Below, piece after piece: positions 1-64,000 of a stretch of DNA of 64,000 nucleotides. A program made the translations under genes and the position numbers. Where the stretch lies: contig JAJYYE010000001.1 in the NCBI GenBank assembly GCA_021801265.1, forward strand, positions 1 to 64,000. Direction: 5' to 3'. The notes under the pieces were generated by a model that saw only the letters and a list, made by a program, of their open reading frames with translations, searched no databases and was not told where the DNA came from. This DNA is from Pseudomonadota bacterium. GTDB lineage: Bacteria > Pseudomonadota > Gammaproteobacteria > Halothiobacillales > Halothiobacillaceae. Within the stretch, counting starts at the first letter, position 1, and every line of letters starts with the position of its first letter.

Positions 1-888
1 TTCCGGCCGCGCCAACAAATAATCCAAAAATGCCCGCGCCACGACGGAAAGCTGGCGACCGGCGGGGTAGACGGCGTACCAGTGCCGCAGGATGGGAAAG
101 CCTTCGACGTCCAGCACGGCGAATTGCTCGGGTTGGTGCAGCACGAGGGTGTGCTGGGACAGTGCGGAGATACCGAGACCAGCCAGAATCGCCTGCTTGA
201 TGGCTTCGTTGCTACCCAATTCCATGCGGGGGCGCAGGGTGATGTTGTGTTCGGCGAAACGGCGCTCGATGGCGGTTCGGGTACCGGAACCGGCTTCGCG
301 CATTAACCACGGTTGATCGGCCAGTTGCGCAAGGCTGATATTTTTTTGCCTTGCCAGCGGATGATCCGGTGCGGCCAGTACCACAATCGGGTTGTCCATA
401 ATCGGCGTGGCAATCACGTCGATATCCTCGGGCGGCTGGCCGAGCAAATACAAATCATCGAGATTATTGGCAATGCTGGCGAGCACTTGCTCTTTGTTGG
501 TGACGTGCAAGCTCACATCAATGCCGGGATACAATTTGGCAAACTCGCCCAATAAGCGCGGGGCGAAATACGAGGCGGTGGTAATCGCCATCAGGCGCAA
601 CTGGCCTTGTTTTAAGCCTTGGCGCTCGGCCACCGACATGGTGAACCGATCCATAATGCCGAAAATCTCGCGGGTGGCTTGCGCGAGGCCGCGGCCATCT
701 TCGGTGAGGTAAATTTTTTTGCCGACCTGTTCGATGAGTGGCACGCCAACCATATCAGTCAGTTTTTTGATTTGCATCGATACCGTAGGCTGGGTGAGAT
801 ACAGTTCTTCGGAGGCACGGGTAAAGCTGCCCAGTCGGGCGATGGCTTCAAAAATCTCGAGTTGCCGGAAGGTGGTGTAGTGGCGCAT
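1..888 (-). CDS. cbbR: LysR-type regulator CbbR, C-terminus truncated by window edge
   Basis: Reverse-strand translation from CAT at 886-888 reads MRHYTTFRQLEIFEAIARLGSFTRASEELYLTQPTVSMQIKKL..., a LysR HTH; divergent from cbbL. Not in the ORF track because it runs off the edge. Confidence 0.93.
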   Translation of the reverse strand, partial: MRHYTTFRQLEIFEAIARLGSFTRASEELYLTQPTVSMQIKKLTDMVGVPLIEQVGKKIYLTEDGRGLAQATREIFGIMDRFTMSVAERQGLKQGQLRLMAITTASYFAPRLLGEFAKLYPGIDVSLHVTNKEQVLASIANNLDDLYLLGQPPEDIDVIATPIMDNPIVVLAAPDHPLARQKNISLAQLADQPWLMREAGSGTRTAIERRFAEHNITLRPRMELGSNEAIKQAILAGLGISALSQHTLVLHQPEQFAVLDVEGFPILRHWYAVYPAGRQLSVVARAFLDYLLARPE

Positions 889-918
889 TAGCCGCTCCTC
901 ATATCATTTGAATCATAG

Positions 919-938
919 ATAGAATTCTATTCTTAAGA
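919..938. promoter_or_regulatory. Candidate CbbR operator: ATAGAATTCTAT palindrome (919-930) abutting TCTTAAGA palindrome (931-938)
   Basis: Perfect palindromes in the divergent cbbR/cbbL intergenic region; LysR regulators bind such dyads. Confidence 0.5.
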
Positions 939-1044
939 TAGAAAATATCGACTGTTATTGATGATTTTATCTCGGCATGATGCATTCACGTGTCAGGCCG
1001 TTGGGGCATTTCACGGATAACAGACCCCTTTGCAGGAGGAACTC

Positions 1045-2466
1045 ATGGCAGTTAAGAAATATAGCGCTGGTGTTAAAGAATACCGGCAAACCTATTGGAT
1101 GCCCGAATACACTCCATTGGATACCGATATCCTGGCGTGCTTCAAGATCACCCCACAACCCGGTATTGACCGTGAAGAAGTCGCTGCAGCAGTAGCCGCC
1201 GAATCATCAACCGGCACCTGGACCACCGTGTGGACCGATCTGTTGACCGATCTGGACTACTACAAAGGCCGTGCGTATAGCATCGAAGACGTACCAGGTG
1301 ATGATACCTGCTTCTACGCCTTCATTGCTTACCCGATCGACCTGTTCGAAGAAGGTTCAATGGTAAACGTACTGACCTCTTTGGTTGGTAACGTATTCGG
1401 CTTCAAGGCATTGCGTGCCTTGCGTCTGGAAGACGTTCGTTTCCCGATCGCTTACGTCAAGACTTGCGGCGGCCCGCCAAACGGCATCCAGGTCGAGCGC
1501 GACAAGCTGAACAAGTATGGCCGTCCTCTGCTGGGCTGCACCATTAAGCCGAAACTGGGCTTGTCTGCCAAGAACTACGGCCGTGCCGTATATGAAGTAC
1601 TTCGCGGTGGTCTGGACTTCGCGAAAGACGACGAAAACGTCAATAGCCAACCGTTCATGCGCTGGCGTGATCGCTTCGATTTCGTGATGGAAGGCATCCT
1701 GAAGGCTGAAGCGGAAACCGGCGAGCGTAAGGGTTCTTACCTGAACGTTACTGCGCCGACCCCGGAAGAAATGTACAAGCGTGCGGAATACGCGAAAGAA
1801 ATCGGCGCGCCGATCATCATGCACGACTACCTGACCGGCGGTTTGACTGCCAACACAGGTCTGGCGAACTGGTGCCGTGATAATGGCATGCTGCTGCACA
1901 TCCATCGCGCGATGCACGCCGTACTCGACCGTAACCCGCACCACGGTATCCACTTCCGTGTACTGACCAAAGTATTGCGCCTGTCTGGTGGTGACCACCT
2001 GCACTCCGGTACCGTCGTCGGCAAGCTGGAAGGCGACCGTGAAGCCACGCTCGGCTGGATCGACATCATGCGTGACAGCTTCATTAAAGAAGATCGTTCA
2101 CGCGGTATCTTCTTCGATCAGGACTGGGGTTCAATGCCGGGCGTATTCCCTGTCGCGTCTGGTGGTATCCACGTATGGCACATGCCTGCACTGGTGAACA
2201 TTTTCGGCGACGACTCCTGCTTGCAGTTCGGTGGCGGCACCCTGGGCCACCCTTGGGGCAACGCAGCGGGCGCGGCAGCAAACCGTGTTGCACTGGAAGC
2301 CTGTGTTGAAGCACGAAACGAAGGCGTTGAGATTGAGAAAGAAGGCAAGTCCATTCTGGAAAAAGCAGCGAAGAGCAGCCCGGAATTGAAAATCGCCATG
2401 GAAACATGGAAAGAAATCAAGTTTGAATTCGACACCGTCGACAAACTGGATGTTGCCCACAAGTAA
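1045..2466 (+). CDS. cbbL: Ribulose-1,5-bisphosphate carboxylase/oxygenase large subunit, form IA
   Basis: [40 protein letters not shown]..., [18 protein letters not shown]; start chosen after the gcaggaggaactc SD (the ORF track opens upstream). Confidence 0.97.
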
Positions 2467-2529
2467 TGCCGTTCCCTTGGGCGGGTCCGGCATGGCCCAA
2501 GGTAGCCACTAATTTTTAGGAGTTATTCC

Positions 2530-2886
2530 ATGAGCGAAATGCAAGATTACAAATCGCGTTTGAGCGACCCGGCCAGCCGCAAGTTCGAGACCTTCTCGTA
2601 CCTGCCGGCCATGAGCAAAGATGAGATGAAGAAGCAGGTTCAGTACATTGTCGATCGGGGCTGGAACCCAGCGATCGAACACACCGAGCCAGAGCACCTG
2701 ATGGATTCGTACTGGTACATGTGGAAACTGCCGATGTTCGGCGAAACTGACGTCGACAAAATCCTGGGTGAAGCGGAAGCTTGCCACAAGGCCAATCCGA
2801 ACAACCACGTTCGTCTGATCGGCTACAACAACTTCACGCAGAGTCAGGGCACTTCAATGGTTGTTTACCGCGGCAAGACCGTGTAA
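2530..2886 (+). CDS. cbbS: RuBisCO small subunit
   Basis: 118 aa, [51 protein letters not shown]...; directly downstream of cbbL. Confidence 0.97.
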
Positions 2887-2918
2887 TTGACCCGATAAAT
2901 TCAAGCGATTGAATTTGA

Positions 2919-2936
2919 CCCGCCCTTCGGGGCGGG
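2919..2936 (+). promoter_or_regulatory. Perfect 7-bp GC stem with C(UUCG)G tetraloop between cbbS and cbbQ
   Basis: CCCGCCC-TTCG-GGGCGGG; no following T-run, so mRNA stability or attenuation is more likely than full termination. Confidence 0.6.
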
Positions 2937-3071
2937 ATTTCCAGGAAACCCTTCCTGAACCACTTTTTCTGAACTGTCTGCGTATGGAGTGACTTGAAAT
3001 CAAGTCAATCTGCCGGTTTTCGCGCCGACCATTCAGCAAAAGTGATTCCGCAAATCAACAGGAGAGCCGTC

Positions 3072-3875
3072 ATGTCTGATCTTATGGACCAATATCGTGT
3101 GCAAAAGCAGCCCTATTACCGTCCCGTTGCCGACGAAGTAGAGCTGTATGAAGCCGCCTATTCCGTTCGCATGCCCATGATGCTCAAAGGCCCGACCGGC
3201 TGCGGCAAGACCCGGTTTGTCGAATACATGGCCTGGAAACTCGGCAAACCACTGATCACCGTGGCCTGTAACGAAGACATGACCGCCTCCGATCTCGTCG
3301 GCCGTTTCCTTCTGGATGCTCAAGGCACTCGGTGGCAGGATGGCCCGCTGGCCGTGGCCGCCCGTCATGGCGCCATTTGCTACCTCGATGAAGTCGTCGA
3401 AGCTCGCCAGGATACCACCGTGGTGATTCACCCACTCACCGATGCGCGCCGCGAGCTACCGTTAGAGAAAAAAGGCGAGCTGATTCATGCGCACCCCGAT
3501 TTCCAATTGGTGATTTCATATAACCCCGGCTATCAGTCATTGATGAAAGATTTGAAACAGTCGACCAAACAACGCTTTGGCGCGCTGGATTTCAACTACC
3601 CCGAACACGCGATTGAAACCGAGATTGTCGAGCACGAAGGCAAGGTTTCTAAAGACATCGCCGACAAGCTCGTATCGATTGCCGAACGGGCGCGTAACCT
3701 CAAGGGCCACGGTCTGGATGAAGGTATTTCAACCCGGATGCTGATTTACGCCGCATCACTCATTTCTAAAAATGTTGACCCCAGTTCCGCCTGCCGTGTG
3801 GCGCTGGTTCGGCCGATTACCGACGACCCCGACATGCGCGATGCCTTGGATGCGGCGGTAGCCACCTTCTTCTAA
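3072..3875 (+). CDS. cbbQ: RuBisCO activation MoxR-like AAA+ ATPase CbbQ
   Basis: Walker [55 protein letters not shown]; downstream of cbbLS. Confidence 0.93.
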
Positions 3876-4030
3876 GGAGACTGATTGGCACATAAAACTG
3901 GCTGTGCCTTTCCCCTGGGATGGCATAGGTATTGACACAAGTTTGCAGATAAGGGCATGTGTGCAACAAGAACCCCAGATGGCGCTACGCTTGATCTGGA
4001 TTACAGGCTGACGTAGCTGCGTATGCTTTG

Positions 4031-4180
4031 GTGGAGGGGACTTATCCCCGACGCGGGCTTTGCGTTTGTGCCTAAGGCGATGAACGCCATTTTGTGCCAT
4101 GCGGCGGTGGCAGAAAACGATGGCACCGTGCGTCGTGGTTTAGCCGTGCTGTCCGGGGATGAATCCTCATCCTACGGGTG
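4031..4180. repeat. REP/BIME-like pair of inverted repeat units inside the cbbQ-cbbO gap
   Basis: gtggaggggacttatccccgacg (4031-4053) and the inverted related unit gtccggggatgaatcctcatcctacgggtg (4151-4180). Confidence 0.5.
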
Positions 4181-4337
4181 TTTGGATTGGGGAGCCCCAT
4201 TCTGTAGATATGCATGCCTTGATGGGGGAAAGTTGGGATGGGGGAGGGCTTTTAATCAGAACATTCCCTAAACGCCATTTTAACTCTTGGTAGGTGGTTT
4301 TTTAACCCCACACGGTTCGATATTTCGGAGGCGCATC

Positions 4338-6680
4338 ATGTCTGTTCAACTTGAAGAATACGCAGAAGAACTCGGTTCACTCTCCGAGCACTCGCGCGAC
4401 ATCCTGCACGCCTCATGGCAAGAAGCCGCACGGGTATTCAGTCCGCTGGGGCTGGATGCCTATCTGGGCGGCGCCTTATCGCTCAAAAATCTCGGCCGCG
4501 GTCATGAATTGGTATCCACCTTTATCCAAAATGCGCCCGGCATTGCCCGCACCCTGGGCGAGGATGTGATTCCCGATTTAATCGAAAACGCCCTGATGAT
4601 GGCCTCGAAAACCAGTGGCACCGTGATTGAGCTGGTGCTCGCCACCGCACCCACGGCCGCCGAACGTCTGGGCGATGCCGATCTGTTCAAAAAATACCTG
4701 CAACTGCTGAACAACTTGGTCGCCAGCGCACCACGTGGTGTTCGCCCGATGCTGGAAAACCTCGATGTGCTGTTCGCGCACCTCACGCTGGGGGGGCTGC
4801 GCCGCTGGGCGGCGTGGGGCGCGCAGGTGCATCGCACCAATTACGCTGAGCAAATAAGCTACTTCAGCCTCGCCTCGAACGAATCGCAGGCAATGATGCA
4901 GCAAGAGCGCAAAGGTACGCTATTCGTCGATGTGCAGCGTCGCATCAATATGTATTTGCGCGCGTTATGGGCACGGGATTTCTTCATGCGCCCCACCTCG
5001 GGCGATTTTGAAAAACGCGAAGGCTATCGCCCGTACATTGAAGACTATTTGCTGCATCTGCCCGATGCCTATGATGATTTTGTGGTGGAAGGTCACGAAC
5101 CCATTTCAGGCTTAACGTTGTACCGCGCTGCCGCGGCGCATAGCGCCGCCCATGTGGTGTATACCCAAACCCCAATTTCAGCCGAAAACCTCAATAACCT
5201 GCAAATGGCCGTGATATCGGTGTTTGAAGATGCACGCATCGAAGCGCTGGCCATCAAGGACTTTCCGGGTCTGCGGCCTATTTGGGCGCAGTTTCACACG
5301 ATTCCCGCGACCCAAGGCAATACGCTTGGCGACTATTTGAACCGGATTGCACGCGCCTTGCTCGACCCCAACTTTGTTGATCATCACCCGGTCGTCGCAC
5401 GGGCGCAGGAACTCTTCGCCGCTGAACGGTATCGCCTGAACGATAACCGGTTTGCCTGGGATAACGGCGTTATCCTCGCGCACGAATTGATGGCACTACG
5501 CATTCCCTTTCAGCAACGCACCGATGTGCTCACTGCACCCTACCGCGATGACAATCGGTATTTCTGGGAATTTGAAGAATTCGACTTCGATCAAGCGGCC
5601 GAGGCGGGTTACAACAAGACGGAAACGGTCCGCAAACACGTTTCCGTCATGGAAATGGTCAATGAAATCGATAGCGAGCTGATTGACGACAACCCGCAAG
5701 AAGTCTGGGTTTTAGGCACCGAGCTGTTCCCCTACGAGGACATGGGCGTCAGTTTCAACGACAGGGAAGGCAAAGAACCCGTTTCCGCGCCATTTCATTA
5801 TTCTGAATGGGATTACCAAATTCAGCACGAACGTCCCAGTTGGGCCACCGTACTCGAAAAGCGTCCGAAATTGGGTGAGCTTGAGGTGATTGATGACATC
5901 GCGGCGCGCTACAAATGTGAAATCAGCCGCATGAAGTTTTTGCTTGATGCCATGCAGCCCCAGGGCGTGCAGCGCATTCGCAAATTGGAGGACGGTGATG
6001 AGGTCGATATCAATGCCGCGATTCGCGCCATGATTGACCTCCGCCAAGGCCGCCAGCCCGATCCGCGCATCATGATGCGGTCGGTACGCAAAACCCGCGA
6101 TATTTCGGTGATGGTGTTGCTCGATTTATCCGAATCAACCAACGATAAAGTCGCGGGGCAAGATTTTTCGGTGCTCGATTTAACGCGTCAAGCCTGCGTA
6201 CTGCTCGCCGACGCCATTGCCAAAATCGGCGATCCGTTCGCAATTCACGGCTTTTGCTCCGACGGACGGCACGATGTCGAGTATTACCGCTTCAAAGACT
6301 TTAATGAAACCTATAATGAAGTGCCCAAAGCCAAGCTCGCGGGCATGACCGGCCAGCTTTCCACCCGCATGGGCACCGCGATTCGCCATGCCAGCCATTA
6401 TTTGAAACAGCAACGCTCAACGAAAAAACTGATGCTGGTGATTACCGATGGCGAACCGGCAGATATTGATGTACGCGACCCGCAATACTTACGGCAAGAC
6501 ACCAAAAAAGCTGTTGAAGAGGCCACCCGCAACGGAATCATCACCTACTGCATGAGCCTCGACCCACGTGCCGATCAATATGTTTCGCGCATTTTCGGTG
6601 CGCGCAATTACATGGTGGTCGATCATGTCGAGCGCCTGCCAGAAAAACTGCCGCTGCTGTATGCTGGCCTCACCCGTTAA
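4338..6680 (+). CDS. cbbO: RuBisCO activation von Willebrand factor A domain protein CbbO
   Basis: Long protein with C-terminal VWA/MIDAS (MVLLDLSESTNDK..., ITDGEPADIDV); downstream of cbbQ; SD cggagg before ATG. Confidence 0.92.
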   Translation: MSVQLEEYAEELGSLSEHSRDILHASWQEAARVFSPLGLDAYLGGALSLKNLGRGHELVSTFIQNAPGIARTLGEDVIPDLIENALMMASKTSGTVIELVLATAPTAAERLGDADLFKKYLQLLNNLVASAPRGVRPMLENLDVLFAHLTLGGLRRWAAWGAQVHRTNYAEQISYFSLASNESQAMMQQERKGTLFVDVQRRINMYLRALWARDFFMRPTSGDFEKREGYRPYIEDYLLHLPDAYDDFVVEGHEPISGLTLYRAAAAHSAAHVVYTQTPISAENLNNLQMAVISVFEDARIEALAIKDFPGLRPIWAQFHTIPATQGNTLGDYLNRIARALLDPNFVDHHPVVARAQELFAAERYRLNDNRFAWDNGVILAHELMALRIPFQQRTDVLTAPYRDDNRYFWEFEEFDFDQAAEAGYNKTETVRKHVSVMEMVNEIDSELIDDNPQEVWVLGTELFPYEDMGVSFNDREGKEPVSAPFHYSEWDYQIQHERPSWATVLEKRPKLGELEVIDDIAARYKCEISRMKFLLDAMQPQGVQRIRKLEDGDEVDINAAIRAMIDLRQGRQPDPRIMMRSVRKTRDISVMVLLDLSESTNDKVAGQDFSVLDLTRQACVLLADAIAKIGDPFAIHGFCSDGRHDVEYYRFKDFNETYNEVPKAKLAGMTGQLSTRMGTAIRHASHYLKQQRSTKKLMLVITDGEPADIDVRDPQYLRQDTKKAVEEATRNGIITYCMSLDPRADQYVSRIFGARNYMVVDHVERLPEKLPLLYAGLTR

Positions 6681-6764
6681 GATCACAATCCACACTCGGG
6701 GCGCTGAAAGGCGCCTCAAATTTTTTTGATTCAAAACCTAAAATTTATAACCCAGAGGCAATTC

Positions 6765-7067
6765 ATGAACAAAAATACCTACATCGGTATTGACCACGAT
6801 ATCCAAGGCGGCATGACCCACATCGGCAAAGTGATCCGCGATGCGTGGGTGTTTGATTTGTTGCCCGAAACCGAAACCTGCGAAGGCTGGTTGCCTGCGC
6901 AAATCCATGTATTGTATGAAAAAGTCTATGCGGCCTGGGAACCCTACGCCCATCTGCCCAGCCGCTTACCGCCTGAACTACAAGCCAAATACATGCGCAT
7001 TCAGGAAGAAGCCATTACCCGTGGCCGCGAGAACGGCTGGGATCCCGAACTGGGGGATGATGATTGA
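6765..7067 (+). CDS. Small protein of unknown function downstream of cbbO
   Basis: 100 aa from ATG at 6765, MNKNTYIGIDHDIQGGMTHIGKVIRDAWVFDLLPETETCEGW...; SD cagaggc upstream. Confidence 0.75.
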   Translation: MNKNTYIGIDHDIQGGMTHIGKVIRDAWVFDLLPETETCEGWLPAQIHVLYEKVYAAWEPYAHLPSRLPPELQAKYMRIQEEAITRGRENGWDPELGDDD

Positions 7068-7086
7068 TTCGATACGTTGTATGCCA

Positions 7087-7503
7087 TCAAGCCGTCGAAT
7101 TTGACTGTTTGAAAGGCAAAACATCACCCCGTCGATGGGCGGCATGCATTCGGTGTACCGCATCATTCAATACCACATGCAGCTCTGCTTCCAAGCGCGG
7201 CATTAAATTCACACTTGCCTCGGTATAAAACACGACATCAAATGGCACGGCGTCATCAATCGCATGGCGTGCCTGCGGGCGGAACTTCTGCCAAGCCAGT
7301 TCAATCAAATGCTTGTTTTCCCCATCGACGAACACCCATTCTTCGGCATCCAAGATCGCCAGAAACTGCATGCGGCGAATCGGCATAAACACGACGCCAT
7401 CGCTGTTTTTTGCCCATAAGGTGTGGCCAAGATTGTAGGTTTGGGCGCGTAGTGCCCGAGATTCGGTTGCCAACGCGTCATTGCGATACAGAGAGATTTC
7501 CAT
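7087..7503 (-). CDS. Hypothetical protein
   Basis: Complete ORF, MEISLYRNDALATESRALRAQTYNLGHTLWAKNSDGVVFMPIRRMQFLAILDAEEWVFVDG. Confidence 0.7.
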   Translation of the reverse strand: MEISLYRNDALATESRALRAQTYNLGHTLWAKNSDGVVFMPIRRMQFLAILDAEEWVFVDGENKHLIELAWQKFRPQARHAIDDAVPFDVVFYTEASVNLMPRLEAELHVVLNDAVHRMHAAHRRGDVLPFKQSNSTA

Positions 7504-7627
7504 TGTGATTGCCCTCATCAAAAAGTTGCGGCAAAAGGCGTGAGAATTCCGAATGCCGATACCCCCAAGACCTGTTAGAGTTTAGCCCGAAATTTACGCC
7601 GCCGCGCGATATAACAAGAGCCCCTGT

Positions 7628-8461
7628 ATGCTGACTTATCCCGACATTAATCCCGTTGCCCTCGCCCTTGGCCCACTGAAAGTGCATTGGTACGGACTGA
7701 TGTATCTGGTCGGCTTTGTTGGCGCTTGGGCGCTGGGGCGTTATCGTGCAGCGAAACCCGACTGGCCGCTGACGTCCATCCAGGTCGATGATTTAATTTT
7801 CTATGGCGCGATGGGGGTGATTCTCGGTGGACGCATCGGGTATATGGTGTTTTATCAAACACCCGAACTCCTGACCAATCCCATCACGCTTTTTCAGGTG
7901 TGGGATGGCGGCATGAGCTTCCACGGCGGACTGATTGGCGTGATGACGGCGATGGCGCTGTTTGCCCGAAAATACCGTATTCACTTTTTCACCTTGATGG
8001 ATTTTGTCGCGCCGCTCGTGCCTATTGGCCTATTTGCGGGCCGAATCGGTAATTTCATCAACGGCGAGCTATGGGGCAAAGTGACGACCGTGCCTTGGGG
8101 CATGATATTCCCGACCGGCGGCCCCTTGCCGCGTCATCCCTCGATGCTGTATGAGGCTTTCTCCGAAGGTATTCTATTGTTTTTAATTTTGTTTTTCTTT
8201 TCATTAAACCCCAGGCCGCGCATGGCGGTTTCAGCGATGTTTTTGATTTTTTACGGCACGTTCCGCTTTTTGGTGGAGTTTGTGCGCGAGCCCGACCCAC
8301 AACTCGGTTATTTATGGGATGGCTGGCTCACGATGGGGCAAGTGCTTTCCTTCCCGATGATTGTGATTGGATTTGCGCTGCTCTGGTATGCCTATCACAA
8401 GAACATCAGGGATCGGCCAGTACAATCAGCCGATATCAAGGCTAAGGAGAATGCGTCATGA
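7628..8461 (+). CDS. lgt: Prolipoprotein diacylglyceryl transferase
   Basis: [16 protein letters not shown] signature, multiple TM segments. Confidence 0.97.
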
Positions 8462-9252
8462 AGGCTTACTTAGACCTCGTTCGTCATGTGTTGGACCATG
8501 GCGTGGATCGGGGCGACCGCACGGGCACAGGCACCCGCTCGGTATTTGGCCACCAGATGCGCTTTGATTTACATACGGGGTTCCCGGCGCTCACCACCAA
8601 GAAATTGCATTTGCGCTCAATTATCCACGAGCTTTTATGGTTCATCCAAGGCGATACCAATATTCGTTATTTACAAGAACACGGTGTGCGAATTTGGGAT
8701 GAATGGGCGGATAGCGAGGGGAATTTGGGGCCGGTGTATGGCAAGCAATGGCGCTCGTGGGCGACACCTGATGGCCGAACCATCGACCAGCTCGCTCAAG
8801 TGATTCACGATATTAAAACCAATCCCGAATCACGCCGTCTCATTGTGACGGCGTGGAACCCCAGTGACGTGCCCAATATGGCACTCCCCCCCTGCCATTT
8901 GCTGTTCCAGTTTTATGTAGCGAATGGCAAACTCTCCTGCCAGTTATATCAGCGCAGCGCCGATATTTTCTTGGGCGTCCCATTCAATATTGCCAGCTAC
9001 GCCCTGCTCACGATGATGATCGCGCAAGTCACAGGTTTACAGCCCGGCGAATTTGTCCACACACTGGGTGACGCGCATATTTACCACAATCATTTCGAGC
9101 AAGCCCACACCCAGCTCGAACGCAGTCCGCGTGCACTGCCCCGCATGGTCATAAACCCCGAGCGCACGCGCATCGAAGACTTTGCCTTCGATGACTTCAC
9201 CCTCGAAGACTACGAACCGTGGCCACATATTGCCGCACCCGTTGCCGTATAA
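8458..9252 (+). CDS. thyA: Thymidylate synthase
   Basis: [31 protein letters not shown] active site. Confidence 0.98.
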
Positions 9253-9288
9253 TCAAACTCATCCAGGAATTTAGTAGGTAACACCCCC

Positions 9289-9720
9289 ATGTCTGATCCC
9301 AACTCTAAATTAATCTCGGGTCACCAATTTATTGAGCGCTTGGGCAATGAGCTCAATAACATCGCCCATCTTTTGCTGCTATTTATCTTGTGGATCGCGG
9401 TGCTGTGGTCCACCGCCGCTTCCGTATTTGATATTTTGCACAGAGGCACACCCTCACTGGATGATTTACTGCTGTTTTTCATCTATCTCGAAATTCTGGC
9501 CATGATCGGGATTTACTTCCAAACCAAACGGATGCCGGTACGGTTTCTGATTTATATCGCGATTACTGCCATTACCCGTGTCTTGGTGGTCGATGTCAAA
9601 ACCATGAGTAACGCCACCATCATTACTTATGCGGGCGCCATTACCGTACTGGCTGTCGCCATATTCATTATTAAATACAGTTCCGCTAAATTTCCTGGCG
9701 GTTCACCGGATCAATCATGA
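9289..9720 (+). CDS. PsiE-family membrane protein
   Basis: Four-TM protein with LEILAMIGIYFQTKRMPVRFLIYIAITAITRVLVVD typical of PsiE-like proteins. Confidence 0.8.
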   Translation: MSDPNSKLISGHQFIERLGNELNNIAHLLLLFILWIAVLWSTAASVFDILHRGTPSLDDLLLFFIYLEILAMIGIYFQTKRMPVRFLIYIAITAITRVLVVDVKTMSNATIITYAGAITVLAVAIFIIKYSSAKFPGGSPDQS

Positions 9721-10220
9721 AAATTGGGTTAGTGGCCGCGCTGTCCCGCAATCAGGTGATCGGACGAAATAATACCTTGCCTTGGTATTTGCCTGCCGAT
9801 CTCAAACGCTTTAAAAATATCACCATGGGCAAGCCCATCATCATGGGGCGCAAAACCTATGATTCGATTGGCCGCCCATTACCGGGGCGAAAGAACATCG
9901 TCATTAGCCGCAATCCTGATTTTCACGCCGAGGGCGTTACTGTCGTGGATAGTTTGGATGCCGCGATTGAAGCCGCCGAGAACGCGCCCGAAGTGATGGT
10001 GATTGGCGGCGCGAATATTTATTATCAATTTCTGCCCCGTGCAGATCGGCTATTCTTAACGGTAGTTCATACCCAAATTGAGGATGGCGATGCCTTTTTC
10101 CCCGCATACAACCGACGCGAATGGCGTTTAACGGTCGAAGAAACCCATCCCGCAGATGCCAGCAATCCCTTCTCGTACAGCTTTATGACTTGGCAGCGCA
10201 TCACCACGCGCAGGCCCTAA
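9717..10220 (+). CDS. folA: Dihydrofolate reductase
   Basis: ALSRNQVIGRNNTLPWYLPADLKRFK, IIMGRKTYDSIGRPLPGRKNIVISR. Confidence 0.97.
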   Translation: MKIGLVAALSRNQVIGRNNTLPWYLPADLKRFKNITMGKPIIMGRKTYDSIGRPLPGRKNIVISRNPDFHAEGVTVVDSLDAAIEAAENAPEVMVIGGANIYYQFLPRADRLFLTVVHTQIEDGDAFFPAYNRREWRLTVEETHPADASNPFSYSFMTWQRITTRRP

Positions 10221-10322
10221 GCTCTTTATCACCGAACTTTCTCGTTCAAGTGGCAGCCCTGCGCTGCATGTCATATCATCGTCATATCGTTTAGATAGCA
10301 GCACGCTGCATCGGGAGTTCCT

Positions 10323-10769
10323 ATGTTCGATTTACATGATGAATTCAACTATCAACCTGAATTGATTGATCGGCTGAATCATTTGTATGCGGTCATCAGC
10401 CAGCATCGCTTCACCTACGCCACACTCATGGCCTTGGCGGGGGGATTTTTCTTGATGCAATGGTTGCTGCTGGCCGACCAAGCTAAGGGTTATCCCTGGT
10501 TGGGCATTCCGGTACTCGTGGCAGCAGTCTGGTTTAGCTTAACGCCCGCAGAAATGATTGCTAAAACGCTATCGTGGTCGGTGCGGTTGCATAACGGTTT
10601 TTTGTCGTTCCGTGATTTGAACTGGATGCATGCAATGACTAAGCGCCACCCCAGCCTGCTGGCAGGTGCGGAAGTGTATCTGCAATCGGCCTCCCCTGTC
10701 CCCATGGACGCGTTACGCCAATTTTGGCCCAATTTGGTGCGTGAAGAAGAGAGAAGCCGCCCAAATTAA
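10323..10769 (+). CDS. Hypothetical membrane-associated protein
   Basis: 148 aa, two hydrophobic segments. Confidence 0.65.
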   Translation: MFDLHDEFNYQPELIDRLNHLYAVISQHRFTYATLMALAGGFFLMQWLLLADQAKGYPWLGIPVLVAAVWFSLTPAEMIAKTLSWSVRLHNGFLSFRDLNWMHAMTKRHPSLLAGAEVYLQSASPVPMDALRQFWPNLVREEERSRPN

Positions 10770-10781
10770 TTTGGCCCACCG

Positions 10782-12206
10782 TCAAACACGACGACTCAGC
10801 AAAGAACCCAACACCATACCCGTGATACTGGCCGCAAAGCCGTAGAATTGTGGTGGAATCATCGGGTCTTTTAACAAAAATTCCAATGGCAACCAGGTCA
10901 GCAGCCCCAAACCAATGGACCAATACGCACCGACCAAATTTGCCCGTTTCCAAAATAGCCCAGCGAACAGGGGAACGAAAGCCACCACCAAAGTGACTTT
11001 ATACGCATTTTCGACCATGTCATGTATCGACGTATTACCGGCGTGCTCCCACAGTGAGTACCCGGTTACTGCGAGTGCAAACCCCACAATCACCCAGCGG
11101 GTAAGCCGCAGAAATTGTTGATCGCTCATGCCATTGGGTGCGATCCACCCCTTCAACAAGTTTTCGGCAATCGTGACGGACGGGGCTAACAACGTCCCCG
11201 AGGCGGTGCTCATAATCACTGCCAGCAGCGAACCATAAAAAACCACCTGCGCCCACAGCGGCAAGTGGTTTTGAATTAACTGCATCATGATTTTATCGGC
11301 TTCACCATGAATTAAGCGCGCGACTAAAGCGGGATCAATCACCGTGGCGGAATAGGCAATAAATAACGGGATGGCGGCGAATAGCAGATACAGCACCCCG
11401 CCCAGCACACTGCCCCACACGGCGATGTGTTCGGTGTGTGATGAATTGGCCCGTTGAAACACGTCTTGCTGTGGAATCGAACCAAAGCCCAGCGTGAGCA
11501 GCCCCGTAATAAACGCCAAAATGGCCGCAGAATTCAGTGCTGGCCAGAATTCAAATTTCCCCGCCACCGCGGCATGTTCCACCACAGGCGCAATCCCGCC
11601 CGCCCGATCGCCCAGCATGAAGGCGATAATCGTGAGCCCGACGACGATCACAATCATCTGAAAAAAAGTAGTCATCGCCACCGACCACATCCCACCAACG
11701 ACGGTATACAGCAACACCACGGATGCCCCAATCAAAATTCCGGCTGGTTCACTAATTGATCCTTGGGTGAGCACATTAAATACCATGCCCAGCGCCGTAA
11801 TTTGTGCGGCGACCCAGCCCAGATACGACAAGGTAATTGCAATCGCCGCGATCACCTCAACCTTGCGATTAAATCGCTGCCGATAAAAATCTCCGAGGGT
11901 GAGTAAATTCATCCGATACAAGCGACGGGCGAATATCAAGCCAAACAAAACCAAACATAAGGCCGCGCCGAAGGGATCGGAAATCAAACCGCCTAAATTA
12001 TCTTCATAAAAAGTGCCGGGAATCCCCAGCACGGTTTCGGCGCCAAACCATGTCGCAAACACCACACCCACAACGACGGGGAGCGAGAGCGAACGACCGG
12101 TGGTCATAAAATCAGCGGTATTGTGAACCCGTCGCGCAGCGAGTAGACCAATGCCAATGGAAACTACCAAATACAAGACAACAAAGGCAATCAGCATCCC
12201 GCTCAA
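10782..12206 (-). CDS. Sodium:solute symporter (SSS family)
   Basis: TWFGAETVLGIPGTFYEDNLGGLISDPFGAALCLVLFGLIFARRLYRMNLLTLGDFYRQRF. Confidence 0.92.
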   Translation of the reverse strand: MSGMLIAFVVLYLVVSIGIGLLAARRVHNTADFMTTGRSLSLPVVVGVVFATWFGAETVLGIPGTFYEDNLGGLISDPFGAALCLVLFGLIFARRLYRMNLLTLGDFYRQRFNRKVEVIAAIAITLSYLGWVAAQITALGMVFNVLTQGSISEPAGILIGASVVLLYTVVGGMWSVAMTTFFQMIVIVVGLTIIAFMLGDRAGGIAPVVEHAAVAGKFEFWPALNSAAILAFITGLLTLGFGSIPQQDVFQRANSSHTEHIAVWGSVLGGVLYLLFAAIPLFIAYSATVIDPALVARLIHGEADKIMMQLIQNHLPLWAQVVFYGSLLAVIMSTASGTLLAPSVTIAENLLKGWIAPNGMSDQQFLRLTRWVIVGFALAVTGYSLWEHAGNTSIHDMVENAYKVTLVVAFVPLFAGLFWKRANLVGAYWSIGLGLLTWLPLEFLLKDPMIPPQFYGFAASITGMVLGSLLSRRV

Positions 12207-12295
12207 ACCTCAAAAAATGCCTAAATAAATTCGGCGCATTGTGACAATCCATGCGGGGTCTGTCTATGAATAAAACCGGGAAACCACTTAAAGAA

Positions 12296-13939
12296 TCAAC
12301 TCATTAACACCTGACTCACCAAGGTTTTAGCCTCATTCAAGATTTGATCAAGATGCTGGGTGGAAATAAAACTTTCTGCGTAAATTTTATAAATATCTTC
12401 AGTGCCCGAAGGCCTCGCCGCGAACCAACCATTGGCGGTTTCCACCTTTAACCCACCGAGCGGTGCGTCATTGCCAGGCGCATGGGTCATAACGCGGATA
12501 ATATCCTCACCCGCCAGCACGGTTGCGGCGACAGAATCAGTGGTCAAACCGTTGAAACGCGCTTTTTGTTCAGCACTAATCGGCGCATCGACGCGGGTAT
12601 AAAATGGCTGACCATATTGATCGACCAGGTCATTGAAATAAACCCAAGGGTCTTTACCCGTGACAGCGAGGATTTCTGCCGCGAGCAAGCCTAAGATCAA
12701 ACCATCCTTATCAGTCGTCCAGACGGCACCATCACGACACAAGAACGTGGCGCCGGCGGATTCTTCACCACCAAAACCCAAGCTTCCGGCGGTTAAACCC
12801 GGTTGAAACCATTTAATACCAACCGGCGTTTCAAAGACATCACGACCCAAACCCGCTGCCACCCGATCAATCAACGAGCTGGAAACCACCGTCTTGCCAA
12901 TGGCAAGATTCGCGTCCCAATGCGGACGATGACGAAACAGATAATCAATCGCCACAGCCAAATAATGATTCGGGTTCAGCAAGCCGCCATCGGGGGTCAC
13001 AATACCGTGCCGGTCGGCATCCGTATCATTGCCAAACGCCACATCAAAACGATCTTTAATCGCGAGCAAACCCTTCATGGCATAGGGCGAGGAACAATCC
13101 ATCCGAATTTTACCATCATGATCCAGCGGCATAAAACGGAAATCCGGCTCAAGGCGCTCATTAACCACGGTTAAGTCCAACTGATAGCGTTCGGCAATCG
13201 GTACCCAATAGGGCAATCCCGCACCGCCCATCGGGTCGACCCCAATGGAAATACCCGACTGCCGAATCGCGGCGAAATCAATCACGGATTCTAATTCGTC
13301 CACATACGGCGCAATAAAGTCTTCGGCCACGATATGCGGCTGCGTTAAAGCGGCAGAAAAATCCATCCGCGCGATGTTGCGCCAGTCAGTCAACAGCGCA
13401 TTCGCCCGATTTTGAATCCAACCCGTTGCATCGGTATCGGCGGGGCCGCCGTGGGTTGGGTTATATTTAAAACCACCATCTGCAGGCGGATTATGCGAAG
13501 GGGTAATCACGATGCCGTCGGATAAAACGCCATCCGTGACGCGCGCATTATTCACAATAATCAGACGCGAAATGACGGGTGTCGGCGTCGGCGTAAAACC
13601 CGACTGGTGGCGCACCATCACACCAGCGGCAGCCAGCACTTCAATGGCTGTCACAAACGCTGGCCAAGATAACGCATGCGTATCAAACCCGATAAACACC
13701 GCACCTGTAATGTTGTGCGCGCGGCGATATTCAATCAGCGCGGCCGTAATGGCCACGATATGGGCTTCATTAAACGCCATATTCAAACTGCTTCCCCGAT
13801 GTCCTGATGTGCCAAAACTGACCCGTTCAGCGGGATTGACGGGATTGGGTTGCCGCGTGTAATACGCACTCACCAATTCGGGCACGGCAACCAGCATTGC
13901 AGGTGTGGGCAAGGTTCCGGCCAAGGCGGACAAGGTCAT
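12296..13939 (-). CDS. pgm: Phosphoglucomutase (alpha-D-glucose phosphate-specific)
   Basis: [40 protein letters not shown]. Confidence 0.95.
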
Positions 13940-14202
13940 ATCAACGCATCCTTTTAATCGAGAATTAAAGCGTAATCAGAATGCCAAATTCCGCGAATTA
14001 TCGCAAAGAAAAACCTGTGTTTTAGGGTATTTCAGTGTCATGAATAATGAGGGGCAAATCAACCACCAGAGTGTACAAGACCCCATAAATCCGCCAAATC
14101 CATTGATATAAAATCACCATGTTGCTAAAGTAGTTATTATGTTAGAGATTTCCAATCTGTTGATTGATAATGAATTAACCCATTTAATCATTGCCACAGT
14201 AA

Positions 14203-14379
14203 GGCAACGCGGATTCATCCGCCTTGGTGTGCCCAGGGGTCGCATTTTTCGTATTCGGCATGTTTTTTCTGAATTTAGGCTTGGCGCACAACCACATCAT
14301 TGTCCATGGCTCGTGGCTGTATTACGCCATGATGGCGCCGTTTACAGCAGTGCAGCTCATCACGGTTCAAGTGTTTTGA
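14203..14379 (+). pseudogene. Possible remnant of a small membrane protein
   Basis: Open frame GNADSSALVCPGVAFFVFGMFFLNLGLAHNHIIVHGSWLYYAMMAPFTAVQLITVQVF*; no convincing full-length start. Confidence 0.3.
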
Positions 14380-14555
14380 AATTAAAAACTTAAAGCGGCT
14401 AAATATCGCCCATACCCCGCAATCCACAGAGGACGTCACCACGACAACGCGATGATTCAGCCTCAGTTATCTCGACATTCTTTGGCTGAAGTTGATTCAG
14501 TTGAGATGGATCGGTTGCCGGGTTAATCGTCCGAACACCTTCGAATCCAAAAAAC

Positions 14556-14584
14556 GAAAACGCCCCGAACTTCGGGGCGTTTTC
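14556..14584 (-). terminator. Strong intrinsic terminator for the rhodanese gene, potentially bidirectional
   Basis: GAAAACGCCCCGAActTCGGGGCGTTTTC hairpin directly downstream of the minus-strand CDS. Confidence 0.85.
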
Positions 14585-14602
14585 TTTAGATAACCAATTG
14601 AT

Positions 14603-15589
14603 TTATTTTAGATTGGCCGGGTTGGTCATTTTTGCGCCATCATACATGCTGTATTCAACGATAGAGCCATCATATAAGCGGGCTTTCTTGTCTCCGACAA
14701 TTTCATGCGTGACAAACCACAGGCCGGAGGCCAAATGGCCAGTGTTGCAATAATCAATAATTTCCTTACCAGGATTCAAACCAACCTGCTTGAGCATGGC
14801 TTCATAACTGGCTTTCGGCAGGAAGCGGGCAGAAGAACCATCCGCGTATGTTAATAAGTCAGGGGGTACATTCTTAGCGTTGGGCAAGTGACCGGAACGT
14901 TCTTTAGGTTTAGTAAACACACCCATATATTGATTTGATGGCCGAGCATCAGCGAACTCAGCACTGCCAGGATGTTCTACGGCACGTTTAACATCTTGAT
15001 AGGTTGCTAGAATATTTTTTCGTTCAGCCGTGGCGACCCAATCACCAGCGGTAACACTCGGTGCATCAGTCGCCGCCGTCATCCCATCAGCCAACCATTG
15101 CGCCATACCCCCATTCAAAATCGCCATGTTGTCTTGACCGTAGTATTTCAGCTGCCAATACAGGCGCGTCGCTTTATCCACATCAGGCGTGGATAACCCC
15201 TTCGGCACAATGACAATCGCCTGGCCCTTGTTCACACCCCACGCCTGAACTAATTTTTCGAATGCTGCCTTGTCAGGGATCATATCTTTGACTTTCTTGC
15301 CATCGATTTCCCGCTCAACGCGAATCGCTTTAAAATCTACGAAAGAGGCCCCTGGCACATGCCCTGACACATTGACGGCAACCTTCTTACCGTTAACGTC
15401 TTTGATCTCTGGCGCGGTAGTAAAATCTTTCATCGGGCCGCTAACTTGCAGTACTTTTACATCATTCAAATGCGCATTTAACCAAGCCGGATCAACCAAT
15501 GGGCCCGGTACGTCAACCGCAAAGGCACTCTGAGCTGCAAAGGCAGCGGCAAAAGCAACGGGTACAAATACAAACTTCTTGAAATTCAT
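14603..15589 (-). CDS. Exported tandem-rhodanese sulfurtransferase
   Basis: Signal peptide MNFKKFVFVPVAFAAAFAAQSAFA; rhodanese modules; active-site loop DYCNTGHLASG. Confidence 0.88.
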   Translation of the reverse strand: MNFKKFVFVPVAFAAAFAAQSAFAVDVPGPLVDPAWLNAHLNDVKVLQVSGPMKDFTTAPEIKDVNGKKVAVNVSGHVPGASFVDFKAIRVEREIDGKKVKDMIPDKAAFEKLVQAWGVNKGQAIVIVPKGLSTPDVDKATRLYWQLKYYGQDNMAILNGGMAQWLADGMTAATDAPSVTAGDWVATAERKNILATYQDVKRAVEHPGSAEFADARPSNQYMGVFTKPKERSGHLPNAKNVPPDLLTYADGSSARFLPKASYEAMLKQVGLNPGKEIIDYCNTGHLASGLWFVTHEIVGDKKARLYDGSIVEYSMYDGAKMTNPANLK

Positions 15590-15717
15590 TCGTCCAAACT
15601 CCTTCTAAACCGGTAAATATCACTCATGGTGACCCTACCACACCAAAAAACACGCAACTCACTTAAGTCGCTCTCCCATCAAAACATGCCCCCAACAGAC
15701 CAACAATATAAGTTTTT

Positions 15718-16458
15718 TTATACCTGATAACGCTTCTGACCAACGGATTGAATCACCGACAAAACACCCAATATATCCACCGGCTCTTCGCTTAATACAT
15801 GACGCGCCCGATCTTCGCCCGATTGCTCGTCAAGAGCCTGCGCTCCCGACCGGGTCAAGGCGCAATCCCTTGCCAAAAGCACGCGGCTAATTTGCGGCTG
15901 AATCAGTCGAGTCACCATCATCAACCAGCGAGAAACCAACCAAGAGGGACGCGCCCGATCAATCACAAAGGCATCGGGCAACAGATCAATGAGTGCTTGC
16001 GCGGGGCGAAACTGCTCATCTGTGACCCAGCGGTTAGTGGTAAAAATCGATCGGATCCCACCCTGTGCATCCATCGAGAGCGCCACGAAATGGCTGAACT
16101 CAGCCCTAGGCTCCGGTCGGATAAATAAATGGAAATGTCCATGCTCACCATCAGGACGTTCGCCCGCATCATGGGCATGGTAATAAAACATCGCACCCGA
16201 CTCAGGATCCGCGACATCATCAGCGGGATAATGCTGCCAGCGTGATAGCGATGCGCCGGACGCGTCTCGCAGCAATTCACTCAAAATCGTTTGCTGATCA
16301 TTGACCAGCGCCCGATTAATGGCGAAAAACTCATCTGCGGATACCAGCACCTCATCAAAGGCATCGTCCGATAGGCCTTGGAGCCAGTCACGATATCCAG
16401 GTACCGCGTCCTTGGGATCCAAACTCATTTTGCTCGGCACATGCGGGGTATCACGCAC
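15718..16458 (-). CDS. DUF6969-like protein of unknown function
   Basis: MFYYHAHDAGERPDGEHGHFHLFIRPE... His-rich motif; tentative family recall. Confidence 0.6.
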   Translation of the reverse strand: MRDTPHVPSKMSLDPKDAVPGYRDWLQGLSDDAFDEVLVSADEFFAINRALVNDQQTILSELLRDASGASLSRWQHYPADDVADPESGAMFYYHAHDAGERPDGEHGHFHLFIRPEPRAEFSHFVALSMDAQGGIRSIFTTNRWVTDEQFRPAQALIDLLPDAFVIDRARPSWLVSRWLMMVTRLIQPQISRVLLARDCALTRSGAQALDEQSGEDRARHVLSEEPVDILGVLSVIQSVGQKRYQV

Positions 16459-16491
16459 TGGCTAGCGAAAGACCGGCGGCAATGAACGCAA

Positions 16492-16854
16492 TTAACGACC
16501 ACCAGGTGCGCAGGGATTGGCCCCGCGACTGGCCGGTGCACAAGGATTCGCCCCACGGCTGGCTGGTGCACAAGGGTTCGCCCCACGGCTGGCCGGCGCA
16601 CAAGGGTTCGCCCCACGGCTGGCTGGTGCACAAGGGTTCGCCCCACGGCTGGCCGGCGCACAAGGGTTCGCCCCACGGCTGGCCGGCGCGCAGGGATTAT
16701 CCCCTCGCGCATGAGCAGCGGGAATGATCGACAACGCATCCATCGGTGATGGCAGGATAGCAGCACCCGACATAGCGACGGCTAAAGCAGGAATCGACAC
16801 TGCCAAAAAACGACGGGATTTGGTACGGGCTGGGGTTTTCTCATGGCGGTTCAT
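16492..16854 (-). CDS. Exported low-complexity protein with seven NPCAP decapeptide repeats
   Basis: N-terminal signal-like segment followed by RGDNPCAPAS(RGANPCAPAS)x5 RGANPCAPGGR. Confidence 0.8.
   Translation of the reverse strand: MNRHEKTPARTKSRRFLAVSIPALAVAMSGAAILPSPMDALSIIPAAHARGDNPCAPASRGANPCAPASRGANPCAPASRGANPCAPASRGANPCAPASRGANPCAPASRGANPCAPGGR
16521..16700. repeat. Six contiguous 30-bp tandem repeats; 16551-16610 and 16611-16670 are identical
   Basis: Consensus ccccacggctggcyggygcacaagggttcg; lines 16561 and 16621 of the sequence are identical. Confidence 0.95.
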
Positions 16855-16952
16855 TTCAAAATAACTCCCAAGAAGATACGATTAAAAAGCGATGATCAAA
16901 AAACATTAAAGCATTTCTATCCGTCACCGCAAGCCATAGAAACCTCCAACAA

Positions 16953-17627
16953 TTAAACTGCACGGGTATGCGACACCGACCCCACGCCCAGATTACCGTG
17001 GACGGCACTGCCTTTTTCAGATGACTCAATGGTCGGATCAACACCCTCAACAATATCTTCCGCCGTAAGCACCCCATGTGAGCGCTGCTCCATCATTCTA
17101 CCCAGCACAAATCCACCCACGGCAAGGATAACCATGGCAGACAACACAAACCAAGGGGAAACACCGAGCCATTGAGGGAGCGTTTTTGCACCAATTTGCG
17201 CAGTATGCAAAATGGTTTGGGTCAGAGGGGCATCGTAAACTGCGGCGAAGCCCAGAATACCCAACACCATCCCCAGCATGAATACCAACCCATCGATTCG
17301 ACCCGACATGAATCCGACCACCGATGTGCCTGGACAATAACCACCAACCGCAAAACCCGCGCCAATTAAGGCCGCACCCAGAGCTGTTGCCCAAAAAAAG
17401 GTTGTGGGCACAAAAAAACCACTGGAGCCGAAATAATTGCCGCTTTGCAGCAACAAAATCCCGAATGCCGCAACCAAAATTGCCGTAAACATGACTTTAA
17501 AAACAGACCAATCCGTTAAACGAAATTGCGCCGTCAATTTACAGGGCGAACCAAAACCCGCTTGCTCCAACACATAGCCAAAGAGAATACCGGAGGTTAA
17601 CGCCGTACCTGCAACACCGTAATCCAT
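16953..17627 (-). CDS. YeeE/YedE family membrane protein (sulfur transport, half-transporter)
   Basis: FGYVLEQAGFGSPCKLTAQFRLTDWSVFKVMFTAI, GGYCPGTSVVGFMSGRIDGLVFMLGMVLG. Confidence 0.88.
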   Translation of the reverse strand: MDYGVAGTALTSGILFGYVLEQAGFGSPCKLTAQFRLTDWSVFKVMFTAILVAAFGILLLQSGNYFGSSGFFVPTTFFWATALGAALIGAGFAVGGYCPGTSVVGFMSGRIDGLVFMLGMVLGILGFAAVYDAPLTQTILHTAQIGAKTLPQWLGVSPWFVLSAMVILAVGGFVLGRMMEQRSHGVLTAEDIVEGVDPTIESSEKGSAVHGNLGVGSVSHTRAV

Positions 17628-18163
17628 TACCAGACTCTCCGCATAAGCGCGCTAACCGCAAGGCCGACCACAAAAAAAACAACCAGAAAAATAAACCCCG
17701 CCATGCCCAGCATGGCCGTGCCAGATAACCCCACGCCACTCGTGCAACCGGCAGCAAAGCGTGACCCAAATCCGGCCAGAAGCCCGCCAGCTAATGCCAG
17801 TAGCAAACGCGGCATCACGCCAATTTTCCCCGCACCAACATCCACTCTGACTTTGAAACGCCCGGCACTGACAGCCGCCAAAAGCGCGCCTATCGCCACA
17901 CCGATCACCTCAACCACAATCCAACTGGCAAAAGGATTGGCACCGTTTGCCACCATGTGCCCGAGATACCCATTTGACTCAGTGGCTGCTGGCGCCAACT
18001 GGAACCCCAGCCAAGCCGCAATACTCGCAAATGTGCCCGATGCACCCACACCGTTGCCAACCAACACGAACGTGAGAATAAGTACCAAACCCAGCACCAA
18101 GCCCGCGACCAAGGGGGGCCACAAGGGGCGAACAGAAGAACAAACCGGGGAAGATCCAGACAT
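17627..18163 (-). CDS. YeeE/YedE family membrane protein (second half-transporter)
   Basis: GFGSRFAAGCTSGVGLSGTAMLGMAGFIFLVVFF; overlaps the downstream gene by one base. Confidence 0.88.
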   Translation of the reverse strand: MSGSSPVCSSVRPLWPPLVAGLVLGLVLILTFVLVGNGVGASGTFASIAAWLGFQLAPAATESNGYLGHMVANGANPFASWIVVEVIGVAIGALLAAVSAGRFKVRVDVGAGKIGVMPRLLLALAGGLLAGFGSRFAAGCTSGVGLSGTAMLGMAGFIFLVVFFVVGLAVSALMRRVW

Positions 18164-18318
18164 GCATCACTCCTGATGATTTTATTTAATAAGCATCGCT
18201 ACTTTTTAGCTCAAACAGATGCTTTTCTCCCAATCAATATGTTTTATTCAAGTATTCACATATCCTATAAATCATTCAGCAATTCATAGAAATGACCGCG
18301 TTAGCACAGACGCGCAAC

Positions 18319-19344
18319 TTAAAAAGAAGCCGATTCCGCCTCCAGGTAGGCCAATGCGCTGTATTTACCGATATTCTCATCAAATCCTTTCGTGACAGGC
18401 GCGTATTTTTTGACTCGAGAATCATCCAAGGCCAGCGCCTTGGCGCCTTCTTGTCCAGACATTTCCTGCACCGCTTTTTCGGCTGATTGATAAATCCCTT
18501 CAAATAACTCGCGGTTATGCGCCAAAACCTGCTTGCCCGGATTACCGTGTGCTGGAATCCACAGTGCGCCCGGCACGGCAGCCTCCAAGGCATCATAATT
18601 TTTAAAGGTCCCGCGGAAACTGCCGTCATCCATGAATGCAATTCGATTATCCATGGCGACATCACCCACATGGACGATTTTTCGCCCCACCAGTTCAAGG
18701 CTGATGTCCGAAGGCGTATGCGCGGTACCATAAAAATGCACTTTGATCTGAGTATCCCCAAAATCAAGCACATCGCCGTGGGCAACGATTTTATTGGGCG
18801 GCGTGACCACCGTACCCAGCGTAGCATTGTGGGTAGAACGCTCCATCAAGTGAGTCCAAAACTGCCCCTGACCTGTTTTAATCGCCAAAAGGGTCTTCTC
18901 ATGGGCGTAAATTGGCACATCGGGATTTTCGTTCACAAACGCATGATTCCCCAGCCAATGATCGCCGTGATAATGCGTATTAATCACCGCCGCGATCGGG
19001 CTTGGGGTAACCTTGCGAATTTGCCGGAGTACCATTTCCCCAATTTGTCTTGAGGCGCCGCTGTCTATCACCACCACCCCTTTTTGCGTGGTGACGAAGG
19101 TCACATTGCTCATCATTCCCTGATTTTCGACCGAAGGGAAACCCCAAGGTGAAATCACGCAATAAACCTGCTCATCGAGTTTGGTCGCCGCAATATCAGG
19201 CACTTTCGGTCCTGAAATAACCGAATTCTCTTCGGCAAAAACGCGAGACGCATACGCAAGCGGCAATACTGTGAACCCCGTCGCGGTGCCTACGGTTTGT
19301 AGAAAACGCCGCCGGGGCAGCAGAGCAGATGATTTAGATTGCAT
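18319..19344 (-). CDS. MBL-fold metallo-hydrolase with Tat-type signal
   Basis: RRRFLQTVG Tat motif; NTHYHGDHWLGNHAF zinc motif; start set at MQSKSSALL. Confidence 0.88.
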   Translation of the reverse strand: MQSKSSALLPRRRFLQTVGTATGFTVLPLAYASRVFAEENSVISGPKVPDIAATKLDEQVYCVISPWGFPSVENQGMMSNVTFVTTQKGVVVIDSGASRQIGEMVLRQIRKVTPSPIAAVINTHYHGDHWLGNHAFVNENPDVPIYAHEKTLLAIKTGQGQFWTHLMERSTHNATLGTVVTPPNKIVAHGDVLDFGDTQIKVHFYGTAHTPSDISLELVGRKIVHVGDVAMDNRIAFMDDGSFRGTFKNYDALEAAVPGALWIPAHGNPGKQVLAHNRELFEGIYQSAEKAVQEMSGQEGAKALALDDSRVKKYAPVTKGFDENIGKYSALAYLEAESASF

Positions 19345-19612
19345 AGCGTCACTCTCTTTGATTGATATACGCCTGCGCCCTTCCTTGCGCACTGGGTCAG
19401 ATTTAATCGGACTGTTCCGCGATCTATCTTGCTCAGCACCATGAAACAATTCAATACCTTAATTATAAATTATTTTAATAAATCCCTGAAACGGCTTGGG
19501 TTTATCCCGATGGATCTGCCGGCATCAAATGATGATTGATGCCCAAGTTCTGCAGAATTCATCCGTACGCGTACAATTCGACGATAACTTACATTCAGGC
19601 AAACGAAAAACG

Positions 19613-20086
19613 ATGAACTGTACCGACCATCATAATTGCACCATCGGGGCGCTAGAACATGCCGAGCGGGTGTGCTTAGCGCGTGGCGCACGACTCACCC
19701 CCATCAGAAGGGCGGTTTTAGCCGAGATCTGGACAGGACATGAAGCAACCAAGGCCTATGATCTTATTTCTCGAATGTCCACTGTGGGCAATTTAATCAA
19801 GCCACCCACTATTTATCGGGCGCTCGAATTTCTCCTCGCCCATGGTTTGATTCATCGAATTGAAAGCCTGAATGCCTTCATTGGCTGCGATCATCCGGAA
19901 ACCCAGCATCAAGCCATTCTGATGATTTGCGATCACTGCGGCACGATCAATGAACAATCCAGCGATGCGCTGAACGTGCTGATCGCCACAATCAGCAGGG
20001 CACAGCAATTTAAAACCATCAGGCAATCCGTCGAACTTCATGGCGTATGCACTCACTGTCAAACACATCAGGGCATCACTGAATAA
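19613..20086 (+). CDS. Fur-family regulator, Zur-like
   Basis: LTPIRRAVLAEIW...KAYDLISRMS...KPPTIYRALEFLLAHGLIHRIESLNAFIGC; CDHCG and CTHCQ Cys pairs. Confidence 0.85.
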   Translation: MNCTDHHNCTIGALEHAERVCLARGARLTPIRRAVLAEIWTGHEATKAYDLISRMSTVGNLIKPPTIYRALEFLLAHGLIHRIESLNAFIGCDHPETQHQAILMICDHCGTINEQSSDALNVLIATISRAQQFKTIRQSVELHGVCTHCQTHQGITE

Positions 20087-20162
20087 AGATCCCCCCGATG
20101 CGGCGCCAATCGCGTTAAAATCCGCCCACTTTTTTATTGCACGCTCACATTGGTCTTTTACC

Positions 20163-20753
20163 ATGCCCACACCCCAAGAAATTGCACAACTGCGTGCCGA
20201 TCTCACTCAACACGTCAATTTAATGGGGCAAAATCTTAGCCTGCATTCCACCTGGGGGCTTTTTTCGCCGCGCGAAATTGATGATGGCACGCGGCTCCTG
20301 CTTGATTTTTTGGACGCGCCCAAGCCGGGGCAAACGGTGGTTGATTTAGGCTGCGGCTACGGCCCGATTGGCCTAACGCTTGCCAAAGCAGAGCCCAGCG
20401 CCGCGTTAATTTTGCTGGATAAAGATTTTGTGGCCTGTGAATTTGCAGCCGCCAATGCCGCCCGCAATCACCTTGCCAATGTCACCGTCAAACTCAGCAA
20501 TGGTTTGAGCGCCGTACAGAACACAAAACTCGACCGGATTGTGTCCAATGTACCGGCTAAAGTCGGCAAAGAACTCTGGTCGATCATGCTGTTTGATGCC
20601 TGGCAAAATTTGACGCCGGGCGGTGATATCTGGTTTGTCAGTATCAATGGCCTGCGCGATTACTTTAAACGGACATTTAAAGAGCAATTTGGCAATTATG
20701 ACAAAATCAAACAGGGACAAGATTACACGGTGCATCGTGCCGTCAAGGAATAA
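20163..20753 (+). CDS. Class I SAM methyltransferase, RsmC-like
   Basis: TVVDLGCGYGPIGLTLAKAEPSAALILLDKD; RIVSNVPAKVGKE. Confidence 0.85.
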   Translation: MPTPQEIAQLRADLTQHVNLMGQNLSLHSTWGLFSPREIDDGTRLLLDFLDAPKPGQTVVDLGCGYGPIGLTLAKAEPSAALILLDKDFVACEFAAANAARNHLANVTVKLSNGLSAVQNTKLDRIVSNVPAKVGKELWSIMLFDAWQNLTPGGDIWFVSINGLRDYFKRTFKEQFGNYDKIKQGQDYTVHRAVKE

Positions 20754-20829
20754 GCACCCCCTTTGAACTTGAATATTTTTACTGAACTCATGCGTCACTC
20801 CGGCATGACCGCGACCGAGACTGAATACC

Positions 20830-21795
20830 GTGGCAATTGATTTTTATACTTGGCATATGCAGGGCGATGGCAGCGCCCAACTGCTGCCACTCTCCGATGA
20901 AACCCCCTGCCCTGGGCCAGTATGGATTCATCTTAATTACAGCCAGCCGGAAGTACAGGATTGGATTCGCAGTCAAACCGATTTAGATGCCACGGTTCAA
21001 GATACCTTATTGGCTGAAGTGACCCGCCCCCGCGCGCTGATTCTGGAGCAAGGATTGCTTCTTACCCTGCGCGGCATTAACCACAATCCGGGACAAGAAC
21101 CCGATGACATGATTGGCATCCGGCTCTGGATTACTCCCCGCCGCATAATCAGTACCCACCTGCGGTCGCTGCGCGCTGTGAATACATTGCAACGGGATAT
21201 GGAATCCAACAATGCGCCCAAAGATGCCGGGCAATTTGTCATTCGATTGGTTGAATTACTCAATGACAACATGGCCGATGTCATCGAAGAAATTGATGAG
21301 CTGACAGATAATTACGAAAAAACCATGCTCGTGAGCAAAGAAGTTGAGCCGGTTTCCGATCGGGAGCTGGCTGATCTCCGCACCACGATTCTCACGCTAA
21401 GGCGTTATCTCGGCCCACAGCGCGATGCCTTGCTTTCCTTGGTCGCCAGTCACTTAAGCTGGGTCAAGAAAGGCACAATTCAGCGTCTGCGCGAAGCGGA
21501 AAACAGACTCACCCGCTATATCGAGGTATTAGACGCCTCGCGCGATCAAATGCGGATTATCCAGGAACAGCTCCACATGCGTTCAAGCAACCAACTGAAC
21601 AAACAGCTCACCTTCCTGACGGCGCTCTCTGCCATTTTCCTGCCACTGACCTTTATTACCGGCTTGTTCGGGGTCAACATCGCAGGAATTCCGGGCAATC
21701 AGTCACCGGATTGGGCGTTTTCCCTATTCTCACTGTTTTTGGCGTTGATCGGCGGCTTACTTATCTATTTATTCAAACGCGCCCGATTATTTTAA
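20830..21795 (+). CDS. zntB: CorA/ZntB-family zinc transporter
   Basis: C-terminal FITGLFGVNIAGIPG GxN motif and two TM helices. Confidence 0.88.
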   Translation: MAIDFYTWHMQGDGSAQLLPLSDETPCPGPVWIHLNYSQPEVQDWIRSQTDLDATVQDTLLAEVTRPRALILEQGLLLTLRGINHNPGQEPDDMIGIRLWITPRRIISTHLRSLRAVNTLQRDMESNNAPKDAGQFVIRLVELLNDNMADVIEEIDELTDNYEKTMLVSKEVEPVSDRELADLRTTILTLRRYLGPQRDALLSLVASHLSWVKKGTIQRLREAENRLTRYIEVLDASRDQMRIIQEQLHMRSSNQLNKQLTFLTALSAIFLPLTFITGLFGVNIAGIPGNQSPDWAFSLFSLFLALIGGLLIYLFKRARLF

Positions 21796-21808
21796 ACCCG
21801 CTTCGAAA

Positions 21809-22411
21809 TCAAACTCGCCGCTTAATCCGATAAATCGCATGCTCTCCAAACCAGTTAGGGAAAGCGCGCAATAAGGCCGATTCTCGCCGAGCACTATCCA
21901 CCACCGCACGATCAATAATCTCCAACCCCAACTCATCGCATAACGTCTCAAAATCCGTGAGCGTGCACAGGTGGATGTTCGGCGTGTTGTACCATGGATT
22001 CGGTAGCGCACGATTGAAGGGCATGTGCCCAAGCAGCCCGAGCTGCACACGATTGCGCCAGTAGCCCATGTTGGGAAACGTCACAATACCTTCACGGGCG
22101 ATACTGAGCATATCGGCCAACAATCGCTCAGGATGGCGCATGGCCTGAATTGTTTGGCTGACAATCACAAAATCAAAAGACATCGGCGCAAACCAGTCGC
22201 TAATGCCGCTGTCCAAATCCTCTTGAATAACATTCAGGCCCGCCTCAATACATGCGGCCACTTGGTCGTCATCCAACTCCAAACCCACGGCTGAAACCTG
22301 CCGCCGCTCGATTAAATGTGAGAGCAAAGAGCCATCGCCACACCCCAAATCCAACACGCGACTGCGCGGCGTAATCCACTGTTCAACAATATGCCAATCA
22401 GGGCGAATCAT
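21809..22411 (-). CDS. metW: Methionine biosynthesis protein MetW
   Basis: [17 protein letters not shown]; adjacent to metX. Confidence 0.93.
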
Positions 22412-23640
22412 AAGGCACCCGATTGATTTGAACCGGTTAAATCAATATTGGCCATATAGCCTGCCAGTACGCGGTGGTAATAAGGAATCGTCATCAAAAA
22501 CGCATCATGGCCGTGATTGGATTCGATTTCTGCATAAGACACTCGCTTTCCTGCCGCCAGCAAGGCCCGCACAATTTCTCGCGAGCGCTCGGGCGCAAAA
22601 CGCCAATCGGAGGTAAATGAAACAACCAGAAAATCCGCCTGAGCCGGCGTGAGCGCTGCAACCAAATCATCGCCGTAATCATGCGCGGGGTCGAAATAAT
22701 CCAAGGCTTTGGTCATGAGCAGATAGGTATTGGCATCAAAGCGATCGACAAAACTCGTGCCTTGATACCGCAAATAGCTTTCAACCTGAAACTCGACATC
22801 AAAACCGTAATTAACCTGACCCGAACGCAACTCACGCCCGAATTTAGCGCGCATCGCGTCATCCGATAAATACGTGATATGCCCCAGCATTCGCGCCAGC
22901 ATCAGGCCCCGCCGAGGGATTGAGCCCTGCTCAGCATAGCGGCCACCAAAAAACTCGGGGTCAGTGATAATCGCTTGGCGCGCCACTTCATTAAACGCGA
23001 TATTTTGTGCCGAAAGTTTCGGCGCGGCGGCAATCACAATGGCATGCGCGATGGCCTCGGGATAACTGATCGACCACTGCAACACTTGCATTCCACCCAG
23101 GCTGCCGCCGATCACCGCCGCCCAACTGGCCATACCCAAATGTTGCATTAAGTGATGCTGGGCATTGACCCAATCGCGCACAGTCACAATCGGGAAATCG
23201 GGGCCGTAGGGTTTTCCGGTGTCCGGATCAATACTCAAGGGCCCAGTTGAGCCCTTGCAGCCGCCCAAGTTATTCAGGCACACCACAAAAAACCGATTGG
23301 TATCAATCGGCTTGCCGGGCCCAATAGCGGAATCCCACCAACCCGGCTTGCGCTCCGTTTCAGCATGGAAACCTGCCGCGTGGTGATCGCCCGATAACGC
23401 ATGACAAATTAAAACCGCGTTATTGCCCATCGCATTTAATTGGCCGTACGTTTCATAAACGAGCGCATAGCTGGGGAGGCTTCGGCCACAATCCAGTGCC
23501 AATGGCTCGGTGAACGCAGCATGTTGCGGCTGCACAATACCCACCGAATGGTTCGAACCGGTAGCGGTTATTTTGTGGGATGCATCACTCAATCCAGACA
23601 CCTTACACTTATTCAAAAAGCCAAAAAACAGCGCCGACAA
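22408..23640 (-). CDS. metX: Homoserine O-acyltransferase MetX
   Basis: [36 protein letters not shown]. Confidence 0.95.
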
Positions 23641-24192
23641 TTAGCCGAACAATACATTTCCAACGGCAATCTGCAGTACTTGAATCACAATCAACGCGAC
23701 CAAGGGGCTTAAGTCGAAACCACCCAGCGGCGGCAGAAATTTTTGCACGGGCCGCAACAGCGGATCGGTTAAATCCTCAAGCAGTGAAATACCCGGCGAG
23801 CGATTATTACCCACCCACGACGCCACAGCGCGCATCAGAATGGTCCAGAAAAACAAATCCGTCACCAGCAAAAACACGAAATAAACTGAAGTCAAAATCA
23901 ATGCCATCACCGGCATACCGCCGCTTCGCATCATGCCCAGCACCCAAACCATCAGGACAATCAAAGCCAATGCCACGAGCACCGATGCCAAATCATGCCT
24001 GCCTGTGCGTGGCAAGCGTTTGCGCAGCGGATTCAGTACAGGGTCGGTGATTTTGACCAGCGATTGCGTGATGGGATTAAAAAAATTCGCGCGAAAAGCC
24101 TGTAAAAAATAACGGACCAAGACGATAAAAATCACCAGTTCAAACAGGGTTCGAACCAAAAACGCCAGAGGATCACCAAAACTACCACTCAT
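23641..24192 (-). CDS. YggT family membrane protein
   Basis: Duplicated hydrophobic module, DPLLRPVQKFLPPLGGFDLSPLVALI. Confidence 0.9.
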   Translation of the reverse strand: MSGSFGDPLAFLVRTLFELVIFIVLVRYFLQAFRANFFNPITQSLVKITDPVLNPLRKRLPRTGRHDLASVLVALALIVLMVWVLGMMRSGGMPVMALILTSVYFVFLLVTDLFFWTILMRAVASWVGNNRSPGISLLEDLTDPLLRPVQKFLPPLGGFDLSPLVALIVIQVLQIAVGNVLFG

Positions 24193-25040
24193 GCTGCCCC
24201 CTGATCGGTACTCAATTCGCGCCCCATCTCGACGCTGCGCTGATGCGCTGCCGCTAATGCATGCATAAATGCCTCACGTAAGCCCGCATGCTCCAACGCT
24301 GCGACCCCCCGCTCGGTGGTGCCATTCGGTGAAGTGACCCGTGCGCGCAACTGCGCTGGAGATTCATCTGCCGTCATGGCCAAACGTGCTGCACCAAATA
24401 CCGTTTCCAACGTCAGCAACCGCGCCGTCTGAGCGGGTAATCCCAATTGCTCTGCCGCAGCCTGCATGGCTTCCATCACCAGGAAAATATAAGCTGGGCC
24501 ACTCCCCGATAGTGCGGTAACGGCATCCATATCCGCCTCGCTATCCACCCACTGAACCAACCCCACCGCCCGCATCAGGGACTCGGCCCTATTGCGTTGT
24601 TGCGGGGTTAAAGAAGGGGGCGCATACAGGCCAGTGGCACCCGACCCAACCATCGCCGGTGTATTGGGCATGGCCCGCACCACCGCTTGATGGCCGCCAA
24701 GCCATTGTTGTAACGCCGAGACCGTGATACCCGCAGCAACGGAAACGACGAGTTGGCTAGGCGTCAACAGGCCGTGGATCTGCTCGGCTACGGCACGAAC
24801 TTGATTGGGTTTTACCGCAAGAACAATCAAGTTGGCATTCGCGATAGCCTCGGCATTATCCGCAGCGGTTTGAACCCCGTATAAATCGGCCAGTAACGTA
24901 CGGCGGGCTTCTGAAGGATCAGCAACCATCAACACGGGCTGCACGACCGACATCATACTCGCCTGATTGTTGCGCAAGCCTTCAATCAGAGCCGTAGCCA
25001 TATTGCCACCGCCAATAAAAGCAATTTGTGCCGCTTGCAT
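24189..25040 (-). CDS. proC: Pyrroline-5-carboxylate reductase
   Basis: IAFIGGGNMATALIEGL; ALSGSGPAYIFLVMEAM. Confidence 0.95.
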   Translation of the reverse strand: MQAAQIAFIGGGNMATALIEGLRNNQASMMSVVQPVLMVADPSEARRTLLADLYGVQTAADNAEAIANANLIVLAVKPNQVRAVAEQIHGLLTPSQLVVSVAAGITVSALQQWLGGHQAVVRAMPNTPAMVGSGATGLYAPPSLTPQQRNRAESLMRAVGLVQWVDSEADMDAVTALSGSGPAYIFLVMEAMQAAAEQLGLPAQTARLLTLETVFGAARLAMTADESPAQLRARVTSPNGTTERGVAALEHAGLREAFMHALAAAHQRSVEMGRELSTDQGAA

Positions 25041-25139
25041 AGATACCTCTGCAATTTTCAACCATTTTGGATGGCATGACGTTTGCTCCAAGAGCGATCA
25101 CGCACCCGATGCCTTGTAGATTACCACGCGGCAGAAGCC

Positions 25140-25826
25140 TTATGATTCCGCCGTCATCTGACGCACGCCAAAAAGTGCCGTACCAATCCGCACATGGGTA
25201 CTGCCCGCAGCAATCGCGGCAGGAAAATCACCACTCATGCCCATCGACAGCAGGGGGAGTGCGGAAGGCAAATGGGCGTTAAGTTGCGCCGTACGCGTAA
25301 ACGCATCCGGTGATCCACGCGCCGGAATGACCATCAAGCCAACTAATTCTATTCGAGGCAGGCGTTGACATAAAGCCACCATCGCGGGCAATTCCGCTGG
25401 AGACACGCCCGCCTTAGTCGATTCATTATCAATATTCACTTCAATAAATATCTTGAGCGGCGGTAAATTATCTGGCCGTTGCTCGCTCAACCGTTCGGCA
25501 ATTTTTGGCCGATCGACACTATGTACCCAAGAAAAATTTGCCGCAATCGCACGGGTTTTGTTGGACTGAATCGGGCCAATAAAATGCCATACGATCTTCC
25601 CCGCCATGGGGGTATGAGCCAATTTAGCCTGCTTGGCCAGCGCCTCTTGCACGTAATTTTCCGCAAAATCATGCTGGCCCAGCGCCGTCAGTGCTTCTAT
25701 TGCCAAAGCGGGCTGCTGCTTACTCACCGCAATTAAAGTCACCGAATCCGGCAGCCGTTTAGCGGCCAGAGTCGAGGCGACAATACTTGATTTTATCGAC
25801 GAAAATCGCGCCTCAAGTGCGTTCAC
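25140..25826 (-). CDS. YggS family PLP homeostasis protein
   Basis: LIAVSKQQPALAIEAL; HFIGPIQSNKTR; LSMGMSGDFPAAIAAGSTHVRIGTALFG. Confidence 0.95.
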   Translation of the reverse strand: MNALEARFSSIKSSIVASTLAAKRLPDSVTLIAVSKQQPALAIEALTALGQHDFAENYVQEALAKQAKLAHTPMAGKIVWHFIGPIQSNKTRAIAANFSWVHSVDRPKIAERLSEQRPDNLPPLKIFIEVNIDNESTKAGVSPAELPAMVALCQRLPRIELVGLMVIPARGSPDAFTRTAQLNAHLPSALPLLSMGMSGDFPAAIAAGSTHVRIGTALFGVRQMTAES

Positions 25827-26038
25827 GCTTTACCCCACTACCATTCGATTTGTGAACAATACCCGTTTAAGACTATCATTTCTTCACCGCTTGAAACCCA
25901 TTGAATCCGCATGATGTTCGATTAAACTTCGAGTAAACTAAACGCCACTGCGATAAGTTTGCATGCACTCAACACATGGGTTAAAAAAGCACGCGCAGAG
26001 ATCAATTTAAGGATTAGTACACAAAAGGACCTCCGATC

Positions 26039-27088
26039 ATGGCTGAACAACGCGGTATTGACTCTCTTCTTACCTTTTCGGTAAAAAATGGCGCATCGGA
26101 TCTTCACCTCTCTGCTGGCGAACAGCCTCGCGTCCGGATTGATGGCGACATTCGCAAAGTGAACGTCCCCGTGATGGAGCACAAAGAAGTGCACGCCATG
26201 GTGTACGACATCATGAACGACAAGCAGCGCAAAGAGTATGAAGACAATCTGGAAGTGGATTTTTCATTCGAACTCCCCAGCGTCGCCCGCTTCCGGGTCA
26301 ATGCGTTCAACCAACAGCGCGGAGCGTCTGCAGTATTTCGTACCATTCCAAGCGAGATCCTGACACTTGAGCAGCTCGCTGCCCCTAACGTATTCAAGGA
26401 CTTGTGCTTCTTCCCTCGCGGGATCGTACTGGTCACCGGCCCTACAGGCTCGGGCAAATCGACAACCTTGGCCGCGATGATCAACCATATCAACGAAAAC
26501 CGAAACGACCATATCCTGACGATTGAGGACCCGATCGAATTCGTTCACAACAGTAAAAAATGCCTGATTAATCAACGTGAAGTACATCGAGATACCCACA
26601 GTTTTAATGCGGCTTTGCGCTCGGCATTGCGTGAAGATCCCGATGTTATTTTGGTGGGTGAACTGCGGGATTTGGAAACAATTCGACTCGCCCTCACCGC
26701 CGCAGAAACCGGGCACCTAGTTTTTGCTACCCTGCATACCAGCTCCGCGGCCAAAACCATCGACCGCGTGGTGGATGTATTCCCGGCTGCTGAAAAAGAT
26801 ATGGTGCGCTCCATGCTGTCAGAATCATTGCGCGCGGTCATTTCGCAAACATTACTGAAGAAAATTGGGGGTGGGCGAATCGCCGCGCACGAAATCATGC
26901 TCGGCAGCCCCGCGATTCGTAATTTGATTCGCGAAAATAAAATCGCACAAATGTACTCCGCCATTCAAACAGGGCAAACCCAAGGCATGCAAACCCTGGA
27001 TCAGAACCTGCAACAACTGGTTAAGCGGGGTTTGGTTGCCAAGGATGAAGCCCGTGCGCGCGCGCAAAACAAGGCAGATTTTATGTAA
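26039..27088 (+). CDS. pilT: Type IV pilus retraction ATPase PilT
   Basis: SDLHLSAGEQPRVRIDGDI; VTGPTGSGKSTTLAAMI; ILVGELRDLETI. Confidence 0.95.
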   Translation: MAEQRGIDSLLTFSVKNGASDLHLSAGEQPRVRIDGDIRKVNVPVMEHKEVHAMVYDIMNDKQRKEYEDNLEVDFSFELPSVARFRVNAFNQQRGASAVFRTIPSEILTLEQLAAPNVFKDLCFFPRGIVLVTGPTGSGKSTTLAAMINHINENRNDHILTIEDPIEFVHNSKKCLINQREVHRDTHSFNAALRSALREDPDVILVGELRDLETIRLALTAAETGHLVFATLHTSSAAKTIDRVVDVFPAAEKDMVRSMLSESLRAVISQTLLKKIGGGRIAAHEIMLGSPAIRNLIRENKIAQMYSAIQTGQTQGMQTLDQNLQQLVKRGLVAKDEARARAQNKADFM

Positions 27089-27102
27089 TTTACCTTACAG
27101 GG

Positions 27103-27242
27103 CAGGGTAGTGAGGAACGCCATGTGCGGAGGTAAGTCAAGGCGAAAATGGGCGAGAAACCGGAGTTTACTCGGAGTAAATGAGGATTTTGAGCCCGTGT
27201 TTAACGCAGCATTGGCTAGCGCAATAGTTTTTCACCACCCTG
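27103..27242. repeat. Copy 1 of dispersed hairpin element with terminal inverted repeats
   Basis: cagggtagtg...caccaccctg ends; core aaatgggcgagaaaccggagtttactcggagtaaatgaggattttgagccc shared with 62229-62374. Confidence 0.8.
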
Positions 27243-27297
27243 TGAAGCAATTTCTCGCAAGCGACTACTCACAACACCGACAAAGGAACGCTTAACC

Positions 27298-28443
27298 ATG
27301 GATCGTCAGCAAGCGGCCAATTATGTCCAAGGTTTATTGCGCAAGGCAGTAGATCTCGACGCCTCTGATTTATTCGTCACCGTTGGCGCTCCGCCCAGTG
27401 CCAAAATCAATGGCGAAATTGTCCATCTATCTGAAACGGGCTTATCAACCAACCACACCCAAATGTTGGTTCGGTCCATCATGAACGACAAGCAAGTGGC
27501 TGCTTTTGAAGAAACCCGCGAAGCGAACTTCGCTATTTCACTGCCCGGCGTGGCGCGATTCCGGGTTAATGCCTTCATGCAACGCGGCAGCGTCGGCATG
27601 GTGCTGCGGTTGATTCGCTCGGATGTACCTAAATTTGCTGAGCTACTGTTGCCTAAAATCCTTGAAGACATTTCCATGACCAAACGGGGCTTGGTGATTT
27701 TTGTCGGTGCAACCAGCTCCGGTAAATCCACCTCGCTCGCGTCCATGCTGGATTACCGTAACGAAAATTCGGCTGGCCATATCGTCACGATTGAAGACCC
27801 GATTGAATACGTCCATCGACACAAGGGCTGCCTTGTCACCCAGCGCGAAGTGGGAGTTGATACCGATAGTTTTGAAAGCGCGCTCAAAAATACGCTGCGC
27901 CAAGCACCGGACGTGATTTTGATCGGTGAAATCCGCGATCGGGAAACCATGGATCATGCGGTCGCCTTTGCGGAAACCGGGCACCTGTGCTTGTCAACCC
28001 TGCACGCCAACAACACCAACCAAGCACTTGATCGCATCATCAACTTCTTCCCGGAAGAACGGCGCCATCAACTGCTGATGGATTTATCACTGAATCTGAA
28101 ATCAGTCATTTCGCAACGCCTGCTGCGTAAAGAAGATGGGGTTGGCCGTGTGCCCGCCGTAGAAGTCCTTATCAATACACCGCTGATTGGCGATTTGATT
28201 TTCAAAGGCGATGTCCATGAAATCAAAGAAGTCATGAAACGTTCGCGTGAGCACGGCATGCAAACTTTCGATCAGGCCTTGCTGGATTTGTACGATTCAG
28301 GACTGGTCAGTTATCAGGAAGCTTTACGCAATGCGGATTCACAAAACGACCTTCGGTTGAGTATCAAGCTCCACAGTCGGCGGGGCTTGCCCAAGGGCTT
28401 GAATGACGATGATGATCAGCTTCGGGTTGAAAAAGAAGATTAA
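27298..28443 (+). CDS. pilU: Type IV pilus ATPase PilU
   Basis: VGATSSGKSTSLASML; ILIGEIRDRETMDHAVAFAETGHLCLSTLHANN. Confidence 0.9.
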   Translation: MDRQQAANYVQGLLRKAVDLDASDLFVTVGAPPSAKINGEIVHLSETGLSTNHTQMLVRSIMNDKQVAAFEETREANFAISLPGVARFRVNAFMQRGSVGMVLRLIRSDVPKFAELLLPKILEDISMTKRGLVIFVGATSSGKSTSLASMLDYRNENSAGHIVTIEDPIEYVHRHKGCLVTQREVGVDTDSFESALKNTLRQAPDVILIGEIRDRETMDHAVAFAETGHLCLSTLHANNTNQALDRIINFFPEERRHQLLMDLSLNLKSVISQRLLRKEDGVGRVPAVEVLINTPLIGDLIFKGDVHEIKEVMKRSREHGMQTFDQALLDLYDSGLVSYQEALRNADSQNDLRLSIKLHSRRGLPKGLNDDDDQLRVEKED

Positions 28444-28546
28444 TACCCCCGCCGCCAAATTGGTACGGCGGACTTAAGCAACACGCCTTACCACTCAATC
28501 GCACGCGATCACGTCCCACTAAAAGCCTGCATGAGGTGCACTCGTC

Positions 28547-29710
28547 ATGAATGAATCACTACTCGACCCCTTTCTAAAGCTCCTTGCTGAAAAAGAAGGC
28601 TCCGATCTTTATTTCAGTACCGGCGCCCTGCCCGCAATCAAAATCCAGGGGGAATTGCGGTTTATTGGCAAGGAACGCCTCAAACCAGGCCAGGTGGAAG
28701 AACTGGCCAGATCTGTACTAAGCCCCGATCAAATTGATAAATTTCACCAAGAGCTTGAGCTTAATTTGGCACTGAGTCGCCCCTCATTGGGCCGATTCCG
28801 GGTTAACATTTTCATGCAGCGGGGCGAATGGGCGATTGTTATCCGGTTTATCAAAAGTGAAATCCCCCGAATTTCTGATCTCAACCTTCCTGCAATCATT
28901 GAAAAACTGGTTGAAGAGCGTCGCGGGTTAATTATGGTGGTGGGCGCCACCGGCTCAGGTAAATCCACGACCTTGGCAGCGATGGTGGACTACCGAGCCG
29001 AAGCAAAGCCTGGCCATATTCTCACCATCGAAGACCCGATGGAATTCGAACTCCGCCACCGTAATTCAATCGTCAATCAACGTGAAGTCGGCATGGACAC
29101 GCACAGCTATGCCGCAGCACTCAAAGAAGCACTGCGCGAAGCCCCCGATGTCATCATGATCGGGGAAGTGCGCGACCGGGCTACCATGGAGCATGCGCTC
29201 GCTTATGCCGATACGGGGCATTTATGCTTGACGACATTGCATGCCACCAATGCACATCAAGCACTTGATCGCGTGATTCGTTTTTTCCCCTCGGACGCCC
29301 GTGATCAGCTCCTCATGGATCTGTCTTTAAACTTGCGCGCCATCATTTCGCAACGGCTGGTCATCGGCAATCAGGGTTTACGGGTGCCCGCGGTCGAAAT
29401 CATGGTAAACACGCCCTTTATTGCTGATTTAATCAAGCGGGGCGAAATTGATGAAATGAAAGAAGCCATGGAGAAAAATGAACTGGATGGCTCACAAACT
29501 TTTGATATGTCATTGCATGCGCTGTGGAAAAACGGCCGAATTGATCGGGAAGAAGCCATCAAAAGCGCCGATAGCCGAGCCAATCTTGAATGGCGGATGA
29601 ATTTTGGTAGCAGCAAAGAAGAATTACGCGCTTCAGCCAGTCAGGCATCCACCCACACCCAAATGAAGTCCAGCGCTACTCATGATGGTGATCTGCCTGC
29701 CTTGGATTAG
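28547..29710 (+). CDS. Third PilT/PilU-family ATPase paralog
   Basis: VVGATGSGKSTTLAAMVDYR; IMIGEVRDRATMEHALAYADTGHLCLTTLHATN. Confidence 0.9.
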   Translation: MNESLLDPFLKLLAEKEGSDLYFSTGALPAIKIQGELRFIGKERLKPGQVEELARSVLSPDQIDKFHQELELNLALSRPSLGRFRVNIFMQRGEWAIVIRFIKSEIPRISDLNLPAIIEKLVEERRGLIMVVGATGSGKSTTLAAMVDYRAEAKPGHILTIEDPMEFELRHRNSIVNQREVGMDTHSYAAALKEALREAPDVIMIGEVRDRATMEHALAYADTGHLCLTTLHATNAHQALDRVIRFFPSDARDQLLMDLSLNLRAIISQRLVIGNQGLRVPAVEIMVNTPFIADLIKRGEIDEMKEAMEKNELDGSQTFDMSLHALWKNGRIDREEAIKSADSRANLEWRMNFGSSKEELRASASQASTHTQMKSSATHDGDLPALD

Positions 29711-29877
29711 GCGTTTAGCGCGCCGACAACAAGTTTGATTGACTCGGCAAGATAATGAACGGGATCTGTTGCAACACTAAAATTCCAGATTACCTGTCAG
29801 GCGCAATTCCCGTATCCATTTTTCCATTGCTGATATAAGCAATCAAATCATCGCTGGATCTTTGAACACGATCGTGG

Positions 29878-30060
29878 TCAAGTTTTTTCGGACACCTTAT
29901 TTGAGTGTTCAAGGTTGTTGTCTGCGCTGAGTTTCTCGAAGGTATTGGGCGGCAGGCACCCCAAAGTCGAGTGGATTCGCTGGGCGTTATAAAACCCGAC
30001 GATGTCATCGGTGATATTCACTACCCAGGCCTGATTGGATGCCTGAATATCAATGCGGGG
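29878..30060 (-). pseudogene. IS3-family transposase remnant with internal deletion
   Basis: SNQAWVVNITDDIVGFYNAQRIHSTLGCLPPNTFEKL joins an NQxWVxDIT-like motif to the C-terminal FYNxxRxHSxLG motif. Confidence 0.65.
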
Positions 30061-30106
30061 CATGGACCCGTTGATCCAGTACATTGGGCTCCACGGACAG
30101 ATCATA

Positions 30107-30444
30107 TGCCGACTATCAGCGCCCCCAAGTGCCTGATTACCGTATGTCACGGCGCCAACGGCCAAGGCGGCATTAATGAAACCACCGCATTGCGCGGTAT
30201 GCCGAAGGCGTATTTCATCGGCACGATGGAACAGTGTCGCGATGGCCACCGCCACAACGACACCGCACATGGCATGAGTCAATTCGCCCAGCCGTTAACC
30301 GAGCAAGAAATTGGAATATTGACTAATTATTACGCTTGCGATGCCAACACTGGAGCAGCGGACAAAGATGCGGCGGCATTAGCCCACTCGAAATCTCCGA
30401 AACTTCTTCACCCCACCCCCGCCTCGCGGGGTTTTTTACGATAA
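30107..30444 (+). pseudogene. c-type cytochrome fragment with altered heme motif
   Basis: CLITVCHGANGQGG...GMSQFAQPLTEQEIGILTNYYA; spacing CxxxxCH rather than CxxCH; no own start. Confidence 0.6.
30416..30437 (+). terminator. Intrinsic terminator
   Basis: CCCCGCctcGCGGGG followed by a T-run. Confidence 0.7.
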
Positions 30445-30563
30445 TTCAAAATGTTACCCCTAAAAAAAAGCAACCTCGCTGCACGCGAACTCACTATTGG
30501 CACAATGTCTGCTAAATCAAATGGTAATTACATTTATCAGAGTTAAAAATCTGTTTTTACGGA

Positions 30564-30622
30564 CAAATTCTGACAAAAGAATGTTATTTTTTGCCAATGA
30601 TTGTCAAATTCTAACAATCACT
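30564..30622. promoter_or_regulatory. Candidate pga regulatory region: two CAAATTCTrACAA direct repeats 41 bp apart, the second within TGATTGT-N9-ACAATCA
   Basis: 30564-30576 caaattctgacaa; 30605-30617 caaattctaacaa; perfect 7-bp inverted repeat around the second. Confidence 0.5.
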
Positions 30623-30661
30623 TGAATTTCACCAGACAACGAGCAATTACAGGATCTTTGA

Positions 30662-30697
30662 ATGTCTAAGAACATTTTGCGCGCCCTCGGACTTTAA
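30662..30697 (+). CDS. Putative 11-aa leader peptide MSKNILRALGL upstream of pgaA
   Basis: ATG with upstream aggat SD-like sequence; stop lies 3 nt before pgaA ATG. Confidence 0.35.
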   Translation: MSKNILRALGL

Positions 30698-30700
30698 TCT

Positions 30701-33169
30701 ATGCCCAGACCGAATTCGATCATACTCAGCCTGCTGCTGGTCAGCTATGCCGCACTCCACCCAGCAAGTGCAGCAGAAAGTCCTTCGCTTTTACAGGCGC
30801 GGCAAGCAGCTGTTTCCATCGCAAAAAATGGCCATTTAGACGCTGGCATCACCCAACTTCAGCAATTGCATCAAGCAAACCCAGACGATGGACAGGTCAC
30901 CGCTGATTTAATCGTACTGCTCCGCCTGGCCGGGAAAAACCAAGCGATTATTCTGTTAACGCAAAATTTGAAGCCCGCTGATCTCCCCCCCTATGCGCTG
31001 ATGGATTGGGCACAGGCATTACGGGATGGAAAGCAATTCGCCCGTGCCCGCAGTGTGCTTGCCAACAAATGCCACACGCTGGGTTATCCCGCGCAAATTC
31101 TGTATGCCATGACCACGCTTGAAAGTGGCGACCCGAAAGCTGCTGTTGTCGCTTTACCCGATAGGCATGCAGCCGGTTTGCGTGCCGTTGACTTAGCCAA
31201 TATGGCCTATGTGTGGCGGCGCGCGGGCAACCCCGCCATGGGATTGTCTTTAAGCGAACAAGCGCTGCGCTTAACCGCTCATAATCCGCAAGCGCTGCGC
31301 GAAGAAGTCTTCGCGCTCTCTGATTTGGGCGCTGCATCTCTGGCGCTAAAAAAGACCCAACAAAGCCCTACCCTGTTTACACCTGAAGCCATGAATAAGC
31401 TCATCGCCGATGTAACCACTGTACGTATCCGTGATGCCGTCCAAGAACGGCGACGTCTGGACGATCTCTACCGATATACCGAGCGAGACATTCCGCTCCG
31501 AGAAACCCTTAAATCCCTACACACTAATCGCATGGCCTTCTCGCAGGATGCGACTCAAGAACTGCGCACTCGGTATGATCAAATCTATGTCCTGCGTACA
31601 CTCGAACTGATGCCACAAGCGATTGCCGAATTTGAAAGCCTTCCCCAGCACCCCACGACGGCACATAACGCCGAACTGCGCACAATTCCTGGTTATGTGC
31701 GCCGAGCGGCGGCGGATGCCTATCTTTATTTGCATCAGCCACACACGGCGGCGGCGCTTTATGAGGAATTAATTGCCGAAAACCCAAAAGCCGATGTTGA
31801 ACTGTTTATTGCCTTGTATTACGCCTACCTCGATGGTGAGCGCTACACCAAAGCAGAGCAGCTTTTGGCGAAAATTCATCGGGTTACGCCCACATGGATC
31901 GGTGGGAAAATCGGTGCGGAAAATAGCGAGCGTTTGGATGTCGATCAACTCTGGGCAATGGACGCCGCCTACCGCAATCACGAGGCACAAAGTTATCAGC
32001 GCCTGAGCGCACTCGTTGACCTTGCGCCACGCAATACCAGCTTGCTGAATGCCAAAGCCACGGTGGAACGTTGGCGCGGATGGCCTGAGCAATCCATGCA
32101 AACCACCTTGCTCACACGAGCTTATGCCCCACAAAGCAAAGACACCCGTATCAATATCGCCGATAACCACCGCGATCTGGAACAATTCAATCTCTGGGGG
32201 CGTGAAATTACCGCGCTCAACCAAGATTTTCCGACCGACACCAGTATTCAAAAAAGCCTGGCACAATGGAATGACCGCAAACACCCCTCCATTATCTCGG
32301 AATACACCACCGGCAAAAGTCAGGGCGGAACTGCCAACGGCAATCCAGTAATCGGCAATCGGGACCAGGAACTGCAAACCCGATTAAATTCTGCCTGGAA
32401 CGCTCAGGGTGGGCGGGCTTTTATCGATCAACACTATATTTGGTCGAGTTATGCCGAGGGGCCGTTAAGTTACAACCGAGTCGGCGTGGGTGGCGAATGG
32501 CGCAGTAATCGCAAGCATTTTTGGGCCATGGTCCAAAACGATCAACTGAACGGTCAGCATGTGGGCGTGGCCGCGGGCTGGTCGCAGTGGCTGAACGATC
32601 AATGGCAATACACCTTAAGCGGCAACACCTATTCCCTTAGCACTCCGCTACGCGCCAAACAAGCCGGTTTATCGGGCAAATCCCTCAATGGCAAAATCAA
32701 CTGGCAGCAAAGTGAGTCGCATTCGGCCTACGGCGCATTAAGCGTCCTGGCCATTAGCGATGGCAATAAACGGGTAGATCTTGCGACCGGTATCACACAG
32801 CGCCTCTTCGCCAGCCCGCACCACATCACCTCGGGCGGCATCGATCTTTTTGTCGAACACAATAGCCAGCCCGGCGGCGCTTATTTCAATCCGGCCAATA
32901 GCGAAAGCGCCTCATTGCGACTTGAACACCAGTGGATCACCTGGCGCGACTACGAGCGCTCATTAACGCAATATTTTAAAGCATCCGCTGGCTATGGCTG
33001 GCAAGCAGGATTTGGTGGCAGCCCCGTGGTCGATTTATTGTACGAACACAAATGGAAATTCAGCCGCACCTGGGATTTGCACTATGGGGTTGGCTGGGGC
33101 AGTACTGTATACGACGGCGGGCGCGAACATCGCTTATACGGCCTAGTAGGCTTCGGAGGGGTGTTTTAA
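30701..33169 (+). CDS. pgaA: Poly-beta-1,6-GlcNAc export outer-membrane protein PgaA
   Basis: TPR-rich N-terminus plus C-terminal beta-barrel; first gene of pgaABCD. Confidence 0.92.
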   Translation: MPRPNSIILSLLLVSYAALHPASAAESPSLLQARQAAVSIAKNGHLDAGITQLQQLHQANPDDGQVTADLIVLLRLAGKNQAIILLTQNLKPADLPPYALMDWAQALRDGKQFARARSVLANKCHTLGYPAQILYAMTTLESGDPKAAVVALPDRHAAGLRAVDLANMAYVWRRAGNPAMGLSLSEQALRLTAHNPQALREEVFALSDLGAASLALKKTQQSPTLFTPEAMNKLIADVTTVRIRDAVQERRRLDDLYRYTERDIPLRETLKSLHTNRMAFSQDATQELRTRYDQIYVLRTLELMPQAIAEFESLPQHPTTAHNAELRTIPGYVRRAAADAYLYLHQPHTAAALYEELIAENPKADVELFIALYYAYLDGERYTKAEQLLAKIHRVTPTWIGGKIGAENSERLDVDQLWAMDAAYRNHEAQSYQRLSALVDLAPRNTSLLNAKATVERWRGWPEQSMQTTLLTRAYAPQSKDTRINIADNHRDLEQFNLWGREITALNQDFPTDTSIQKSLAQWNDRKHPSIISEYTTGKSQGGTANGNPVIGNRDQELQTRLNSAWNAQGGRAFIDQHYIWSSYAEGPLSYNRVGVGGEWRSNRKHFWAMVQNDQLNGQHVGVAAGWSQWLNDQWQYTLSGNTYSLSTPLRAKQAGLSGKSLNGKINWQQSESHSAYGALSVLAISDGNKRVDLATGITQRLFASPHHITSGGIDLFVEHNSQPGGAYFNPANSESASLRLEHQWITWRDYERSLTQYFKASAGYGWQAGFGGSPVVDLLYEHKWKFSRTWDLHYGVGWGSTVYDGGREHRLYGLVGFGGVF

Positions 33170-35319
33170 TGGAACGTCGGGCCTTTTTACAAACCATGCT
33201 GGCGACCCTCACGGTATCGTTATCGCCTCGCCTTCTGGCCGATGGTCGCATCGAGCCTCAAACGGCCAATTTACAGCAGTCGCTGATTACCGTGCAAATT
33301 CCCAAAGGACAGTTCGTCACTTTATGTATGCACGATGTCCGTGATGATGTTACCCCACGCGATAAAGATCCCTATGCCATCAACACCCAACGGCTCGCTG
33401 CGCTGTTCGACTGGATGAAGCAAAATAATTGGCACCCAATTTCCCTGCAGCAGGTGCTGGATGCTCATGCGGGCAAAGCCGCCCTGCCTGATAACGCCGT
33501 GCTACTCTCTTGGGATGATGGCTTAACCAGTATCTACAGCAAAGTATTCCCATTGCTCAAGGCTTATGGCTTCCCGGGGATGTTCGCGCTTGAAACGGAC
33601 TGGATTACCCGCGTACAGCGTGGTGAGAAAGTAGCGTACCAAGGTGAAGGTGCTGCCGCCAGCAAACAGCCGGACAGCTCAACCAATCCGGCTTTGGCCC
33701 TTGATGAGCGCCAAGCCAAGCAATCGGGCAATATTGTCGAACCGAATAAGGTGCTGTACAACGGCACCGAAATGGGCGCTACCGGATTTGCCACTTGGGC
33801 ACAATTGCGCGACATGCAGGCCTCGGGGCTGGTGGAATTCGCTTCACACACCAACGATCAGCACCACGGTATCTTGGCCAACCCCCAAGGCAATGTGGAA
33901 CCGGCCACCATCACGCGGCAATATTTAAGTGTGCTCAAACGCTATGAAACCGATCGTGAATTTCATGCTCGGATTTTAAATGATTTAACGACCAGTGCCG
34001 CCATTATCCAACGCGAAGTGGGGGTAAGGCCCCGCGCGATTGTTTGGCCTTATGGCGCTATGAATCAAGAAGTTGAAGCCATTGCCATCGAAGCGGGGTT
34101 ATTTGTCTCGTTTGGTTTGGGTGATCGCAAGCTGGATAATCAAACCCAGAAAACACGTTCTTATGGACGACTGCTCGTCATGAACGATCCCTCGCCGGTA
34201 TCGATTGAAGAACAGGTATCACAATCGATTACCCATCGCCCCGGCATCGAGCGGGCGGTGCAAGTCGATATGGATTACCTCTACGATGCTGACCCCAAAC
34301 GAGCAAATGACAATTTGGGCAAGTTACTGGATCGCATCAAAGCCCTGCGCGTACGAACGGTTTATCTGCAAGCCTTTGCTGACCCCGAGGGCACCGGCAC
34401 ACCCAAAGAACTGTATTTCCCCAATAGCGTGCTGCCCATGCGGGCCGACCTGTTCAACCGGGTTGCGTGGCAACTGCGAACCCGGGCAGGGGTACGGGTA
34501 TTCGCCTGGCTACCGCTACTGGCTTATCAGCTGCCCGATGCCGCGCAGCAAACGCGCCTTGCGGTCAAAATCAAAAATACCGATGGTCAAATCATACCGG
34601 CCAAGCGGGATTATCACCGCTTGAGTCCATTCTTGCCCGAATCGCTCGCACTCATTGGCCAAATTTATGCCGACCTCGGTAAAAGCTGCACCGGTATTCA
34701 CGGCGTATTGATTCACGACGACGCTTATCTCGCGGAAGACGAGGATGCCTCAGTTCTCGACTCATCGGCTCGCTGGCCCGGCACCAACCAACCATTACCG
34801 AGCAACATGCTCGCCCCGCGCCAAAAAACCGATGCATTAATTGCGTTCGGCCAAGCAGTGAGTGATCGGCTCGCTTTTTATGTCGATGGCTCTACAAAAT
34901 TCAGTGTGGCACGCAACCTGTATGCACGTGTGGTTCTTGATCCCCATGCCGAAGCGCGTTTCGCCCAGGCACTCGACCCATTTCTTAAACAGTATGATCA
35001 TATCGCCCTCATGGCCATGCCATATCTTGATGGCACCGACGCCCCCCCCGCACAATGGTTACAAAACCTGGCTCAAACAGTCGCACAAACGCCTGATGCC
35101 TTACAAAAAGTAGTTTTTGAATTACAAACCAAAAATTGGCAAACCAATGAGTGGATTGAAGGCGAAACCTTGAAAAATTGGATGCAAATGCTTATCCGAT
35201 TAGGCGCGGTCAATTTAGCCTATTACCCCGATGATTTTCTTGATAACCACCCCCCCTTCAAACCGACTTTTGAAGGCATTAGCTTGAACGAATTTCCCTA
35301 TTACCCGGTAAAACCGTAA
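33169..35319 (+). CDS. pgaB: Poly-beta-1,6-GlcNAc N-deacetylase PgaB
   Basis: LCMHDVRDD, LLSWDDGLTSIYSKVFPLLKAYGFPGMFALETDW; C-terminal hydrolase-like domain; ATG overlaps pgaA stop. Confidence 0.94.
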   Translation: MERRAFLQTMLATLTVSLSPRLLADGRIEPQTANLQQSLITVQIPKGQFVTLCMHDVRDDVTPRDKDPYAINTQRLAALFDWMKQNNWHPISLQQVLDAHAGKAALPDNAVLLSWDDGLTSIYSKVFPLLKAYGFPGMFALETDWITRVQRGEKVAYQGEGAAASKQPDSSTNPALALDERQAKQSGNIVEPNKVLYNGTEMGATGFATWAQLRDMQASGLVEFASHTNDQHHGILANPQGNVEPATITRQYLSVLKRYETDREFHARILNDLTTSAAIIQREVGVRPRAIVWPYGAMNQEVEAIAIEAGLFVSFGLGDRKLDNQTQKTRSYGRLLVMNDPSPVSIEEQVSQSITHRPGIERAVQVDMDYLYDADPKRANDNLGKLLDRIKALRVRTVYLQAFADPEGTGTPKELYFPNSVLPMRADLFNRVAWQLRTRAGVRVFAWLPLLAYQLPDAAQQTRLAVKIKNTDGQIIPAKRDYHRLSPFLPESLALIGQIYADLGKSCTGIHGVLIHDDAYLAEDEDASVLDSSARWPGTNQPLPSNMLAPRQKTDALIAFGQAVSDRLAFYVDGSTKFSVARNLYARVVLDPHAEARFAQALDPFLKQYDHIALMAMPYLDGTDAPPAQWLQNLAQTVAQTPDALQKVVFELQTKNWQTNEWIEGETLKNWMQMLIRLGAVNLAYYPDDFLDNHPPFKPTFEGISLNEFPYYPVKP

Positions 35320-36653
35320 TGGCACCCTTTTTTATTCAAATGGATTTGATCTTTGCGTTGAGCACAATGACGATGCACGATTTACTCTTTGGCTACGCCT
35401 TTTACTATCCGCTAATTATGGCGTGGATGTGGATGATTGGCGGGATTTGGTATTACTTGCGCTGGGAAAACCGTTACGATCTGGGCCCCGATTTCCCGCC
35501 GGCTACTGCCAGTCGGCCACCCGCCAGCATCCTCATTCCCTGTTTCAATGAAGAACAAAATGTGAGAGACACCATCCACTATGCATTGGCTACGGAGTAT
35601 CCCGAGTTTGAAGTGATTGCAATCAACGATGGTTCCACAGATCGTACCGCAGCAATCTTAGACGAACTTGCTGCGCTCAATCCCCGTCTGCGTGTAGTAC
35701 ACCTCACCACCAACCAAGGCAAAGCCATGGCGTTGCGTGCCGGGGCGATCGCTGCACAACATGAATTTTTGATTTGCATCGATGGCGATGCGCTGCTGCA
35801 TCCCAACGCCGTCGCATGGATGATGGTGCATTTGGCCTCAGGCAAGCGTGTCGGCGCGGTCACCGGCAACCCGCGCATCCTCAATCGCTCATCGCTGCTC
35901 GGCAAACTGCAGGTTGGCGAATTTTCCTCGATTATCGGGTTGATGAAACGCGCACAACGCGTATACGGGAGACTGTTTACCGTGTCGGGCGTCATCGTCG
36001 GCTATCGCCGCACTGCCCTGCACCGGATCGGTTATTGGTCGGAAGATATGATTACCGAAGATATCGATATTTCCTGGCGCCTGCAAATGGATCACTGGGA
36101 CATTCGCTATGAGCCCGATGCCCTCTGCTACATCTACATGCCCGAAACCTTCAAAGGCTTATGGAAACAGCGCCTGCGCTGGGCACAAGGCGGCGTTGAG
36201 GTGTTGCTCAAACATGGCCGGGATTTGCTCATCTGGCGGCGGCGGCGCTTTTGGGCGGTTGCTCTTGAATACTTGGCCTCAGTGGCTTGGGCGTACATAA
36301 TGTTTCTATTGATTGTGTTGTATTTTGTCGGGCTATTCGTGCCGCTCGCGCCACAATGGCACATTGATACCCTGCTACCCCAGTGGAACGGGGTCATGTT
36401 GGGCGTGACGGCCATGGCACAATTTGCGGTCAGCATGCTGATTGATCGGCGCTACGAACCGAAAAAACGCTTCTTTCGCAATTATTTCTGGATCATCTGG
36501 TACCCACTGGCCTTTTGGCTGCTGATTATGCTGACAACCATTGTGGCGGTGCCGAAGACCCTGCTCAAAAAACGTGGCCAGCGCGCCCGCTGGATGAGCC
36601 CCGATCGGGGCATTCGCAGTGATGCCACTGATAACGGGCCGACCAAACTATGA
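35319..36653 (+). CDS. pgaC: Poly-beta-1,6-GlcNAc synthase PgaC (GT2)
   Basis: ASILIPCFNEEQNVRDTI, TEDIDISWRLQ, KQRLRWAQGG (QRxRW). Confidence 0.95.
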   Translation: MAPFFIQMDLIFALSTMTMHDLLFGYAFYYPLIMAWMWMIGGIWYYLRWENRYDLGPDFPPATASRPPASILIPCFNEEQNVRDTIHYALATEYPEFEVIAINDGSTDRTAAILDELAALNPRLRVVHLTTNQGKAMALRAGAIAAQHEFLICIDGDALLHPNAVAWMMVHLASGKRVGAVTGNPRILNRSSLLGKLQVGEFSSIIGLMKRAQRVYGRLFTVSGVIVGYRRTALHRIGYWSEDMITEDIDISWRLQMDHWDIRYEPDALCYIYMPETFKGLWKQRLRWAQGGVEVLLKHGRDLLIWRRRRFWAVALEYLASVAWAYIMFLLIVLYFVGLFVPLAPQWHIDTLLPQWNGVMLGVTAMAQFAVSMLIDRRYEPKKRFFRNYFWIIWYPLAFWLLIMLTTIVAVPKTLLKKRGQRARWMSPDRGIRSDATDNGPTKL

Positions 36654-37129
36654 ACACCCCCATTGTTCGCCCGCGCATTCCCGAGATCATCCATCGCCCC
36701 GACCTGATTGATGCGGCGAAGAAAGGCACCTTAACTTTGGTTGCAACCATTGGCTGGCTGATTTGGCTGTACATGCTCATGCCCCTGGCCGCCATGCTGG
36801 CTTGGTGGTTTGGCTATCAGCGCATGGATATCTTCGTGCTCACGGATCCCGCGCAAACGATCCAAACCCTAGTGGCGTTCTCAGTGATTATCAGCCTAGG
36901 CGGCATTATGTTCATCCTGTGGGCAGTTTATAACTGGTTAAGATTCCGCCATAACGACCGTCGCGGTTCGCCACTGCCCGCCGATTCCCTCGCCATCGCG
37001 CTTGCATTCGCCATACCATCGGAGTCGGTTCACACTGCCCAAAAAGAAAAAACACTAGATTTTCGCTTTAATGACGATGGTCAAATCACGGGAATCGAGC
37101 CCCACATACCCGCACCATGCCATGAATGA
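36650..37129 (+). CDS. pgaD: PgaD
   Basis: Two-TM protein overlapping pgaC stop, syntenic position. Confidence 0.88.
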   Translation: MNTPIVRPRIPEIIHRPDLIDAAKKGTLTLVATIGWLIWLYMLMPLAAMLAWWFGYQRMDIFVLTDPAQTIQTLVAFSVIISLGGIMFILWAVYNWLRFRHNDRRGSPLPADSLAIALAFAIPSESVHTAQKEKTLDFRFNDDGQITGIEPHIPAPCHE

Positions 37130-37293
37130 ATCGATCATGAGTCGACCAATCCAACAGTCGGTGCAGCATCACCCCTGAGGCTGGGCCAAGTCGCTGCCAA
37201 AATCAATCCGCATTAATCGGCTCTGGGAATCCACTCTGATCAGGGAGAAACCGAACAATCAAATATCGCTAACAACTCATTGATTAATAAAAA

Positions 37294-37605
37294 TCAATCA
37301 GACACTGGCGGAACATAGCCCTCTGGCTGGGTCACTTCACCGCCAAATAGAAATTTTTCCATTTCTTCTTCCAAAAATTTACGTGCTTTAGGGTCGATCG
37401 GTGACAAACGGTACTCATTAATCAACATCGTTTGATGACTCCGCCAAGCCAGCCAAGCCGACTCGGAAACTTGATCAAAAATTCGCCGCCCTACTGCACC
37501 GGGATAAGGTGGTTTAACCAAGCCTTTGGCTTCACACTGCAGGCGTGCGCAAAACACAACGCGCTCATTCAGAAGTGGCGAGGTACTGGTGGTTGAATGA
37601 CTCAT
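37294..37605 (-). CDS. yggX: Oxidative-damage/Fe(II)-trafficking protein YggX
   Basis: [52 protein letters not shown]. Confidence 0.95.
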
Positions 37606-37694
37606 CGCTAAATTACCGCTCTAAAACATATATGTGAAAAATCAATAAAAAACCCAATGAGCGGCTGGGTAAGAGCACGCTGAGATCAGACGCT

Positions 37695-38822
37695 TTATTC
37701 CTCCAGAGGGACAGAGCAATCTGCCAAAAAACGCGCGATGGGTTTGGGTAACCCAAGCTGCGGAAGTGCGGCGGGTAAATCGCAAACATGAAACCAGCGC
37801 ACATCCGGTGTGTCTTGCGCATATGAATACGTGCCCACTCGAACGCGTTCGATAGTGGCATTCAAAAGATAATGCGTAAACCGATGTTCAAAGGCGGCAA
37901 TTTCAACCGCCTCACCCTGCACGGCAAATGACCACTGCGAGAGCATCGCTTGGCGGGCAGCACTCTCTGAATGCTGGCTTTGTTGCAATTCCTGGGCCTC
38001 AATCGGCGTGTATTCTGGCAAACACCACAACCCACCCCAAATACCTGAGGGTGGGCGACGAATCAGCATTAATCGCCCCGCGTCGTCTTCAATATGCAAA
38101 AAAATTGCCCGTCGGGTTGGGATAGGTTTTCGGGCTCGGCGCGTCGGCAATTGAGCTACCTGGTCCGTTAAATAGGCCACACAATCCGTCGAAACGGGAC
38201 AACGCGCACAATTTGCCTGGCCACGTGTGCATAAGGTTGCGCCTAGATCCATGATCGCTTGCGTGTAATCAGCCAGTCGGGTAGTCGGGGTATGACTTTT
38301 AGCGACGTGATACAACGCCTGAATGGTGGACGCTTGTTCAATGGGCGTGTCAATGCCCGCGTGGCGCGCCATCACCCGCTTAACATTACCATCTAAAATG
38401 GTGGCGGGCGCATCAAAAGCTTGCGCCATAATCGCCGCCGCCGTGGATGCGCCCACACCGGGTAAAGCCAACCAATGCACTAAAGAGTCTGGAATTCCTT
38501 CGGCTGCCATCACCCGAGCGGCGGCATGTAAATTTCGTGCACGCGCGTAATATCCCAAACCCGACCATAAGGCCAGAACATCATCGAGCGGCGCGGCGGC
38601 CAAATCCCCCAACTGGGGAAAGCGCTGCATGAATCGATTAAAATAATCAATCACAGTAGCCACTTGCGTTTGCTGCAGCATCACCTCCGAAATCCACACC
38701 CGATAAGCAGTGCGTGGTTGCTGCCAGGGCAAATCATGCCGACCATGCACATCAAACCAAGCCAGCAATCGCTCAGAAAATACGGGCTGATTCGTGGCCG
38801 TCTGAATCTCATGCGCGATCAT
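37695..38822 (-). CDS. mutY: A/G-specific adenine glycosylase
   Basis: DLPWQQPRTAYRVWISEVMLQQTQV; LPGVGASTAAAI; Cys cluster CARCPVSTDC. Confidence 0.95.
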   Translation of the reverse strand: MIAHEIQTATNQPVFSERLLAWFDVHGRHDLPWQQPRTAYRVWISEVMLQQTQVATVIDYFNRFMQRFPQLGDLAAAPLDDVLALWSGLGYYARARNLHAAARVMAAEGIPDSLVHWLALPGVGASTAAAIMAQAFDAPATILDGNVKRVMARHAGIDTPIEQASTIQALYHVAKSHTPTTRLADYTQAIMDLGATLCTRGQANCARCPVSTDCVAYLTDQVAQLPTRRARKPIPTRRAIFLHIEDDAGRLMLIRRPPSGIWGGLWCLPEYTPIEAQELQQSQHSESAARQAMLSQWSFAVQGEAVEIAAFEHRFTHYLLNATIERVRVGTYSYAQDTPDVRWFHVCDLPAALPQLGLPKPIARFLADCSVPLEE

Positions 38823-38826
38823 GAAG

Positions 38827-41262
38827 TTAGAGCCCCAAACCTTTGAGCAGATTTTTAATTGGTGCCGCCTCGGTACCCAATCGTTTATCCAGCGCCTGAT
38901 TGACTTTATTTTCGATTTTCTGCTTGGCTTGATCTTTAAACAACGCCTGCAAATCAATCCCAAATTTTGGCTGGGCAAACGTGCCGGTGATTTTAATCGG
39001 CACGCTCAACTGTTTGAGTTTCTCCAAGGCTTTACCTTCTTGACCGGTCGCGGTGTTCACCACAATGGCATTCAATACGTAATTGATGGTTTCGCGCGCC
39101 AGATCGACATCACCTGCACCGGTCACACGCAACAAGGGGGAAGCCGCTTGTAAATCATCATTGTGTGCGATGCCGTTCACGATGGTGGCACTGGCCGTGA
39201 TCGTAGAGAAATCGGTGACTTCTTGTTTAGGAACGGCGGCCGTGTCACCCTGCAGACGCGCTTGGGCTGCGCGTAACATGTAGCCCAAATCGATGCCCTT
39301 GATTTTGCCGTTTCTCAGCGCGAAGTTCGTTTTACCGTCTAACGTCGCTTTGAGTTTGTTCAGGCTAGAACCTTGCGCGCGGCCATCAAAATTGATGTCA
39401 CCTGTACCTGACACCCGCTCCTCGCCCATCGCTGCCGTTAAAGCGGGTTGCAGGGCGATATTTTTGGTCGCCAAAACCCCCTGCCAATCCGGTACTGAAC
39501 TGCGCACATCAAGCCCGGCATGGGTTTGCACGGTGCCACCAAAAGCATTGAAATCGAGTTGCTTTAACTGAATTTGCCCACCCCCAGCCGTGAGCGCCAG
39601 CACCACTTGACTCAGCTGATATTGTTGATAATTGAGCTGCGCAAAATTCAGCGCGATATCCGCATTAAGTGCGCGCAAGAATGGGATAGGCAAGGGAATT
39701 TCAGCATCAGCACTCGCCCCCGTCTGAGGGTGATCAGCCATCGTGCCCTGTGCACCAACCGACTGCGTATTGGATAGCGTGGATTTTTGCATACTACCCG
39801 GCGGCAGATACGGGTTTAAATCCCAGACGCCACCGGTCAAACGCACATAAATTCGCTGGGTTTTGAGGTCACTGATCCCCGCACTACCGGTCACATCGTG
39901 TCCATCCAAATTGAATACCAGATTATTCAACATCGCCTGCGCGGACGTCATATTAAGCATCCCGGTGAGCGAACATTGCGTCAACGCTTGCTTCGATTGC
40001 ATGGCGGGCACTCGGTATTTAAATGCTTCTGCCAATTGACGCGGGTTGAACGGCGTAACCGCCAGCGGACCAGTGATTACCATGTCTTGATCCAAACCCG
40101 TTACCTTGAGCGAGGTTTTAATCATTAGCGGCGCTGATTCCAGCTGCCAATTCGGGAGATTGATCACAGCCTGCGCCGAGGGGGCGGCAGAACTCGGCGG
40201 TATTTTTGCGTCCAACTCACCCTGAGCGGTGAATTTAAGTTCGCCCGAGTGGGTCGCAATCCCTTGGACGCTGCCATCAAACGCTATTTTTTTACTCGTA
40301 TACACACCCTGCTGCCAATTCGCAGTCAAATCGCCCGTGGTTGTCAACGCGGCATGAGTCAGCCCAAAACCACGCTCCGCCGTAAGATCCAAGCTAAACG
40401 CTGGCAAAACAGCAGTCTGTTTGGCTAAATCCACCTCCAGTTGCGGGCTCGTCAGGATCAATTGCGTTTGTTTGGGAAGAGCAGCAAGTGCGCCCATGCT
40501 TTGGGCACTCGGCAAAACGGATCCCTCAAATTTTAGCGTTTTGGCAGTCAAGTGCTGCATGGCGGCATCCATTTCTAGCGCCCCCCCCAAACGCACGGTA
40601 CCGGATAACGCGCCCAGCTTGGGCTCCAGCAATGCATACGCGAAATTAAGTGAGAGATCGACAGGTTGGCCCAGCTGTACTTGACCACTTTCCAAGTTCA
40701 GCTGTTGTAAAGACAGGGTTTGTCCCGTCACCGCATCCTGCCAGTCCAGGGTCGCATCATGAATGGCTATCCCACCAATCGCCAACGTCTTGATCGGGCT
40801 CTTTTTCTGCTCGCCCGCAGGTGTTGTTGATACGGACCCCGCAGAACTCGACTGATGCGCGAATAAATCCGCCCAGTTTGTCACACCATTGCGATCCCGT
40901 GCGAGGTGGATGGTTGCACCATCCAACACCAGCGTACCGATTTCAAATTGCCCCTTAAGTAAAGGCAAGAGCGCGGCCTTGACCTCCACTGTTTTGGCAT
41001 TCAGCATATTTTTTTCGCTGAAACCTGGCGCATTCCCCAAAGAAACATCTTTAAGCGTCGCGCCCAGCCACGGGAACAGGGTAACGGTAATGGGTCCGGC
41101 GAACTGAACGCTTCGCCCCGTTTTATCCTGCACCAAGTGCGCTATTTGGTCTTTGTAATCATTGGGATTAAATGTCGCCACAAAAGCGAAGGCAGCAATA
41201 AATGCCACCACAATCATCGCAACCAGCAACATAATACCCCGTTTAAGCCAGTGCATCCCCAT
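38827..41262 (-). CDS. AsmA family protein
   Basis: N-terminal TM plus AsmA domain (FNPNDYKDQIAHLVQDKTGRSVQFAGPI), C-terminal ALDKRLGTEAAPIKNLLKGLGL. Confidence 0.9.
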   Translation of the reverse strand: MGMHWLKRGIMLLVAMIVVAFIAAFAFVATFNPNDYKDQIAHLVQDKTGRSVQFAGPITVTLFPWLGATLKDVSLGNAPGFSEKNMLNAKTVEVKAALLPLLKGQFEIGTLVLDGATIHLARDRNGVTNWADLFAHQSSSAGSVSTTPAGEQKKSPIKTLAIGGIAIHDATLDWQDAVTGQTLSLQQLNLESGQVQLGQPVDLSLNFAYALLEPKLGALSGTVRLGGALEMDAAMQHLTAKTLKFEGSVLPSAQSMGALAALPKQTQLILTSPQLEVDLAKQTAVLPAFSLDLTAERGFGLTHAALTTTGDLTANWQQGVYTSKKIAFDGSVQGIATHSGELKFTAQGELDAKIPPSSAAPSAQAVINLPNWQLESAPLMIKTSLKVTGLDQDMVITGPLAVTPFNPRQLAEAFKYRVPAMQSKQALTQCSLTGMLNMTSAQAMLNNLVFNLDGHDVTGSAGISDLKTQRIYVRLTGGVWDLNPYLPPGSMQKSTLSNTQSVGAQGTMADHPQTGASADAEIPLPIPFLRALNADIALNFAQLNYQQYQLSQVVLALTAGGGQIQLKQLDFNAFGGTVQTHAGLDVRSSVPDWQGVLATKNIALQPALTAAMGEERVSGTGDINFDGRAQGSSLNKLKATLDGKTNFALRNGKIKGIDLGYMLRAAQARLQGDTAAVPKQEVTDFSTITASATIVNGIAHNDDLQAASPLLRVTGAGDVDLARETINYVLNAIVVNTATGQEGKALEKLKQLSVPIKITGTFAQPKFGIDLQALFKDQAKQKIENKVNQALDKRLGTEAAPIKNLLKGLGL

Positions 41263-41435
41263 ACCCTCATTACGAAATTTTTTCGGATAAACCGATAGAT
41301 ATCAATATCTTAATAAATCCATACCCTACTGAGACCTTGAATTATTACCGCGCTTCTTTGCTTGAACGTGACTTTAACAGACAATACCGCTTCTGTATGA
41401 GTCCACATCATCTCGCCAAGATAGAGCTAAAACCT

Positions 41436-41663
41436 ATGGGCATCACCATTAAACTTTTTGCCAGCCTGCGTGAACAATTTTTGCAGGACGAACTCAAAAT
41501 CACACCCACGCCAGCCACCGTGAACGATGCCTGGCTGTGCGCCACCGCTCAACCTCATCCGGCCAATATTCTGGCTGCGGTTAATCACGAATATGTCCGG
41601 TTTGATCACCCGTTGCGTGATGGGGATGAAGTCGCATTTTTTCCACCGGTCACCGGCGGCTAA
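41436..41663 (+). CDS. moaD: Molybdopterin synthase sulfur carrier subunit MoaD
   Basis: MGITIKLFASLREQF...DGDEVAFFPPVTGG, C-terminal GG. Confidence 0.93.
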   Translation: MGITIKLFASLREQFLQDELKITPTPATVNDAWLCATAQPHPANILAAVNHEYVRFDHPLRDGDEVAFFPPVTGG

Positions 41664-41681
41664 TTGATAACGAGATACGCA

Positions 41682-42002
41682 ATGAATTCAGACATCCCAC
41701 TTATGCTGGCAAAACGCCAACAGTTTATTCAACGCTGGCCACTGATTGCACTTACCGTCGCAGGCATTACCCTCGGATTCTACGCTTGGGCATTTATACA
41801 GCAACCGATTCTCGTCAACCCCCTGCACGTCATCCATCTCATCCAAACCAATGGCCTAGATAGCGCCACTCAATCACTCCTATCGATTGTTGCCCCCATC
41901 TTATTTTTGGCTATTGGCGCATTACTCTTGCTACTGCTCCTATTCGTGACTGTGGGACTTGCCAATGAAGGCCGATTGATTCGACTCATTGAAAAAAAGT
42001 AA
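41682..42002 (+). CDS. Hypothetical two-TM membrane protein
   Basis: Two hydrophobic segments, ATG at 41682. Confidence 0.65.
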   Translation: MNSDIPLMLAKRQQFIQRWPLIALTVAGITLGFYAWAFIQQPILVNPLHVIHLIQTNGLDSATQSLLSIVAPILFLAIGALLLLLLLFVTVGLANEGRLIRLIEKK

Positions 42003-42144
42003 ACTCAAAACTCAAGTTAAAACTTTTGCTTAAAAGATTATTTTTTGTGATGATCCTGTCAAATAAAACAGTTACAACGAAACAGGAATGCAGACATCCC
42101 AGTTTGAATAGTCAACTCGATCACATTCATGGAGAATTAATCAT

Positions 42145-42453
42145 ATGTCCCTTATCAAAAAGCCGCTGAAAACCCGCCCGGTCTGCAAAGTCACCTTCAC
42201 CTTGCCGTCAGCCGTGAGCACGGATGCCAAAACTGTCACCCTGGTCGGTGACTTTAATGAATGGTCCGAAACCAGCCACCCGCTCAAATACAAAGCAGAT
42301 GGCCTATTCAGTGTGACCCTCGACTTGCCAACCGATCATCGCTATCAGTTCCGTTATCTGGTCGATGGGACCAGCTGGCACAATGATGATGCGGCGGATG
42401 AATACGTTCCTACCCCATTCGGCAACGACACCAACAGCATAGTTCATACCTAA
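42145..42453 (+). CDS. Stand-alone glycogen-binding (CBM48/AMPK-beta-like) domain protein
   Basis: TVTLVGDFNEWSETSHPLKYKADGLFSVTLDLPTDHRYQFRYLVDG. Confidence 0.88.
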   Translation: MSLIKKPLKTRPVCKVTFTLPSAVSTDAKTVTLVGDFNEWSETSHPLKYKADGLFSVTLDLPTDHRYQFRYLVDGTSWHNDDAADEYVPTPFGNDTNSIVHT

Positions 42454-42507
42454 GAACCTGCTCATTGCTGTATTTGGTTTTTTATTTTGCTTGACGAGAA
42501 AAGCCCC

Positions 42508-43401
42508 ATGGATCGACTTGAAGCACTCAACGCGCAGTTTGCAGGCTGCCCCGACCTTGAATTTATCAAAATTGGTGATTTAATCCTTGCCAAAATCGAT
42601 ACGCCACTCGCCCGCGCGATGGTTGCCGTGCAAGGCGCACAAATCGTTGAATGGAAGCCTGCCGATGAAGAGGATCTCGTCGTTTGGCGCGCTGAGGCGC
42701 CCAGCTACGAAACCGGGAAATCCGTTCGTGGGGGTATCCCGATTTGCTGGCCATGGTTTGGGAACCATGCCACGCTGCCCATGGCGCACGGCTTTGTGCG
42801 CACCATGGAATGGCAACTGATCAATGCAGAGTGCAGCAAAGAGGGCCTGATGAGCCTGCACTGGCGCATCACCGACAGCGCCGAAACCATGGCTTTGTGG
42901 CCTTATCCCTTTGAGCTCGATGTCATCATGCATCTTGGCCGCACGTTGCGCGTACAATTGGTCACACATAACACAGGCTCAGAATCATTCAGCATCACCC
43001 AAGGTCTACACACCTACTTTAAGGTGGGCGACACGCACAGCGTCGTCATTCGTGGTCTTGAGGGAGGGTATTACCTCGACAAGCTCAAAGGGTTTGCCCG
43101 CGCCCAACAAGATGATGTCATTACAATTAATGGCGCATTAGATCGCATTTATTTTGGCACCAGCCATGCGATAGAAATTGAAGACACTGTGTGCAACCGC
43201 ATTATTCTGGTCGAAAAAGAGGGGAGTCATTCAACCGTCGTCTGGAATCCCGACGAGAATGTACCGACGGGCATGCGACCCGACGAATCACGGCAAATGG
43301 TCTGTGTTGAAGCGGTGAATGCGGCGGACGATACAGTCTCCATTGCGCCCGGAGCGCGCAAAATCCTAGGCACCACCGTGTCAATTCGCCGTCTGGACTA
43401 G
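42508..43401 (+). CDS. D-hexose-6-phosphate mutarotase
   Basis: VRGGIPICWPWFGNH; HGFVRTMEW. Confidence 0.93.
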   Translation: MDRLEALNAQFAGCPDLEFIKIGDLILAKIDTPLARAMVAVQGAQIVEWKPADEEDLVVWRAEAPSYETGKSVRGGIPICWPWFGNHATLPMAHGFVRTMEWQLINAECSKEGLMSLHWRITDSAETMALWPYPFELDVIMHLGRTLRVQLVTHNTGSESFSITQGLHTYFKVGDTHSVVIRGLEGGYYLDKLKGFARAQQDDVITINGALDRIYFGTSHAIEIEDTVCNRIILVEKEGSHSTVVWNPDENVPTGMRPDESRQMVCVEAVNAADDTVSIAPGARKILGTTVSIRRLD

Positions 43402-43499
43402 TCGTGGCGCGCTTGAGCCAAAAATTGGGACGGGGGGGCCGTGTTAACGGGGCACTCATCCACTGCTTGCCCGGAAATTCAGCCCGAAATCGGCTAGGC

Positions 43500-44204
43500 T
43501 TAGCCCAACATCATCCGTTGCAATCGCATCACAGCCCGATCCAGCTGCTGCGCCTGCAAAGGCGACAAATCGACAAACTCCACACCAAAAACCCATTCAC
43601 CTGGCGAAATAATTCGTTGATTGCGAATCACTAACGTCACAGACAGATCTGCAAGCCCATCAATGCACAGTTTAACCGGCGTCAAATGGACACCGACATC
43701 CAGACCCACCGCCTGATCTGGTCGCACGGCAATTGCACAACCGCCAGCCGATAGGTCATCCACACGCCCGACCCACAGCGTGCTGGTCGTTGGCTGGAAA
43801 AACTCCACGACGCCAATCACATCGGGAGGGATACCCACTCGGAACACATTGCGCCGTTGCAACCGATCGATCTGAGTGGGGTAAGGTACTTCAAAATAAC
43901 GGTCATCCCCCTCTACTTTGCCTTTAAGATCATCAACATAGAACCATGATACCAATTGATCAACCACCGCTTGCACTCGAATGCGTTCCGCCGATCGCAA
44001 ATGCTTCACATGGATGGCATCGGGCTGATCAAGCAAAATTTTCCGTCGATCAGGATCATTCCCCACCATGGCTACCGCCACTTGGTAGGCCTCGTCGCCC
44101 TCGGGAATCAACCAAAAATGGCCGCGATCTTCGAAATGCCGCGCCAGAATTTTGTCAATAACCCGAGTGCTACGCGCAGAAATAATGACATCTGCCTCGC
44201 TCAT
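43500..44204 (-). CDS. PilZ / YcgR-like flagellar-brake protein
   Basis: RRNVFRVGIP (RxxxR) and DLSAGG c-di-GMP-binding motifs. Confidence 0.85.
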   Translation of the reverse strand: MSEADVIISARSTRVIDKILARHFEDRGHFWLIPEGDEAYQVAVAMVGNDPDRRKILLDQPDAIHVKHLRSAERIRVQAVVDQLVSWFYVDDLKGKVEGDDRYFEVPYPTQIDRLQRRNVFRVGIPPDVIGVVEFFQPTTSTLWVGRVDDLSAGGCAIAVRPDQAVGLDVGVHLTPVKLCIDGLADLSVTLVIRNQRIISPGEWVFGVEFVDLSPLQAQQLDRAVMRLQRMMLG

Positions 44205-44445
44205 TTTGTCTGGCTCATAAGGTGAGAACTTCCCAAGGTAAAACATTCGGTAAAAACAATCAGCAAAATAGTGGGTAGTTAAAGCCCGCCAATCCAGGGG
44301 CCGACAAACCTTCTGCACAAATTTGAAAGCCCTGTAACGGGCTGAACAAGCCGGGGCGCAGAGAGAATTCTTAAGGCGGACAAAAAAATCCAATTTCGGG
44401 ATTATATACAGAGGCAGCTCTCATTTCCGTGAGTTTTCAGCAGCG

Positions 44446-45693
44446 CTACGCCCAATCAGGTAAACATTTTACCGCCATCTGTAATTTAAGCTCGGCAAAT
44501 ACCGGCAGCCCATCGCGGAAAGGGGGGATATCCTCTCCTTGGATGAGCGGCAGCATATAGCGTCTAGCCGCCGCCGTGATCCCAAAACCATCGGCACGAA
44601 TGTACTCCGCGGGAACGGGCAGTTCCATATCGGCAACTTCATCTAATGGCACGGCGTCCAGTGTCCAAAGGTAGGGCTCATCGGATGTACGCCGAATAGA
44701 CACCATCACATCCGATCGACCAGACATCGCGTGAGTAACAGCAGCGACGCCACAGGCATAGGCTTGCTCCACATCCACTTTTGAAGCGATATGACGCGCC
44801 GAACGTTGAAAGTAATCCGAAACCGCCCAATGGGTTTTGTACCCCAGTTTGCGGGTCAACGTGGCCAGTTGGGGGGCCATCCCCCCTAATTGTTCATGCC
44901 CAAATGTCATGCTCCGCTGCGCCTGCACACAAAACGACAAATCTGAACAGAGCAATCCCTCTGCAACAACGACAATACACCAACCGTACCGCGCGATATA
45001 TTCCTGCAAGGCGGCCGTAAAATCACGCTCAATGAAGGGCGTTTCTGGAAACATCAACAACAGGGGGAAATCCTCTGTTTCAAACGCCAAGCCCGCAGCA
45101 GCAGCCAGCCAGCCTGCGTGCCGCCCCATAACCTCCATGATAAATACCTTGGTCGATGTGCCGGACATCGCCGCCAAATCGCGCGACACCTCACGCACAC
45201 TGGTTGCGATATATTTTGCCGCCGAACCAAAACCGGGGCTGGTGTCAGTTTTTGGCAAATCGTTATCGATGGTCTTGGGCACGCCAATCACGTTCAAGTC
45301 AAGGTCATTGAGACGAGCAAACCGCGCCACTTTGGCCGCTGTCAGCATTGACCCACCGCCCCCGTTATAAATGAATGTACCAATATCATGGGCACGAATC
45401 ACCGCCAACAAACGCGCATATTGCTCGGGGTGTGTATCCGGTTCACCGAGGTCGGCACGGCAAGAACCAAATGCACCGCCCGGCGTATGGCGCAAAGCGG
45501 CAATTTCCGAGGGTGTTTCAAGCGCGAGATCATAAAGCTCCTCGTGCAGAATTCCGAGGATGCCGTCCCGCGCCGCAAACACCTTGCAAAAATGCTCTGG
45601 ATGACGATGAACCGTTTCAATCACGCCGCAGGCACTGGCATTAATAACAGCCGTCACCCCACCGGACTGGGCATACAAAACGTTGTGTGGCAT
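44446..45693 (-). CDS. 6-phosphofructokinase, PPi-dependent type
   Basis: MPHNVLYAQSGGVTAVINASACGV; GGGGS; GVPKTIDNDLPKTD. Confidence 0.88.
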   Translation of the reverse strand: MPHNVLYAQSGGVTAVINASACGVIETVHRHPEHFCKVFAARDGILGILHEELYDLALETPSEIAALRHTPGGAFGSCRADLGEPDTHPEQYARLLAVIRAHDIGTFIYNGGGGSMLTAAKVARFARLNDLDLNVIGVPKTIDNDLPKTDTSPGFGSAAKYIATSVREVSRDLAAMSGTSTKVFIMEVMGRHAGWLAAAAGLAFETEDFPLLLMFPETPFIERDFTAALQEYIARYGWCIVVVAEGLLCSDLSFCVQAQRSMTFGHEQLGGMAPQLATLTRKLGYKTHWAVSDYFQRSARHIASKVDVEQAYACGVAAVTHAMSGRSDVMVSIRRTSDEPYLWTLDAVPLDEVADMELPVPAEYIRADGFGITAAARRYMLPLIQGEDIPPFRDGLPVFAELKLQMAVKCLPDWA

Positions 45694-45788
45694 AGAACCT
45701 CGGATGAACGATTGTGGCTTAAAGGACATAAGGCTATTATGCCTAACGGACATAACCAAATGATTGCTTACTTTTTTAGGAGTTCAGG

Positions 45789-46793
45789 ATGCAGATCGGC
45801 ACCAGCCTCACCCATTGTTTAATTGAACGCCAGCGCGACCACGAAGGCGCTTCAGGTGAATTTACCTTACTGATGAATGACATTGTCACTGCCTGCAAAG
45901 TCATCTCCAGCTATGTCAACAAGGGCAACCTGATCGGAATTCTTGGCTCCGCTGAAACTGAGAATATTCAAGGCGAAACCCAGAAGAAGCTCGATATCAT
46001 CTCCAACGATGTATTCACCAACACGCTGATGAACGGCACTCAGGTCGCAGCTTTGGCTTCTGAAGAAATGGATGAAGTTTATCACCTGCCCAAAGGTGCC
46101 AAGCGCGGCAAGTATTTGTGTGTGTATGATCCACTCGATGGCTCATCTAACATTGATGTGAACGTCACCGTCGGTACGATTTTCTCTGTTCTGCGGGCGC
46201 CTGAAGGCGTCGAGAACCCGACCGAAGCGGACTTCATGTTACCCGGCACCGAGCAAGTAGCCGCCGGTTACTGCATTTATGGCCCGTCTACCATCATGAT
46301 TCTGACCACGGGTCAGGGCGTCGATGGCTTTACCTTGGATATGGATATTGGCGAGTTCAAACTCACGCATCCCGACATCATGATCCCAGAAGACACCAAG
46401 GAATTCGCCATCAATATGTCAAATCAGCGGTTTTGGGACGCGCCGGTCAAACGCTACATTGATGAATGCCTGGCCGGAAAGGAAGGCCCGCGCGGTAAAG
46501 ACTTCAACATGCGTTGGGTTGCCTCCATGGTGGCTGAAGTTCACCGCATTCTGACGCGCGGCGGTGTATTTCTATACCCAGTTGACAGCAAAATCCGTGC
46601 TCAAGGCGGCAAACTGCGCCTGATGTATGAAGCCAACCCGATGGCCATGATTATCGAACAAGCTGGCGGCATGGCCATCACCGGCCCAGAGCGCATTATG
46701 GCAATCAAACCCCACAAACTGCATCAGCGCGTGCCGGTGATTTTGGGCTCTAAAAACGAAGTGCAAGTGCTGCTCGACTACCACACCGCTTAA
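45789..46793 (+). CDS. fbp: Fructose-1,6-bisphosphatase class 1
   Basis: [43 protein letters not shown]. Confidence 0.97.
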
Positions 46794-46800
46794 TTGCCAT

Positions 46801-46870
46801 TGAATGCGTGGGTTAACTAGCGCATTCAAATTCACTGTGAATAAAAAAAGCCCCGTTTTGGGGCTTTTTT
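46801..46870 (+). terminator. Hairpin plus intrinsic terminator after fbp, potentially bidirectional
   Basis: TGAATGCG...CGCATTCA (46801-46828), then AAAAAAGCCCCgttttGGGGCTTTTTT (46844-46870). Confidence 0.85.
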
Positions 46871-46992
46871 AGCTAATCAATCGCGAATATTTATTGCGCT
46901 GAGGCAATCTTAGCGCCACCTGGGCAAGTTTGCTTGTTTGAAGCCAGGAGAGACCCCGCCTACCTTAAATGTCCCGAAACATAAAAGCTCGA

Positions 46993-49900
46993 TCAGACCG
47001 GCCGCCGCACCCGGAACCACAGGGCGTACAGGGCGGGCAGGAACAGGATAGTGAGGAAGGTACCACCAAAAATCCCACCAATCAGCGTGTAGGCCAGCGG
47101 GCCCCAAAACGTGCTTTCGGTGAGCGGAATGAAGGCCAGTACGGCGGCCAGTGCCGTGAGCACGACCGGGCGGGCGCGGCGAATGGTCGCCTCGATGACA
47201 GCGGTATAGCGATCCTGTCCATGGCGTTCATTCTCGTTGATCTGCCCGACCAAAATCAGCGTGTTACGCATCAAAATCCCCGCTAGGCCGATCAGGCCCA
47301 ATAAGGCCACAAAGCCGAAGGGTTGATTGAAGATCGCCAAGGAGGCCACGGCACCAATCAGCCCCAGTGGGGCGGTGAGCAGCACCATGAGCAGCCCCGG
47401 AAAGGAACGCATGATGAGCATGATCAACGTAAGCATCAGCAGTACCATCACCGGCATCACCTTGGCAATCGAGGCTTGCGCCTTGGCAGATTCTTCAACC
47501 GAGCCACCGATCTGGATGTCATATCCCAGCGGTAAATCAGCACGAATTTTATCCAGCTTAGTCCAAACAGCCGCCGTGACATCGGGCGGTTGTGCGCCGG
47601 TGACTTCTGCATCGATATTGATCGACGGGTCGCGATTCCGGCGCTTCATGACCGGATACTCATACCGCGTTTCAATTTGTCCAAGCTGCCCCAAGGGCAC
47701 AGTTTGGCCATTAGCCAATCGAATCGGCAAGGTTTCAAGCTGCGCCAAATCGCGCGCGGGTAGGGGCGAACCGCGCACCATCAGATTTACGGTACGAATA
47801 TCCACCCGCAGTTGCGTTACCGGTGTGCCAGACAACCACGTTTGGGTTTGCGCCTCAATCGCTTGCGGCGTCAGGCCCAAAGCCGCCAGCCGGGCCTGAT
47901 CCAGTTTGAGACTCAACACCGGCATTTTTTCACCCCATGACAAATGCGGGTTGATAGTGTGTGGGTTTTCGGCCATCACGGCGCGTACCTGATCGCCAAT
48001 ACGGCGCAACTCATCGATATCTGGACCCATGACTCGGAATTGCACTGGCCAGATAACGGGCGGGCCGTACAACAACGGGTGAGGCCGCACTTGCGCCTCA
48101 GGGAAATCGCCTGCGTCGATTTTTTTCTGCAGCATGACTTGCAGTTCATCCCGCTCGATGGCGTTATGCGCTACAGCGATAATTTTGGCAAACGCTGGGT
48201 TGGGTAATTCGGGATTCAATGCGAGGAAAAACCGCGGGGCGCCTTGGCCGATATAGGTTGAAAGTGATGCAAGTTGCGGTGCCCCTTTGATCGCGGCCTC
48301 CAACCGATGTGCGACTTTTTCGGTAGCTGCAATGGATGAGCCTTCAGGCAAGTCAATATCAATCAAGAGCTCCGGTCGATCGGAGCTGGGGAAAAATTGT
48401 TTTGCGACGCCTTTACCCATCACCGCCACGGAAGCCAGGAACAACAGCACGGTGGTACCCGCCACCAGCCAGCGGTAATCGACACAAAAAATAACCACGC
48501 GACGCAAGCCGCGATAAATGCGGCTTTGATACATTCCGCTACCGCCCGCAGGATGCGGGATGACTTTGGGCAGAAAATGCACCCCGAGATACGGCGTAAA
48601 TACCACCGCAACCAGCCAGGAGGCGATGAGAGAAATACCTAAAATCCAGAAAATGTTGCCCGCATATTCGCCCACATTCGATTGGGCAAAACCAATCGGC
48701 ACAAAACCCACCACGGTAATCAAGGTACCCACCAGCATCGGCGCAGCAGTAATACGCCAGGCGGCGGCGGCGGCCTCGGTGCGGGATAAACCCTCTTCCA
48801 ATTTCACCAGCATCATTTCGATAGCGATGATGGCGTCATCCACCAGCAAACCGAGCGAGATAATCAGCGCGCCCAAGGTGATACGATCGAGGTTTTTGCC
48901 GGTCATCAGCATCACGCCGAAGGTAATGCCCAAGGTCAGCGGCACGGCCAACGCCACCACCAAGCCAGCACGCAACCCCAGCGCGATAAAACCCACCAGC
49001 ATCACCACGCCCAGCGCGATGAAGAACTTCCATTGAAAGGTATTCACTGCCAGCTTAATGGCATTCGCCTGATCGGTGACTTTGGTTAAGGTCACGCCCA
49101 GCGGCAGTTGCTGTTGTGCGGTTTTCTCAAACTGAGTCAAGCGCTCGCCCAAGGCTAAACCATTGGCGTTTTTCGCCATAATCACGCCGACCATCACCGC
49201 GTTTTGGCCATTGTTTTGAATGATGAAACTCGGCGGATCGGCATAACCTCGCCGCACGGTCGCAATATCACCCAGGCGAATCACCCGCCCATCAATGGCC
49301 AAGGCGGTGTTTTCAATCCGCCCAATGATGCCCGGCGTGCGCGCGGCATAGCCCGCATCCACCCGAAAATACAGGCGGGGTCCGGCTGTTTCGACCAAAC
49401 CTGCGGGGGTGATGGTGTTCTGGGCGGCAATCGCCTGGCCAATGGCGGCAGGTGTCAGCCCCATGGTTTGAAGTTTTTTGGGATCCAAATCAACAAACAC
49501 CTGCTCAGGCTGCTCACCCAGAATATGGACTTTGGCCACGCCGGGCACAGCTAAAGCTCCGGTGCGCAAACGCTCGGCTTCCCGCGCTAAATCCCGCTCG
49601 GGCAAGCCGGGCGCGGTGAGTGCATACAGCGTGAAATAGACATCGGAGAAATCATCATTGAAAAAAGGCCCCTGCACACCGGCTGGCAGGTTGGGCGCCT
49701 CATCGCCTAAATGCTTACGCACCTGATAAAACGCGTTTTGCACCTGATCAGGCGGCGTATCTTCACGCAAATCCACCCGCATCTGGATGCTTCCCGGGCG
49801 CGCATAGGTTTCAACCCGATCAAAATAGGGCACGGCTTGCAAGGCCTTTTCCAGCTTATCCGCCACTTGATCCTGCATTTGCTGTGCAGTCGCGCCGGGC

Positions 49901-50115
49901 CATTGCGCCGTCACCACCATGACTTTAATCGTAAAAGTGGGGTCTTCGGCGCGCCCCAACGAAACAAACGAATATACCCCGACCAAGGCCACCATAATGA
50001 TGAAGTACAAGGTGACGGCATGCTCACGTACCGCCAGCGCCGAGAGGTTAAATCCCGAAAAACTGGCGCGATTCGGTTCGCGTTGCCCTGATCCAACCAG
50101 TTTGGGATCGCTCAT
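46993..50115 (-). CDS. RND (AcrB-type) efflux transporter permease
   Basis: 1040 aa, RND topology, VTAQWPGATAQQMQDQVADKLEKAL. Confidence 0.95.
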   Translation of the reverse strand: MSDPKLVGSGQREPNRASFSGFNLSALAVREHAVTLYFIIMVALVGVYSFVSLGRAEDPTFTIKVMVVTAQWPGATAQQMQDQVADKLEKALQAVPYFDRVETYARPGSIQMRVDLREDTPPDQVQNAFYQVRKHLGDEAPNLPAGVQGPFFNDDFSDVYFTLYALTAPGLPERDLAREAERLRTGALAVPGVAKVHILGEQPEQVFVDLDPKKLQTMGLTPAAIGQAIAAQNTITPAGLVETAGPRLYFRVDAGYAARTPGIIGRIENTALAIDGRVIRLGDIATVRRGYADPPSFIIQNNGQNAVMVGVIMAKNANGLALGERLTQFEKTAQQQLPLGVTLTKVTDQANAIKLAVNTFQWKFFIALGVVMLVGFIALGLRAGLVVALAVPLTLGITFGVMLMTGKNLDRITLGALIISLGLLVDDAIIAIEMMLVKLEEGLSRTEAAAAAWRITAAPMLVGTLITVVGFVPIGFAQSNVGEYAGNIFWILGISLIASWLVAVVFTPYLGVHFLPKVIPHPAGGSGMYQSRIYRGLRRVVIFCVDYRWLVAGTTVLLFLASVAVMGKGVAKQFFPSSDRPELLIDIDLPEGSSIAATEKVAHRLEAAIKGAPQLASLSTYIGQGAPRFFLALNPELPNPAFAKIIAVAHNAIERDELQVMLQKKIDAGDFPEAQVRPHPLLYGPPVIWPVQFRVMGPDIDELRRIGDQVRAVMAENPHTINPHLSWGEKMPVLSLKLDQARLAALGLTPQAIEAQTQTWLSGTPVTQLRVDIRTVNLMVRGSPLPARDLAQLETLPIRLANGQTVPLGQLGQIETRYEYPVMKRRNRDPSINIDAEVTGAQPPDVTAAVWTKLDKIRADLPLGYDIQIGGSVEESAKAQASIAKVMPVMVLLMLTLIMLIMRSFPGLLMVLLTAPLGLIGAVASLAIFNQPFGFVALLGLIGLAGILMRNTLILVGQINENERHGQDRYTAVIEATIRRARPVVLTALAAVLAFIPLTESTFWGPLAYTLIGGIFGGTFLTILFLPALYALWFRVRRPV

Positions 50116-51215
50116 GAACCCAACCCCGGCTGGATGCGTACGCGCTCGCCGTCATGCAGACGATTCACGCCCAATGCAACCACCATCGTACCCGTGGGTA
50201 AATCGGTGCTGATGACCGCCTGCTCATGCCCCAAACTCAAGACGTGAATGGGCGTGAATACCGCTTTGCCATCACGCACCACGAATAGTCCCGACCGATC
50301 CCCCTGCCCTAAAATCGCACCAATCGGTACCGTTTTTGACACGGTTTGATCGGCAAACGAGAGTGTGACCGTTTGACCTAAACCCGAAGCGGTCACTGGG
50401 TTCTGCGGCAAATCAAACCGCACCGTCCAGGTGCGGCTTGCGGCATCGACTGCGCCTTCGACCGTCGCAAACGTTGCATCCAGCGAATGAGTCTGGCCAA
50501 AAATTTGCGCCTTGGCCAAATGAGGCAAACCGGCCAAACGCTGCTCCGGCACGGCAACCAAAGCTTGGCGATCACGCGCACCCGCCAGCGTCACTACCGG
50601 CTGCCCGGCACCCACGACCGCACCGCGATCCGCATCCACCGACACGACGACCCCGGCAAACGGCGCTTTCAATTCCGCATAACCCAAGGCCAGCCGTGCT
50701 TGATCAAGTTGCGCGCGCGCGGCAGTTTGCGCGGCACTGGCAGCATTCACATTCGATTTGGCCTGATCGAAATCCTGCGGACTGGTGAGTTTTTGGGCGA
50801 CCATGGATTGAATTCGCTCAAAATTTTGCTGGGCGAACCGCGCCTGCGCTTCGGCCTGCCGGGCTTGTGCGCTACTTGCCGCCACTTTAGCCTGCAAATC
50901 TGCGGGGTCTAATTTTGCCAGCACCTCGCCAGCCTGAACCGACGCGCCACGCTCGACCAAGCGCGCAGCAATCCGCCCGCCGACCTGAAAACCCACCACG
51001 CTTTGCGTGGCCGACACCACCGTACCCGTCAAATTTGGCTGCGCCAGTGCCCCCGCTTGAATCAACGCCACCCGCACGACAGGCGGCGGCGTCTCTACCG
51101 GCGCCCGCTCACTCTTGCAGCCCGCCAACACCATAGCCAACACCATCATTACGCCCAGATTTCGCCCTGGCCGTGTGCATTGTTCCATCATAAATTTCAA
51201 CCTGTTGTATCTCAT
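50112..51215 (-). CDS. RND periplasmic adaptor (membrane fusion protein)
   Basis: Lipoprotein-like signal LAGCKSE; GFQVGGRIAARLVERGASVQAGEVLAKLDPADL; overlaps the permease start. Confidence 0.93.
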   Translation of the reverse strand: MRYNRLKFMMEQCTRPGRNLGVMMVLAMVLAGCKSERAPVETPPPVVRVALIQAGALAQPNLTGTVVSATQSVVGFQVGGRIAARLVERGASVQAGEVLAKLDPADLQAKVAASSAQARQAEAQARFAQQNFERIQSMVAQKLTSPQDFDQAKSNVNAASAAQTAARAQLDQARLALGYAELKAPFAGVVVSVDADRGAVVGAGQPVVTLAGARDRQALVAVPEQRLAGLPHLAKAQIFGQTHSLDATFATVEGAVDAASRTWTVRFDLPQNPVTASGLGQTVTLSFADQTVSKTVPIGAILGQGDRSGLFVVRDGKAVFTPIHVLSLGHEQAVISTDLPTGTMVVALGVNRLHDGERVRIQPGLGS

Positions 51216-51315
51216 AACGCTAACGCGTCAAATGGCACCAAACTCACTTAGCCGCGAAAAACCGCCCCCGCGCTGCCATACTCAAAGCTTTCAATAAATC
51301 CGCTTAAATAATGTT

Positions 51316-52737
51316 ATGACGACACTCGTATGGTTTCGCCAAGATTTACGCTTACAGGATAATCCCGCGCTATCCGCAGCCCTGAACGATGGCCACATCA
51401 TACCGATTTATATCCAAGCCGGTGACGTGGATACCGCACGCGAAGGCAGCGCGGCACGCTGGTGGCGGCATCACAGCCTCAGCGATCTGGCAAGTGGCAT
51501 CGCCGCGCTGGGGAGCCGACTCATCATCCGCCAAGGCGAGCCACTGGCTGAGCTGCAAAAACTGATCCTTCAAACGGGTGCTACGGCCATCGTGTGGAAT
51601 CGCCGTCTTGAACCTGCGGCGATTGCAGCCGATCAAATCATTAAAGCAGCACTCAAGGCCGATGGCATGAACGCACGTTCATTCAACGGCAATTACCTAC
51701 ATGAACCCTGGGAAATTTTGAATAAACAAGGCCAGCCTTTTCAGATATTTACGCCTTACTGGAAAGCCAAAATCGCCGCCGGTTTAGATTTTTCTATCCA
51801 ACCTGCACCGCCAAGTCTGCCACCCGTCGATCAGCGACTCGAAAGTCTTGCGGTTGAAGCACTCGAACTCTTGCCAAATATCCCGTGGGATAAAAACTTT
51901 TACCTCGAATGGATACCCGGCGAAGCCGGTGCTTGGACCCGGTTTGAACAATTTCTGCCGAAAATCGACGACTACGCAGAGGCGCGTAATTTTCTGGTCG
52001 GTACGGGCGTATCCAAACTCTCCGCGCATCTGCACTTTGGCGAAATCACTCCGCGCCAGATCATTCGACATCTTCTGGATATGCGCGGTTCTGTACTCGA
52101 ATCGCGTGGGGTGGCGCATTTCATGCGCGAACTCGGCTGGCGCGAATTTGGCGTGTACCTCGCCTACCACTTCCCGCACACCGTTGATACACCGCTCGAT
52201 AAACGCTTCAACCGATTCCCCTGGCGCGATGCCCCCGATGATCTGCGCGCTTGGCAACGCGGCCAAACCGGCATTCCGGTGGTGGATGCCGCGATGCGCT
52301 GCTTGTGGGTAACGGGCTGGATGCACAACCGCGCACGGATGATTGTCGCCTCAATGCTTACCAAAAACTTGCTCATCGATTGGCGGCTGGGTGCGGCGTG
52401 GTTTATGGATACGCTGGTCGATGCGGATTTGGGGTCCAACACCGCCGGTTGGCAGTGGACGGCGGGCACTGGCGCCGATGCCGCACCATACTTCCGTATT
52501 TTCAACCCCATGTTGCAGGCTGAAAAATTTGATCCCGAGGGCACGTTTATCCGACGCTGGGTACCCGAACTCGCCCGCGCCGACACCAAAACCTTATTTG
52601 CACCCTGGGAAGCCCGCAGTACGGACTTGCTTAGCGCCGGAATTATTTTGGGCACGACGTACCCTACACCCATCACGGAACTCGCGGGCAGCCGCGCACG
52701 TGCGTTGGCGAGTTTTGCCCAAATTAAGAAATATTAG
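51316..52737 (+). CDS. phr: Deoxyribodipyrimidine photolyase
   Basis: MTTLVWFRQDLRLQDNPAL; WMHNRARMIVASMLTKNLLIDWRLGAAWFMDTLVDADLGSNTAGWQW. Confidence 0.96.
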   Translation: MTTLVWFRQDLRLQDNPALSAALNDGHIIPIYIQAGDVDTAREGSAARWWRHHSLSDLASGIAALGSRLIIRQGEPLAELQKLILQTGATAIVWNRRLEPAAIAADQIIKAALKADGMNARSFNGNYLHEPWEILNKQGQPFQIFTPYWKAKIAAGLDFSIQPAPPSLPPVDQRLESLAVEALELLPNIPWDKNFYLEWIPGEAGAWTRFEQFLPKIDDYAEARNFLVGTGVSKLSAHLHFGEITPRQIIRHLLDMRGSVLESRGVAHFMRELGWREFGVYLAYHFPHTVDTPLDKRFNRFPWRDAPDDLRAWQRGQTGIPVVDAAMRCLWVTGWMHNRARMIVASMLTKNLLIDWRLGAAWFMDTLVDADLGSNTAGWQWTAGTGADAAPYFRIFNPMLQAEKFDPEGTFIRRWVPELARADTKTLFAPWEARSTDLLSAGIILGTTYPTPITELAGSRARALASFAQIKKY

Positions 52738-52835
52738 CCGTCTGGGGTTCGACGATTTCTCAGCAGCGATCACTCAACGGCGACTGAAATCTGTCAGAAT
52801 CGTTCCTTTTCTAAAATCGGTTTTCAAACCACCTG

Positions 52836-54050
52836 ATGTATCCGCACCACCATCACCTGCTGCGCGCACTGAAATCCTTCGGTCATCGTCTATACCGCCA
52901 CTTGTGGATGGCGGCCTGGTTTCCGCATATTCCGCTGGCTTTGGCCGTAGGGCTTTCCGGGCTCCTGCAAATCCGCCAAACCTTAACGGTGGTCAGTGAA
53001 TTCATCACCCTGCCGCAACAAGCGCTGACCCGCCTCACAGAAGGGTTTGATGCGTCAGCCATTCGCGGCGTGCCACATGATGTGATTGGCGTGCTGCTAA
53101 TGATGATGTCCATTGGCTTAATCATGCGCTCGCGCCTCGCCTGGATGGTCACCTTGCTGATGACTGCGGCAAGTTTACTGCTGGAACTCAGCCCCTATGC
53201 ATCGCAACCGCTATGGCTGGAATTTATTCACGGCAGCTTATTGATTTTACTGATCTTGTCGCGTGAACACTTCCAGCGCGCCAGTCTGGCCACCGGCACC
53301 TTGTTTGCCACCACCGGCATGCTGCTTACCATCAGCTTTGGTGTGGTTGGCGCATATGTATTGGGCGCACAATTCAAACCCGGGATTCCTGATTTCGTTA
53401 CCGCGTTGTATTTCACCATTGTCACCATGTCTACGGTGGGTTACGGCGACATAATCCCCATCACGTCTGAAGCCCGCCTGTTTACCATCAGTTTGGTGAT
53501 CTTGGGCTTATTGGTGTTTGCGACTTCACTGACGGCCATTTTAGGGCCAATGATGAACAAACAATTACTGAACCTGATTCAACCCCGGAGAAAACCGATG
53601 CAGCGCAAAGATCACATTATCGTGGTGGGCAATGGTTCACTCGCCCGCAATGCGGCTAAATCATTGGAAACACGCGGCCTGAGCGTCACCGTGATTTGGC
53701 CAACCAAACCGCCCGAGTGTGCCGATCTACCCTGTGATTTAATCATTGGCGATGGCAGCGACAGCGAGATTCTGCTGCAAGCGCAAGTCGATACCGCCCG
53801 CGCTGTGCTGGCGCTGACCGATGATGATTCCGATAACGCCTTCATTATTCTCGCGGCCAAGGATGTGAACGAAAAAATCAAAACCGTGGCCGCCGTGAGT
53901 GATGCGCACAACATGGATAAGCTTAAGCGGGTTCACCCCGATGTGGTGCTGGCCCTGCCCGTGATTGGTGCAGAATTACTCGCCATGGCGTTAAGCGGCG
54001 AAGACATCAAGGCAGATGCGTTATTTGAGCAACTGTTGCAATTGGATTAA
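52836..54050 (+). CDS. Voltage-gated potassium channel with TrkA-N domain
   Basis: STVGYGDIIP selectivity filter; IIVVGNGSLARNAAKSLE Rossmann domain. Confidence 0.93.
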   Translation: MYPHHHHLLRALKSFGHRLYRHLWMAAWFPHIPLALAVGLSGLLQIRQTLTVVSEFITLPQQALTRLTEGFDASAIRGVPHDVIGVLLMMMSIGLIMRSRLAWMVTLLMTAASLLLELSPYASQPLWLEFIHGSLLILLILSREHFQRASLATGTLFATTGMLLTISFGVVGAYVLGAQFKPGIPDFVTALYFTIVTMSTVGYGDIIPITSEARLFTISLVILGLLVFATSLTAILGPMMNKQLLNLIQPRRKPMQRKDHIIVVGNGSLARNAAKSLETRGLSVTVIWPTKPPECADLPCDLIIGDGSDSEILLQAQVDTARAVLALTDDDSDNAFIILAAKDVNEKIKTVAAVSDAHNMDKLKRVHPDVVLALPVIGAELLAMALSGEDIKADALFEQLLQLD

Positions 54051-54070
54051 TTGGTCTTGAGTAACTCAGA

Positions 54071-54874
54071 ATGTCGATATATAGTGAAGGTGATTTTGGT
54101 GAATTTGTCCTGCCGTTAGCCCTACGTCTGGGCGGGCAGGAAATTTCAAATCGGCGGTTAAAGCTGCTGGAAGCCGTGCGCCACACAGGTTCGATCAGCG
54201 GTGCAGCCAAAGCCATCGGCATGACCTACAAAGCCGCTTGGGATGCCATTGATGCCATCAACAACCTCGCGGCCAAACCCGTGGTGGTTGCCCAGCATGG
54301 CGGATCGGGCGGGGGTGGCGCGGTGCTATCGGTCTATGGTGTGGAGCTGATTACCGCTTTTGGCAAGCTGGCCGCCATGCAGACCGAGCTCACGGCGCTG
54401 TTTCAACATCACCAAATCGAACATCTCACCCACGATTTACGGAGTATTTTGATGAAAACCAGCGCACGCAATACCTTTTCCGGCACCGTAACAGCTGTCA
54501 TCCCGGGCGCTGTGAACAGTGAAGTCGTTTTACATATTCAAGGTGGTGATGAACTCATCGCGATCATCACCAACGGCAGCGTGGAAAACATGGGGCTGAG
54601 CGTAGGCAAAACCGCGTACGCGCTGATTAAATCCAGCTTTGTAATCGTATCCAAAGAACCTGTGACCACCTCGGCGCGCAACCAGTTGTGCGGCACGGTA
54701 GAGCGCGTCACCGATGGTGCGGTGAATGCCGAAATCGTGATTAAACTCGCCGGTGGCAATTTAGTCACCGCCATGATTACCGAAGGCAGCACCCAATCAC
54801 TAGGACTGGAAGTCGGCGACAAAGCCTGCGCGATCATCAAAGCCAGTCATATCATTGTGGGTATAGATAACTAA
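54071..54874 (+). CDS. modE: Molybdate-dependent regulator ModE
   Basis: LLEAVRHTGSISGAAKAIGMTYKAAWDAIDAINNLA HTH plus two Mop/TOBE domains. Confidence 0.94.
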   Translation: MSIYSEGDFGEFVLPLALRLGGQEISNRRLKLLEAVRHTGSISGAAKAIGMTYKAAWDAIDAINNLAAKPVVVAQHGGSGGGGAVLSVYGVELITAFGKLAAMQTELTALFQHHQIEHLTHDLRSILMKTSARNTFSGTVTAVIPGAVNSEVVLHIQGGDELIAIITNGSVENMGLSVGKTAYALIKSSFVIVSKEPVTTSARNQLCGTVERVTDGAVNAEIVIKLAGGNLVTAMITEGSTQSLGLEVGDKACAIIKASHIIVGIDN

Positions 54875-54885
54875 GTTTCGCCGTG

Positions 54886-54915
54886 GCACGCTCTGTTGGG
54901 CGTGCTTTTTTTTTT
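54886..54915 (+). terminator. Intrinsic terminator between modE and modA
   Basis: GCACGC-tctgttgg-GCGTGC followed by ten T. Confidence 0.85.
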
Positions 54916-54922
54916 CGCCATT

Positions 54923-54946
54923 CGATATATATCTTAATAAACATCG
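54923..54946. promoter_or_regulatory. Candidate ModE operator upstream of modA
   Basis: CGATATATATCTTAATAAACATCG: 24 bp, same overall layout as the E. coli modA operator as I recall it (CGTTATAT-N8-ACATAACG). Confidence 0.6.
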
Positions 54947-54956
54947 GAGATCATCC

Positions 54957-55727
54957 ATGAAAAAAATCCTCAACATCACCATCGGTGCCACTTTTGCCAT
55001 CACCGCCGCCTTCAGCAGTGCCCAAGCCGACACCATCACGGTGGCCGTTGCCGCCAACTTCACCAAGGCAATCGGGGCAATCGGCAAAGAATGGACACAA
55101 GAAACCGGTAACGAGGTGCATTTCTCGTTTGGCCCGACGGGCGGCCTGTATGCGCAAATCAACAACGGCGCACCGTTTGATGCCTTCTTCTCTGCCGACA
55201 CCAAAACCCCGAAAAAACTCGTCGATGAAGGCAAGGCCAGCGATTATTTTGCATACGCCCAAGGCAAACTCGCGCTGTACAGTACAAGTTTGCCGGTTAC
55301 CAAGGACCCAACCGCCATCATCAAAGGCGGCGACTATAAATTCCTGGCCATCGCTAACCCCAAAGGTGCCCCATATGGCAGCGCGGCGGTGCAAGTGCTC
55401 GAAAAAATGGATATGTATAAAAAGCTCGATAGCGAGAAAAAAATCGTCCAAGGGGAAAGCATTACCGCCACCTTCCAATTTGTCATGACGGGCAATGCCC
55501 AACTCGGCTTCGTGGCACTCTCGCAAATTAAAGACCCCGAAAGCCCGGCCAATGGCAAGGGGGAATTCTGGCTCGTGCCACAAGAAGATTACTCGCCCAT
55601 CAATCAAGCGGCCGTACTGATTAAAGACTCCAAACATGCCGCCGCCGCCAAAAGTTTTATGGCGTTCATGAAGAGCCCGGCTGCTGTAAAAATCATCGAA
55701 AGTTACGGTTACGAAATTCCGAAATAA
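54957..55727 (+). CDS. modA: Molybdate-binding protein ModA
   Basis: Signal peptide then DTITVAVAANFTKAIGAIGKEW; AQLGFVALSQI. Confidence 0.96.
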   Translation: MKKILNITIGATFAITAAFSSAQADTITVAVAANFTKAIGAIGKEWTQETGNEVHFSFGPTGGLYAQINNGAPFDAFFSADTKTPKKLVDEGKASDYFAYAQGKLALYSTSLPVTKDPTAIIKGGDYKFLAIANPKGAPYGSAAVQVLEKMDMYKKLDSEKKIVQGESITATFQFVMTGNAQLGFVALSQIKDPESPANGKGEFWLVPQEDYSPINQAAVLIKDSKHAAAAKSFMAFMKSPAAVKIIESYGYEIPK

Positions 55728-55850
55728 TCGGAATCATGCCCTGCCGTGTCGGAAATACCCCCTGCGCTGCAGGAGGGGTTTCAACCCCGACCAATGCAGC
55801 CAAAACCCTAAAAGCCCGGGGCAATCACCCCAACCAACACGAGCTTGACC

Positions 55851-56543
55851 ATGCAGATATTCGGCTACCCACTTGATGTGGATCCCATTCTTCTCACCCT
55901 GGAAGTGGCGGCCATCACCACGGTGGTATTGCTGATGATTGGTACCCCCATTGCCTGGTTTTTGTCACAGATGCGTTCCCGCGCCCGCATTTTTTTGGAA
56001 GCCCTGGTCGCGCTGCCGCTGGTATTACCGCCGACCGTACTCGGTTTTTACCTGATTATCGCCATGAATCCAGACGGCACCATCGCCAGCTTGCTGCGCG
56101 ATATCGGCATCCACCAACAGCTTACCTTCAGCAAAACGGGCCTTGTGATCGGTTCGGTGGTTTACTCGCTCCCATTTACGGTACAACCCATTATGGCGGC
56201 GTTTGAAGCCCTGCCCATGCCAATCGTCGACGCCGCCCGCACCATGCGCGCCGCGTTTTTTGATCGATTTTTCACCGTAATTGTGCCGCTGGCGCGCCAG
56301 GGTTTTTTGGTGGGATCAGTGCTCACCTTCGCGCATACGGTGGGAGAATTCGGCGTGGTGCTGATGGTCGGTGGCAATATCGAAGGCCAAACCCGCACGG
56401 TATCCATTGCGATTTTCGACCATGTGGAATCGTTTGAATATGCTGATGCCCATATGCTGTCCATCATCATGGTGATTTTCTCGATGCTGGTGCTGATGTT
56501 TGTCTATGCACTCAATCGCAAGCTTCAAATCAAGCAGGCATAA
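55851..56543 (+). CDS. modB: Molybdate ABC transporter permease ModB
   Basis: EALVALPLVLPPTVLGFYLI; ARTMRAAFFDRFFTVIVPLARQG; HTVGEFGVVLMVGG. Confidence 0.96.
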   Translation: MQIFGYPLDVDPILLTLEVAAITTVVLLMIGTPIAWFLSQMRSRARIFLEALVALPLVLPPTVLGFYLIIAMNPDGTIASLLRDIGIHQQLTFSKTGLVIGSVVYSLPFTVQPIMAAFEALPMPIVDAARTMRAAFFDRFFTVIVPLARQGFLVGSVLTFAHTVGEFGVVLMVGGNIEGQTRTVSIAIFDHVESFEYADAHMLSIIMVIFSMLVLMFVYALNRKLQIKQA

Positions 56544-56547
56544 CCCC

Positions 56548-57654
56548 ATGTTTAAAGGTAATTTACAGCTCGAATTGGGCAATTTCACACTCGATTCCGG
56601 CAAATTTGCGTTCGATTCAACTGGTGTGACTGTCTTATTCGGCCGTTCTGGCTCTGGCAAATCCACCTTGCTGCGCGCCCTATCGGGGCTGGATAAAGAC
56701 ACCCGTGGCACGCTGCAATTTGGCAACGAGGTATGGCAAAACGGCCGAAAAGCCCTGCCGGTTGAGCGGCGAGATATTGGCTTTGTGTTTCAAACGGCCG
56801 CCCTGTTACCCGGCAAAACCGTGCAAAGCAACCTGGACTACGCCATCAAGCGCGTGCCCAAGGGCCGCGCCCATGGTCCTTCACCGCAGGAAATCATCGA
56901 TCGCGTCGGGATTGGTTATCTGCTGGACCGGTCAGTCGATAACCTCTCCGGCGGCGAACGTCAGCGCGTGGCCATTGCCCGCGCCCTGCTCACCCGCCCA
57001 CGACTGCTGATGATGGACGAACCGTTGTCCGCCCTTGATTGGCGCGCCAAAACCGAGTTACTCACGCTGATTGAATCGGTGATTGCCGATTACCAAATTC
57101 CCACGCTCTACATCACCCATACCCCCGTGGAGGTCGAGCGGCTGGCAAGCCGTGTAGTGTTTATGGCCGATGGCCGGATTACCTCGGTCGAATCATTGAC
57201 AGAGGCCACCACCCGCATCGACTCGCCGCTGTTTACCGAAGAAGGTCCCGTATCGGTACTGCACGGCGTGATGGGGGCAATCGATGATGACGGCCTGATT
57301 GCCTTTGAATCGACCAAAGCTGATGTCTTCACCTTTTGGCTGAATCGGGCGGAGCACGCCAACACGCCAACACCGAAAACACCGAAAACACAGGCACGGT
57401 TGCGCGTATTGGCGCGGGATGTTGCCATCGCCCGCCAGCGCTATTCAGACATCAGCATGCTAAACCAAATTCCCGCCACGATTGACCGCATCGAAGCCGA
57501 TCCAGAAACCCACCGACAAGCCGTATTTTTAACCCTGGATGACGGCCAGACCCTCATCGCCGAACTCAGCCGTCGCTCGGTAGCAACGCTTGATTTGGCG
57601 GCAGGACAAAGCGTATTTGGCTTGGTGAAAACCGCCGCGTTGATGGATCAATGA
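56548..57654 (+). CDS. modC: Molybdate ABC transporter ATPase ModC
   Basis: LFGRSGSGKSTLLRALSGL; NLSGGERQRVAIARALLTRPRLLMMDEPLSALD; C-terminal TOBE. Confidence 0.96.
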   Translation: MFKGNLQLELGNFTLDSGKFAFDSTGVTVLFGRSGSGKSTLLRALSGLDKDTRGTLQFGNEVWQNGRKALPVERRDIGFVFQTAALLPGKTVQSNLDYAIKRVPKGRAHGPSPQEIIDRVGIGYLLDRSVDNLSGGERQRVAIARALLTRPRLLMMDEPLSALDWRAKTELLTLIESVIADYQIPTLYITHTPVEVERLASRVVFMADGRITSVESLTEATTRIDSPLFTEEGPVSVLHGVMGAIDDDGLIAFESTKADVFTFWLNRAEHANTPTPKTPKTQARLRVLARDVAIARQRYSDISMLNQIPATIDRIEADPETHRQAVFLTLDDGQTLIAELSRRSVATLDLAAGQSVFGLVKTAALMDQ

Positions 57655-57679
57655 ATCGTTATTGATCAAGGGAGTATTC

Positions 57680-58158
57680 ATGGGGAAATTCAAACGCCCC
57701 ACACAAGGATTTATCGACGGTGCCGCCATGAAAATCAAAGCCGCCGCGCTGGATAAACTCATGATCTTCCCGCTCGCGGGACTGGCGATCGGCGTGATCG
57801 GCGGGCATGTTTCAAACTGCTCTGATTGGCGGCGCGCTGGCGCCCGATGGCCCTTTACATTGGGTGATTGGTGTAATTGCGGGTTTGATTATCGACATCA
57901 AACTGGCGGGCAGCCTGTCGCTTGCCATCTCATTACCCACCATACTCGTCAGCTTTGTGCGCTACTCACAATCGGGCCATTTTGGTGTACTCAAACGGGA
58001 ACAGCCGCTTTTTTCGGTATGACGGCCGGTTCATTTCCGGTGCAGCTTTAGGCAACTTGGCCATCGGTTTTATCGCCCCCGATTGGCTGATTGTCGCACT
58101 CACGGTCACTTTATTGAGTTCGGCGTACACAACATTTCAGCACAGCCGCGCGCATTAA
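57680..58158 (+). pseudogene. Decayed TSUP (TauE/SafE) family membrane protein
   Basis: Three successive frames carry MGKFKRPTQGFIDGAAMKIKAAALDKLMIFPLAGLAIGVIGG / DIKLAGSLSLAISLPTILVSFVRYSQSG / GAALGNLAIGFIAPDWLIVALTVTLLSSAYTTFQH. Confidence 0.75.
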
Positions 58159-58170
58159 CTCAATGTGCGA

Positions 58171-58479
58171 TTAGTCGCCGCCTTCGTCGTGATGGCCGTC
58201 GCCATGATGATCCCTTCGATCATCATGGCGACGCTCGTCCTGCCGATCTCGCCAGTATCGGTCATCACGGTTACGGCGCTCATCGGGATAGACATAAACC
58301 GGCGCATCATACTCCCGCCGCGGTGCCACAATGACATAGGCCGGTGGTGGTTCGCGGTGGTAGTCACGCCCACCGTCACTTGATCCCCCTAAAATCAAAT
58401 TCCAATTGAGCCCATCGGCATGCACGGTGGGCGCAGTGCAGGCCATAACGGCCAGAGAAGCCAAGAAAATGCGTCGCAT
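58171..58479 (-). CDS. Exported hypothetical protein with Arg/Asp/His-rich tail
   Basis: Signal peptide MRRIFLASLAVMACTAPTVHA; C-terminus DRYWRDRQDERRHDDRRDHHGDGHHDEGGD. Confidence 0.7.
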   Translation of the reverse strand: MRRIFLASLAVMACTAPTVHADGLNWNLILGGSSDGGRDYHREPPPAYVIVAPRREYDAPVYVYPDERRNRDDRYWRDRQDERRHDDRRDHHGDGHHDEGGD

Positions 58480-58563
58480 ACACCATCCCCAAATTAAGCT
58501 CACAAAAAAAAGTGATCGGTGAAGAAAACCGATCACAGGCGCTTTATTAATCAGTCTTCCTGA

Positions 58564-58875
58564 TTAATCGGGATTTGGGCCTTCCGCTTTGTTTTCCAGA
58601 ACTGCCCCCGATTGCGCATCGACGCCCACTTCATGGGTCACGGTGCCGGTTTGGATATCAAAGGAATAACGCAGCCCGCTGCCACCGGCTTCTTTTTCCA
58701 ATTCCTCATCGGTGATTTTACCGGGATACGCCTTAAGCGCAATGGTACGGGCCTCCGTGATACTCACCTTAGCGTTCTTGGCAAAGGATTCTCCCGTGTA
58801 GGCCTGGGCGGCGGCCATTCCGGCCACCGACAAAGCAACGCCAGTCATTGCAGCAATTAAAAAACGAGATTTCAT
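58564..58875 (-). CDS. PepSY domain protein, exported
   Basis: Signal peptide; KVSITEARTIALKAYPGKITDEELEKEAGGSGLRYSFDI. Confidence 0.9.
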   Translation of the reverse strand: MKSRFLIAAMTGVALSVAGMAAAQAYTGESFAKNAKVSITEARTIALKAYPGKITDEELEKEAGGSGLRYSFDIQTGTVTHEVGVDAQSGAVLENKAEGPNPD

Positions 58876-59011
58876 GGTACCGACCTCTTGAATGATTAAT
58901 GAACGTCAACCGTGTGTTGACAGGAGTTCAGAATACTCAAGGGAAAATTTCCAGTGCATGGCGGCCAGATGACAAATAGGTAATCTCATTATGCGGATCT
59001 ATCAATCAAAT

Positions 59012-59896
59012 TTACCGCCGCCATGTCAGCAACAACAACCGCGCACTGATATTAATCATCAGCACCATCCCCGTAATCAAAAACGCAGCCGCGTAAGCGA
59101 GTTGATGCGCCGACTCGTAGGGTTCGCCGATAAAGCTCCAGATCACGTAGGTGAGATAGCCCACCCCTTCGTGGGTGAAATGCCCCGTCCAGAGATAATT
59201 CGACCAACCGGCGGTGTACAATAACGGTGCGGTTTCGCCCAAGGCAATCGCCAAGGCCATTAGCACGCCGGTTAGAATCGGAATGCGCGCGGCGGGCAGT
59301 AACACCTGCCAAATCAACCGCCATTCGGAGCAACCCAAGCCATAAGCGGCCTCGCGGAAACTCTGGGGCACGGCCCGCAAGGCCATTTCGCTGGTGCGCG
59401 CGATGTAGGGCAACATCAAAATCGCGAGCGTGATGGAACCTGCCAGCAAGGAAAACTTCCAGCCAAAGCCAATCACCAGGGTGATATAACCAAAATAGCC
59501 CAAGACCACGGACGGCACACCGACCAGCACATCCGATAAAAACCGCGAGATTTTACCGATCCAACCCTCGCCGTGCTCCGATAAATACACGCCCGCACTC
59601 ACACCAATCGGCACAGCGATGGCCAGCGCGAAGCCAGAAAGCACCAACGAGCCCAACAGCGCATTGCGTAATCCGCCCGCAATACCTTGGGTATCTTCAG
59701 TGAAAATTTTGAGATTCAGCGCGGGCAAGCCCTTGATAAACACATAAACCAGAATGTGCAGCAACACAAACGCCAGTATCGCAAAGCTCACCGCCGCCAG
59801 CCCCCAAGTGAGGGCATCAACCATGCGCCGAAGCGGGCTGATGGCGAATAATTTGATTTTCGTTTGGGTGTGTTGGCGCGCGGTCATCTCCTTCAT
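59012..59896 (-). CDS. pstA: Phosphate ABC transporter permease PstA (start uncertain)
   Basis: FLSDVLVGVPSVVLGYFGY; EMALRAVPQSFREAAYGLGCSEWRLIWQVLLPAA. Confidence 0.92.
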   Translation of the reverse strand: MKEMTARQHTQTKIKLFAISPLRRMVDALTWGLAAVSFAILAFVLLHILVYVFIKGLPALNLKIFTEDTQGIAGGLRNALLGSLVLSGFALAIAVPIGVSAGVYLSEHGEGWIGKISRFLSDVLVGVPSVVLGYFGYITLVIGFGWKFSLLAGSITLAILMLPYIARTSEMALRAVPQSFREAAYGLGCSEWRLIWQVLLPAARIPILTGVLMALAIALGETAPLLYTAGWSNYLWTGHFTHEGVGYLTYVIWSFIGEPYESAHQLAYAAAFLITGMVLMINISARLLLLTWRR

Positions 59897-60867
59897 GTCC
59901 GGTTCCCCGACAGCCATAGCAAGCCACGGGCAGCGGCATTCACCAAAATTGAAATGACCATCAACAACAACGCAATTTCAGCCAGCGCATTCACCGCCAT
60001 GCCGGTTGGGTCTTGCATGGCGCTATCCAATTGCGAGGCAATGAACGAAGCCATGGTGGACACCGGATCATAAATATTGCCCGGTAGGCTATTGAGCGCG
60101 TTGCCGCTCACCATCAGCACGGCCATGGTTTCGCCCAATGCCCGCCCGAGCGCCAAAATCGACACCCCAATCAGCAGTTGTTTTTGTCCCGGCATAATAA
60201 TCCGCCGCACCACTTCCATGCGGCTAGCGCCCAAACTCGCACCCGCTTCCCGCAACGCCGCTGGCGTGGCGACAATCGCATCGCGCAAGCTTGCGGTAAT
60301 CAGTGGCACCACCATAAACCCCAGCACAATGCTGGCGGTGAGTAAACCGTAGCCACTGCCGACAGGCCCCCGAAAGACCGGGATAAACGAGCCAAACGTA
60401 TGTTCCAGCCATGGGAAAACTTCTTTACCCAAGAACGGGATAAGCACGAGATAACCCCACAAACCGTACACCACGCTGGGCACCGCAGCCAAAAGTTCCA
60501 CCAGAAATGAACCCACCGCTCGCGTCCAGCCGCCCAAGCCTTCGGCCAGAAAAATAGCGGCATACACCCCCATGGGTACGGCCAGAACCAGCGCAATGAG
60601 CGCAGTGAGCAAGGTGCCTACAATCAGAAACAGCACACCATAATTAGCGCGCGGCAAGACTTCGGTCCCATGCACGGTAATCGGATCGGCGTACATATTG
60701 CCGAGATTCCAACTGTTATGAATCAGAAAACCCAACCCATTGAATTTAATCGCAGGCCAGGCTGAAATGAATAAAAAAACCACAATCACAATGAGTGATA
60801 ACGGTAGTAGCGCAGCAACTGCCCCCAGTCCCCAATGAAACCGGAGACGATCCATCAAATTTTGCAT
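59893..60867 (-). CDS. pstC: Phosphate ABC transporter permease PstC
   Basis: LLAAVPSVVYGLWGYLVLIP; REAGASLGASRMEVVRRIIMPG. Confidence 0.94.
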   Translation of the reverse strand: MQNLMDRLRFHWGLGAVAALLPLSLIVIVVFLFISAWPAIKFNGLGFLIHNSWNLGNMYADPITVHGTEVLPRANYGVLFLIVGTLLTALIALVLAVPMGVYAAIFLAEGLGGWTRAVGSFLVELLAAVPSVVYGLWGYLVLIPFLGKEVFPWLEHTFGSFIPVFRGPVGSGYGLLTASIVLGFMVVPLITASLRDAIVATPAALREAGASLGASRMEVVRRIIMPGQKQLLIGVSILALGRALGETMAVLMVSGNALNSLPGNIYDPVSTMASFIASQLDSAMQDPTGMAVNALAEIALLLMVISILVNAAARGLLWLSGNRT

Positions 60868-60962
60868 AGGTTGGCTCCAAACGAATACAGCGAGCCCCTC
60901 TCGGTGCCCGCTGTATTACCGCGGCAAACGACAGGGAAAACCCTGTCATTAAACCCTGTTAC

Positions 60963-62039
60963 TTAGCCGCTAATCTTGGCGATTTGCGCTTCAGACTGCT
61001 TAACCACACTCGGAGGTAGCGCCACAAAGTTCACTTCTTTCATGAAGTGTTCGGCATTGCCGCCTTTAGGCGAAATCGACCAAGTCAGGAATTTCTTCAA
61101 AGTGGCGGCCATCTCAGCAGAAGGTTGCTTGGCATCAACCAATGCATATTCGTAGTTGATGATCGGATAACTTTCAGCGCCCGGCGCGAAAATCAAGCTA
61201 ACGCGCTGATCAGCGGGTGATTTTGGCACCATCGCTGCCGCGGCGGCTTTCACGTTTTTAATTTCGGGCAATACAAATTTGCCGTCTTTGTTTTCCAGCA
61301 GTGCTTCGCCCAATTTGTCGTCCCCGATCTGCTTCTTGAAGCTGACACCAATATAGGCAATGGAGTATGGGTTGTTCTTGATGGCATCAACCATGCCGGG
61401 GTTACCCACCGCGCCGATATTACCCTGCACCGGCGCCCAACTCACCGTCACGCCGTAGCTGTAATCGCTCGCCCATGATGGTGTTGAAGCAGTGAGGTAT
61501 TGGGTGAAAATAAACGTATCGCCAGACCCATCGGTGCGGTGCACAGTAACGATGGCGTGATCGGGCAGCTGAGTGCCGGGGTTCAATTTCGCGATTGAGG
61601 CATCATTCCAGTGCGTGATTTTACCGCTATAAATACCGGCCAGAACGGGGCCACTCAACTTCAAATGCTCATTATTCAAGCCCGGCACGTTGTAGTTAAT
61701 CATCTGGCTAGAAATTGCCATTGGGATGTTCAGCATACTGGGGTGCTGCTTCATTTGGGCATCGCTCAAATACGCGTCAGAGGCGCCAATTTGTGCCAGA
61801 CCTTGCATTGATTGTGCCTGGCCGGTGCCGCTACCGGTGCTGGCGGTGGTGAGCTGCACGCTGGGGTTTTCCCTCGTGTACACCGGCTGCCATAAATTAA
61901 ACAGCGGATACAACAGGCTTGACCCAGTTTCCAAAACCGACACCGTCCCCGCCGAGGCCGCACCAGCAGACATCATCGCAGAACCAGTCACCACACTCGC
62001 CACTATTAACCGTAACGTATTGCCAAACATTTTCGCCAT
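60963..62039 (-). CDS. pstS: Phosphate-binding protein PstS
   Basis: LETGSSLLYPLFNLW; VTVHRTDGSGDTFIFTQYL. Confidence 0.95.
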   Translation of the reverse strand: MAKMFGNTLRLIVASVVTGSAMMSAGAASAGTVSVLETGSSLLYPLFNLWQPVYTRENPSVQLTTASTGSGTGQAQSMQGLAQIGASDAYLSDAQMKQHPSMLNIPMAISSQMINYNVPGLNNEHLKLSGPVLAGIYSGKITHWNDASIAKLNPGTQLPDHAIVTVHRTDGSGDTFIFTQYLTASTPSWASDYSYGVTVSWAPVQGNIGAVGNPGMVDAIKNNPYSIAYIGVSFKKQIGDDKLGEALLENKDGKFVLPEIKNVKAAAAAMVPKSPADQRVSLIFAPGAESYPIINYEYALVDAKQPSAEMAATLKKFLTWSISPKGGNAEHFMKEVNFVALPPSVVKQSEAQIAKISG

Positions 62040-62131
62040 AAATCACCCCGTCATTGATATGCCTGATAAAACAAAAAGCAAGACAAATTAATAATCTTGC
62101 TTAATGAGAGGAGACACTATCAATAGTATTC

Positions 62132-62171
62132 ATGAACTTTTCGTGAACTTTTTATGAACAAACGATGACAG
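62132..62171 (-). promoter_or_regulatory. Four tandem 11-bp-phased Pho-box half-sites upstream of pstS
   Basis: Minus strand: CTGTCATcgttTGTTCATaaaaAGTTCACgaaaAGTTCAT, 7-mers every 11 bp. Confidence 0.75.
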
Positions 62172-62228
62172 CGCCGTGTTTATCTTAAAAACAGCCGCAT
62201 GAATTGAATACCAGTCTATTTTGCGGAT

Positions 62229-62374
62229 TTAACAGGCTGGTGAACACGTCATGAACGACGGCAAGACAAGGCGGAAATGGGCGAAAAACCGGAGTTTACA
62301 CACAGTAAATGAGGATTTTTAGCCCATGTTCAGCGCCGTATTACCGAACGCAATTGTGTTCACCAGGCTGTTAA
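62229..62374. repeat. Copy 2 of dispersed hairpin element with 19-bp terminal inverted repeats
   Basis: TTAACAGGCTGGTGAACAC ... GTGTTCACCAGGCTGTTAA (18/19); core GGGCgAAAAaCCggagTTTACacacaGTAAAtgaGGaTTTTTaGCCC. Confidence 0.85.
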
Positions 62375-63384
62375 CGATCAGCGGGCGAAAGCAGCCGCCA
62401 TGCGCGGCCACCCAGCATCATCAGAAATACAGGCAGTCCGGCAACCAAGTAAAAGTGATAAGTCATCAACCGCCACAACAGCAGTGAAAAACCAATACTC
62501 GCCACATCCAAAAATGGGGCCAGCAAGGCTGCGTAACCCAACTCCACCCCACCTGCGCCGCCAGGTAATACGCTGATCTGACCAAACAGAAGCAAGACGC
62601 CCTGTACCGCGAACAAATACGACCATGGCACCGAGGCACCAATCAAGCTAATGACCACCGCCAAAATACTGTAACGCAAGAGCCAGTGCGCGGCGCAAAA
62701 CATAAATAGCAACAATAATTGCCAACGGGGCAACTGCAACACCAAACGTACGCCTTGCCGAAACTGCATGAGCCAACGCGCCAGACGCCGTTGCCGATGC
62801 ACCGAGAGCCGGAAGGGATTCAACACGCGGCCCAACAACCGAATCAATAACCGATGCTGCCGCAACAGCAACCAAAACACCACCGCACCCAGGCCGAATA
62901 GACTTAACGTCACGGCCACCAACCAAGCGGGATCGCTAAACCCACCGTGCAACGCCAGCGACAGCAGCGCCACCGGAAACGCCACCGCAAAAAACACCCC
63001 ATCCATGAAATGATCAATCGCATACATTGCCGCCGCATGAGCGGTACGAATGCCCTTTTGTTTCAACAAGGCCACATAGGTGAGTGCCCCGCCCGCACCC
63101 GCGGGCGATGCCGCGCCTGCAAATTCCGTGGCAATCACCGCGCCCAAGCGCCAGCCCGCTGGCAAGCGGCTGCCCATACCTTTCGCTAATATCTGCATCC
63201 GAAAACTATTGAATACCCAACCCAACAGAACCATGCCAATCATCAAGGCCAACCAGTCGGCCCGAATTTTCGGCAAATTTTGCAGTAAGCTGCGCCCACC
63301 CAAGAGAAACGGTACGGCGAGACTGGCGACAATCGCCAATGCCAGCATCCAAATCAGCCGACGTCGATGCCGGTTTAGCGCCAT
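62371..63384 (-). CDS. Lysylphosphatidylglycerol synthase/flippase-type TM protein (UPF0104-like)
   Basis: EFAGAASPAGAGGALTYVALLKQKGI; ISVLPGGAGGVELGYAALL; start at MALNRHRRRLIW. Confidence 0.85.
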   Translation of the reverse strand: MALNRHRRRLIWMLALAIVASLAVPFLLGGRSLLQNLPKIRADWLALMIGMVLLGWVFNSFRMQILAKGMGSRLPAGWRLGAVIATEFAGAASPAGAGGALTYVALLKQKGIRTAHAAAMYAIDHFMDGVFFAVAFPVALLSLALHGGFSDPAWLVAVTLSLFGLGAVVFWLLLRQHRLLIRLLGRVLNPFRLSVHRQRRLARWLMQFRQGVRLVLQLPRWQLLLLFMFCAAHWLLRYSILAVVISLIGASVPWSYLFAVQGVLLLFGQISVLPGGAGGVELGYAALLAPFLDVASIGFSLLLWRLMTYHFYLVAGLPVFLMMLGGRAWRLLSPADR

Positions 63385-64000
63385 GTCACCGCGCTCAATG
63401 GTGCGGGGATTGATGCCTCCCCGTTTGAGGCACCCGAACTCGACCAAACGAGGCGTGATTTGGTCACTGCAGGACGCTCGGCCACTACCGCTGCCAACGC
63501 GTTCTGCCAGAACAGCACGGCCTGTGGCCAATCGGCGTCGACGGGATGCAACCCTAAGCGAATCGGGGTATTTTGCCGCGCCGGATTGAATAATTGGCGC
63601 AACAACCGTTCGTTATAAATTTTCGATAACTGCCGCCGCCATGCCGCACGCACGCTCCAGACCAACGAGGTGGCGGCAGTTTCATGATTAATGCGCAGAT
63701 CAATCAATCCCGTACGCGTGGCATACCAATCAAAACCCAATTGCGCCAGGGCTTCTTGAGTACCGCAACTGGTGAGCCAAGCGGGCGCGACAAATCCGCG
63801 TGCTGCCCAGCCGCAGGCAGTCAGCTCATCGCGGCCTTGCGTCAATAAATGCAGTGCGGTGGGTGTATCTAATCGGGCAAATTCCCCTTCAGTGGTGTAA
63901 ATGCGCCGCCGAACCCAATCCACCGGTCCGGTTACCGGCTGATTATCGGCGTGATGGTAGCCATGCAGCACCACTTCATCACCCAAGGCGAGGCGACTAT
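63375..64000 (-). CDS. Polysaccharide deacetylase-like (DUF2334), 5' end beyond window
   Basis: LALGDEVVLHGYHHADNQPVTG...WAARGFVAPAWLTS. Confidence 0.8.
   Translation of the reverse strand, partial: SRLALGDEVVLHGYHHADNQPVTGPVDWVRRRIYTTEGEFARLDTPTALHLLTQGRDELTACGWAARGFVAPAWLTSCGTQEALAQLGFDWYATRTGLIDLRINHETAATSLVWSVRAAWRRQLSKIYNERLLRQLFNPARQNTPIRLGLHPVDADWPQAVLFWQNALAAVVAERPAVTKSRLVWSSSGASNGEASIPAPLSAVTWR

Follow-up and report, generated by a model that had tools for sequence, protein, structure and literature searches.

What does an exported protein that consists almost only of evenly spaced cysteines do among genes for sulfur import and sulfur transfer? This question is raised by a short gene in the window, the whole 64,000-nucleotide stretch of Halothiobacillales DNA analyzed here. 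The first-pass annotation of this gene treated persulfide, metal and redox functions as equal options, and the genomic context now favors sulfane sulfur. Our preferred reading, to which we assign a probability of about 0.45, is that the protein would be the exported multi-thiol part of a YeeE/YedE–Cys-repeat–DUF6969–rhodanese module, where it would act as a sulfane-sulfur carrier and DUF6969 would act on its precursor.

The Cys-repeat gene and its operon

The predicted 120-aa product agrees exactly with the initial description: its translation contains seven Cys at a spacing of exactly 10 and none elsewhere, arranged in seven RGANPCAPAS-type units that follow a signal-like N-terminus (Table 1). 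Inspection by eye and hydropathy place a putative cleavage site after AHA and before RGDNPC, and export of the protein is likely from its sequence. The predicted mature part uses only the residues A, C, D, G, N, P, R and S and is probably disordered. As had been noted at first pass, no other domain is apparent; Pfam and NCBIfam searches returned no family match at E ≤ 1, and a sequence search of the PDB returned no relative. At the DNA level, the repeats form one of two tandem arrays detected by TRF in the window.

Table 1. Features of the operon and its surroundings in the window
Feature	Position	Strand	Characteristics
Likely intrinsic terminator after rhodanese	14556..14584	-	13-bp stem and T run
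Two-domain rhodanese	14603..15589	-	Signal-like N-terminus; active-site Cys in YCNTGHLA
DUF6969 (PF22308)	15718..16458	-	No signal-like N-terminus; model pLDDT 90
Cys-repeat protein gene	16492..16854	-	120 aa; seven NPCAP units
Predicted mature repeat region	16495..16707	-	71 aa; 7 Cys, 8 Arg; pI ~9.8
30-bp tandem array	16505..16686	.	TRF, 6.1 copies, score 287
Signal-like N-terminus, 49 codons	16708..16854	-	Basic then hydrophobic; FLAVSIPALAVAMSG; KD 1.9
YedE-type Sulf_transp half	16953..17627	-	GGYCPG; PF04143
YeeE-type Sulf_transp half	17627..18163	-	AAGCTSG; 1-nt overlap with next gene
Metallo-beta-lactamase-fold protein, SoxH-related	18319..19449	-	RRRFLQ Tat-like N-terminus
Fur-family, Zur-like regulator	19496-20086	+	119 bits to NF008646, below the cut-off of 167

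The gene is part of a minus-strand operon with the order SoxH-related protein, YeeE, YedE, Cys-repeat protein, DUF6969, rhodanese and terminator-like stem. The intergenic gaps, in that order, are 155, −1, 98, 33 and 128 nt, so that the DUF6969 gene starts 33 nt downstream of the Cys-repeat gene. Profile searches confirmed the neighbors proposed at first pass. The downstream product is a clear DUF6969 member, which scores 194.9 bits against a Pfam cut-off of 27 and covers profile positions 4–200 of 201, and the two upstream halves match Sulf_transp (PF04143) with 52.6 and 74.4 bits, each with a conserved Cys motif that is retained across module copies. The initial description had overlooked the downstream rhodanese as well as a wide family of related Cys-repeat proteins. 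Most rhodanese copies begin with a signal-like segment, and an active-site Cys is present in every copy read. The SoxH-related gene stays beside the module only within the order. The Zur-like regulator is encoded divergently from the operon, an arrangement shared by 12 loci of the order, and may control the operon.

Conservation and selection within the order

Because the array has a 30-bp period, the alternative frames are open too, and both features would fit a functionless DNA repeat that drifts as a minisatellite and is open by chance. The NPCAP repeat gene is found, on a strict reading, in 19 of the 27 genomes of the order, including the window's own; the named relatives belong to Halothiobacillus and Guyparkeria. 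In the 18 further genomes the repeats are in frame, and the signal-like N-terminus is present wherever the gene is complete. Cys spacing is 10 across homologs, with two spacings of 9 in one protein as the exception. Homologs of the kind sought at first pass, with intact frame, N-terminus and spacing, are therefore at hand. Complete genes encode 4–12 units in Halothiobacillus and 8–14 in Guyparkeria, other unit counts coming from genes cut by contig ends.

The Cys is kept in all 169 units scored, with TGC and TGT both common. Comparison of adjacent units (150 pairs, which are not independent of each other) gave 589 synonymous and 18 non-synonymous codon differences, and third codon positions hold 601 of the 619 nucleotide differences (97%), which settles the reading frame. 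This pattern shows purifying selection on the reading frame and on each Cys. In a neutral minisatellite, 97% of the changes would not fall at third positions; the retention of Cys, frame and operon position in every copy read disagrees with neutral drift as well, and we reject this explanation with very little residual doubt. On comparative grounds, the NPCAP protein is a real and strongly conserved family.

Co-occurrence with DUF6969, suggested as a check by the first-pass annotation, is complete: of the 27 genomes, those with a DUF6969 gene of this type and those with NPCAP repeats are the same 19. G023 and the second DUF6969 copy in G009 are without an NPCAP neighbor and have a cytochrome with CAP-type repeats nearby. 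A twentieth repeat match in the order, in G022, is a CRISPR-like array and not a homolog.

A sulfur-type module beyond the order

DUF6969 was found in 30 of 369 genomes of an even class sample and in 20 of 399 genomes of a phylum sample. Outside the family-specific set, 48 DUF6969 loci were read, two of which (L116 and L117) are additional copies that belong to the window's own family. About two thirds of them (33/48) have a short Cys-repeat ORF that precedes DUF6969 on its strand. A mechanical rule, which required an ORF with a repeated Cys motif on that strand ending no more than ~500 nt before the DUF6969 domain, gave 32/48; correction by eye removed a false case (L094) and added two clear ones that the rule had missed (L123 and L130). 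The Cys motif varies by lineage and includes NPCAAK, CAAK, CGAK, NPCGP, PCGL and PCSL. Most remaining loci have an NPC-tailed cytochrome, a Cys-repeat P460-like protein or a divergent NPC gene within a few kb. No Cys-repeat partner was found nearby in L125, L126, L136, L146 and L094, and L143 lies at a contig end.

The combination of YeeE/YedE, Cys-repeat protein, DUF6969 and, in nearly all cases, a periplasmic rhodanese recurs in about 15 loci (L131–L134, L152–L155, L088, L090–L093, L095 and L113), operon types having been grouped after the loci had been inspected. Apart from the window's own family, these loci represent about ten gammaproteobacterial families and one family of another class (L154); L123, which has the rhodanese on a contig that ends upstream, was left out of the family count. 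YeeE and YedE occur as two halves or fused, the fusion in L155 scoring 214 bits to PF04143, and in L093 the rhodanese was not found in the available sequence. The genes of L153 lie almost end to end, with a BigR-like ArsR gene after them (109.6 bits to NF040642 BigR, cut-off 155). The Cys37/Cys103 spacing of 66 in its product equals that of Cys50/Cys116 in SoxR, two residues that sense sulfane sulfur (PMC10451225). At the level of gene content and order, the arrangement is thus conserved across many gammaproteobacterial families.

The PCGL and PCSL versions (L131–L134, L154, L155, L088, L090–L093 and L095) share an N-terminal membrane-anchor-like segment that ends in DHTRH or similar and is often followed by an acidic linker. 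This segment is unlike the basic, cleavable-looking N-terminus of the NPCAP proteins.

The distribution of SoxB tracks the module. In the class sample, SoxB is present in all 16 module-bearing genomes, compared with 135 of 353 others (38%; p = 4e-7, kinship ignored; SoxB is a fragment in G125, and the operon is incompletely seen in G172 and G384), and counted by family among module carriers it is present in 11 of 11. For DUF6969 as such, the figures are 24 of 30 genomes versus 127 of 339 others (p = 8e-6, kinship ignored). Given the recurring gene order and SoxB, the link to sulfur, YeeE/YedE and DUF6969 proposed at first pass holds and is firmer than was proposed there. Counted against a sulfur carrier is that SoxB is common in the class sample as a whole (41%).

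Occurrence in SoxB genomes would equally suit an unmodified repeat protein that scavenges periplasmic polysulfide, sulfur radicals and oxidants and so protects the cell during sulfur oxidation. The composition of small residues, Arg and Cys only agrees with such a thiol or redox buffer, as does the range of 4–14 units, which suggests selection for capacity rather than for a fixed fold. For a sacrificial thiol there is no obvious need of a precise NPC context and spacing, a constant DUF6969 neighbor or a rhodanese, and the strong synonymous bias within the units favors context-specific recognition. We consider simple buffering improbable.

DUF6969 and NPC repeats in other contexts

DUF6969 is also found without YeeE or rhodanese, in cytochrome, P460 and FGE-like contexts (for example, in Marinobacter, Thalassospira and Azospirillum), and no sulfur genes lie nearby in Azospirillum and many Rhodospirillales. 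The constant partner is therefore not sulfur-specific, and it is more apt to class DUF6969 with the Cys repeats, as their partner, than with the sulfur genes.

SoxA/TsdA-type cytochromes c with NPC repeats are encoded beside DUF6969 in L118, L119, L140, L142, L145, L203 and L221. The SoxA-TsdA domain (PF21342) was scored in three of these loci, with 27.6 bits in L118, just above the cut-off of 27, 35.1 bits in Marinobacter (L203) and 31.8 bits in Denitromonas (L221). A phmmer search of the PDB with an NPC-tailed cytochrome returned no relative. Cytochrome P460-like proteins with Cys-repeat stretches occur near DUF6969 in L137 and L197, with weak Pfam scores of 22–27 bits, and those of L180, L222, L225 and L230 are P460-like too by their end sequence.

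The NPC-repeat tails of SoxA/TsdA-type cytochromes and the repeats of P460-like proteins would suit a cysteine scaffold, in which the repeats cross-link or anchor to membrane or redox partners and organize an electron-transfer or sulfur-oxidizing assembly. The PCGL and PCSL versions, which look membrane-anchored, point the same way. The window copy has neither a redox domain nor, after the predicted cleavage, an anchor, and we regard a scaffold as very improbable here.

A third context, seen in 28 named loci, is an FGE/SUMF1-like gene that precedes DUF6969 on its strand, in most cases immediately; a weak FGE-like match on the opposite strand in L221 was excluded from this count. These loci are mostly from Rhodospirillales-type genomes and Thalassospira, and L141 scores 135 bits to PF03781. 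FGE/SUMF1-like and DUF6969 genes form a conserved pair, for example, in L138, L139, L141, L187, L188 and L192. The NPCAP units do not match the FGE substrate motif CxPxR, since they read C-A-P-A-S-R and place the Arg one position late.

Among 26 genomes picked for an unlinked DUF6969, 8 carry an NPC repeat elsewhere in the genome; ten Azospirillum-type genomes gave no NPC repeat with a DNA pattern that reads only AAC-coded NPC. In the class sample, in-frame NPC repeats were recognized by eye in 12 genomes, 9 of which have DUF6969 (p = 8e-9). In the other three, G087, G102 and G330, DUF6969 was not detected. Pattern matches in G035, G079, G216, G224 and G337 are other frames or non-coding repeats by eye and were not counted.

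DUF6969 and the comparison with metal-binding peptides

DUF6969 alignments contain invariant HxH, E, GHxH, H and N residues; in a second set, fetched with the pattern EHGHFHxF, invariance of EHGHFH is given by construction. The residue pattern suggests a metal site, and the invariant residues fall on adjacent strands of the predicted structure. Models of two representatives, built from overlapping alignments, reached a pLDDT of 90.0 (pTM 0.87) and 93.7 (pTM 0.89). Foldseek found no fold match for either model in the PDB (best E 0.69 and 0.87), and a profile search of PDB sequences gave nothing significant, which makes DUF6969 a family without a solved relative by sequence or fold. No paper in the open-licence literature was found that names DUF6969 or these Cys repeats.

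A putative metalloenzyme next to a Cys-rich precursor resembles the bufferins and captophorins made by MNIO enzymes, which are also exported, carry a signal peptide and often short Cys repeats, and are encoded directly before a cytoplasmic partner. By the same logic of a Sec-type signal, Cys motifs and a precursor preceding a cytoplasmic metal-motif protein (PMC12452194, PMC13097082), DUF6969 could turn the repeat Cys into metal ligands, and the exported product could chelate copper or another soft metal. The invariant HxH, GHxH, E, H and N residues agree with this, as do the 28 loci with FGE/SUMF1-like genes, whose superfamily includes Cys-oxidizing and C–S-bond-forming enzymes. The Zur-like regulator that is encoded divergently in the order could likewise point to a metal role and was counted against the sulfur carrier.

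Several features set the module apart from these peptides. The repeat is NPCAP and not EGKCG, with RGANPCAPAS as the unit and no DUF2282 match; DUF6969 and MNIO are separate Pfam families; and the module has no MNIO (PF05114) or DUF2063-type partner. The only MNIO match in the genome is found ~626 kb away on the contig, accompanied by a small precursor and a partner of its own. The partners retained in the window's lineage are sulfur-transfer proteins, and SoxB tracks the module. A Cys-modified metal buffer hence appears rather unlikely to us. At this distant locus (L266, G000:C8:642469-643251), the MNIO gene is joined by genes for a DUF2063-like partner and a small exported precursor that contains Cys, so a bufferin-type cluster seems to be present in the genome as well. 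Metallothioneins do not account for the protein either, as it has no domain match and no CxC or CC clusters, its Cys being 10 residues apart.

A proposed role in sulfane-sulfur transfer

The importer genes and the rhodanese bring the argument back to the sulfane-sulfur carrier. YedE1E2/PmpAB is like the window pair in having two Sulf_transp halves with one conserved Cys motif each. The available part of the YedE1E2 report describes import of zero-valent sulfur by the two-half protein, a requirement for Cys in each half and a frequent location near sulfur-metabolism genes such as rhodanese, and that part mentions no Cys-repeat protein or DUF6969 gene (PMC10812762). The YeeE-like SoxT imports sulfur for oxidation, which its authors suggest is released from SoxYZ (PMC11582611). 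With the published import by YedE1E2 and SoxT on one side and an exported rhodanese on the other, a thiol chain between them would most simply be a sulfur carrier or reservoir.

SoxYZ, a periplasmic protein, binds sulfane sulfur at a Cys in an arm of small residues; it folds as a heterodimer and has a single GGCGG arm. The Cys-repeat proteins, by contrast, carry 4–14 NPC sites on one chain, and the window protein has neither a SoxY or SoxZ domain (Pfam and NCBIfam, E ≤ 1) nor a GGCGG motif. We know of no described family with this Cys-repeat architecture. By analogy, its presumed working mode nonetheless has known parallels in periplasmic sulfur carriers and Cys-motif RiPPs.

In the mechanism that we propose, the evenly spaced NPC thiols would hold sulfane sulfur in the periplasm as persulfides or polysulfides. 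This sulfur would be exchanged between the thiols and the exported rhodanese and passed on to the YeeE/YedE importer; in this view, the protein would work like SoxYZ with 4–14 sites per chain. In the cytoplasm, before the precursor is exported, DUF6969 would assist it as a chaperone or enzymatically modify its Cys or their surroundings. While the module itself is directly visible in the genomes, we infer this carrier chemistry and the role of DUF6969. The constancy of DUF6969 across sulfur, cytochrome and FGE contexts would most simply make it a maturation factor or repeat-modifying enzyme. Tentatively, and with more doubt than confidence, one may go further and see in DUF6969 a founding Cys-modifying or sulfur-loading enzyme with a fold unlike solved ones, which would mature Cys-repeat proteins and Cys-tailed cytochromes across Pseudomonadota, with the NPCAP protein as one substrate.

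The module offers a compact candidate, in a culturable genus, for the route by which sulfane sulfur passes from periplasmic Sox chemistry into the cytoplasm of sulfur oxidisers. DUF6969, a widespread family whose predicted fold is unmatched among solved structures, gains a likely substrate and a genomic context, and Cys repeats, SoxA/TsdA-type cytochromes and FGE-like proteins are found to have it as a common partner.
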